Assembly (NCBI GenBank): GCA_019637115.1
Contig: JAHBWH010000078.1
Span: 1-34,523 of the forward strand
Reading direction: 5' to 3'
Length of the DNA: 34,523 nt
DNA from: Myxococcales bacterium
GTDB taxonomy: Bacteria > Myxococcota_A > Polyangia > Polyangiales > Houyiibacteriaceae
In this document: in pieces, positions 1 to 34,523 of the stretch
Numbering within the stretch: the first letter of the stretch is position 1
How the letters are laid out: each line of letters begins with the position of its first letter
Position numbers and translations under genes: made by a program
The notes under the pieces: generated by a model
What the model saw: the letters and a program-made list of their open reading frames with translations, nothing else
Database searches by the model: none
What the model was told of the DNA's origin: nothing

Positions 1-2
1 CG

Positions 3-1016
3 ATGGCAGGGTGCGTGGTCGAGGTTCGCTTCGAGCCGATCGGCGGCGACGTCTCGGTCGAGGGCACGTGGACGATCAACGGCGGCCCCGCGACGGCGGA
101 GACCTGCGAGGCGGGTGGCATCGCGCGCGTGCGGCTGCAGATCTGCGAGTTCGCGGATGGCGACTGCTTCAGCGACACGCGCCTCGAAGGCGTCTGCAGC
201 GCGGGCGGGTTCAGCACGTCGCCCTTCCTGCTCGCCGGCACCTACGCCATCCGCTGGCAGGCGCTCTCGGCGACCGGCTCGGTCCTCGGCAACAGCGACT
301 GGCAGACGGTCACCGCCGCGGCGGCGACCACGCTGCGCGCGAGCGTGGACTTCACGGTCGCCGGTCCCTCGAGCTCGACGCTCGACGGGGAGTGGCTCAT
401 CGACGGTGAGCCCGCCGACGCCGCGAGCTGCGCCGCGGCCGGGATCGCCAACATCCGCCTGACGCTCGGCGGCGCCGCTGGCGACGTCGTCTTCTCCCTC
501 CCCTGCGCCGATGGCGGCTTCGACAGCCGCAGCGGCATGGGGCCCTCGGTCGCGGCCGGGACCTACACGGTCGAGTGGGAAGCGCTCGACGCGGGTGGCG
601 CGCTGCTCGCGGGCACGGGTGAGCTGCCCGCGATCACTGCCGTCGCAGGAGGCCACGTCAGCTTGACGGGACCCGACTTCGTCACGGTGCCGACGCTGCT
701 GGTGTCCTTCCGCTATGCCATCGCGGGGACGGAGACGTATGGGACCTGCACCGAGGCCACCGTCGGCGACACGGCTTTCCTCTTCGAGCTCCTCGACGCC
801 GAGGGGAACCTCCTGGAGCTCGACGTGCCCATCACGACATGCATCAACGAGATCGAGCTGTCCGACATGCCGCCTGGCGAGTACGACATCGAGATCTCCG
901 CCGAGAGCCCCGACGGCTCGGTGAAGTGGGGCACCGGGGTGCCGACCTCCTGCGGCGGCCTCTCGGTCGACTGGGGCATCTCCGCCTACGACTGCTTCGT
1001 CGACATCGTCGACTGA
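3..1016 (+). CDS. Secreted/surface protein with three beta-rich repeats (5' end probably cut by the window)
   Basis: The frame is open from the first codon in the window, so the true start and any signal peptide probably lie upstream; the Met at position 3 may be internal. The visible 337 residues form three repeats of about 105-110 residues. In the first two, a GTWTINGG / GEWLIDGE strand is followed by a conserved Cys, a short GIA-[RN]-[VI]-RL strand, and a GTY-x-[VI]-x-W-[EQ]-AL strand. The third is more divergent (GEYDIEISAE). Paired cysteines and alternating beta strands suggest an extracellular Ig- or carboxypeptidase-regulatory-like fold, common in surface proteins of this kind of bacterium. 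I cannot name the family. A strong hairpin terminator follows the stop, so this gene ends its transcription unit. Confidence 0.75.
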   Translation: MAGCVVEVRFEPIGGDVSVEGTWTINGGPATAETCEAGGIARVRLQICEFADGDCFSDTRLEGVCSAGGFSTSPFLLAGTYAIRWQALSATGSVLGNSDWQTVTAAAATTLRASVDFTVAGPSSSTLDGEWLIDGEPADAASCAAAGIANIRLTLGGAAGDVVFSLPCADGGFDSRSGMGPSVAAGTYTVEWEALDAGGALLAGTGELPAITAVAGGHVSLTGPDFVTVPTLLVSFRYAIAGTETYGTCTEATVGDTAFLFELLDAEGNLLELDVPITTCINEIELSDMPPGEYDIEISAESPDGSVKWGTGVPTSCGGLSVDWGISAYDCFVDIVD

Positions 1017-1041
1017 TCGGTGCCCGAGCGACGTGATCTCG

Positions 1042-1075
1042 GACGACGGGCGTCGCTTCGGCGACGCCCGTCGTC
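1042..1075 (+). terminator. Rho-independent-like hairpin, 15-bp perfect stem with TTCG loop
   Basis: A 15-base arm (1042-1056) pairs perfectly with 1061-1075 around a TTCG tetraloop, 25 bases after the stop of the preceding gene. No T-run follows (AATTG), as is common in GC-rich genomes. It separates the surface protein gene from the reductase operon. Confidence 0.75.
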
Positions 1076-1106
1076 AATTGGGCAGCGCAAACTCCGTACA
1101 CCACAA

Positions 1107-1129
1107 AGTGTTGAGCGTTGCTTGACACT
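1107..1129. promoter_or_regulatory. Imperfect dyad overlapping the -35 box, candidate MerR-family operator
   Basis: AGTGTTGA (1107-1114) and TTGACACT (1122-1129) form an imperfect inverted repeat around a 7-base spacer, in the only relatively AT-rich patch of this region. The right arm contains the TTGACA hexamer. A MerR-type regulator is encoded in the same operon (2555-3334), so autoregulation is a reasonable inference. The dyad is short and could be chance. Confidence 0.35.
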
Positions 1130-1150
1130 CGTCATGCGTGCCGGCAGACT
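1122..1150 (+). promoter_or_regulatory. Sigma70-like promoter of the reductase operon
   Basis: TTGACA (1122-1127), a 17-base spacer, then CAGACT (1145-1150), which keeps the key A2 and T6 of a -10 box. The predicted +1 falls at 1157-1158, on the ATG chosen for the reductase, so the transcript would be leaderless. The -35 match is perfect and the -10 match is partial. Confidence 0.45.
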
Positions 1151-1157
1151 CGTTGGC

Positions 1158-2558
1158 ATGCAGTCGTTCCGAGGTGCGCGACCCCAGGCCATCGACGCCG
1201 TCGACGTCGCGACGAAGGTCGCCAGCCTGATCCTCCCGGCCCGCGCGACCCGCGTCGTCGACCAGGCGCGGCGCGACCTCCGCGTGGTGCGCGGCGTGAT
1301 CGGCGGCGAGCGCCCCGCCCCGGTGCGGGAGCAGGCCATGCGCGCCGCGAACCTCGACGAGATCGACGTCGTCTCGATCCTCCCGCGTCGCCTCGCGGCG
1401 CGCGTCTCACAAGGCCTCCGCGACCTCGACGTCCTCGTCGGCGCCCTCCAGGGCCGGCGCCCGCCGCCGACGGTGAAGCGCCCGGCGTCGCGCCGGAACA
1501 CGCTCCCCCCGCCGCCCGCCAAGGTCGCGACGCGCCCGCTGCGGGTCGCTCGCGTCGTACGCGAGACCCCCGACGCCGTCTCGATCTACCTCGAGGAGAC
1601 GAGCGGCGCCCTGCTGACCTTCGAGGCGGGGCAGTTCCTCTCGTTCGACGGGCAGGTGAAGGGGCGCACCTACCGACGCGCCTACTCGCTCGCCAGCGCG
1701 GCCCTCGAGGGCCACGCGCCGCACGTCACCGTCAAGCGCGTCGACGGTGGCGTCGTCTCGAACCACCTCGTCGACCACGCGCGCGAAGGCGACGTCCTGC
1801 ATGCGCTGGGCCCCTCGGGCGTGTTCACGCTGAAGCCGAGCGAGGGTCCGCGCCGACTGCTCCTGCTCGCGGGCGGCAGCGGCATCACGCCGATCATCTC
1901 CCTCGCGGAGACCACCCTGACGCACGAGCCCGACGCGCACGTCGTGCTCCTCTTCGGCAACCGCCGCTTCGAGGACGTGATCTTCCACGCGCGCCTCGAC
2001 GCCATGAAGGGCCGCTTCGGCGAGCGCTTGGTCGTCGACCACGTGCTCGAGGCGCCCCCGCGAGAGTGGTCGGGCGCCGTGGGGCGGCTCGACACCGCGA
2101 CCGTGAGCGCGCGGCTCGGCGCGCTCGGAGTCGAGCCGAAGGATCGCGAGGTCTACGTCTGCGGCCCGACGCCGATGATGGACGCCGCCCACGAGGCGCT
2201 GCTCGCCCTGGGCGTGCCGAAGGCGCGCATTCACGAGGAGCGCTTCACCTCGCCCGAGCAGCGCAAGGCGGCCAGCGCGCCGACCGAGCCGCAGCCGGTG
2301 CTCGTCGCGCTGGGCGGCGTGCGCACGGAGACGGTCCAGCGACCCGGCCAGACGCTCCTCGAGGCGGGCCTCGCCGCAGGGCTCCCGATGCCCTTCAGCT
2401 GCGCGATGGGCGGCTGCGCGGCGTGCAAGGTGCGGCTCGTCGAAGGCGACGTCGTGGCCGACGAGCCGAACTGCCTGACCGACGACGAGCGCGCCGAGGG
2501 CTACGTGCTCGCCTGCTGCACGCGCGCGACCACGCCGTGCACCGTGGAGGTGCCATGA
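1158..2558 (+). CDS. Ferredoxin-NAD(P)H reductase-type flavoprotein with C-terminal [2Fe-2S] ferredoxin domain
   Basis: This 466-residue electron-transfer protein (PaaE / oxygenase-reductase type) should pass electrons from NAD(P)H via FAD to a [2Fe-2S] centre and on to a partner oxygenase. After a ~120-residue N-terminal extension of unknown role come an FAD domain with the RAYSLAS motif, an NAD-binding domain with GGSGITPI and CGPTPMM, and a plant-type ferredoxin domain. Its cluster ligands are C415, C420, C423 and C453 (C-x4-C-x2-C-x29-C). The ATG at 1158 is chosen because third-position GC becomes high from there and a promoter places +1 on it; ATG 1134 and GTG 1020 are alternatives. The stop overlaps the next gene's ATG (ATGA). 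The likely acceptor is the diiron protein at 3401. Confidence 0.9.
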   Translation: MQSFRGARPQAIDAVDVATKVASLILPARATRVVDQARRDLRVVRGVIGGERPAPVREQAMRAANLDEIDVVSILPRRLAARVSQGLRDLDVLVGALQGRRPPPTVKRPASRRNTLPPPPAKVATRPLRVARVVRETPDAVSIYLEETSGALLTFEAGQFLSFDGQVKGRTYRRAYSLASAALEGHAPHVTVKRVDGGVVSNHLVDHAREGDVLHALGPSGVFTLKPSEGPRRLLLLAGGSGITPIISLAETTLTHEPDAHVVLLFGNRRFEDVIFHARLDAMKGRFGERLVVDHVLEAPPREWSGAVGRLDTATVSARLGALGVEPKDREVYVCGPTPMMDAAHEALLALGVPKARIHEERFTSPEQRKAASAPTEPQPVLVALGGVRTETVQRPGQTLLEAGLAAGLPMPFSCAMGGCAACKVRLVEGDVVADEPNCLTDDERAEGYVLACCTRATTPCTVEVP

Positions 2559-3334
2559 GCCTCGAGCTCGAACGAACCTCGCCGACGCTGACGGCGGACG
2601 AGCCCGCGCCCACCGAGGACGAGCGGCGCTGGCACCTGCGGATGAAGGATCTCTGCGAGGCGAGCGGGCTCGATCGCCAAGCGATCCACTTCTACATCCA
2701 GCAGGAGCTGCTCCCGCCCGGCCGCAAGACCGGCCGCAACATGGCGTGGTATTCCGACGAGCACCTCGAGCGGCTGCTGCTCATCAAGAAGCTCCAGCAC
2801 GAGCGCTTCTTGCCGCTGAAGGCGATCAAGGCGCTCCTCGACGGCAAGGAAGAGAGCTTCACCCCCGAGCAGCACGCCTTCCTCGCGGGCCTGAAGTCTC
2901 GGCTCAAGGGAACGCTCGCGCCAAGCCGCGAGGGCGCGCGCATGGTGGACGCGGAGCGGCTGCTCCTGCGCACCGGGGTCGAGCGCCGCGACCTCGAAGA
3001 GGCCATCGAGCTCGGCCTGGTCGCCGCGCGCGCCGAGGGCGACCAGGTGAGCGTCTCCGAGGCCGACAGCTGGATGATCGAGCTCTTCGGGCAGATGCGG
3101 CGACTCGGGTTCAGCCGCGAGCTCGGCTTCACGGTCGAGGACGTTGCGTTCTACGAGGAGGCGATGAGCAAGCTCTTCCGCGAGGAGATGCGGCTGCTCT
3201 CGCGGCGCCTCGCGCAGCTCCCGCCCGACGAAGTCGCCAAGATGATCGAGCGCGCGCTGCCGGTCATCCACACCTTCCTCACCCGCTACCACACGAGCCG
3301 GGTGAGAGCCTTCTTCGAGTCGGTCGATGACTGA
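2555..3334 (+). CDS. MerR-family transcriptional regulator
   Basis: A 259-residue protein with a winged helix-turn-helix of MerR type at about residues 30-100. It shows the typical order of HTH, 'FYIQQELLPPG' wing, 'YSDEHLERLLLIKKLQ' helix and 'F.PLKAIKALL'. A ~40-residue N-terminal tail precedes it and a ~150-residue helical C-terminal domain follows; I see no metal-binding Cys cluster there, so the ligand is probably organic (inference). GGAGG at 2546-2550 lies 4 bases before the ATG, and the ATG overlaps the reductase stop, implying translational coupling. Its place between a reductase and a diiron oxygenase suggests it controls this cluster, perhaps through the dyad at 1107-1129. Confidence 0.88.
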   Translation: MSLELERTSPTLTADEPAPTEDERRWHLRMKDLCEASGLDRQAIHFYIQQELLPPGRKTGRNMAWYSDEHLERLLLIKKLQHERFLPLKAIKALLDGKEESFTPEQHAFLAGLKSRLKGTLAPSREGARMVDAERLLLRTGVERRDLEEAIELGLVAARAEGDQVSVSEADSWMIELFGQMRRLGFSRELGFTVEDVAFYEEAMSKLFREEMRLLSRRLAQLPPDEVAKMIERALPVIHTFLTRYHTSRVRAFFESVDD

Positions 3335-3400
3335 CGTCGCGCCCACCTTCCCCCCGCTACTCTTCGACGACGCGCCAGCCCCCTGCCTCCGAGGTACGCC

Positions 3401-4627
3401 ATGATCACCGACAAGCTCCTGCAGATCCTCCCCGAGAAGGTGCGCACCCGGATCGAGCCCTACGCCGAGGCGCTCGAGCTCATGAGCGAGGTCCGCGACC
3501 CGAAGGTCGCCGCCTCCCTCGGCCCGTCCAGCGTGCGCGGCCTGCTGCTCCAGCGCGGCAAGCAAGGCGTGCCGACGAAGATCCCCGCCCGCCATGAGGC
3601 CTACTTCGACTGGACGTACCCGAGCGACCACGCGGAGATGCTCGAGCTCTACCGGCGGGCCAAGCAGAACCAATGGGATGGCGACACCTGGCTCGACTGG
3701 TCGACGCACGTCGACCCCGAGAACCCCGAGGTCGCCATCATCCCCGACAACTTCCTCAACTTCGAGAAGCTCGAGGGCTACATGGGCGTGCGGATGACCC
3801 CGCGCGAGCGCGCGAAGGTCCGCTCCGACGTCTGCGCCTGGCAGCTCAGCCAGTTCCTCCACGGCGAGCAGGGCGCGCTCTTCGCCGCCGCGCAGGTCAC
3901 CGAGGCCGTGCAGTTCTTCGACGGCAAGCTCTATGGGGCGACGCAGGTCGTCGACGAGGCGCGCCACGTCGAGGTCTTCCACCGCTACCTCGATACGAAG
4001 CTGCAGAAGCTCTACCAGATCAATGACAACCTCTTCGTCATCATCGACGCGCTGATGAGCGACTCCCGCTGGGACATGAAGTTCCTCGGGATGCAGATCA
4101 TGGTCGAGGGGCTCGCGCTCGGCGCCTTCGGTACGCTCTACCGCCTCACCGAAGAGCCGCTGCTCAAGGAGCTGCTCAAGAACGTGATCCGAGACGAGGC
4201 CCGCCACGTGCACTACGGCGTGCTCGCGCTGCGCGAGCATTTCCAGAACCACATCAGCGAGCGCGAGCGACGCGAGCGCGAGGATTGGTCGTTCGAGGTC
4301 GCGCTCCTGATGCGCAACCGCTTCCTGGCCTACGAGATCTACGAGGAGCGCTTCGAGGGGCTCATCACGCGTGCGCAGTGGCGCGACGTCGTCTCGACCT
4401 CGCCGGGCCTCGAAGAGTTCCGCCACGTGATGTTCTCGCGCCTCGTGCCGAACCTCCGGGAAATCGGCCTCTTGAGCGACCGCATCAAGCCGCACTACGA
4501 CCGCGTCGGGCTCTCGAAGTACTTCGGCGGCCGCAGCGCCGATCAGATCTCAGCCGAGGACATGATCTCGGAGCTCGATCAGAAGCGCGCGGAGACCCCC
4601 GCGGGCCTGCGCGCCGCGAACGCCTGA
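3401..4627 (+). CDS. Ferritin-like diiron oxidase/oxygenase
   Basis: This 408-residue four-helix-bundle protein has a complete two-His diiron site: E156 (HGEQ), E186 and H189 (DEARH), E236 (VEGLALG), E266 and H269 (RDEARH). This is the ribonucleotide-reductase-R2 / bacterial multicomponent monooxygenase pattern. The position four residues before E266 is Val, so the third His of the AurF N-oxygenase family is absent. The substrate is unknown; hydroxylation, desaturation or N-oxidation are all possible. It lies 66 bases after the MerR gene, with GAGG six bases before the ATG and a TACTCT -10-like box at 3358-3363, so it may have its own promoter. The reductase at 1158 is its likely electron donor (context inference). 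Confidence 0.85.
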   Translation: MITDKLLQILPEKVRTRIEPYAEALELMSEVRDPKVAASLGPSSVRGLLLQRGKQGVPTKIPARHEAYFDWTYPSDHAEMLELYRRAKQNQWDGDTWLDWSTHVDPENPEVAIIPDNFLNFEKLEGYMGVRMTPRERAKVRSDVCAWQLSQFLHGEQGALFAAAQVTEAVQFFDGKLYGATQVVDEARHVEVFHRYLDTKLQKLYQINDNLFVIIDALMSDSRWDMKFLGMQIMVEGLALGAFGTLYRLTEEPLLKELLKNVIRDEARHVHYGVLALREHFQNHISERERREREDWSFEVALLMRNRFLAYEIYEERFEGLITRAQWRDVVSTSPGLEEFRHVMFSRLVPNLREIGLLSDRIKPHYDRVGLSKYFGGRSADQISAEDMISELDQKRAETPAGLRAANA

Positions 4628-4651
4628 CGCCTTGCGGTGCTCTCGAGGTCG

Positions 4652-4670
4652 CGCGCCGACGCTCGGCGCG
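4652..4670 (+). terminator. GC hairpin after the diiron gene
   Basis: An 8-base stem (4652-4659 with 4663-4670) and a 3-base loop, 25 bases downstream of the diiron gene stop. No T-run follows. A plausible terminator, weaker than the one at 1042. Confidence 0.4.
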
Positions 4671-4774
4671 GTCCGCTCGACGTGTCGTAGCCGTCACGAC
4701 GTGCGGCGCGTCCGGCGCCGCGCGCCGTGATAGGCGTTCACGCCGTCCGGCGCTATACGAGCGGCGGAGGAACG

Positions 4775-5884
4775 ATGCGCTCTCGCCTAGTTTTCGCGTT
4801 GTGGACGCTCGCGGCCGGCGCCGCGGGCTGTGGGGTGTCGGGGCCGGCGACGCCCTGCCGCGCCGGCACCGAAGGTTGTCCGTGTGAAGGCTCGACCTGC
4901 CAAGGTGACCTCGTGTGTGACGAGGGCGTCTGCCGCGCGCGCGCGCCGATGCTCGACGGCGGCGCGCCCTTCGACGGCTCGAGCCACTTCCCCGACAGCA
5001 GCCGCATGATCCCCGACGTCGGCCCGAACCTGGACGCTTTCTTCGCGGACGATCCGCCCCCGATGGAGTGCCGCGAGGACGGCACGATGGGCCCCTGGCC
5101 GGACGCGCCGGGCGGGACGCCCGAGTGCCCTGACGACAAGAACCGCGAGGGCTGCCGCTGCGAAGGCGTCGGCCGGACTGCGCCGTGCTGGCCCGGCCTC
5201 CGCGCGAACCGCAACCGCGGCATCTGCATGGACGGCGTGACCACCTGCGAGGACTTCGACGAGTTCACGGGCCGCTGGGGCCCTTGCGTCGGGGCCGTGC
5301 TGCCGGTCGAGGGCGTCGAGCTCGGCCCGCAGGCGTGCATGTGCTTCAGCCAAGGCCGCTGGGAGATCGCGAACCTCTCGCCCTGCTTCGTGACGTACGG
5401 CGGTGGCCAGGTCTACGCCGTCTCCACGCTCATGACCGGTCAATGCCCGACGATCCCGGCGACGCCGCCCCCGACACCGCCGGGCGACTGGAGCACCAGC
5501 GCGCTGACCGTCGACTGCGAGGGGCGCTTCGAGCTCTGTTACACGCTGAAGGCCGGTGACGCCGACGCGGCGTCTCCCGCCGATTGCACGCTCGCCGAGG
5601 TCTGCGTCGAGACGTGGTACCGCGAGCGCGGCGTCCGCCAGGAGCTGCCGAACCTCGGCGGCTGGTCGAGCAGCAACACGACGTGCGCGCAGCAGTTCCG
5701 CGACACCGGCGGCTACGGCGAGATGAGCGTCCGCGGCCTGAGCGTCGAGTGCGACGAGATCGGCGGCGCGGGTGGGGGCCGCTACGTCTTCAACCGCGTC
5801 AACTACTGTCCGTTGAGCTGCAACACGATGCCCGACGCGCCCGGCTGCGAGCGCTGCATGATGGGCGGCTCGGGCACGTTCTGA
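4775..5884 (+). CDS. Cys-rich lipoprotein of unknown function
   Basis: A 369-residue exported protein. The ATG at 4775 follows GGAGG (4766-4770) and starts a short hydrophobic signal peptide ending in a lipobox-like AAGC (C19), so it is probably a lipoprotein. It continues with a Cys-dense segment (CPCEGSTCQGDLVCDEGVCRA), an Asp/Gly/Ser-rich linker, and a large domain with regularly spaced cysteines, probably disulphide-bonded. I recognise no enzymatic motif. Such lipoproteins are abundant in myxobacteria and are usually surface-exposed or periplasmic. It stands alone and converges with the following minus-strand gene. Confidence 0.85.
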   Translation: MRSRLVFALWTLAAGAAGCGVSGPATPCRAGTEGCPCEGSTCQGDLVCDEGVCRARAPMLDGGAPFDGSSHFPDSSRMIPDVGPNLDAFFADDPPPMECREDGTMGPWPDAPGGTPECPDDKNREGCRCEGVGRTAPCWPGLRANRNRGICMDGVTTCEDFDEFTGRWGPCVGAVLPVEGVELGPQACMCFSQGRWEIANLSPCFVTYGGGQVYAVSTLMTGQCPTIPATPPPTPPGDWSTSALTVDCEGRFELCYTLKAGDADAASPADCTLAEVCVETWYRERGVRQELPNLGGWSSSNTTCAQQFRDTGGYGEMSVRGLSVECDEIGGAGGGRYVFNRVNYCPLSCNTMPDAPGCERCMMGGSGTF

Positions 5885-5966
5885 GCGAAGGCTTCTCGAG
5901 CGGGCGCGGTCCCAGTCCCGAGCTCGCGCCGGCTCGGGCAGCGCGGGCCGCGCGGCGCGGGCGCCC

Positions 5967-6443
5967 TCATTGAAGCATCGTGCTCACGAGCTCGGCGAGC
6001 TCGCGGGCGCTCGTCTCGGCCGGGACGTGGACCCACCGGCGGGTGCCGGGGGCGCTCGCCAACGCCGCGCGCTGCGCGCGGCTCGCGCCCCACACGACCA
6101 CCGTCGCCATCGACGAGAGCAACGTCTCCGCGGCGTCGAGCAGGTCGAGCTCGGGGGCCTGCGCGTCGAGGACGACGAGGGTCGTCTCGGGCATGCCCAT
6201 CAAGGTCCGGACCTCGCGCGCCGGGATCACCGTCGCGCGGCCGTGGAGCCTGAGCCCGAGCGCGCGCAACGCGCCGAGGTCCCACGAGGCCACCTGCACG
6301 ACGGGCTGCCCGGCGGGCGCCCCGTGGGGGACCGGCACGTTGTCCCCCGCGCCGGTGCGAATCCGCTGCGTGACCCGATCGCTCGTGCGCGAGCGGGGCG
6401 GCGCAGAGGGTCGAGCTCCGGGGGGCGGGACGGAGGCGGGCAC
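5967..6443 (-). CDS. Unknown protein with receiver-like alpha/beta domain
   Basis: A 158-residue protein starting at GTG 6443. A Pro/Arg/Ala-rich N-terminus of ~45 residues is followed by an alternating beta/alpha pattern (VVQVASWDLG..., TTLVVLDAQAPE, MATVVVWGAS, WVHVPAETSARELAEL) resembling a degenerate response-regulator receiver. The TTLVVLDAQ strand puts an Asp where a phosphoacceptor could sit, but the acidic pocket and the conserved Lys are not evident. No DNA-binding output domain is present. A TACCCT -10-like box lies five bases before the GTG. It is convergent with the lipoprotein at 4775. The family is not recognised. Confidence 0.65.
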   Translation of the reverse strand: MPASVPPPGARPSAPPRSRTSDRVTQRIRTGAGDNVPVPHGAPAGQPVVQVASWDLGALRALGLRLHGRATVIPAREVRTLMGMPETTLVVLDAQAPELDLLDAAETLLSSMATVVVWGASRAQRAALASAPGTRRWVHVPAETSARELAELVSTMLQ

Positions 6444-6448
6444 GCCTC

Positions 6449-6454
6449 AGGGTA
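6449..6454 (-). promoter_or_regulatory. TANNNT -10-like box (TACCCT), leaderless-type
   Basis: TACCCT on the minus strand ends five bases before the GTG at 6443. Predicted transcription would begin at or within the start codon. No convincing Shine-Dalgarno or -35 is present. Confidence 0.3.
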
Positions 6455-6697
6455 CCACGTCCTCCATTTGGGGGAGATCAACGACCACAGGCAGCGGCGC
6501 CCCGCCGCGGCGCGCAGAGCCGAACGAGCAGAGCTCCCGATGCCTTCATGGCCGGTAGGGAGCGGAGGAGAGCGGAGGCGGACCAGCTCGTACGTCGCCA
6601 CGGGCGTCTCGACCAGTCGTTCGTGGCCTCGACCTCGATCTCGGCCCCGCGCCTCCTCGAATCGCCTTCGGGCCGAGGAAGCGGAGACTGCGCCGCT

Positions 6698-8242
6698 TCA
6701 ACGCCGCCCCGCGCGCCCTCGCCCTTCCGCTGGGGCCGCGAGGGTGATCTCGAAGCGCGCCCCCGGCGCGTCCGGATCGATCAGGCTCACGTCCCCGCCG
6801 TGCGCGTGCGCCACCGTCCGGACGATGGCCAGCCCGAGCCCCGTGCCGTCCCGATCGGCGTCGGTGGTGAAGAAGCGCTCGAAGATCTTTCCGCGATTCT
6901 CGACTGGGACGCCCGGCCCCCGATCCTCGACCGTCACGCCGAGGACCTCCGCCTCGGCGTCGTACGCGACGCGAATGGAGACCGGCGCGCCCTCCGGAGA
7001 GAAGCGGAGCGCGTTCTCGACGAGATTCAACACCGCGCGTTCGAGGTCTTCCTCCCGCCCGCGGACGCGCCGCCGCGTGGTCTCCCAGACGACCGACACG
7101 GGTTGCTCCGCCGTGTTCGTCCGCGCCACCACCCGCGCGAGCAGCGCGGCGAGGTCCAAATCCTCCATCGCCTCCTGGCTGCCCTCGATGCGGCTGAGCT
7201 CGAGCAAGCGGTTGACCAGGCGGTCGAGCCGGTCGACGTCCAGCCGGATGTTCGAGAGGAAGCGCGCGCGCGCCTCGGGATCGTCGGCGGCGCCTTCCTG
7301 GAGCAGCTCTGCGGCCCCGCGGATCGACGTGAGCGGGCTCTTCAGCTCGTGGGCGACGTCGGCCGAGAGCTCCCCGATGTAGCGCAGCTTCGCGTCGAGC
7401 TCGCGCGTCATGATCGCGAAGGCTTCGCCGAGCTCACGGACCTCGCCGCTGCCTCCGACGGGCACCGCCACGCCCCGATCGCCGCGCGCGATTCGGCGAG
7501 CCGCGCGCGCGAGCCTCGTGATGGGTCGAGAGATGGACCAGGCGAGCACCCCCGTGAGCAAGAGCGAGAAGAGCACGGAGACGACGAGCACCTGGATCAG
7601 GCCGCGACGGATTCGATAGAGTTCGACCATCACGGGCTGCGTCGAGCGGGTGACGTAGACGACGCCGACGACCTCCCCTCGATGCCGGATCGGTTCGGAG
7701 AGGAAGAGCAGCACCGAGGGCCCACGCTCGCGGATGCGCGTGAAGGCGTCCGGGCTCCCAGCGAGCGCCGAGCGCACCTCTCGGCGGTCGGCGACGTCCG
7801 GCCAGCGGTCTTCGAGCGCGCCGCGCGCGATCCCCTCCACGTCGCTCGACGCGCTCCAGCGCACACGCGCCCCCACCTCGTACGCGCTCGACGAGAGGAA
7901 CGAGGGCGCGGGCGGCTCGGGGCCCTCGGGCGGTCCGTCGGCGTGCGAGTCGACGACGACGCGCCCCCGCGCGTCGAGGAGGCGGACGCGCGTGCGGGTT
8001 CGGGTCGCCGCGGCCACGAGCACCTGCGCGTGCGAGGGAGCGTCGAGAGCCCGCCCCTCCGCGAGGTCGCTCTCGACCAGCGCGCGGACGAGGCTCGCTT
8101 GGTTGCGCATGTCGCGCTCGAGGGACGCGAGGAGCTGCCGCTCGTAGATCCGCGCAAACTCGAGCCCCGCCACGGGGACGAGCAGCACCACGAGGTTCAC
8201 CACCAGCAGGCGCGCGCGCAAGCGCCCGAAGACGCGGGCCAT
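6698..8242 (-). CDS. HAMP-domain sensor histidine kinase (two-component system)
   Basis: A 514-residue membrane kinase. TM1 is at ~11-31 and TM2 at ~214-236, enclosing a ~180-residue periplasmic sensor. A HAMP linker (~237-288) and a HisKA domain with phosphoacceptor H298 (ADVAHELKSPLTSI) follow. The ATP-binding domain has an N box (NLVENALRFSPEG, ~406-418), G1 (EDRGPGVP), an F box (ERFFTT) and G2 (GTGLGLAIV). It should autophosphorylate and pass phosphate to the OmpR-type regulator encoded just before it; the genes overlap by one base (TGATG). It resembles ChvG/CreC-type kinases in layout; the signal is unknown. It is the last gene of a five-gene minus-strand operon. Confidence 0.95.
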   Translation of the reverse strand: MARVFGRLRARLLVVNLVVLLVPVAGLEFARIYERQLLASLERDMRNQASLVRALVESDLAEGRALDAPSHAQVLVAAATRTRTRVRLLDARGRVVVDSHADGPPEGPEPPAPSFLSSSAYEVGARVRWSASSDVEGIARGALEDRWPDVADRREVRSALAGSPDAFTRIRERGPSVLLFLSEPIRHRGEVVGVVYVTRSTQPVMVELYRIRRGLIQVLVVSVLFSLLLTGVLAWSISRPITRLARAARRIARGDRGVAVPVGGSGEVRELGEAFAIMTRELDAKLRYIGELSADVAHELKSPLTSIRGAAELLQEGAADDPEARARFLSNIRLDVDRLDRLVNRLLELSRIEGSQEAMEDLDLAALLARVVARTNTAEQPVSVVWETTRRRVRGREEDLERAVLNLVENALRFSPEGAPVSIRVAYDAEAEVLGVTVEDRGPGVPVENRGKIFERFFTTDADRDGTGLGLAIVRTVAHAHGGDVSLIDPDAPGARFEITLAAPAEGRGRAGRR

Positions 8243-8928
8243 CAATCCGCGGCCTTGTAGCCGATGCCGTGCACCGTCGCGATCGGGTCGGGCCCGCCGA
8301 GCGCGCGGAACTTCGCGCGCACCCGCCGCACGTGCGTGTCGATCGTCCGCTCGGTGACGAGGTTGTCGTAGCGGTAGGCGCGCTGCATGAGCTGCCCGCG
8401 CGAGAGCACGATGCCCGGCCGCTCGAGGAGCGACGCGAGCAAGCCGAGCTCGGTCGCGGTGAGCGGCACGAGCTCCTGCCGCCAGCGGACCTCGTGGCGC
8501 TCGAGGTCGACGAGGATCTCGCCGTGCGAGAGCTTCGTCTTCGTCTCCTCGTCGCTGCCCTCGCCGCCGGTGCGCCGCAGCACGGCCTTCACGCGCGCCA
8601 CCAGCTCACGAGGAGAGAAAGGCTTGGTGAGGTAGTCGTCGCCGCCGAGCTCGAGCCCGAGCACGCGGTCGATCTCGTCGCTGCGCGCGCTCAAGAAGAG
8701 GATGGGAAGCCGGGAGCTGCTGCGCACCCGGCGGCAGAGCTCGAGGCCGTCGACCCCCGGGAGCATGATGTCGAGGATCACGAGGTCGTAGGCGCCGCGC
8801 CCGATCGCCGCGAGCGCCTTCGTCCCATCGTCGACGACCTCGACGCGGAACCCCTCGCGCTCGAGCGCGTATTGCACGACCTCGCGGATGCGCGCCTCGT
8901 CGTCGACCACGAGGATGTTCCGGCTCAC
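8242..8928 (-). CDS. OmpR/PhoB-family response regulator
   Basis: A 228-residue regulator with a receiver domain (acidic pair D9-D10, phosphoacceptor D53 in VILDIMLPG, S80, K102 in LTKPF) and a C-terminal winged helix ending in the 'RTIDTHVRRVRAKF...ATVHGIGYKA' signature. The GTG at 8928 is chosen because it opens directly on the conserved 'RNILVVDDE' strand and is preceded by AAGGAG about 7 bases away. Its stop overlaps the kinase ATG. It presumably controls genes for envelope functions, perhaps its own operon, since three membrane-protein genes precede it. I see no binding-site repeats. Confidence 0.95.
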   Translation of the reverse strand: MSRNILVVDDEARIREVVQYALEREGFRVEVVDDGTKALAAIGRGAYDLVILDIMLPGVDGLELCRRVRSSSRLPILFLSARSDEIDRVLGLELGGDDYLTKPFSPRELVARVKAVLRRTGGEGSDEETKTKLSHGEILVDLERHEVRWRQELVPLTATELGLLASLLERPGIVLSRGQLMQRAYRYDNLVTERTIDTHVRRVRAKFRALGGPDPIATVHGIGYKAAD

Positions 8929-8947
8929 CGACTCGCTCCTTCCCGCC

Positions 8948-9655
8948 TCACTCCGCCCGGGGTGCGGAGTGTGCAACCTGCGCGGAGTGCGCAGAGTGTG
9001 CCACGTCCACCGCCTCGACCGCCTCCATCGCCTCGCCGAGGCCCTCCACCCGCGCCCAGAGCTCGGCGACGATCCCGCCGACGCCCTCGGGCGCGCTCCC
9101 GGCGTAGCGCGCGAGCACGAGCTGGCTCCGCAGCGCGCCAACGAGCTCGGCGAGCTCGTCGAGCGCGCGATGCTGTCGGGCGCGGAGCGACGCGATGCGC
9201 GCGACGTTGTCGCGGTGGAGCACCGCGCTCCGCAGCGCTCGCCGGTGGCCTCCTTGCGCGAGCTCGGCGACCCGCGCGTCCGCCTCGTCGAGGTCGAAGC
9301 CCGGCTGCGCCAGCACGACGTCGAGCTCGGAGAGCCTCGCGTGCGCCTGCCTGAGCTCGTCGCGGATGCGCTCGGCCGACGCGCGGGAGAGCAGCACCTC
9401 GAAGGCCGACCCCTCGGCCGCTCGGAGCGCCTGCTCGAGCTCCGCCTCGACGCGCGCGACGCCGCGGCGGGCCGAGCTCGCGCGTGGGATCGGATCGGGG
9501 ATGAGTACGACGGGCGCCCAGAGGGGCCAGAGCGCGAGCCCGAGCCCGGCGGAGGCCACGCGGCGAGCGCGCCCGCCGCGGCCGCGGCGGTACACGACGA
9601 CGGCGCACCCAGCGCCGACGACGGCGTAGAGGGCGAGCAGATCGAGGAGGCTCAT
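8948..9655 (-). CDS. Membrane-anchored coiled-coil protein of unknown function
   Basis: A 235-residue protein whose first ~55 residues contain one or two hydrophobic segments (LLDLLALYAVVGAGCAVVVY and ASAGLGLALWPLWAPVVLI). A long Ala/Glu/Arg-rich helical region, probably coiled coil, follows. The C-terminus has short repeats (AHSAHSAQVAHSAP). The ATG at 9655 overlaps the stop of the upstream gene (ATGA), and the end lies 19 bases before the response regulator, so it belongs to the same operon. No family recognised; a scaffold or signalling accessory protein is possible. Confidence 0.75.
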   Translation of the reverse strand: MSLLDLLALYAVVGAGCAVVVYRRGRGGRARRVASAGLGLALWPLWAPVVLIPDPIPRASSARRGVARVEAELEQALRAAEGSAFEVLLSRASAERIRDELRQAHARLSELDVVLAQPGFDLDEADARVAELAQGGHRRALRSAVLHRDNVARIASLRARQHRALDELAELVGALRSQLVLARYAGSAPEGVGGIVAELWARVEGLGEAMEAVEAVDVAHSAHSAQVAHSAPRAE

Positions 9656-10404
9656 CGCGGACCTCCGCTCCACGGGCCGAGGGGGACCACGCCTGCGCCC
9701 TCGCGCGCGGGAGCAGCGTCATCGTGCCAAGCGTCGCGACGGCCGTAGATCCCGAGCGAGGATCGCAGGCTCACGGCCGTCGCTCCGAGGAAGTCGCCCT
9801 CGAGCGAGCGCACGAACGGCACCTCGGCCGACTGCGGGCGCACGAGGTAGGGACGCAGGATCCAGCTCGTCTGCCCGCTGGCCGCGAGGAAGATCGCGAC
9901 GAAGGCGAGCCCGGTGGTGATCCGATGGCGACCGGCCCGGAGGCCGCGCAAGAGCACGCCGAGCGCGGCGACGCCGGCGAGCGCGTAGGCGAGGACGGCG
10001 GCGAGCGCGGCGCCGTGGTAGCCGACGCCGAGGTCCATCGCGAGCCAGAGCACCGGCGCGAAGGCGAGGAGCGCGAGGCCGGCGCGACCGGCGGCGACGA
10101 GCGCCAGGGTGATCATCGCGCGCAGCGAGACGGGACGCCCGAGCGCGGCCGCGACGCCGTGGAAAGCAGGCACGGAGAGCACGAGCGCGGCCACCATGGA
10201 GAGCGGGAACTTCACGCCCGCGAAGAGGAGCTGGATGCCCCCGCGATACGACCCGACGACGGCGCCAAAGACGACGGCGCCGAACGCGAGGGCGAGGAGC
10301 GCGGCGAGGGTCAGGGACCGCAGGCGGTCCTCGTCGAGGCAGCGGCGCGCCGCGCCCGCAGGGTCGCGGAGGATGGTCGCGAGCTCATCGGCGATCGGCG
10401 CCAT
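9652..10404 (-). CDS. Polytopic membrane protein, Yip1-like layout
   Basis: A 250-residue protein with a soluble N-terminal helix (ELATILRDPAGAARR) and about five to six transmembrane segments. The C-terminal ~60 residues are hydrophilic. The '..L..P....R' helix followed by a membrane block is reminiscent of Yip1-type proteins, but I would not assign the family. It overlaps both neighbours (TGATG with the upstream gene, ATGA with the downstream gene), so the genes are translationally coupled. The gene upstream has a similar membrane block and may be a distant paralogue. Its link to the two-component pair is by operon only. Confidence 0.8.
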   Translation of the reverse strand: MAPIADELATILRDPAGAARRCLDEDRLRSLTLAALLALAFGAVVFGAVVGSYRGGIQLLFAGVKFPLSMVAALVLSVPAFHGVAAALGRPVSLRAMITLALVAAGRAGLALLAFAPVLWLAMDLGVGYHGAALAAVLAYALAGVAALGVLLRGLRAGRHRITTGLAFVAIFLAASGQTSWILRPYLVRPQSAEVPFVRSLEGDFLGATAVSLRSSLGIYGRRDAWHDDAAPAREGAGVVPLGPWSGGPR

Positions 10405-11195
10405 CACGCACCTCCCACGAGGGGCAGCATCGCGCCCCACACGCGCCAGCCGAGCAGGACCGCGAAGACACCGAAGCCGATCTGGCAGAGGGTCGCCCAC
10501 GCGCGCACGGCGGGGCCGGCCTCCTCGAGGGCGTCGCGGAGCGTGAGGACGAGGTGACGCAGCCCGAGCGCGCCTCCGACCACGAGCCCGAGCGAGGCCG
10601 CCAGCGCCGCCGCCGTGGGCGACTCGCTCGTCACGACGTAGAAGGCCGCGAGCGGCGCGAGCCCGGCGAGCACGAGCCCCGCAGAGGCGAGCCCGCGAGT
10701 CGCCGCGAGCGACGCGCGGCCGAGGGAGAGCGGCGCGCCGAAGAGCGCGAGCACGATGCAGAGAGAAGGCAGCCCGACCAGCGCGACCGCGACGAGCGCG
10801 GCGGGAACACCGAGCGCGTGGACGACGAGCGACGCGCCGCCCTCGCGCGCCCCCAGCGCGAGGCCGTAGGCGCACGCGAGCGCGAGCCCCACGCCCGCGC
10901 GACGCGCGAGCGCGCGCGCGTCGCCCTCTTCCGACAGCAGCTCCCCCGCCCAGGTGAGCGACGAGGAGAGCTCGAGCACCGCGGGACGCTCGAGCGCTGC
11001 GGGGGGCTCGAACGGCGCGGGGGGCTCGAACGGCGCGGGCTCGAACGTCGCGGGCTCGAACGTCGCGGGATGCTCGAGCGCGCTCGCGCTCGACTCGGCC
11101 GTCGGATCCTTGCAGCTCGTCGGGGTCGACGCCTCGTCGGCGCTCCCCTCCCTCGGGGGCTCGGCGCTCACCCATCGTCTCGCGACTTCGGTCAT
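10404..11195 (-). CDS. Membrane protein with repetitive Pro/Glu/Phe N-terminal tail
   Basis: A 263-residue protein. Residues 1-80 are hydrophilic and low-complexity with repeats of the type ATFEP / APFEPP (about 40-70). Residues ~100-260 carry five to six hydrophobic segments. The ATG at 11195 is preceded by AAGGAG with an 8-base spacer, one of the best ribosome binding sites in the window, and is the first gene of the five-gene operon. It may be a distant relative of the next gene. Upstream lies a 182-base A-free repeat tract shared with a divergent gene. Function unknown. Confidence 0.8.
   Translation of the reverse strand: MTEVARRWVSAEPPREGSADEASTPTSCKDPTAESSASALEHPATFEPATFEPAPFEPPAPFEPPAALERPAVLELSSSLTWAGELLSEEGDARALARRAGVGLALACAYGLALGAREGGASLVVHALGVPAALVAVALVGLPSLCIVLALFGAPLSLGRASLAATRGLASAGLVLAGLAPLAAFYVVTSESPTAAALAASLGLVVGGALGLRHLVLTLRDALEEAGPAVRAWATLCQIGFGVFAVLLGWRVWGAMLPLVGGA
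11004..11069 (-). repeat. In-frame 18/15-bp tandem repeats in the membrane-protein tail
   Basis: Units containing CTCGAAC recur with periods of 18 then 15 bases, all multiples of three. They encode the FEP-type repeats of the N-terminal tail, so the copy number can change without breaking the frame. Confidence 0.7.
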
Positions 11196-11301
11196 GCTCG
11201 TATCTCCTTCCGAGCCCAACCTGAAGGGGCGGCGAGGAGCCCGCGTCGCCGACACGAGGAAGGCGCGCGGAGAAGATGTGGCGAAACGGTGGCGGGGCGG
11301 A

Positions 11302-11483
11302 CGGTCGGGGTGTCCGTCTCCGTCTCCGTCCGTGTCCGTGTCCGTGTCCGTGTCCGGGTCCGGGTCCGTGTCCGTGTCCGGGTCCGTGTCCGGGTCCGTG
11401 TCCGGGTCCGTGTCCGTGTCCGTGTCCGTGTCCGGGTCCGGGTCCGTGTCCGGGTCCGTGTCCGGGTCCGGGTCTGTGTTCGT
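11302..11483. repeat. A-free hexamer tract (TCCGTG/TCCGGG) in a divergent intergenic region
   Basis: For 182 bases the plus strand has no A. Most of it is made of TCCGTG and TCCGGG hexamers; on the minus strand this reads GGACAC / GGACCC. It occupies about half of the 367-base space between the minus-strand membrane operon (start 11195) and the plus-strand PHP gene (start 11563). Every frame across it gives only dipeptide repeats, so it is not coding. Related tracts occur at 14460 and 27957. Confidence 0.9.
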
Positions 11484-11562
11484 ATCGGGTCCGGGTCCGG
11501 GTGCGGGTCCGGCGACCAGGTAGGAAGTGGACGTCCGAGGCACGCGGTGCGATGGGTAGGGA

Positions 11563-13479
11563 GTGACGGCCATCCCGCAGACCGACGCGCGATACCTTCG
11601 CTCGCCCGCCCTCACCCCCACCCCCGAGGGCGCGCGGCTCGAGGTGATCGCGTGGGACCGCGCCGTCACCCCCGGCCCCATCCCCGCGATCGCGGGGGAG
11701 GAGCGCGTGCTCACCTGGCGCGTCGGCCTCGACGGATCGCTCGAGGGACCCGACGAGGGCCCTCCGCAGACGGCGATCGTCACGCTGCGCGACGCCGCGC
11801 TCGCCGACGACGAGAGCGCCCGCGAGCTCGTCGCCGTCGACGGCGCGTGGCGGGCCTCGGTGACGAACGTCGAGGGGATGGGGGAGGTCTGGGTCGAGCG
11901 GTCCGGGCAGCGCGCGCTCGTGTGGCGGGCCTTCGGCGTCGCCGCAGCGCCCACGCTCGCCGCGTGGGGCGACGGCGCCTGGGTCGCGTGGCACCACGAC
12001 GTGCGCGAGGACGACGTGCGGCCCGACGTCGCGAAGTGGATCGCCCTGCGCTTCGTGGACGCGAGCTTCGCCGTGTTCGAGCCGACGGCCGTGATGGCCG
12101 GGCGCGATCGGGATCGCGAGGGCGAGGAGCAGAGCTTCGAGTTCCCCTCGCTCGTGCTCGGCGACGACGGCGCCCTCGCGCTCTTCGGGCGGGGCAGCCA
12201 CAACTTCTGGCGTCAGGACCTCTCCGCCGCGGGCTGGACCGAGCGCGTCGCGCTGAGCGACGGCGCCTGGGGAAGCCGAGGCCGTCGCGTCGCGGCCTGC
12301 CGCCTCGGCCAGCGCGTCGTCGTCGCGCGCCGCGATCGCCGCGCCGTGGAGGTGGACGTCCAGGACGCGCCCACCGGCGGACCGCCCGCGCTCGCGCCAG
12401 CCGAGGTGGAGGTGTCGCGCCGCCAGCGCTTCTCGGTCCCGCGACGCGACGCGCGCGATCCTGCAGCGCGACACGGCCTGCACACCTACTTCGGCGATCT
12501 CCAGCAGCACAGCGCCCACAGCGATGGCGTCGGCAGCGCCGACGAGGCGCATTGGCGCGCGCGGCATCGCTACGGCGACGACTTCGTCGCGCTCACCGAC
12601 CACGAGAGCTTCCTCGGCAAGCGCACGGGGCCCGGCGAGTGGGCCTACCTGCAGCAGGTCGTCGACCGCCACCACGCACCCGGCCGCTTCGTGGCGCTGC
12701 ACGCCTACGAGTGGACGGCGAAGATGCACCCCGGTCCGGGGCACAAATGCGTCTACCTGCCGCGCGCGGGCATGCCGCTCGTGAGCCGCGACGACGTCCC
12801 CGAAGGCCCGGCGATCACCCGCGCCGTGCGGGCGATGGGCGCGCTCTGCGCGCCGCACCACATCGGCTGGACGGGCTGCGACGAGGCTGGCCACGACGAA
12901 GAGGCGCAGCCCTTCTGGGAGATCGTGAGCTGCCACGGCTGCTACGAGACCGCGGGGAGCGCGCTCGGGATGCGGGGGGAGCACACGGACCAGCTCGCGG
13001 ACGTGATGCTCCGCAAAGGACACCGCTTCGGCTTCGTCGGCGGCAGCGACAGCCACGGCCTGCTCTGGCACCACGGCGAGGCGCGCAAGCGCGACCCCTT
13101 CCGCACGGGGCTGACCGCCGTGCAGGCGAGCGCCCTCGAGCGCGACGCGATCTTCGAGGCCCTCCGCGCGCGCCGCTGCTACGCCACGAGCGGCGCGAAG
13201 ATCTTGCTCGACGTACGCGTCAACGGCGCGCCGATGGGCAGCGCCCTCGACACCCGCGCGATGCGCGTCGAGGCGCGCGCCGTCGGCACGACCCCGGTCA
13301 CGTCACTCGAGCTCGTCACCGAGCGCGGCGTCGTCACGCGACGAGACGGCGACGCCGACGAGCTCACGGTGGAGGCGACGACCGACGCGGACTTCGTCTA
13401 CGCCCGCGTCACGCAGGCGGACGGGGAGATGGCCTGGTCGAGCCCGGTCTTCGGGCCGCGCACCATCCCACGCGAGTGA
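11563..13479 (+). CDS. PHP-domain protein with N-terminal propeller-like region
   Basis: A 638-residue protein. Residues ~305-560 carry PHP metallo-esterase motifs: H316/H319-D321 (HSAHSDG), LTDHE (~344-348), H432-H433 (APHHIGW), SCHGCYE and GGSDSHG. These would bind a two- or three-metal cluster hydrolysing phosphoester or related bonds, as in DUF3604-like proteins. The first ~300 residues are beta-rich with repeated 'AWGDGAWVAWHH' / 'GRGSHNFWRQDL' elements, suggesting a propeller or binding domain. The last ~80 residues look like a beta-sandwich. The GTG at 11563 is the only in-frame start near the upstream tract, and no signal peptide is visible. The substrate is unknown. Confidence 0.85.
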   Translation: MTAIPQTDARYLRSPALTPTPEGARLEVIAWDRAVTPGPIPAIAGEERVLTWRVGLDGSLEGPDEGPPQTAIVTLRDAALADDESARELVAVDGAWRASVTNVEGMGEVWVERSGQRALVWRAFGVAAAPTLAAWGDGAWVAWHHDVREDDVRPDVAKWIALRFVDASFAVFEPTAVMAGRDRDREGEEQSFEFPSLVLGDDGALALFGRGSHNFWRQDLSAAGWTERVALSDGAWGSRGRRVAACRLGQRVVVARRDRRAVEVDVQDAPTGGPPALAPAEVEVSRRQRFSVPRRDARDPAARHGLHTYFGDLQQHSAHSDGVGSADEAHWRARHRYGDDFVALTDHESFLGKRTGPGEWAYLQQVVDRHHAPGRFVALHAYEWTAKMHPGPGHKCVYLPRAGMPLVSRDDVPEGPAITRAVRAMGALCAPHHIGWTGCDEAGHDEEAQPFWEIVSCHGCYETAGSALGMRGEHTDQLADVMLRKGHRFGFVGGSDSHGLLWHHGEARKRDPFRTGLTAVQASALERDAIFEALRARRCYATSGAKILLDVRVNGAPMGSALDTRAMRVEARAVGTTPVTSLELVTERGVVTRRDGDADELTVEATTDADFVYARVTQADGEMAWSSPVFGPRTIPRE

Positions 13480-13505
13480 CCGCACACCCGAGCGTGGGGG
13501 CGACC

Positions 13506-13730
13506 GCGCCGAGGGTAGCGGACGCGTCGGCGGTGGGTCCGCGCCGAGGGTCGCGGAGGCGTCGGCGGTGGGTCCGCGCCGAGGGTAGCGGACGCGTCGG
13601 CGGTGGGTCCGCGCCGAGGGTAGCGGACGCGTCGGCGGTGGGTCCGCGCCGAGGGTAGCGGAGGCGTCGGCGGTGGGTCCGCGCCGAGGGTAGCGGACGC
13701 GTCGGCGGTGGGTCCGCGCCGAGGGTAGCG
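13506..13730. repeat. 35-bp tandem repeat, six full copies plus a partial
   Basis: Exact 35-base periodicity: units begin GCGCCGAGGG at 13506, 13541, 13576, 13611, 13646 and 13681, and a partial unit begins at 13716. Units differ only by single bases (TAGCGGACG / TCGCGGAGG). The period is not a multiple of three. The array lies in the 337-base gap between convergent genes (ends 13479 and 13817); the rest of the gap is degenerate GGCGGCGG-rich sequence. Confidence 0.92.
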
Positions 13731-13816
13731 AGGGTAGCGGGGGGCGGCGGCGGTGGCCCGGCGTCGACAGCAGCGGAGGGCGGCGGCGGTCCGCATCGAC
13801 GGCAGGCGTCGGCGGG

Positions 13817-14350
13817 TCAGCGCCGACGGTAACGGACCTCGAACACCACGTCGCCGGGCAGACGGCTCGCCTCGATCTTGGTCGCGAGCGTCATGCGCGA
13901 GCCGTCGGGGGAGAAGCGGAGCTGCACGGTGACCGTCGCGTCGTCGTTCACGTAGCGCTGGACCAGGGTCCGCCCGCGCCAGCGCTGGGTCACGCGGAGG
14001 GCGGTCCCGAGCGAGTCCGTGATGTTTCGCTGGGTGCCGTCGGTCGGCGCGTCGACCTCGTAGAGCGTGCCGACCTTCACCTTCAGCGAGTCCCCCGACG
14101 TCGACAGCTCGACGCGCTGGTGGATGGGGAGCCCCGCCGTGAGCCGCCGACGCGCGATGGGGCGGGCGATGAAGTTCATCTCGGTCACCACGCGCTCGAC
14201 CGCGGCGTCGCGGTCGCTCGCCGCGGCCGTCGCGTCCACCACCACCCACGTCCCCTCGGAAGGCGGCGCCTCGTCCTGGGCCACGAGGGCCCCTCCCGAG
14301 ACGAGCAGGCCGGAGGCGACCAAGGCGAGCACGAAGGCGAAGCGACGCAT
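13817..14350 (-). CDS. Exported periplasmic protein of unknown function
   Basis: A 177-residue protein with a clear signal peptide (MRRFAFVLALVASGLLVSG, cleavage near GALVAQ). The mature part contains a helical segment (DRDAAVERVVTEMNFIARP) and then six to eight beta strands (RVELSTSGDSLKVKVG, ...VQLRFSPDGSRMTLATKIE, GDVVFEVRYRR). This is compatible with a small lipocalin-like or LolA-like half-barrel, which is an inference from pattern only. A CATACT -10-like box lies six bases before the ATG and no Shine-Dalgarno is visible. It is divergent from the M15-like gene across a T-free repeat tract. Confidence 0.8.
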   Translation of the reverse strand: MRRFAFVLALVASGLLVSGGALVAQDEAPPSEGTWVVVDATAAASDRDAAVERVVTEMNFIARPIARRRLTAGLPIHQRVELSTSGDSLKVKVGTLYEVDAPTDGTQRNITDSLGTALRVTQRWRGRTLVQRYVNDDATVTVQLRFSPDGSRMTLATKIEASRLPGDVVFEVRYRRR

Positions 14351-14356
14351 GCGGGC

Positions 14357-14362
14357 AGTATG
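14357..14362 (-). promoter_or_regulatory. -10-like box (CATACT), leaderless-type
   Basis: CATACT on the minus strand ends six bases before the ATG at 14350, placing the expected +1 on the A of the start codon. Confidence 0.35.
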
Positions 14363-14459
14363 ACCGAGAAGATCGCTCGCGCTCACCGTTCACGTTCTGG
14401 ACGCTTCGACGAAGCTGGCGCAGCCACCCAAGCGGCCGAACGGGGCCGCTGGGAGCACT

Positions 14460-14647
14460 CCAAACCGGACAGGGCCCCCGAACCGGACGGGGCCCCGAAC
14501 CGGACGGGGCCCCGAACCGGGCACCAACCCCGAACCGGACACGGACCCCGAACCGGGCACCAACCCCGAACCGGACACGGACCCCGAACCGGACACGGAC
14601 CCCGAACCGGACACCCCGACGCCCAGCCGAGGCCAAGAGGCCCCACC
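14460..14647. repeat. T-free 18-bp-type repeat tract in a divergent intergenic region
   Basis: For 188 bases the plus strand contains no T. The core consists of variants of an 18-base unit, GAACCGGACACGGACCCC or GAACCGGGCACCAACCCC, preceded by shorter GAACCGGACGGGGCCCC units. It fills about half of the 391-base space between the exported protein gene (start 14350, minus) and the M15-like gene (start 14742, plus). The embedded CGGACACGGAC string links it to the tracts at 11302 and 27957. Not coding in any frame. Confidence 0.9.
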
Positions 14648-14711
14648 TCATGCCGGCCGCGCGTCCGCCCACCCAACGCGGACTCGGGTCCGCACGATCG
14701 TTGCACACCAA

Positions 14712-14726
14712 TGGCACACAGATTGC
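14712..14726 (+). promoter_or_regulatory. Sigma54-like -24/-12 element (TGGCAC-N5-TTGC)
   Basis: TGGCACACAGATTGC has GG and GC separated by exactly 10 bases, matching the sigma54 consensus. The predicted +1 is near 14738, only four bases before the ATG of the M15-like gene, and the GAGG at 14727-14730 would then be outside the transcript. This spacing problem lowers confidence. Confidence 0.35.
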
Positions 14727-14741
14727 GAGGGCTGCTCGCAC

Positions 14742-16400
14742 ATGCTCGCGCGCGCCCTCCTCGTCTCCCTCGCCTTCCTCCTCGCCTCGATCGGCTCGAG
14801 GGGGTCCGCGCAGACCGTCCGGGACATCGCAAACCGCGGCACGTGCAGCACGGCCGGCATCGAGGGGCTCTCGCGCCAGCTCGCGGAGGCGCAGATGTGC
14901 CTCCGGCCAGGCGCGTTCGTGCGCTTCGCCCCGCACCCGAACATCACCCTCAGCTCGTCGCGGGTGCACCCCTACGCGCAAGCCACCGCCCGCGACGCCC
15001 TCCACCGCGCCGCGCAGCGCGGGCCGCTCCAGGTCAACAGCGCCTTCCGGACGCTCGCCGACCAATACGTCCTCTACCACTCGGGCGGCTGCGGCCTCGC
15101 GGCGCGCCCAGGCCAGAGCAACCACCAGAGCGGCCGCGCGGTCGACCTCCAGAACCACAGCGCGGCGCGCTCGCGCATGGAGGGTCAGGGCTGCGCGTGG
15201 TTCGGCTCTCGCGACCCCGTCCACTTCGACTGCCCCGGTGGCGACCGGCGCTCGGACTCGATCCTCGCCTTCCAGCGCCTGTGGAACACCAACCACCCGG
15301 GCGACCGCATCGCCGAGGACGGCGTCTACGGCCCCGCGACCGAGTCGCGCCTCGGGCGCTCTCCCGCGGGCGGGTTCTCGCGCGGCGCGTGCGACGCCGC
15401 GCCGCCGCCGCCGCCGCCACCCTCGGGCACGACGCGCTTCATCGGCGCGGTCTACGAGGGCAGCGACGCGGCCGCGCGCATCGGCGGCGCGAGCGTCCGC
15501 ATCGTCGAGACCGGCGCGATGCTCACGGCGCGCGCCGACGGCATTTGGGAGGCCACGGTGCCGAGCGGCACGTACACCGTCGAGGCATCGGCGAGCGGCT
15601 TCGTCACGGCTCGCCGCACCTGCGAGGTCTCGGGCGCCGAGACGTGGTGCTCCATCGGTCTCGTCCGCGGCGCGACGAGCGGCACGGCGCGCGGCCAGAT
15701 CTACGAAGACCACGGCGCGCCCGAGACCAGCCCGCCGATCGTGGGCGCACAACTGGTGATCGCCGAGACCGGCGACATGCTCGCCACCGACGACGCGGGC
15801 GCGTGGACGACGAGCCTGCCCCCCGGCACCTACATGCTCACCGCGAGCGCCGAGGGCTTCGCCGCCGCGAGCCGCAGCTGCACCGTCCGCGCGGGCGAGA
15901 CGAGCGACTGCTCGATCGGCCTCGCCGCCGAAGCGCTCGCCGGCGTCATCGACGGGGTGGTCTTCGAGGGGAGCGACACCTCGCTGCGTGTGATCGGCGC
16001 CACCGTCCGCGTCCTCGAGACCGGCGCGTCGTTCACGAGCCGCGAGGGCGACGGCTCCTTCCGCTTCGACGTCGGCGCGGGCACCTACACGCTCGAGGTC
16101 TCGGGCGCGGGGCTCCTGACGGCGACCCGCGAGTGCGACGTCGCGGCCGGCGAGACCACATGGTGCTCCGTGAGCGTCACGCGCGACGGCACCGACGGCG
16201 GGCTCCCGACGGTGCCGGTGGACGGCGACGAGGTCGACCACTCGGACGATCGCGACGAGGATCCGCGCGACGCCGTCGACGGCCGCCCGGGCACCTCGAG
16301 CGCGACGCTCCGCGGCGGGTGCGCCGCTGGCGGCGCGGGAGACGCGGGCTGGGCCCTGCTCGGCCTCGCGCTCCTCCTCGACCGCCGCCGACGCGACTGA
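14742..16400 (+). CDS. Secreted M15-like peptidase with peptidoglycan-binding, three regulatory-like repeats and MYXO-CTERM tail
   Basis: A 552-residue surface protein. After a signal peptide (1-23) comes an M15/VanY-type metallopeptidase domain with zinc ligands H128 and D135 (SNHQSGRAVD) and H161 (DPVHFD), as in D-Ala-D-Ala carboxypeptidases and phage endolysins. A peptidoglycan-binding helix set follows (~171-204, AFQRLWN...DGVYGPAT). A seven-Pro linker (221-227) leads to three ~80-residue carboxypeptidase-regulatory-like domains, each with G-A-x-V/L-R-I/V-x-ETG and GTY. After an acidic linker it ends in a Gly/Cys motif, a hydrophobic helix (WALLGLALLL) and RRRR, a MYXO-CTERM-type sorting tail. 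It probably acts on cell-wall peptides and may be displayed on the outer surface. The 3' end (13 bases with the stop) recurs at 16448-16460. Confidence 0.88.
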   Translation: MLARALLVSLAFLLASIGSRGSAQTVRDIANRGTCSTAGIEGLSRQLAEAQMCLRPGAFVRFAPHPNITLSSSRVHPYAQATARDALHRAAQRGPLQVNSAFRTLADQYVLYHSGGCGLAARPGQSNHQSGRAVDLQNHSAARSRMEGQGCAWFGSRDPVHFDCPGGDRRSDSILAFQRLWNTNHPGDRIAEDGVYGPATESRLGRSPAGGFSRGACDAAPPPPPPPSGTTRFIGAVYEGSDAAARIGGASVRIVETGAMLTARADGIWEATVPSGTYTVEASASGFVTARRTCEVSGAETWCSIGLVRGATSGTARGQIYEDHGAPETSPPIVGAQLVIAETGDMLATDDAGAWTTSLPPGTYMLTASAEGFAAASRSCTVRAGETSDCSIGLAAEALAGVIDGVVFEGSDTSLRVIGATVRVLETGASFTSREGDGSFRFDVGAGTYTLEVSGAGLLTATRECDVAAGETTWCSVSVTRDGTDGGLPTVPVDGDEVDHSDDRDEDPRDAVDGRPGTSSATLRGGCAAGGAGDAGWALLGLALLLDRRRRD

Positions 16401-16609
16401 CTCCGGGAGCCGTGCGGCTGACCTACGAGTTCGAGTCGTCAGGCCAGCGCGACTGACTCCCATCCCGCGCGGCCGACCGACAGGGCGGGGGCTCGAGTCG
16501 CCCCGGCGTCAGACCCTCGCGCGGCCGCTACCCGCGCGGCCCGTCGAGGCCGCGGCTCGAAGTCGCCTGCGCCGGGCGGTGGGTCGCGGAAACCGAACGC
16601 CGTTCCTGC

Positions 16610-16615
16610 TATCGT
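16610..16615 (+). promoter_or_regulatory. TANNNT -10-like box (TATCGT), leaderless-type
   Basis: TATCGT ends eight bases before the ATG at 16624, so the expected +1 is one or two bases before the start codon. No Shine-Dalgarno and no TTGACA-like -35 are visible. Confidence 0.4.
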
Positions 16616-16623
16616 GCGCGCCC

Positions 16624-17613
16624 ATGCGACGAAGTCTCTCGCTCTTGGCCGCGCTCGCCCTCGTCGGGTGCGGTGACGATCGCGACCCCTCGAGCGCGCG
16701 CTGCGCGACGCCCGCCGCCGCGCTCTGCGCCGCGAGCGCGGGGCACTCGGGGGCCGTCACGTTGAGCGGCAGCACGGACGACGCGCCGCGCGACGTGCAG
16801 GGGAGCTGCGGCGGGCGCGGGCGGGAGCTCGTCTTCCACTGGACCGCCCCCTTCGCCGGCCGCTACGTCTTCGACACCGAGGGCTCCGACTTCGACACGG
16901 TGCTCTACGTCCGGGAGAGCTGCGACGGCGCCGAGCTCGGCTGCAACGACGACGTCGGGGGAGGCCCGCTCCACTCGCGCCTCACGCTCGACCTCGAGGC
17001 CTGCCAGAGCGTCGTCGTCTACGTCGACGGGTTCGATCCGAACGACACGGGCGCCGTCCGGCTCTCCGTCACGACCCGCGAGACGGTCTGCGACGACGGC
17101 CTCGACAACGACGGTGACGGCCTCGTCGACTGCGACGACCCGGATTGCGCGCTCGCGTGCGGCCCGGCCGCCACCTGGCCCGACGCCTGGAGCCGCTTCG
17201 AGGAGGCCGCGCTCGCGGAGACCAACCGCTACCGCGCGATGGGCGCGAGCTGCGCTGGCGACACCTTCCCCCCCGCGCCAGCGCTCGAGATGAACGAGAC
17301 GCTCCGGATCGCGGCGCGTTTGCACTCGAGCGACATGGGCGAGCGCCGCTACTTCGAGCACGAGAACCCCGACGGGCTCGATCCCTTCGACCGAATCCGC
17401 GCGATCGGCTTCGAGGGCGCGCAGCCCTGGGGCGAGAACATCGCGGCCGGCCAGCGCACCCCCGAGGAGGTCGTCGCGGGCTGGATGGAGAGCCCCGGCC
17501 ACTGCCGCAACATCATGAACGCGCAGTTCCGCGTCATCGGCCTCGGGTACGCGCGCGTCGACGGCTCACCCTTCGGCCACTACTGGACCCAGAAGTTCGG
17601 CGGCGGCCACTGA
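16624..17613 (+). CDS. CAP-domain (SCP/PR1-like) lipoprotein
   Basis: A 329-residue lipoprotein with signal peptide and lipobox LVGC (C16). Residues ~40-150 form a beta-rich domain like a bacterial pre-peptidase C-terminal domain (FDTVLYVRESCDG...LGCNDD). A Cys/Asp-rich loop (CDDGLDNDGDGLVDCDDPDC, 156-175) follows, of the MopE/EF-hand-like type. The C-terminal CAP domain (~195-329) has LAETNRYR, H233, an acidic E245-H246 pair, the GEN motif (E271) and SPGH (H293). CAP proteins bind lipids, wall components or other ligands, and some act as proteases. It has its own -10 box and is convergent with the HEPN-like gene, which ends 12 bases away. Confidence 0.88.
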   Translation: MRRSLSLLAALALVGCGDDRDPSSARCATPAAALCAASAGHSGAVTLSGSTDDAPRDVQGSCGGRGRELVFHWTAPFAGRYVFDTEGSDFDTVLYVRESCDGAELGCNDDVGGGPLHSRLTLDLEACQSVVVYVDGFDPNDTGAVRLSVTTRETVCDDGLDNDGDGLVDCDDPDCALACGPAATWPDAWSRFEEAALAETNRYRAMGASCAGDTFPPAPALEMNETLRIAARLHSSDMGERRYFEHENPDGLDPFDRIRAIGFEGAQPWGENIAAGQRTPEEVVAGWMESPGHCRNIMNAQFRVIGLGYARVDGSPFGHYWTQKFGGGH

Positions 17614-17625
17614 GCGCCGCGGAAG

Positions 17626-18119
17626 TCACTTCCTCGACTTCACGACCATCGCCAAGAGATAAGCGTCCGCCTCGGCGCTCCCTTTGACGAGCTTCCACGC
17701 CGCCACGGCGTGCCGCGCCCGCGCCACACCCGTGAGCACCTCGCTCCGGGTGGGGGTCTTGGAGAGGTTGTAGTCCGCCTCGTGACGCTCCTCTTGAAGG
17801 TCCACGAAAGCACGAGCTACGGCCGGAATCACCGGGGGATCGCCGAACAACGAGGTCCAAGGGCTCGGTCGCGCGTTGGCGAACGCGTTCGAAGCGATCT
17901 TCATCTGGGAGTGCTCGAAACCTCGGGCGAGCTGCTCCCGCAGAGGCCGATGCGTCGACTTCGTCGAGAGGATCAGGCGACACGCCTCATCAATGAGGAA
18001 TGAAACACTCCGTAGTACGCGGCGGACATCGCGCGACAAAGGCTCGCTTGCTTCGGTCGCTTCGGCTCGCGTCGAGCGAGGTACTCCGCCTGCGCGATCA
18101 GGTCCTGCGCGAGTCCCAT
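17626..18119 (-). pseudogene. HEPN-like protein gene, single-base frameshift
   Basis: Reading from ATG 18119 gives MGLAQDLIAQAEYLARREP, then SLCRAMSAAYYGVFH, and after one more codon pair the frame goes off and soon stops. The downstream frame continues exactly where expected with FLIDEACRLIL and runs to 17626, containing FVDLQEERHEADYNLS. Restoring one T near 18,000 (CATTCC to CATTTCC) gives an uninterrupted 164-residue protein. 'AYYGVFH' and 'RHEADY' are typical of HEPN-type helical RNases and their relatives (the R-H pair here is part of RHxADY). No slippery heptamer is present, so programmed frameshifting is unlikely; it is a decayed gene or a sequence error. It starts three bases after the stop of the 87-residue gene. 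Confidence 0.75.
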
Positions 18120-18122
18120 GAC

Positions 18123-18386
18123 TCAGGCCGCTTCGTCGGTGCTGACGAAGCGGGTATAGGGCCAGCGGTCGACCTCCAGCTGCCGCAGCGCGGCGTGGAC
18201 GGCTTCGACCGCGGTCTCCAGCTCCTTCCCGTCGTGCAGCAAGCCCGGCGGCGCGTCGATCACCAGGGTGACTCGGAGCGCAGGCTCCCCCTCGGCGTCG
18301 GTCATCTCGGTCACCCGGACGTTTCGCACCCAGGAAGGGGTCCGCGCGTGGATTGCCGCGAGCAGCTTCTCGAGGTCGATGCCCAT
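18123..18386 (-). CDS. Small partner protein of the HEPN-like gene (possible antitoxin-like pair)
   Basis: An 87-residue protein: an N-terminal helix (DLEKLLAAIHARTP), a strand with 'VRNVRVTEMTDAEGEPALRV', another helix (LETAVEAVHAALRQL) and a C-terminal 'DRWPYTRFVSTDEA'. The family is not recognised. It lacks the GS..DxD signature of MNT nucleotidyltransferases, the usual HEPN antitoxin partner. The gap to the HEPN-like gene is only three bases, so the two are surely co-transcribed. A TAGCCT -10-like box lies six bases before the ATG. A toxin-antitoxin-like role is inferred from context only. Confidence 0.75.
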   Translation of the reverse strand: MGIDLEKLLAAIHARTPSWVRNVRVTEMTDAEGEPALRVTLVIDAPPGLLHDGKELETAVEAVHAALRQLEVDRWPYTRFVSTDEAA

Positions 18387-18392
18387 CTCTGG

Positions 18393-18398
18393 AGGCTA
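18393..18398 (-). promoter_or_regulatory. TANNNT -10-like box (TAGCCT), leaderless-type
   Basis: TAGCCT on the minus strand ends six bases before the ATG at 18386, putting +1 on the start codon. TCGACG lies 17 bases further upstream (18416-18421), a 4-of-6 match to TTGACA. Confidence 0.4.
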
Positions 18399-18495
18399 CC
18401 GCTCCCACCGATCGACGTCGACCCCGCGGCGAGACTCGCGAATCGCGAATGAGCGGGTGGCGGGCCCGTGGCTGCGAGCGCAAGCTGCCGGCCCC

Positions 18496-19560
18496 GTGAA
18501 GCTCGAGGACCTCGACTACACGCTCCCCGAGGAGCTCATCGCCCAGGCGCCGCTCGCCGAGCGCGACGCGTCACGCCTGCTCGTGCTCGACGCGGGCCAG
18601 ACGCCGCTCGCCGACGCCGCGTTCGTCGACCTGCCCGCGCTGCTCCCGCCGTCGCTCTTCGTCGTCAACGACACGCGGGTGCTCCCCGCGCGCCTGCTCG
18701 GTCAGAAGGCGAGCGGCGGCGCGGTCGAGCTCCTGCTCGTCGAGCGGCTCGCTTCCGAGGACTCGGGTGCGCGTGAGCGCTGGCTGGCGCTCGGCCGCAC
18801 GTCGAAGGGCATGCGCCCTGGCCTCAGGGCGCGCTTCGGCGAGCTCGACGCCGAGCTCCTGGGCAAGCGCGACGAGGGCTACGTCGAGGTCGAGCTCTCG
18901 GTCCAGCAGGGTGACGTCGAGTCCGCGCTCGAACGGGCCGGCCAGATGCCGCTGCCCCCCTACGTGCGGCGGGCGCCCGACGCGAGCGACCGCGAGCGCT
19001 ATCAGACCGTCTTCGCGCGGACGCCGGGCGCGGTCGCCGCGCCCACCGCGAGCCTCCACTTCACGCCGCGGGTGCTCGCGACGCTCGAGGCGGCCGGCCA
19101 CCGCCTCGCGCGCGTCACCCTCCACGTCGGCCCCGGCACCTTCCGCCCGGTGAAGAGCGCGACCCTCGACGAGCACGTCATGCACGAGGAGCGCTGGGAG
19201 GTCAGCCCCGACGCGGCCGACGCCATCGCGCGGGCGAGAGACGAAGGGCGCCCCGTCACTGCCGTGGGCACCACCGTCGTCCGCACGTTGGAGAGCGCTG
19301 CGTCCGAAGGAGGGACCGTCCGCCCCGGGAGTGGGCGGACGAACCTCTTCATCCGTCCCCCGTACCGCGCGAAGGTCGTCGATCACCTCGTGACCAACTT
19401 CCACCTCCCGCGCTCCACCCTGCTGGCGTTGGTCTTCGCGCTCGGGGGAGAGGCGACCGTCCGCGCGGCCTACGCCCACGCCGTCGCCGCCCGCTATCGC
19501 TTCTTCAGCTACGGAGACGCGATGCTCATACGAGGCATACGAGGCATCCGCGCACGCTGA
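18496..19560 (+). CDS. queA: S-adenosylmethionine:tRNA ribosyltransferase-isomerase
   Basis: A 354-residue enzyme of the queuosine pathway. It transfers and isomerises the ribosyl part of S-adenosylmethionine onto preQ1 in position 34 of GUN-anticodon tRNAs, giving epoxyqueuosine; it acts in the cytoplasm. Family landmarks are KLEDLDYTLPEELIAQAP at the N-terminus, FVVNDTRVLPARL, PLPPYV, ERYQTVFA, GAVAAPTASLHFT, THVGPGTF-like (LHVGPGTFRPV), HEERWEV and NLFIRPPY, with TNFHLPRSTLL near the end. The GTG at 18496 is chosen because QueA proteins begin at this motif; no Shine-Dalgarno is visible. The C-terminus carries a small duplication (IRGIRGIR), a tandem 9-base repeat. The next gene, tgt, acts one step earlier in the same pathway. 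Confidence 0.96.
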   Translation: MKLEDLDYTLPEELIAQAPLAERDASRLLVLDAGQTPLADAAFVDLPALLPPSLFVVNDTRVLPARLLGQKASGGAVELLLVERLASEDSGARERWLALGRTSKGMRPGLRARFGELDAELLGKRDEGYVEVELSVQQGDVESALERAGQMPLPPYVRRAPDASDRERYQTVFARTPGAVAAPTASLHFTPRVLATLEAAGHRLARVTLHVGPGTFRPVKSATLDEHVMHEERWEVSPDAADAIARARDEGRPVTAVGTTVVRTLESAASEGGTVRPGSGRTNLFIRPPYRAKVVDHLVTNFHLPRSTLLALVFALGGEATVRAAYAHAVAARYRFFSYGDAMLIRGIRGIRAR

Positions 19561-19693
19561 CCTGTCCCGATCTCGCGCGCGCTGACCTCCCGCATGCGCT
19601 GACCTACCCCCACCTCCTCGCGCCCCTTCGACGCGCCCTCCGTGGAGGCCCAGCCTCGGGCCCCCGACACAACACGCACCTCACGTCGTCACC

Positions 19694-20869
19694 ATGTCGC
19701 TCCCCACCTCCGGCTTCTCCTTCGAGCTCCTCGCGACCAGCGGGTACGCGCGCCGCGCGCGCTTCACGACGCCCCGCGCCATCATCGAGACCCCCACCTT
19801 CATGCCGGTCGGCACGGCGGCCACCGTCAAGAGCCTCTCGCCCGAGGAGGTCGAGGCGACGGGCGCGCGCATCATCCTCGCCAACACCTACCACCTCTGG
19901 CTGCGCCCCGGCTCCGAGCTCATCGCGCGCCGCGGCGGCGTGACCCGCTTCATGGGCTGGCCGCACGCGCTGCTCACCGACAGCGGGGGCTTTCAGGTCT
20001 TCAGCCTCGCGCCGCTCCGCAAGATCGACGAGGACGGCGTCACCTTCCGATCCCACCTCGACGGCGCGCCGCAGCGCATGACGCCCGAGGTCTCGATGAA
20101 GGTGCAGCGCGACCTCGGCTCGGACGTCGCGATGGTCCTCGACGTCTGCCCTCCCGGCGGCGCCGATCGCGCCGAGATCGAGCGCACGATGGCGCTCACC
20201 ACGAAGTGGGCGCGCCGCTCGCTCGCGTGCGAGCCCGCGCCGGGCCAGGCCCGCTTCGGCATCGTGCAGGGCGGCACCTTCGCCGACCTCCGCCGCGCGC
20301 ACCTCGCGGACATCGCCGCGCTCGACGTCGACGGCGTCGCGCTCGGTGGCTTCAGCGTCGGCGAGCCCCTCGACGTGATGTACGCGCTCCTCGACGAGGT
20401 CGCGCACGAGATGCCCACGCACAAGCCCCGCTACCTGATGGGCGTCGGCACGCCTTATGACCTGTTGCACGCCATCGGCGCTGGCGTCGACCTCTTCGAC
20501 TGCGTGCTCCCGACCCGAAACGCGCGCAACGGGCAGGCGCTCACGTGGCACGGGCGGGTGAACCTGCGGCAGTCGCGCCACACGGAGGACGACGCGCCGA
20601 TCTGCGATCGCTGTGGCTGCCCGGCCTGCGCCAAATACTCGCGCGCGTATCTCCGGCACCTCACGCGCGCGAACGAGATCCTCGGTCACCGGCTGCTCAC
20701 GCAGCACAACCTCTGGTTCTACGGAGAGCTCGTCGCCGAGGCGCGTCGCCACGTCGAGGCCGGCGACTACGACGCCTGGGCGCGCGAGACCGCGCGCGCG
20801 ATGCGGGAAGGCGACGAGCTCGGCGCCCCGAACGGCGTCCCCCCCAACCCGCGCCACCAGCGCGCGTGA
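19694..20869 (+). CDS. tgt: Queuine/preQ1 tRNA-guanine transglycosylase
   Basis: A 391-residue enzyme that exchanges guanine-34 of GUN-anticodon tRNAs for preQ1, the step before QueA. Visible family features are LANTYHL, D96 in TDSGGFQVF, D150 in MVLDVCPP (usually FDEC; the residue after Asp is Val here), FGIVQGG, GGFSVGE, MGVGTP and the nucleophile D269 in LFDCVLPTRNARNG. The structural zinc site is C307, C309, C312 and H338. The length is slightly above the usual ~375 because of the Pro/Ala-rich tail. It lies 133 bases downstream of queA, so a shared transcript is likely. That gap contains CGCTGACCT three times (19555, 19580, 19597), starting at queA's stop. Confidence 0.97.
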   Translation: MSLPTSGFSFELLATSGYARRARFTTPRAIIETPTFMPVGTAATVKSLSPEEVEATGARIILANTYHLWLRPGSELIARRGGVTRFMGWPHALLTDSGGFQVFSLAPLRKIDEDGVTFRSHLDGAPQRMTPEVSMKVQRDLGSDVAMVLDVCPPGGADRAEIERTMALTTKWARRSLACEPAPGQARFGIVQGGTFADLRRAHLADIAALDVDGVALGGFSVGEPLDVMYALLDEVAHEMPTHKPRYLMGVGTPYDLLHAIGAGVDLFDCVLPTRNARNGQALTWHGRVNLRQSRHTEDDAPICDRCGCPACAKYSRAYLRHLTRANEILGHRLLTQHNLWFYGELVAEARRHVEAGDYDAWARETARAMREGDELGAPNGVPPNPRHQRA

Positions 20870-20891
20870 GCGCATCGGCGCTCGATTGGGT

Positions 20892-20897
20892 TACGCT
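20892..20897 (+). promoter_or_regulatory. TANNNT -10-like box (TACGCT), leaderless-type
   Basis: TACGCT ends six bases before the ATG at 20904; the expected +1 is exactly the A of the start codon. No Shine-Dalgarno is present. Confidence 0.4.
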
Positions 20898-20903
20898 GTC
20901 GGA

Positions 20904-21416
20904 ATGCGCGCGCTCGTCCTCGCACTCTTCGTCTCCGCGTTCGCCGTGACGGCCGTCGCCGCGCCGACGCCCACGCGGCCACAGCGCGCGACGACCGGCG
21001 AGCTCGCGCCCGACATCGGCGGGCAGCGCGTCAGCGGCAGCGATCCGACCTCGCTCGACGCCCTGCGCGGGCGCGTCGTCGTCGTCGACTTCTGGGCGAC
21101 GTGGTGCGGCCCGTGCGCGCAGATCATGCCCCACCTCGACCGCATGCACCGCGACCATCACGGCAGCGGCCTGAGCGTGCTGGGCGTCACCGACGAGGCC
21201 TCCGCGCTCGTCCGCGCGCACCTCGGCGCGCGCCCCGTCGCGTACACCGTCGTGAGCGACGCCGGGACCACGATGGCGCGCTACGGCGTCCGCGCGGTGC
21301 CGATGCTGGTCGTCATCGATCGGCGGGGGAAGGTGCGCCACATCGAGGAGGGCGCGAGCGCGGCGGGGCTCGCGCGCGTCGAGGCGAGCGTGCGGCAGCT
21401 CCTCGGCGAGCCCTGA
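20904..21416 (+). CDS. Exported TlpA-like thioredoxin-fold protein
   Basis: A 170-residue protein with a signal peptide (MRALVLALFVSAFAVTAVAA) and a thioredoxin fold with the WCGPC active site (C68, C71), a cis-Pro loop (AVPMLVVID) and the 'VVVDFWATWCGPC' strand. It belongs to the TlpA/ResA type and should reduce disulphides in the periplasm or envelope, for example in Cys-rich exported proteins or cytochrome maturation. Several Cys-rich exported proteins are encoded nearby, which is suggestive only. It has its own -10 box and ends four bases from the convergent gene. Confidence 0.9.
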   Translation: MRALVLALFVSAFAVTAVAAPTPTRPQRATTGELAPDIGGQRVSGSDPTSLDALRGRVVVVDFWATWCGPCAQIMPHLDRMHRDHHGSGLSVLGVTDEASALVRAHLGARPVAYTVVSDAGTTMARYGVRAVPMLVVIDRRGKVRHIEEGASAAGLARVEASVRQLLGEP

Positions 21417-21420
21417 CGCC

Positions 21421-22344
21421 TCACGGATCCCAGTCGAAGCCGACGCGGGTCCCGAGCCAGAGCGTGTGATCGGCGGGCTCCCCGCGCGACGGCGGCGTCA
21501 CGCCATAGCCGATCCAGAGCACCCCGTAGGGCTTGAGGCCGGACACACGCGGGGTCGTCAGGCCGTAGCCGATGCCGACGCGGAATCCGTGCCGCGTCGG
21601 GCTGTCGTAGCGCTGCGTCCACGCGAGCTCCAGGTCGACGACGCGGCTCATGTTCGCGAAGCGCACGAGCAGTGGCACCGAGCTCGCGAGGACGCCCTCG
21701 AAGGTCCGCCGACCTTCGGGCGTCTGGGGTAGTCGGCCGTCCACGCCGAGCTCGAAGCCGACCCCGAGCGTCAGCCGCGGACCGAAGCCGCGCCCGAGCA
21801 AGAGGCGCCCGCCTCCCCCGCCGCCGATGCCCACCTCGCCGTCGGTGACGAGCAGCGCGCCGCCGCCGCGTGTCTCGGCGAAGATCACGAAGCGCCCCTC
21901 GTCGCTCTCGATTCCGCGGAACGTGCCGTCCGCTTCGATCCAATACGGACACTCACCCGCGGCGTGCTCGGCCGCCTCGAGGAGAGTCAGCACGCGCTCC
22001 ATGCGGCGCACGCGCTTCACCCGTCGGCTGAGCCCCTCCTGCGCGTAGAGCCCCTCGGAGGCTCCTCCCTCGCGCTCGATCTCCGAGGCGATCCAGAGGC
22101 GCGCGTCCTCGCGAGCCTCCGGCTCGGACCGACAGACGCTCTCCATCACCGCCTCGAGCGCTTGCTCCACCTCGAGCCGGTCGACCACCCAATCGCTCGA
22201 CTCGCGGAACTCCACGGCGCGGTGCAGATCCGCGTAGAGCCCGCGCGCAGCCGGTTGGCTCGGCAGCGGGGAGCAGCCGAGCAGGACGGATGAAACGAGC
22301 ACCACGCCGCCGAGCCTCGCCTTCTGGAGCATCCGCTCTGGCAT
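21421..22344 (-). CDS. Lipoprotein with C-terminal beta-strand-rich (barrel-like) region
   Basis: A 307-residue protein with lipobox VLLGC (C24). The first half is helical (DLHRAVEFRESSDWVVDRLEVEQALEAV; RRVKRVRRMERVLTLLEAAEHAA). The second half alternates short amphipathic strands with Gly-rich turns (GRLLLGRGFGPRLTLGVGFELGVD; LVRFANMSRVVDLELAWTQRY; GFRVGIGYGL; YGVLWIGYGV; LWLGTRVGFDW), like an outer-membrane barrel or a similar sheet. The final aromatic FDWDP fits an envelope protein. Either ATG 22344 or ATG 22332 could start it. The function is unknown. Confidence 0.8.
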   Translation of the reverse strand: MPERMLQKARLGGVVLVSSVLLGCSPLPSQPAARGLYADLHRAVEFRESSDWVVDRLEVEQALEAVMESVCRSEPEAREDARLWIASEIEREGGASEGLYAQEGLSRRVKRVRRMERVLTLLEAAEHAAGECPYWIEADGTFRGIESDEGRFVIFAETRGGGALLVTDGEVGIGGGGGGRLLLGRGFGPRLTLGVGFELGVDGRLPQTPEGRRTFEGVLASSVPLLVRFANMSRVVDLELAWTQRYDSPTRHGFRVGIGYGLTTPRVSGLKPYGVLWIGYGVTPPSRGEPADHTLWLGTRVGFDWDP

Positions 22345-22510
22345 GGGGCGGAATGGTCAGGACGTCGAGCCACGGCGAGGACGGAGCACGCCCCGAGGTG
22401 GGAGACGCCCCTACTCACACGCCCCCAATCGAGAACGCCTCTCGCGCTCGGGCGCCGACGTGCCTGACAGTTGTGTCGCTCGGGATTCGGTGGATTCGGT
22501 GGAGGTGGAT

Positions 22511-24126
22511 GTGCGGACCTCGAGCTTTCTCTTCGTCGTGGCGGTGGTGTGCGGACTCGGGCTCGTGCCCGCCACCGCGAACGCCGCCCCGCTGATCAGC
22601 ACCTTTGGCGACCCCGCGGGCTTCGGCGGGTCGTCCCTGCCCGCCAACGACGACGGCTCGTCACCCGTCATCGATCTGACCGCCGCCTTCCCCGGCGGGC
22701 TCAACTTCTTCGGCGGCCCGTACACGTCAACACGAACGGCAACATCACGTTCGCGGGGGCGCTGCCCACGTACACCCCCAACCCCTTCCCAGTCGCGTCG
22801 CGACCGATGATCGCGCCCTATTGGGGCGACGTCGACATCCGCCCCGCGCGCAGCGCGACGAGCAACCAGGTCTACTGGCACCTCCAACCCGGCCTGATGG
22901 TCGTGACCTGGCACAACGTCGGCTACTACAACCAGCGCACGAACCTGCGGATGGACTTCCAGATGCTGCTCCGCAACGCGCTCGGCTGCGGGATGGGCGA
23001 TTTCGACGTGGAGTTCCGCTACAACCGCTGCGAGTGGACCACCGGTGACGCCAGCGGCGGCTCGGGTGGCTTCGGCGGGACCCCGGCCCAGGCCGGCTTC
23101 GACGCCGGCAACGGCACCGACTTCGTCGAGATCCCGGGCTCGCGGACGATGGCGATCCTGAACCTCTGCACGACGTCGAACGTCGGCGAGCCCGGCATCT
23201 GGCGCTTCTCCGTGCGCGGCGGCGCTATCGACTGCCCCGACGCCGGCGCGCCCTGCGACACGGGGATGCAAGGCGCCTGCGCCATCGGCGTCACGCAATG
23301 CGTGGGGCGCGACATCGTCTGCGCGCCGGTCGGTCGCCCGTCCGCCGAGCGCTGCGACGGAATCGACAACGACTGCGACGGGAGCATCGACGACGGCGAC
23401 CTCTGCGGTGGCCTCGACGTCTGCGTGCGCGGCACCTGCGTCCCGCCGTGCTTCGAGGGCGGCTGCCTCGCGGGCGAGACCTGCACGACCGAGGGCATCT
23501 GCGTCGAGACCGCGTGCGCCGACGTGACCTGCCCCGCGGGGGAGCGCTGCCGGGGTGGCGTGTGTGTCGGCGCGTGCGAGGGCATCGTCTGCCCCTACGA
23601 CCGCCAATGCGTCGCGGGCCGCTGCATCGACCTCTGCGACGTGCTCACGTGCGGCGAGGGCGAGATCTGCGTCGAGGGTGAGTGCCGGCCGCAATGCCCG
23701 TGCACGCCGTGCGCCGACGGCGAGGTCTGCCTCGCGGACGGGAGCTGCGAGTCGCTCGGCTGCGACATCGTGATCTGCGACCCAGGCTTCTATTGCTCGG
23801 GCGGGAGCTGCCTCGACGCCTGCGCGGGCGCCGTCTGCCCGGCAGGCCAGGCGTGCGTCGCGGGTGATTGCGTGGACGCGGTGGATCCGGGGCCGGATCC
23901 GACAGCGGACGCAGGCGGCCCCGGTCCGGTCCCCGGGACCGACGCGGGCGGCGGCGAGGTGGGCATCGACGGCGGCGCCGGCGGTGACGTCGACGGCGGG
24001 CGGACCCCAGGGACCGCAGGCGAGCCTGGCTGCGGTTGCGCGGTGATCGGCGAGCGAGAGGCCTCGGGCGCGCTCTGGCTCGCTGGGATGGTCCTCGCGA
24101 CGCTCCTGCGCCGGCGGCGGCGCTGA
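22511..24126 (+). pseudogene. NIDO/Cys-rich repeat MYXO-CTERM surface protein, frameshifted near 22,725
   Basis: The GTG at 22511 follows GGAGG (22501-22505) and opens a signal peptide (RTSSFLFVVAVVCGLGLVPATANA). The frame then gives ISTFGDPAGFG...LNFFGGPYTS and runs into unrelated sequence. The next frame begins VNTNGNITFAGALP and continues to 24126. Joined, they form a NIDO-type domain (usually FFG..Y..VYVNxNGNITF), a MopE-like CDGIDNDCDGSIDDGDLC motif, ~12 CxxxxxC/GxCV repeats, a Gly/Asp linker and a MYXO-CTERM tail (CGCAVIG...LWLAGMVLATLL-RRRRR). The defect is a loss of one base or ten bases; a ten-base loss between ACGTC-like repeats would remove the VYV part. It may be real decay or a sequence error. 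Confidence 0.8.
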
Positions 24127-24166
24127 AGACGAAGACGAAGACGAGAAGAAGCGGACGACGGAGACG

Positions 24167-24880
24167 ATGATGACGACGACACGCTGGCTCTGCGTCGCCG
24201 TGATGGTGGCGGTCCTCGGCGGCTGCGGCGACGACGACGATGACGGCGGCGCTCGGCCCGACTCGGGCTCGAGCGGCGTCGACGCGAGCACGCTCCCCGA
24301 CGGCGCGACGCCGCCGCCGACCGACGGCGGCGGCGGCACCACCGACGCCTGCGTGCCGATGATCGAGATCTGCGGCGACCGCATCGACCAGAACTGCAAC
24401 GGCCGCGACCAGGCGTGCGGCGACAACGACGGCGACGGGATCGAAGCCTGTCGGGCGGGCGACGACCTGACGCGCTGCGACTGCGACGACTCCCGGGCCG
24501 ACGTCTATCCGCCCTTCAACGGGCTCCCAGGCGCGCCCGAGCTCTGCGACGGGGTCGACAACGACTGCAACGGCCGCATCGACGAATCCGCCGAGTGCTG
24601 CGACGGCTGCGCGAGCCTCGACAACCGCCGGCGGGCCGACTGGTGCAACCTCGACGGCGTCTGCGACTGCTCGACCGCGCCAGGCGTCGGCCCCTGCCCC
24701 GCCGGACAGACCTGCTGCGCCGTCGGCTGTGTCGACACGCAGACCAGCTTCGACCATTGCGGCGCGTGCAACACGCGTTGCACCACCGGCGCAGATCGAT
24801 GCGTCGGTGGCGACTGCCGCTGCGGCGCGAACGCGGCCTGCGACTTCGTCTACACCTGCTCGTCGGGGAGCTGCAACTGA
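24167..24880 (+). CDS. Lipoprotein with MopE-type Cys/Asp-rich metal-binding-like motifs
   Basis: A 237-residue lipoprotein with lipobox VLGGC (C20) and an Asp/Gly/Thr-rich linker. Two motifs of the MopE copper-binding-like type follow: ICGDRIDQNCNGRDQACGDNDGDG and LCDGVDNDCNGRIDESAECC. A compact Cys-rich module comes last (CPAGQTCCAVGCVDT...HCGACNTRCTTGADRC). Cysteines are numerous and evenly spaced, so disulphides are likely. The gene follows the frameshifted NIDO gene by 40 purine-rich bases, and GGAGA before ATG 24167 may serve as the ribosome binding site. Surface or periplasmic location; function unknown. Confidence 0.85.
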   Translation: MMTTTRWLCVAVMVAVLGGCGDDDDDGGARPDSGSSGVDASTLPDGATPPPTDGGGGTTDACVPMIEICGDRIDQNCNGRDQACGDNDGDGIEACRAGDDLTRCDCDDSRADVYPPFNGLPGAPELCDGVDNDCNGRIDESAECCDGCASLDNRRRADWCNLDGVCDCSTAPGVGPCPAGQTCCAVGCVDTQTSFDHCGACNTRCTTGADRCVGGDCRCGANAACDFVYTCSSGSCN

Positions 24881-24884
24881 CGCC

Positions 24885-26027
24885 CTAGCGGATCTCTGAG
24901 TGGATCCCCGGCCAGCGGGCGGCCTCGCGGCGGCGCTCGAAGCGCAGGCCGCGGCCGTGCGGGCGTACGCGGCGGTAGCCGCAGAGGTGCATGAGCCCGA
25001 TCACGCCGGGTGGTGGGCGCCGGAGGGTCGTCCGGAAGGCGCCGGCTGGCTCGCGCACCACGCCCGGCAGCGCCGCGACCCACCGCTCCGCGCGCAGCCG
25101 CCGCGCGACCGTCGACACGTGGAGCCAGAGCGGGGCGACGCTCCGGGCGAGGAAGAAGCCGTCTTCGCCCTGTGGCTGGTAGCGCGGCATGAGCAGGAGC
25201 GCGTCCTCGGGGGCCACGATCGGCCCGAGCCGATCGCGCGCGAGCAGCGCCCCGCGGCGCACGGGGACGAAGCTCCGGAACCCTGGCTGCATCTCGAAGT
25301 CGTCGCCGGGCCGCACGACGTGGCGGTGACGGATCTCGAGCACGCGAGGCAACGCGTCGGTGGAGAGGCGCGCCGTCGCGTGCGCGAGCGTCGCCGCGTC
25401 GAAGGACGCGACGCCGAGCCGATGGAGCACGAGCTGGAGCGCCGCCTCGTGCGCCGAGACCGAGGCGGGGTCGTCGTGACGTCCGCCCTCGACCGCGACG
25501 CCGAGGTGGCCGCGCTCGACGAGCCAGCCGAGCATCGTCCCCTCGATGATCTCCTCGAGGCCGAGCACCAGCGGCAGCCTCACGGCGAGCGCGAGCTCGC
25601 GGTTGGCGAGCGTGTCGGCGGCGCAGACGAACGCGGGAGAGTCCCCCGACGTCGTGTGTAGATCGAGGAAGACGAGCGGCTCCCCCGGTGACACGCGCTC
25701 GAGCGAGACGAAGAGCCGCGCCAGCTCCGCCTGCTCGCGGTCTTCGTGCTCGAGCGCCTCGATCGTGTGCGCCGGGGCGTCGAGCCAGGGCGCGATCGCC
25801 TCCGCCTCCCACGCGCGGTTCAGGTCGCGACGGAGGAAGCGCCGCCCCGCCGCGCGGGCCCGCTGGTTCCCCTCGACGACGAGCACGCGACCGCGCAGCG
25901 CGCCGAGGCCGCTCACGACGCGCTCGGCCGCGACGAGCCCGGCCGGCTCGTTGCCGTGGATGGCCCCCGTCACGACCAACGTCGGCCCCGCCTCGCCCCG
26001 TCGATCGATCCAGACCCGCGAGCGCAT
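24885..26027 (-). CDS. Succinylglutamate desuccinylase/aspartoacylase-family (M14-like) hydrolase
   Basis: A 380-residue zinc hydrolase. The zinc site is H24 and E27 (GAIHGNEPAG) with H124 (DLHTTSGDSP), substrate residues lie in RRDLNRAW, and the catalytic Glu is E180 (VAVEGGRHDD). The family removes acyl or amino-acid groups from amide-linked substrates such as N-succinylglutamate, N-acetylaspartate or gamma-linked peptides. A ~100-residue C-terminal extension (from ~280, with PGFRSFVPVRRGALLA) is longer than in AstE. Its ATG overlaps the stop of the GCS2-CBS gene (TGATG), so the two work together, plausibly making and trimming an amide-linked metabolite (inference). It ends four bases from the convergent lipoprotein gene. 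Confidence 0.88.
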   Translation of the reverse strand: MRSRVWIDRRGEAGPTLVVTGAIHGNEPAGLVAAERVVSGLGALRGRVLVVEGNQRARAAGRRFLRRDLNRAWEAEAIAPWLDAPAHTIEALEHEDREQAELARLFVSLERVSPGEPLVFLDLHTTSGDSPAFVCAADTLANRELALAVRLPLVLGLEEIIEGTMLGWLVERGHLGVAVEGGRHDDPASVSAHEAALQLVLHRLGVASFDAATLAHATARLSTDALPRVLEIRHRHVVRPGDDFEMQPGFRSFVPVRRGALLARDRLGPIVAPEDALLLMPRYQPQGEDGFFLARSVAPLWLHVSTVARRLRAERWVAALPGVVREPAGAFRTTLRRPPPGVIGLMHLCGYRRVRPHGRGLRFERRREAARWPGIHSEIR

Positions 26028-27928
26028 CAACGGCCCAGCACCTGCGCGGTCAGCTCGAGCAGATCCCGCTCGGTGACGATCCCGACGAGGCGCTCCCCAT
26101 CGACCACCGCGAGGGCGCTCACGCCCCGCTCGAGCAGCCGCGCGAGCGCGAGCTCGGCGGGCTCGTCGGGCCCGACGGTCGGCGGCGCCGGCTGCATCAC
26201 CTCGCGGACCGTCCGCGGTCGATCGTGGCGACCGAGGAGCTCGAAGAGGTCGCGGTGCGTGATCATCCCGCACAACCTCCCCTCGCCGTCCTCGACCGGC
26301 ACGTGCCGGACGTGGCGCCACCCCATCACGCTCGCCGCGAGGTCGACCGCGTCCTCCACCCGCAGCGTGAAGAGATCGCTCGACATGATGTCGCGGACGC
26401 GCGGCGCCGCGCGCGGCGCGATCGTGACCTCGACGTCGGCGCAGTCCGGCCACTCGTGGATCGGACGGTCGTTCGCCTGCGCGGTCGCGAGGGCCGCGAC
26501 GAGCCGCTCGCTCCGCGCGGGCGCCCGCGCGCCCCCGAACGCGCGATGCCCCTCGAGCAGCCAGCTCGCGAGCGTGCGTCGCTTGCCCACCCGCGCGTCG
26601 ATCACGTCGAGGTAGGCGTCGGCCTCCGCCGCGTCGACGCCCGCGTGCCGCAGCCCCTCGCGCGCCAGGGGCACGAGGTGCTCGCGGAGCATCTCCTGCG
26701 CGCCCCCGCGCCGACCGTCGGGCAGCGCGAGCTCCGAGCCGAGCCCCGTGCGCGCGACGGCGAGGAAACCCTCCCGGACCGCCTCGAAGGGCATCCGCGC
26801 GGCGGGGTCGCCCCACGTCTCGTGCGCCCCGATCATCAGCCCGTAGAAGAGCGCGGCGTTCGCGACCTCGTCCATCAAGCTCGGCCCCGCGGGCAAGACG
26901 CGGTTCTCGATGCGGAGGTGGGCCCGCGTGCGGCCCGCCTCGTCGACGTGCACCCCGTAGCACCCACGGTTCCACCGCCACACCGTGCCCGCGTGGAGCC
27001 GGAGCGCGCGCAGCATCGGCACCTCGCCCGCGTCGAGCCGCGCCTCCGCGTCGTCGGGCGCGTCGTTGGTGACGAGCACGCGATGCCGCGAGACGTCCTC
27101 GCGGAAGCGCTCGAGGACGGAGTCGCGCACCCAAGACTCCCCGAAGCTGACACGCGCCGGCGCCCCGCGCGCCCGATGCGCCTCGGACCTCCCGTCGACC
27201 GATTGGCGGAAGAGCGCGATGCGGGTCTCGCGCCAGAGGCGCCGGTCGAAGAGCAAGGGCGAGCCGGCCGCCGCCGCGAGCAGCGGCGCCGACGCCCACT
27301 GCGCGACGTTGTAGAGGGCCGCGAAGCGCTCGGGATCGACCTGCAGGTGGAGCTGAAAGCTCGTGTTGCACGCCTCGAGCATCACGCTCGAGCAGCTCAG
27401 CGCGAGCTCGTCGACGCCCTCGATGTGCACCGGCGCGTCGCTCCCGCCGCGCGCGCGTCGCGTCGCGTCGTCGAGCAGCGTGTAGCGTGTGCCCGGCGAG
27501 AAATTCGTGGGCTCGAGGTCGGCGCGCTCCAGCGTCGGCAAGATGCCGACGAGCACCACGCGGGCGCCGACGCTCGCCGCGTGCGCCCGCGCGACGTCGA
27601 CCACCTCGCGGAGCTCCGCGTGCAGCGCGCCCAGGCTGCCGCCCGCGAGCGGCCGCGGGCTGAGGTTCGCCTCGAGGTTGAAGCGCGCGATCTCGGGCGT
27701 GAGCCGGGGGTCGGCACAGCGCGAGAGGATCTGCGGCCCCACCGGCGCGGCGCGCCCGCGGTCGTCGACGAGGAAGAGCTCCTGCTCGGCGCCGATCCGG
27801 GTGACGCCGCGCTCGACGACGTCGGTCGAGAGCAGCCGCTCGAGCGCGCGGAGATCGCCGAGCAGGGTCGCCGTGAAGCGGGCCACCCGCTCCTCGTCGA
27901 GCGCATCGAAGACGTTCGGGTCCCCCAT
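26027..27928 (-). CDS. Glutamate-cysteine ligase (GCS2)-type amidoligase fused to a CBS pair
   Basis: A 633-residue protein. Residues ~40-500 form a GCS2-like ATP-dependent carboxylate-amine ligase, with GAEQELFLVDD (E48, E50), FNLEANLSPRPL, ACNTSFQLHLQVD, GSPLLFDRRLWRETR, HLRIENRVLP and MIGAHETW. Residues 512-565 and 572-633 are two CBS domains (RDIMSSDLFTLRVEDAVDLA; REVMQPAPPTVGPDEPAE) which usually bind adenosyl nucleotides. The fusion suggests that ligase activity responds to energy charge or a nucleotide signal. The actual substrates are unknown; the family includes gamma-glutamylcysteine and other amino-acid ligases. It leads a two-gene operon with the aspartoacylase-like gene. A TACAGT box lies nine bases before the ATG, inside the divergent region shared with pyrD. 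Confidence 0.9.
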   Translation of the reverse strand: MGDPNVFDALDEERVARFTATLLGDLRALERLLSTDVVERGVTRIGAEQELFLVDDRGRAAPVGPQILSRCADPRLTPEIARFNLEANLSPRPLAGGSLGALHAELREVVDVARAHAASVGARVVLVGILPTLERADLEPTNFSPGTRYTLLDDATRRARGGSDAPVHIEGVDELALSCSSVMLEACNTSFQLHLQVDPERFAALYNVAQWASAPLLAAAAGSPLLFDRRLWRETRIALFRQSVDGRSEAHRARGAPARVSFGESWVRDSVLERFREDVSRHRVLVTNDAPDDAEARLDAGEVPMLRALRLHAGTVWRWNRGCYGVHVDEAGRTRAHLRIENRVLPAGPSLMDEVANAALFYGLMIGAHETWGDPAARMPFEAVREGFLAVARTGLGSELALPDGRRGGAQEMLREHLVPLAREGLRHAGVDAAEADAYLDVIDARVGKRRTLASWLLEGHRAFGGARAPARSERLVAALATAQANDRPIHEWPDCADVEVTIAPRAAPRVRDIMSSDLFTLRVEDAVDLAASVMGWRHVRHVPVEDGEGRLCGMITHRDLFELLGRHDRPRTVREVMQPAPPTVGPDEPAELALARLLERGVSALAVVDGERLVGIVTERDLLELTAQVLGR

Positions 27929-27937
27929 CTCCGTGCG

Positions 27938-27943
27938 ACTGTA
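27938..27943 (-). promoter_or_regulatory. TANNNT -10-like box (TACAGT) for the amidoligase operon
   Basis: TACAGT on the minus strand ends nine bases before the ATG at 27928, predicting a leader of about two bases. GGAG abuts the ATG, too close to act as a Shine-Dalgarno. Confidence 0.35.
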
Positions 27944-27956
27944 CTACCAACCACTT

Positions 27957-28150
<194 letters not shown>

Positions 28151-28185
28151 AGGGGCCGGGGGCGTGCCCGCCCCGACTTTTCTCG

Positions 28186-28191
28186 TAGGCT
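28186..28191 (+). promoter_or_regulatory. TANNNT -10-like box (TAGGCT) for pyrD
   Basis: TAGGCT ends nine bases before the pyrD ATG, predicting a leader of about three bases. No Shine-Dalgarno is present. Confidence 0.35.
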
Positions 28192-28200
28192 CCGGCCCGC

Positions 28201-29337
28201 ATGTTCTACCGCCACGTCGCGCGCCCGCTGCTCTACCGACTGGACGCCGAGCGCGCCCACCACCTCGCCTTCGGCGCGCTCCGGGCGGCGACCGAGGCGC
28301 CCGGCGTCATCGAGGCCCTCCGCGCGCGCTTCGCCCCGCGCGATCCTGTGCTCGTCACCGAGACCCTCGGCCTGCGCTTCCCCGGCCCCGTCGGTTTGGC
28401 CGCGGGCTTCGACAAGGACGCCGTCGGCTTCGACGCGCTCGGCGCGGTCGGCTTCGGCTTCGTCGAGGTCGGCACGCTCACCGGAGAGCCGCAGCCGGGC
28501 AACCCGAAGCCGCGCCTCTTCCGGCTCCCCGCCGACCGCGCGCTCCTCAACCGGATGGGCTTCAACAACGGAGGCTCGGAGGCCGCCGCGCCGCGCCTCG
28601 CCGCGCGGCGCCGCCCCGGCCCCATCCTCGGGGTGAACATCGGCAAGACCAAGCTCGTCCCCGAAGAGCGCGCGATCGAGGACTACGTCCTGAGCACGCG
28701 GCGCCTCGGCCCCCACGCCGACTATTTCGTCGTGAACGTCTCTTCCCCGAACACACCGGGGCTGCGGGATCTGCAAGCCGTCGACAAGCTCCGGCCGCTG
28801 CTGCGCGCCGTCCGCGCCACGCTCGACGAGGTCGGCCCCCCGCGTCGGGGCGTCGACGAGAAGGGTCGCGCGAGCGCCGCCAAGGGCCGCGTACCCCTCC
28901 TCGTGAAGATCGCGCCCGATCTGGCCGACGCCGACGTCGACGCCGTCGCGGACCTCGCCCTCGAGCTCGGGCTCGATGGGCTCATCGCCACCAACACGAC
29001 GATCCGGCGCGACGGCCTCGTCACGCCCTCCACCACCGTCGAGGCGCTCGGCGCGGGCGGGATCAGCGGCGCGCCGGTCGCCGCGCGCAGCCTCGCCGTG
29101 CTGCGGCGCCTCCACGCGCGCGTTCAGGGCCGCTGCGTGTTGATCTCGGTCGGCGGGATCGAGACACCCGCGCAGGCCTGGGAGCGCATCCGTGCGGGCG
29201 CGACCCTCGTGCAGATCTACACGGGCTTCGTCTACGAGGGCCCCACGCTCCCCGCGCGCCTGCACGAGGGCCTCGCCGAGCTCGCGCGTCGTGAGGGCTT
29301 CGCGCGTGTCCAAGACGCCGTCGGCACGGAGACCTGA
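28201..29337 (+). CDS. pyrD: Dihydroorotate dehydrogenase (quinone), class 2
   Basis: A 378-residue FMN enzyme that oxidises dihydroorotate to orotate with membrane quinone, the fourth step of pyrimidine synthesis. The N-terminal helix pair ([21 protein letters not shown]) is the membrane-associating part typical of class 2. Family motifs are [34 protein letters not shown], the catalytic Ser in [11 protein letters not shown] (~181-182), [12 protein letters not shown] and SVGGI, with YTGFVYEGP near the end. A basic insertion of about 18 residues (~212-230) interrupts the region before [11 protein letters not shown]. The end of the gene is duplicated: a 22-base unit including the stop is repeated immediately after. 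Confidence 0.97.
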
Positions 29338-29359
29338 CGCCGTCGGCACGGAGACCTGA
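29316..29359 (+). repeat. 22-bp tandem duplication spanning the pyrD stop codon
   Basis: The 22 bases 29316-29337, ending in the pyrD TGA, are repeated exactly at 29338-29359, and the first eight bases start a third copy at 29360. The first copy supplies the last codons and stop; the second is noncoding. The 155-base gap to the next gene holds nothing else I can identify. Confidence 0.9.
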
Positions 29360-29492
29360 CGCCGTCGCGCCTTTCGGAACGCGTCCCCGCGCATCACCGT
29401 CGTAAAAGCGCGCTCGGCGGTCTTCGAGATCGTCGTCGCTCGCCACGAGCGCACTCACCAAGCCCCCGACACCCTCCCCACGGACGTCGAGC

Positions 29493-31592
29493 TCAGCGCG
29501 AGAGGTCGAGGCGCACGGGCGTCGCGATCCACGTGCCGGGGTCGACGCCGAGCTCGCCCTCGTTCGCCGCGCCCCAGCACCGCACCGCGCCCTCTTCGAC
29601 CAGCGCGCACGTATGGGCCATGCCGACCGCGAGCGCGCTGGCGACCCCGAGCCCCTCTACCCGCACGGGCGCGGCCGAGACGAAGTCACGAGGTCGCGCG
29701 AGCTGCCCCGAGGCGTTCGAGCCCCAACACCAGACCTCGCCCGACTCCGATCGCCCGCACGAGTGCAGGAGCCCGGCGGCCACCTCGACGAGCGGCGGGG
29801 TCGCGAGGTCCACCCAGCGCTGCTCCTGTCGGCAGGTGACGACCAGGTTCTCGCGTCGAACACACGGCCGGTGCGTCGTCACGAGCTCGATGGCGTCCTC
29901 CGGCGCGTCGAAGGTCTCCTTCACGGTGAACACGCCGGTCAGCGACGAGTACGCGACGCGGGTGATCTGCCCAGGCCCGCCGACGAAGAGATCACTCCCA
30001 GCGCTCGCCAGCCAGCGCGCGCCCGTGATCTCCGGCGCCCGATCCCACTCGGCGCGCCGACGGCACTCGAGCGCGCCCTCGCTGGTCAATCGACACGGCT
30101 GAGAGCCCTCGAGCACGCGCCCCTCGATCGTCTCGCTCGGGCAGCGGAGGCTCTCGCCGAAGCGCGCGCAGACGCGCCCTCCGAACGAGACCGGGACGGC
30201 CTCGCTCGGGGCGTCGATCGGTGCCGGTCGCCAGGGCTCGGCGCGCCTGTCCGTGCTCGACGCGGGGCCCCAGCATCGCCAGCCGCTGCTCGTGCGCGCG
30301 CACGTGCGCTGGCGGAGCGCCACGATCGCCTGCGCGCGGAGGCCCGCGACCTCGACGGGCGCGACGGCCTCGCGCTGGCGCGACGCGCCGAGCGCGCCGT
30401 CCGCCGCCGAGCCCCAACAGAACAGCGCGCCCTCCGCGTCGAGCGCGCACGCGTGGCTCGCGCCGACGACGACGCGGCGGGGCTCGGCGACGGCGGGGAA
30501 GCCGGGCTCGGCTGGCGTGTAGGGGCGCGCGTCGGATGCCACGCCCGCGCGCCCGAGCCGGCCGTAGCGTGGGTCGCCCACGCACTCGACGCGTCCGGCG
30601 CGCAGCCCGCAGCCGAAGGGCTCGGTCGACGAGAAGGCGAAGGCGTCGAAGCCATCGAAGCGACGCACCCGAGCAGAGCCGCGGTCCGGGAGGTCGACGC
30701 CGAAGGCCCAGTCGCCCCCCCAGCACCGCGCCTCACCCGCCTCGTCCCACGCGCAGGCCAGATCAGCGCCGACCGCGACCCGCGCGGCGCCGCTCACGCC
30801 GCGCACGTTCGACGGTCGAACCCGCTCCGCCGGATCGCCCCACTCCTCCCAGCAGCGGATCCCGCCGCCCTCGAGGCGCGCGCAGGCGGCCCCCTCCGAC
30901 ATGGCGAGGTCGACCGCGCCAGCGATCGTGAGGCGCCTCAGCGGACGCGTGGACTCCGCGAGGAAGTCCCAACAGATCACGCGATCCTCGCCCCCGAGCG
31001 CGCAGACGACCGTGCTCGACGCCGCGAGCGCGCGCACGCCGCCCTCGACCGCGAAGCGCAAGCCGTCCCGCCTGCGCGCGTCGAGGAAGGCGGTCTCGCG
31101 ACGGTCGACGCACTCGGGGTCTCCTTGGCATCGCGCTTCCCATCGCGCGCTCGCGGCCTCGTGGCCGACCGTCTCGGCGGCCTCGCCGAAGCAGCGCACG
31201 TCAGGGCCCTCGCGCGCCGCCAAGCAGACCGCGCCCGGCAACGCGGCGAGGAGGTCGGCCTCCACGCTCGGCAGCTCGCTCGGCGGGGTGCCGGCGCACT
31301 GGAGGCGACGCGCGACCAAGGCGCAGGTGAAGGTGTCGCCCGCGGCGAGCGCGCCAGCGGTCTGCCCCTCGACCCCGTCCGCCCGCGGGTTGTCGTCCGG
31401 GGCCACGTCCGAGGCTTCCGTCGATGCGGTCGGTGGCGCCTCCGTCGACGGTCCTTCCGGCGATGCCGTCGCCGACACCTCCGGCGTGGACGCCGCCGAC
31501 TCGCTCGCGCTGGTCGGCGTCGTGGCGGGCGCCGCGTCGTCTCCACACGCGCTCGCGAAGAGCGCCGCGATCATCCACCCCCATCGCTTCAT
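29493..31592 (-). CDS. RCC1-repeat lipoprotein
   Basis: A 699-residue lipoprotein with signal peptide MKRWGWMIAALFASAC (C16). A Ser/Thr/Ala/Glu-rich linker of ~70 residues follows, then RCC1-like beta-propeller repeats recognised by recurring CAL/CA...(V/I)xCWG signatures (IRCWEEWGD, ARCWGGDW, LFCWGSAADG, WRCWGPAS, VWCWGSNASG, VRCWGAANEG). The middle repeats are degenerate. Bacterial RCC1 proteins usually bind proteins or ligands at the surface and are not GTPase exchange factors. Start ATG 31592 is preferred; ATG 31604 adds four residues. The upstream region carries a MITE-like element, so its promoter may have been reshaped. The product is probably anchored in the outer membrane. Confidence 0.85.
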   Translation of the reverse strand: MKRWGWMIAALFASACGDDAAPATTPTSASESAASTPEVSATASPEGPSTEAPPTASTEASDVAPDDNPRADGVEGQTAGALAAGDTFTCALVARRLQCAGTPPSELPSVEADLLAALPGAVCLAAREGPDVRCFGEAAETVGHEAASARWEARCQGDPECVDRRETAFLDARRRDGLRFAVEGGVRALAASSTVVCALGGEDRVICWDFLAESTRPLRRLTIAGAVDLAMSEGAACARLEGGGIRCWEEWGDPAERVRPSNVRGVSGAARVAVGADLACAWDEAGEARCWGGDWAFGVDLPDRGSARVRRFDGFDAFAFSSTEPFGCGLRAGRVECVGDPRYGRLGRAGVASDARPYTPAEPGFPAVAEPRRVVVGASHACALDAEGALFCWGSAADGALGASRQREAVAPVEVAGLRAQAIVALRQRTCARTSSGWRCWGPASSTDRRAEPWRPAPIDAPSEAVPVSFGGRVCARFGESLRCPSETIEGRVLEGSQPCRLTSEGALECRRRAEWDRAPEITGARWLASAGSDLFVGGPGQITRVAYSSLTGVFTVKETFDAPEDAIELVTTHRPCVRRENLVVTCRQEQRWVDLATPPLVEVAAGLLHSCGRSESGEVWCWGSNASGQLARPRDFVSAAPVRVEGLGVASALAVGMAHTCALVEEGAVRCWGAANEGELGVDPGTWIATPVRLDLSR

Positions 31593-31642
31593 GCCGCGGA
31601 ACATGGCCGCGCACGTTGCCCACGCGCAACCCTTCGGAGCCA

Positions 31643-31786
31643 ACCCGAGGTTCGTCCGGGTATCCGCGGCCAAGGGCGCGGTTCTCGCTCGCCGACCTCC
31701 TCGAACGGGCTTCGGCCTGTCCAACGCCTGCGCGGCAAACCACCTCCCCCCCGATCCTCCACGGCGACACGGAACGAACTTCAGTC
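31643..31786 (-). mobile_element. MITE-like element, copy 1
   Basis: A ~144-base segment with degenerate terminal inverted repeats: ACCCGAGGTTCGTCCGG at the left and GGAACGAACTTC at the right. Its sequence is nearly the reverse complement of 33878-34023, sharing the long core GCGCAGGCGTTGGACAGGCC on the complement. It contains no transposase. It sits 51 bases upstream of the RCC1 lipoprotein gene and 65 bases upstream of the small-subunit gene, in their divergent promoter region. The ends are worn compared with copy 2. Confidence 0.8.
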
Positions 31787-31851
31787 TGGTGGCACGAGCG
31801 CCGAACCGGATTCGCTTGAGCGCGCGACCGCGAACGCCGATCCTCGCCCTC

Positions 31852-32301
31852 ATGCAGTCCCCTCGCCCCCACGTGCTCCCGCGCGACGCCGCGCACGCGA
31901 GCTGGCGCATCCCCGCGCCGCTCCGGACCACCGCGCGCGCCTTCGCCGAGGCGCTCTTCGCGACTGAGGCCGGCCCTCCGCCGGCGGCGCGCGTCGCGTG
32001 GCTCCTCGACGACGTCGAGGACTTCCTTGGGCGAGCGGGCGGCCGATCGCAGGCCATCTTCAGCGCGAGCATGCTGGCGCTGACCACGCTCGCGCCCCTC
32101 ACCATCGGCGCCGCCCCGCCGCTGGCGCGCCTCGGGTGGCGCGACCGCGTCCGCGCCGTCGAGCGCTTCGAGCAGACCCCGCTCGGGCTCGCCGTCCTCG
32201 GCGCGAAGGCGATGCTCTGCTTCGTCTGGTACGAGCACCCCGACTCGGCGGGTGAGATCGGCTACGACGGCGGCTGCCTCGACGCGGGAGGTGCGCGATG
32301 A
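31852..32301 (+). CDS. Small subunit / N-terminal partner of a GMC oxidoreductase
   Basis: A 149-residue protein. Its helical body (RTTARAFAEALF; ARVAWLLDDVEDFL) and C-terminal ending 'AMLCFVWYEHPDSAGEIGYDG' resemble the region that precedes the FAD domain in long-chain alcohol oxidases, and gluconate-dehydrogenase subunit-3-like proteins. Its stop overlaps the start of the GMC gene (ATGA), so the two are co-translated and probably form one enzyme. A short Met-rich stretch (SMLALTTLAPLTIG) may be membrane-associated. No Shine-Dalgarno or TANNNT box is evident before ATG 31852. Confidence 0.8.
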   Translation: MQSPRPHVLPRDAAHASWRIPAPLRTTARAFAEALFATEAGPPPAARVAWLLDDVEDFLGRAGGRSQAIFSASMLALTTLAPLTIGAAPPLARLGWRDRVRAVERFEQTPLGLAVLGAKAMLCFVWYEHPDSAGEIGYDGGCLDAGGAR

Positions 32302-33863
32302 CGTACGAGAGCGCGCGCGACCACGTGGGCGATCTCCGCCTCGACTGCGACGTCGTCGTCGTCGGCTCCGGCGCCGCGGGCGCGACCGTCGCGACCGAGC
32401 TCGCGCTCAGCGGCGCGCGAGTGCTGGTCCTCGAGGAGGGCCCGCGGGTCGACGCGGCCGAGCACGGCGCGATGCGCCCGAGCGAGTCGCTCCGGCACGT
32501 GTGGCGGGACGGCGGCTTCAGCGTGGCGATGGGCGTCGGCGACTCGCCTACCATCAACGTGACCATGGGCCGCGTCGTCGGGGGCTCGTCGATGATCACG
32601 GGAGGGGTCTGTTTCCGCACCCCCGATCGCGTGCTCGACCATTGGGCCGGCGCGCTCGGCCTGAAGGAGTACACGCCCGCGCGGATGGCGCCCTACTTTG
32701 ACGAGGTCGAGAAGCGCCTGCGCGTCGAGACCGTCACCCCCGACCGCTGGTCGCGCTCGACGCACCTCTTTGATTTCGGCCTCACGCGAGGCACCGACGC
32801 GCGCTTCGAGCGGCCCTCGAGCGGCCCTCGCCTCGGCGCGCGCCTCGAGCCCCTCCGCCGCAACACCTCGGGCTGCCACGGCTGCGGCCAATGCAACTTC
32901 GGCTGCCCCGAGCAGGCGAAGATGAGCGTCGACCTCTCGTACCTGCCGCGCGCGGTCGGCAAGGGCGCCGTCGTCTACAGCCACTGCCGCGTGACGAAGG
33001 TGCGCATGAAGGGGAGGCGAGCCGTCGGGGTCGAGGGACGCCTCTTGAACGGCAAGAACGGCACGCCGAAGGGGCGGCTGCGGGTCGACGCGCGACGCGT
33101 GGTGCTCGCCGGCAGCGCGTGGAGCACCCCCACCCTGCTGGGCGCGAGCGGCGTGAAGAGTCCCCTGCTCGGCAAGAAGATGACGCTGCACCCAGGCTTC
33201 CGGATGCTCGCGCGCTTCCGGGAGGACGTGGAGGGTTGGAAGGGCGCGATGCAGAGCGCGTTCAGCGAGGCGTTCGAGGCGCGTGGGCTCACGCTGGTCA
33301 GCCTCTTCGTCCCCGTGAGCGTCATCGCCGCGACGATGCCAGGCATCGGCCCCGCCCACGTCGCGAACGCCCGGCAGATGCGCCACATCGCGATGTTCGG
33401 CGGGATGATCCACGACGACGGTGGCGGCACGGTGCACCGCGCGCCCGGTGGCGATCCCTTCGTCACCTACCGCATGAGCCCCCGCGATCGCGCCCGCATC
33501 CCGGAGGTGATCCGGGTGCTCGGAGGCGCGTTCCTCGACGCGGGCGCCGAGGAGGTCTTCCCGCCGGTCCTCGGCCTCGAGCACGGGCTGAGCCCGGACG
33601 CCTTCCGCCGCTACGACTTCGAGCGCCTCCCCGCGCGGCGCTTCGAGTGCTCGTCGCAGCACCCGCTCGGGAGCGCGCGCATCGGCGTCGATCCGAAGGC
33701 GAGCGTCTGCGACCCCGACGGGCGCGTTTGGGGGGCCGAGGAGCTCTACGTCGTGGACGGAAGCGTCCTGCCCACGAGCCTCGGCGTGAACCCGCAGGAG
33801 TCGATCATGGCCGTCGCGACGCGGCTCGCGTGGACGATGCGCGACCGCCCCTACGCGGCCTGA
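32298..33863 (+). CDS. GMC-family FAD oxidoreductase (long-chain alcohol/sterol-type) with Cys cluster
   Basis: A 521-residue flavoprotein. The FAD-binding Rossmann motif is VVVGSGAAGATVA (20-32). A second GMC block (GRVVGGSSMITGG, ~91-103) and the C-terminal signature with the catalytic His (SSQHPLGSARIG) and NPQESIMAVATRLA are present. Residues 193-203 hold C-x2-C-x2-C-x3-C-P, the spacing of a [4Fe-4S] ferredoxin motif; Cys-rich inserts also occur in relatives of long-chain alcohol oxidases. It probably oxidises a lipid-like alcohol to an aldehyde or ketone, passing electrons to a carrier rather than oxygen if the cluster is real (inference). It is co-translated with the small subunit upstream. 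Confidence 0.9.
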   Translation: MTYESARDHVGDLRLDCDVVVVGSGAAGATVATELALSGARVLVLEEGPRVDAAEHGAMRPSESLRHVWRDGGFSVAMGVGDSPTINVTMGRVVGGSSMITGGVCFRTPDRVLDHWAGALGLKEYTPARMAPYFDEVEKRLRVETVTPDRWSRSTHLFDFGLTRGTDARFERPSSGPRLGARLEPLRRNTSGCHGCGQCNFGCPEQAKMSVDLSYLPRAVGKGAVVYSHCRVTKVRMKGRRAVGVEGRLLNGKNGTPKGRLRVDARRVVLAGSAWSTPTLLGASGVKSPLLGKKMTLHPGFRMLARFREDVEGWKGAMQSAFSEAFEARGLTLVSLFVPVSVIAATMPGIGPAHVANARQMRHIAMFGGMIHDDGGGTVHRAPGGDPFVTYRMSPRDRARIPEVIRVLGGAFLDAGAEEVFPPVLGLEHGLSPDAFRRYDFERLPARRFECSSQHPLGSARIGVDPKASVCDPDGRVWGAEELYVVDGSVLPTSLGVNPQESIMAVATRLAWTMRDRPYAA

Positions 33864-33877
33864 CGCCAGTGCCCCCA

Positions 33878-34023
33878 ACCCGAAGTTCGTTCCGGGTTGC
33901 CGTGGATGATCGGCGTGGAGGTCGTTTGCCGCGCAGGCGTTGGACAGGCCGAAGCGTATTCGAGGAGGTCGGCGAGCGAGAGCCGCGCCCTTGGCCGCCG
34001 ATACTCCGGAACGAACTTCGGGT
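33878..34023 (+). mobile_element. MITE-like element, copy 2, with 18-bp perfect terminal inverted repeats
   Basis: A 146-base element bounded by ACCCGAAGTTCGTTCCGG (33878-33895) and its exact reverse complement (34006-34023). The interior matches copy 1 (31643-31786) in inverted orientation with only scattered differences. No transposase is present and no target-site duplication is obvious. It lies 15 bases after the GMC stop, in the 293-base gap before the zinc-ribbon gene. The rest of that gap contains a small direct repeat (ACGCTCGAACGCTC) and a -10-like box. Confidence 0.88.
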
Positions 34024-34140
34024 GGGTACTACGAGATCCGCCACGCTGAACCGCTCGAGACTCATGTGAGGAGGCACCGGCCCTTCGAGCCCGGCGATTT
34101 CGCTAGAGAAAGAACGCTCGAACGCTCCTCGTACCCCCGC

Positions 34141-34146
34141 TATGCT
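34141..34146 (+). promoter_or_regulatory. TANNNT -10-like box (TATGCT), leaderless-type
   Basis: TATGCT ends ten bases before ATG 34157, predicting a leader of about four bases. If ATG 34142 were the start, the box would overlap it, which supports 34157. Confidence 0.35.
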
Positions 34147-34156
34147 CCCGCAGGTC

Positions 34157-34523
34157 ATGGCAGAGACCTGCCCGCAATGCGGCGCCTCGATCCTCGTGGG
34201 AGCCCGATTCTGCGGCGGCTGCGGTTACGACCTCGTGACCCGGCCGGCGCCGTCGGCATCGGCTGCGCCTGCGGCATCGGCTGCGCCTGCGGCGCCCGCC
34301 GACCCCAAGCGCACGATGCTCGGAATGCCCGCGGTCGCGGTCGGCCCCGGCCCATCACCGACAGGCCCGTCACCGACCGGCCCGTCGCCGACCGGCCCGT
34401 CGCCGACAGGCCCGTCACCGACCGGCCCGTCGCCGGCCGCTCCGACCCCCGCGCCCCCCGCCGGCTCGGCCGGGTTCGTGCCCGTGGGCTCCGCCCCGAG
34501 CGCGCAACCCACCCCCGCTCAGC
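34157..34523 (+). CDS. Zinc-ribbon protein with Pro/Ser/Thr repeats (3' end cut by the window)
   Basis: The frame is open to the end of the window (122 residues seen). It begins with a zinc ribbon, CPQCGASI...FCGGCGYDL, with two CxxCG knuckles. An Ala/Pro linker, then KRTMLGMP, and six PTGPS-type pentapeptides follow, then more Pro/Ala-rich sequence. In myxobacteria such Thr-Met-Leu-Gly motifs recur in disordered regions of zinc-ribbon signalling proteins and may be Ser/Thr-kinase targets (inference). The downstream domain is outside the window, so the function is unknown. Confidence 0.8.
   Translation, partial: MAETCPQCGASILVGARFCGGCGYDLVTRPAPSASAAPAASAAPAAPADPKRTMLGMPAVAVGPGPSPTGPSPTGPSPTGPSPTGPSPTGPSPAAPTPAPPAGSAGFVPVGSAPSAQPTPAQ
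34349..34438 (+). repeat. 15-bp coding tandem repeat (six units)
   Basis: Six 15-base units of the form GGCCCxTCxCCGACx encode the GPSPT pentapeptides of the zinc-ribbon protein; the last unit is degenerate. The period keeps the reading frame. Confidence 0.88.

Follow-up and report, generated by a model that had tools for sequence, protein, structure and literature searches.

Two inverted insertions of a dispersed hairpin element in a Myxococcales contig, and a family of such elements with conserved tips and variable arms

The window analyzed here, a stretch of 34,523 nucleotides that makes up the entire contig 411 of a Myxococcales genome, contains two inverted copies of a short repeat. These belong to an element family that is dispersed, almost always intergenic, and folds from end to end with a defined polarity. 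On balance, we favor the reading that each of the two repeats is an insertion of a long-hairpin element that is non-autonomous, presumably mobile, and recognized by its shape, as a folded single strand. A first-pass annotation of the same DNA had noted the repeats and overlooked that the element forms a single strand-polar hairpin over its entire length, in which the conserved part is the tip and not the terminal repeats.

The near-identical, reverse-complementary pair that had been placed at positions 31643-31786 and 33878-34023 is real, and its limits, which include one 4-nucleotide CNNG-like end per side in the family alignment, are slightly wider (Table 1), giving copies of about 168 to 170 bp each. 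The two share an ungapped core of 141 nucleotides that is 88% complementary. A core covariance model, R1, matches copy 1 at 31660-31768 on the minus strand (107.9 bits) and copy 2 at 33896-34004 on the plus strand (113.9 bits). The perfect 18-bp terminal inverted repeats claimed for copy 2 were found in the sequence as ACCCGAAGTTCGTTCCGG and CCGGAACGAACTTCGGGT, as were the worn ones of copy 1. The family consensus arm is longer, about 30 bp (CTAGTGCCCCCAACCCGAAGTTCGTTCCGG); in copy 2, the right arm is worn in its outer portion. The element has no protein-coding content, and the description of it as MITE-like and without a transposase holds in the broad sense of the term, since it is short and non-coding, carries terminal inverted repeats of about 30 bp and is present in many dispersed copies. 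The family, which the first-pass annotation did not recognize, had no match in Rfam 15 at the gathering threshold (matches in a lax scan fell far below the gathering scores) and none in a plasmid collection.

Table 1. Coordinates, in window numbering, of the hairpin copies, their parts and the operon between them.
Feature	Position	Strand	Basis
Copy 1, subfamily A hairpin element	31631-31798	minus	Family alignment; outer arm worn; lies in the gap between divergent genes
Copy 1, conserved hairpin tip	31698-31728	minus	Sequence and alignment
Small-subunit/GMC oxidoreductase operon	31873-33863	plus	Pfam GMC_oxred_N and GMC_oxred_C for the GMC gene; 31852 is a possible start of the small subunit
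Copy 2, subfamily A hairpin element	33866-34035	plus	Family alignment; begins 3 nt past the GMC stop codon
Copy 2, 5' arm of hairpin, CCAGTGCCCCCAACCCGAAGTTCGTTCCGGGT	33866-33897	plus	Sequence; fold pairs the 5' arm with 34004-34035
Copy 2, conserved hairpin tip, GGCGTTGGACAGGCCGAAGCGTATTCGAGGA	33936-33966	plus	Sequence; tip conserved across families
Copy 2, 3' arm of hairpin	34004-34035	plus	Sequence and alignment; outermost bases worn

A search of the source genome (8.88 Mb, 434 contigs) yielded at least 40 scored copies of subfamily A, to which both window copies belong, among 302 first-look candidates. The best subfamily A matches are 94 to 96% identical to copy 2, and the lowest E value, 7e-82 for the window itself, was followed by 2e-66 for the next match. 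The arm consensus matched the genome 103 times with three or fewer mismatches, compared with 0 matches for a reversed control pattern, an abundance well above chance. Two further subfamilies occur in the same genome: subfamily B with about ten copies and 15 arm matches, and subfamily C with at least five copies, found by the tip motif alone. The element measures 163 bp between its CNNG ends and about 165 to 170 nucleotides as a whole (181 in subfamily C), and identical or near-identical cores lie at unrelated loci. With genes called by a purpose-written codon-usage gene caller, 29 of the 30 copies with flanks were intergenic; in 8 of the 30, the TAG within the element's CTAG serves as the stop codon of the adjacent gene. 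No orientation bias relative to neighboring genes is evident among the 30. Most of the genomes are fragmented metagenome-assembled genomes (MAGs) whose contigs often end in these repeats, so the copy numbers are minimum values and genes enclosed by the repeats could be missed. Some copies are rearranged. At L072 (G000:C275, about 640-960), a subfamily B copy directly adjoins a subfamily A arm, and A/B fusions also occur at L066 and L211. Forms of about 40 bp, CTAGTGCCTC...GAGGCACTAG, at L188 (about 2030-2070) and L189 (about 3520-3560) in G007 appear to derive from the hairpin by deletion, and at L180:2254-2500 (G001:C276), a different inverted-repeat insertion, about 100 bp long, splits a hairpin copy.

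The first-pass annotation had seen in the two repeats and the gene pair between them the shape of a composite transposon. The gene pair is a conserved operon, with orthologues in G001, from the same genus, and in G006, G009, and G015, from the same family, and no element was found in the flanks of about 1.5 kb around these orthologues, the upstream side in G001 running off its contig. A composite transposon would move as a unit and be absent as a unit from relatives; here, four relatives carry the operon without the elements, and we therefore read the two repeats as independent insertions, neither a composite transposon nor a local duplication. Copies 1 and 2 are 88% alike, whereas copy 2 is 90 to 96% like many others, so the two are not each other's closest relatives and did not arise by local duplication. 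What the annotation had offered as grounds for a local inverted duplication, only two copies in the genome and the same sites occupied across the genus, is not what was found: there are dozens of copies elsewhere, and the orthologous flanks are free of the element. A composite transposon or a local inverted duplication around the oxidoreductase pair would explain why inverted copies flank it, but in view of these comparisons, we regard either as very improbable. The operon genes are host sequence that received two insertions, and not cargo. Inversion of the operon through recombination between the copies is possible. Elsewhere in the window, a gene at 29493-31604 on the minus strand, transcribed away from copy 1, encodes an RCC1-repeat protein with a lipoprotein-like signal, and a 15-bp tandem repeat of the GGCCCGTCACCGACC type lies at 34347-34436, inside a gene that starts near 34157 and has a zinc-ribbon-like CxxC motif.

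Of 183 genomes of the order searched with the R1 model under strict filters, 11 from five families were found to carry the element, and a search with the tip motif found members in two genomes that belong to a different family within the class. The carriers that have names are MAGs: Prado145 (Myxococcota), Sandaracinus sp. NAT131, and Deltaproteobacteria HCUG1432-5. Distant members, too, fold over their full length into a hairpin, and their arms differ in sequence yet remain complementary. When GTDB genomes were scanned with an exact pattern, alignment across the element was limited to three relatives; the remaining matches barely extend past the pattern and resemble matches by chance or to coding sequence. 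Among the genomes scanned, the element was found only in Myxococcota, and the tip motif had no match in IMG/VR. No description of this hairpin family was found in the open-access literature.

The tip reads GACGAAGGAC...ATTCGAGGA in most subfamilies, and on the strand bearing it, the tip strand, the element folds in its entirety as one hairpin. The fold of the copy at L007 is predicted at -132 kcal/mol on this strand versus -104.5 on the complement, and that of copy 2 at -95.2 kcal/mol (z -5.9) versus -75.8 (z -3.1); the decayed copy 1 folds unremarkably (z -0.7). RNAalifold, applied to 34 copies from four genomes, gave 55 pairs, 26 of them with double-sided changes, and at several of the pairs almost every copy has G.U. 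With a symmetric aligner, G.U pairs outnumbered A.C mismatches on the tip strand in all of the 15 groups, which indicates that selection acts, or has acted, on one particular strand in its folded form. Across families, double-sided changes were seen at 21 of 28 core pairs in 34 matches, and the covariation score of these matches, in an alignment fitted to the model, was 0.412, compared with 0.160 for shuffled and 0.032 to 0.091 for slid structures. Mean identity among 15 representatives was 0.59 in the arms (shuffled arms, 0.51) versus 0.82 in the tip, and the distance from the tip to the 3' end was 66 to 70 nucleotides in 14 of the 15, the representative of subfamily C having 82. What is conserved, then, is the tip, the internal loops, the G.U pairs, and the length of the arms, the sequence of which is near random between subfamilies and still complementary.

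An enzyme that reads terminal repeats by their sequence would be expected to keep the arms constant and leave the tip free to vary, and the data show the reverse, which favors recognition of a folded strand. The competing view is that of an ordinary MITE, moved by a DDE transposase that acts on double-stranded terminal inverted repeats, with the hairpin a by-product of their length. DDE transposases of the IS630 or IS5 type prefer CTAG or TA, and the near-perfect repeats of about 30 bp and the CTAG-like ends would fit such an origin. Most members start with CTAG or CNAG and end with CTAG or CTNG, those of G386 and G485 differing. For 10 of 23 copies, the flanking CNNG has the same inner dinucleotide on either side (P of 0.03 by shuffling), an agreement that also suits a DDE transposase and leaves a 2- or 4-bp duplication possible. 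Yet near-identical copies often have unequal ends, as in L017 (ATTC/CTAG) and L018 (CTAG/CCCG), the cores of which are identical; a fixed-length target duplication is therefore not established. Most sites lack a clean duplication, and some element ends look imprecise; the comparisons yielded no empty site exact to the base. The arms also differ between subfamilies within one genome where the tip does not, the covariation and the G.U bias extend deep inside the element, and among the sampled loci, the arms neither surround a DDE transposase nor bound a parent element on both sides. Most of the unpaired subfamily A arms, considered as marks of a parent insertion sequence, proved to belong to copies that are truncated, rearranged, or located at the end of a contig, or to nested insertions. 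Taken together, these points make movement by a DDE transposase unlikely, although it deserves some weight.

The strand polarity with its conserved G.U pairs, the conserved internal loops, and the proximity of copies to gene ends, including those that abut a stop codon, are also what would be expected of a structured RNA, that is, a transcribed unit whose RNA fold is selected as an RNase III or stability signal or is returned to DNA by a reverse transcriptase. A host or RNA function, instead of mobility, could account for the conservation of the tip and loops. Set against this are the unbiased orientation of the copies relative to neighboring genes and the lack of an Rfam relative, and a single folding strand of DNA predicts the same polarity; we consider a structured RNA of this kind quite unlikely. 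By lying at the GMC transcript's 3' end or in the gap between the divergent promoters, the hairpin might affect the host, possibly as a by-product.

If, as we favor, the element is recognized as a folded single strand, the machinery would read the tip, the internal loops, the fixed arm length, and the terminal CTAG, rather than the double-stranded sequence of the terminal repeats, and the folded strand would then be inserted at CTAG-like sites. Our first hypothesis would be single-stranded DNA acted on by a candidate enzyme of the HUH/Y1 transposase type, IS200/605- or RAYT-like, with an RNA intermediate as the main alternative. The observations that might connect the hairpin to such an enzyme point to it faintly. 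Pfam Y1_Tnp had no match in the source genome, though Y1/HUH-type genes are present. Homologues of one such protein, P0001, searched for in four genomes that all carry the element, have an invariant HxH and Y...N.VAAG, a pattern that we take to be that of Y1 transposases; a second, P0002, matches NCBIfam REP_Tyr_transpos weakly (E value of 1e-4), a match that fails the cut-off. Arm and enzyme are physically linked only in a pair of homologous units with different outer flanks, L058:2846-3756 and L071:3038-3566, the only unpaired A-arm loci to have another interior in common. Their homology begins at a subfamily A arm, the left boundary, spans about 390 bp up to the conserved region upstream of a P0001-type gene, and extends into that gene; the right side is lost at the contig end. 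The link is a weak one: hairpins show no enrichment near Y1 genes (two strong matches in 58 loci, nearly all of them Y1-gene loci), the P0002 type is not co-distributed with hairpins, and the Y1-type element has ends of its own (left, about L093:3181; right, about L093:4927) that do not match the hairpin. This multi-copy Y1/HUH-type transposase element of about 1.75 kb (L093:3181-4927, G000:C135) was recognized by neither Pfam nor NCBIfam. It has a sharp right end, ...GGTACCCGGTACCGACTACT, and a tail that is tandemly duplicated in several copies, and fragments of it lie on G000 contigs C18, C67, C301, C406, C422, C423, C122, C125, and C409.

The form of the element is known in outline from other repeats. 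ERIC (about 127 bp) and YPAL (about 168 bp) are intergenic palindromes of enterobacteria that form one long stem-loop and have no known transposase (PMC2267715; PMC10969869). The hairpins described here are likewise non-coding, intergenic, dispersed, similar in size, and folded into a single long stem-loop, but they come in several arm types per genome that have only the tip, loops, and length in common, and in a different host group. ERIC is a conserved sequence of Gammaproteobacteria; the present family is 165 to 181 nucleotides long, was found here only in Myxococcota, and was compared with ERIC and YPAL by description and through the absent Rfam match. REPINs are palindromic, non-autonomous units that form single-stranded DNA or RNA hairpins with compensatory changes and carry a GTAG motif (PMC3116915; PMC8266576); conservation lies in the REPs at their ends, and the spacer is kept for length and pairing (PMC3116915). 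The present element is also a palindromic hairpin with compensatory changes, with terminal CTAG in place of GTAG, and RAYT-like (TnpAREP) genes are present in its source genome. It lacks the conserved, GTAG-type end REPs of 20 to 50 nucleotides, its end arms being variable and CTAG-like at the ends, and the hairpin matches among the 58 loci and the distribution of P0002 show no association with RAYTs. Its tip-conserved, arm-variable pattern is the opposite of that of REPINs, so that it might be called an inside-out REPIN-like element; it resembles ERIC and YPAL, as compared by description, and REPINs turned inside out, and falls under neither definition. Prokaryotic MITEs derived from insertion sequences are short, non-coding, and mostly intergenic, with terminal inverted repeats and stable transcript folds (PMC10969869). 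The present family differs from these in that no parent insertion sequence and no consistent direct repeats were found and the terminal repeats are the parts least conserved between subfamilies. Integron attC sites are recognized as a folded single strand and combine a variable stem sequence with conserved structural features. That combination occurs here as well, but the hairpin itself is the dispersed unit, and no cassette arrays were seen.

We put forward more tentatively a wider proposal, that this is a class-wide myxobacterial family in which the moving or selected entity may be one folded strand, of single-stranded DNA or RNA, defined by a conserved tip, loops, arm length, and CTAG ends, with the arm sequence free, several arm types per genome, and an enzyme not yet known to act in this way. 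In short transposable elements, the enzyme usually reads the terminal repeats, and these are accordingly expected to be conserved. Here, variability lies in the terminal repeats, and the features that persist, in different families and also outside the order, are the tip, loops, polarity, and size. If the proposal is true, the family would offer a natural system for studying structure-only recognition in mobile DNA and for distinguishing movement as DNA from movement as RNA, and the covariance model R1 provides an explicit means to seek the enzyme and further members.
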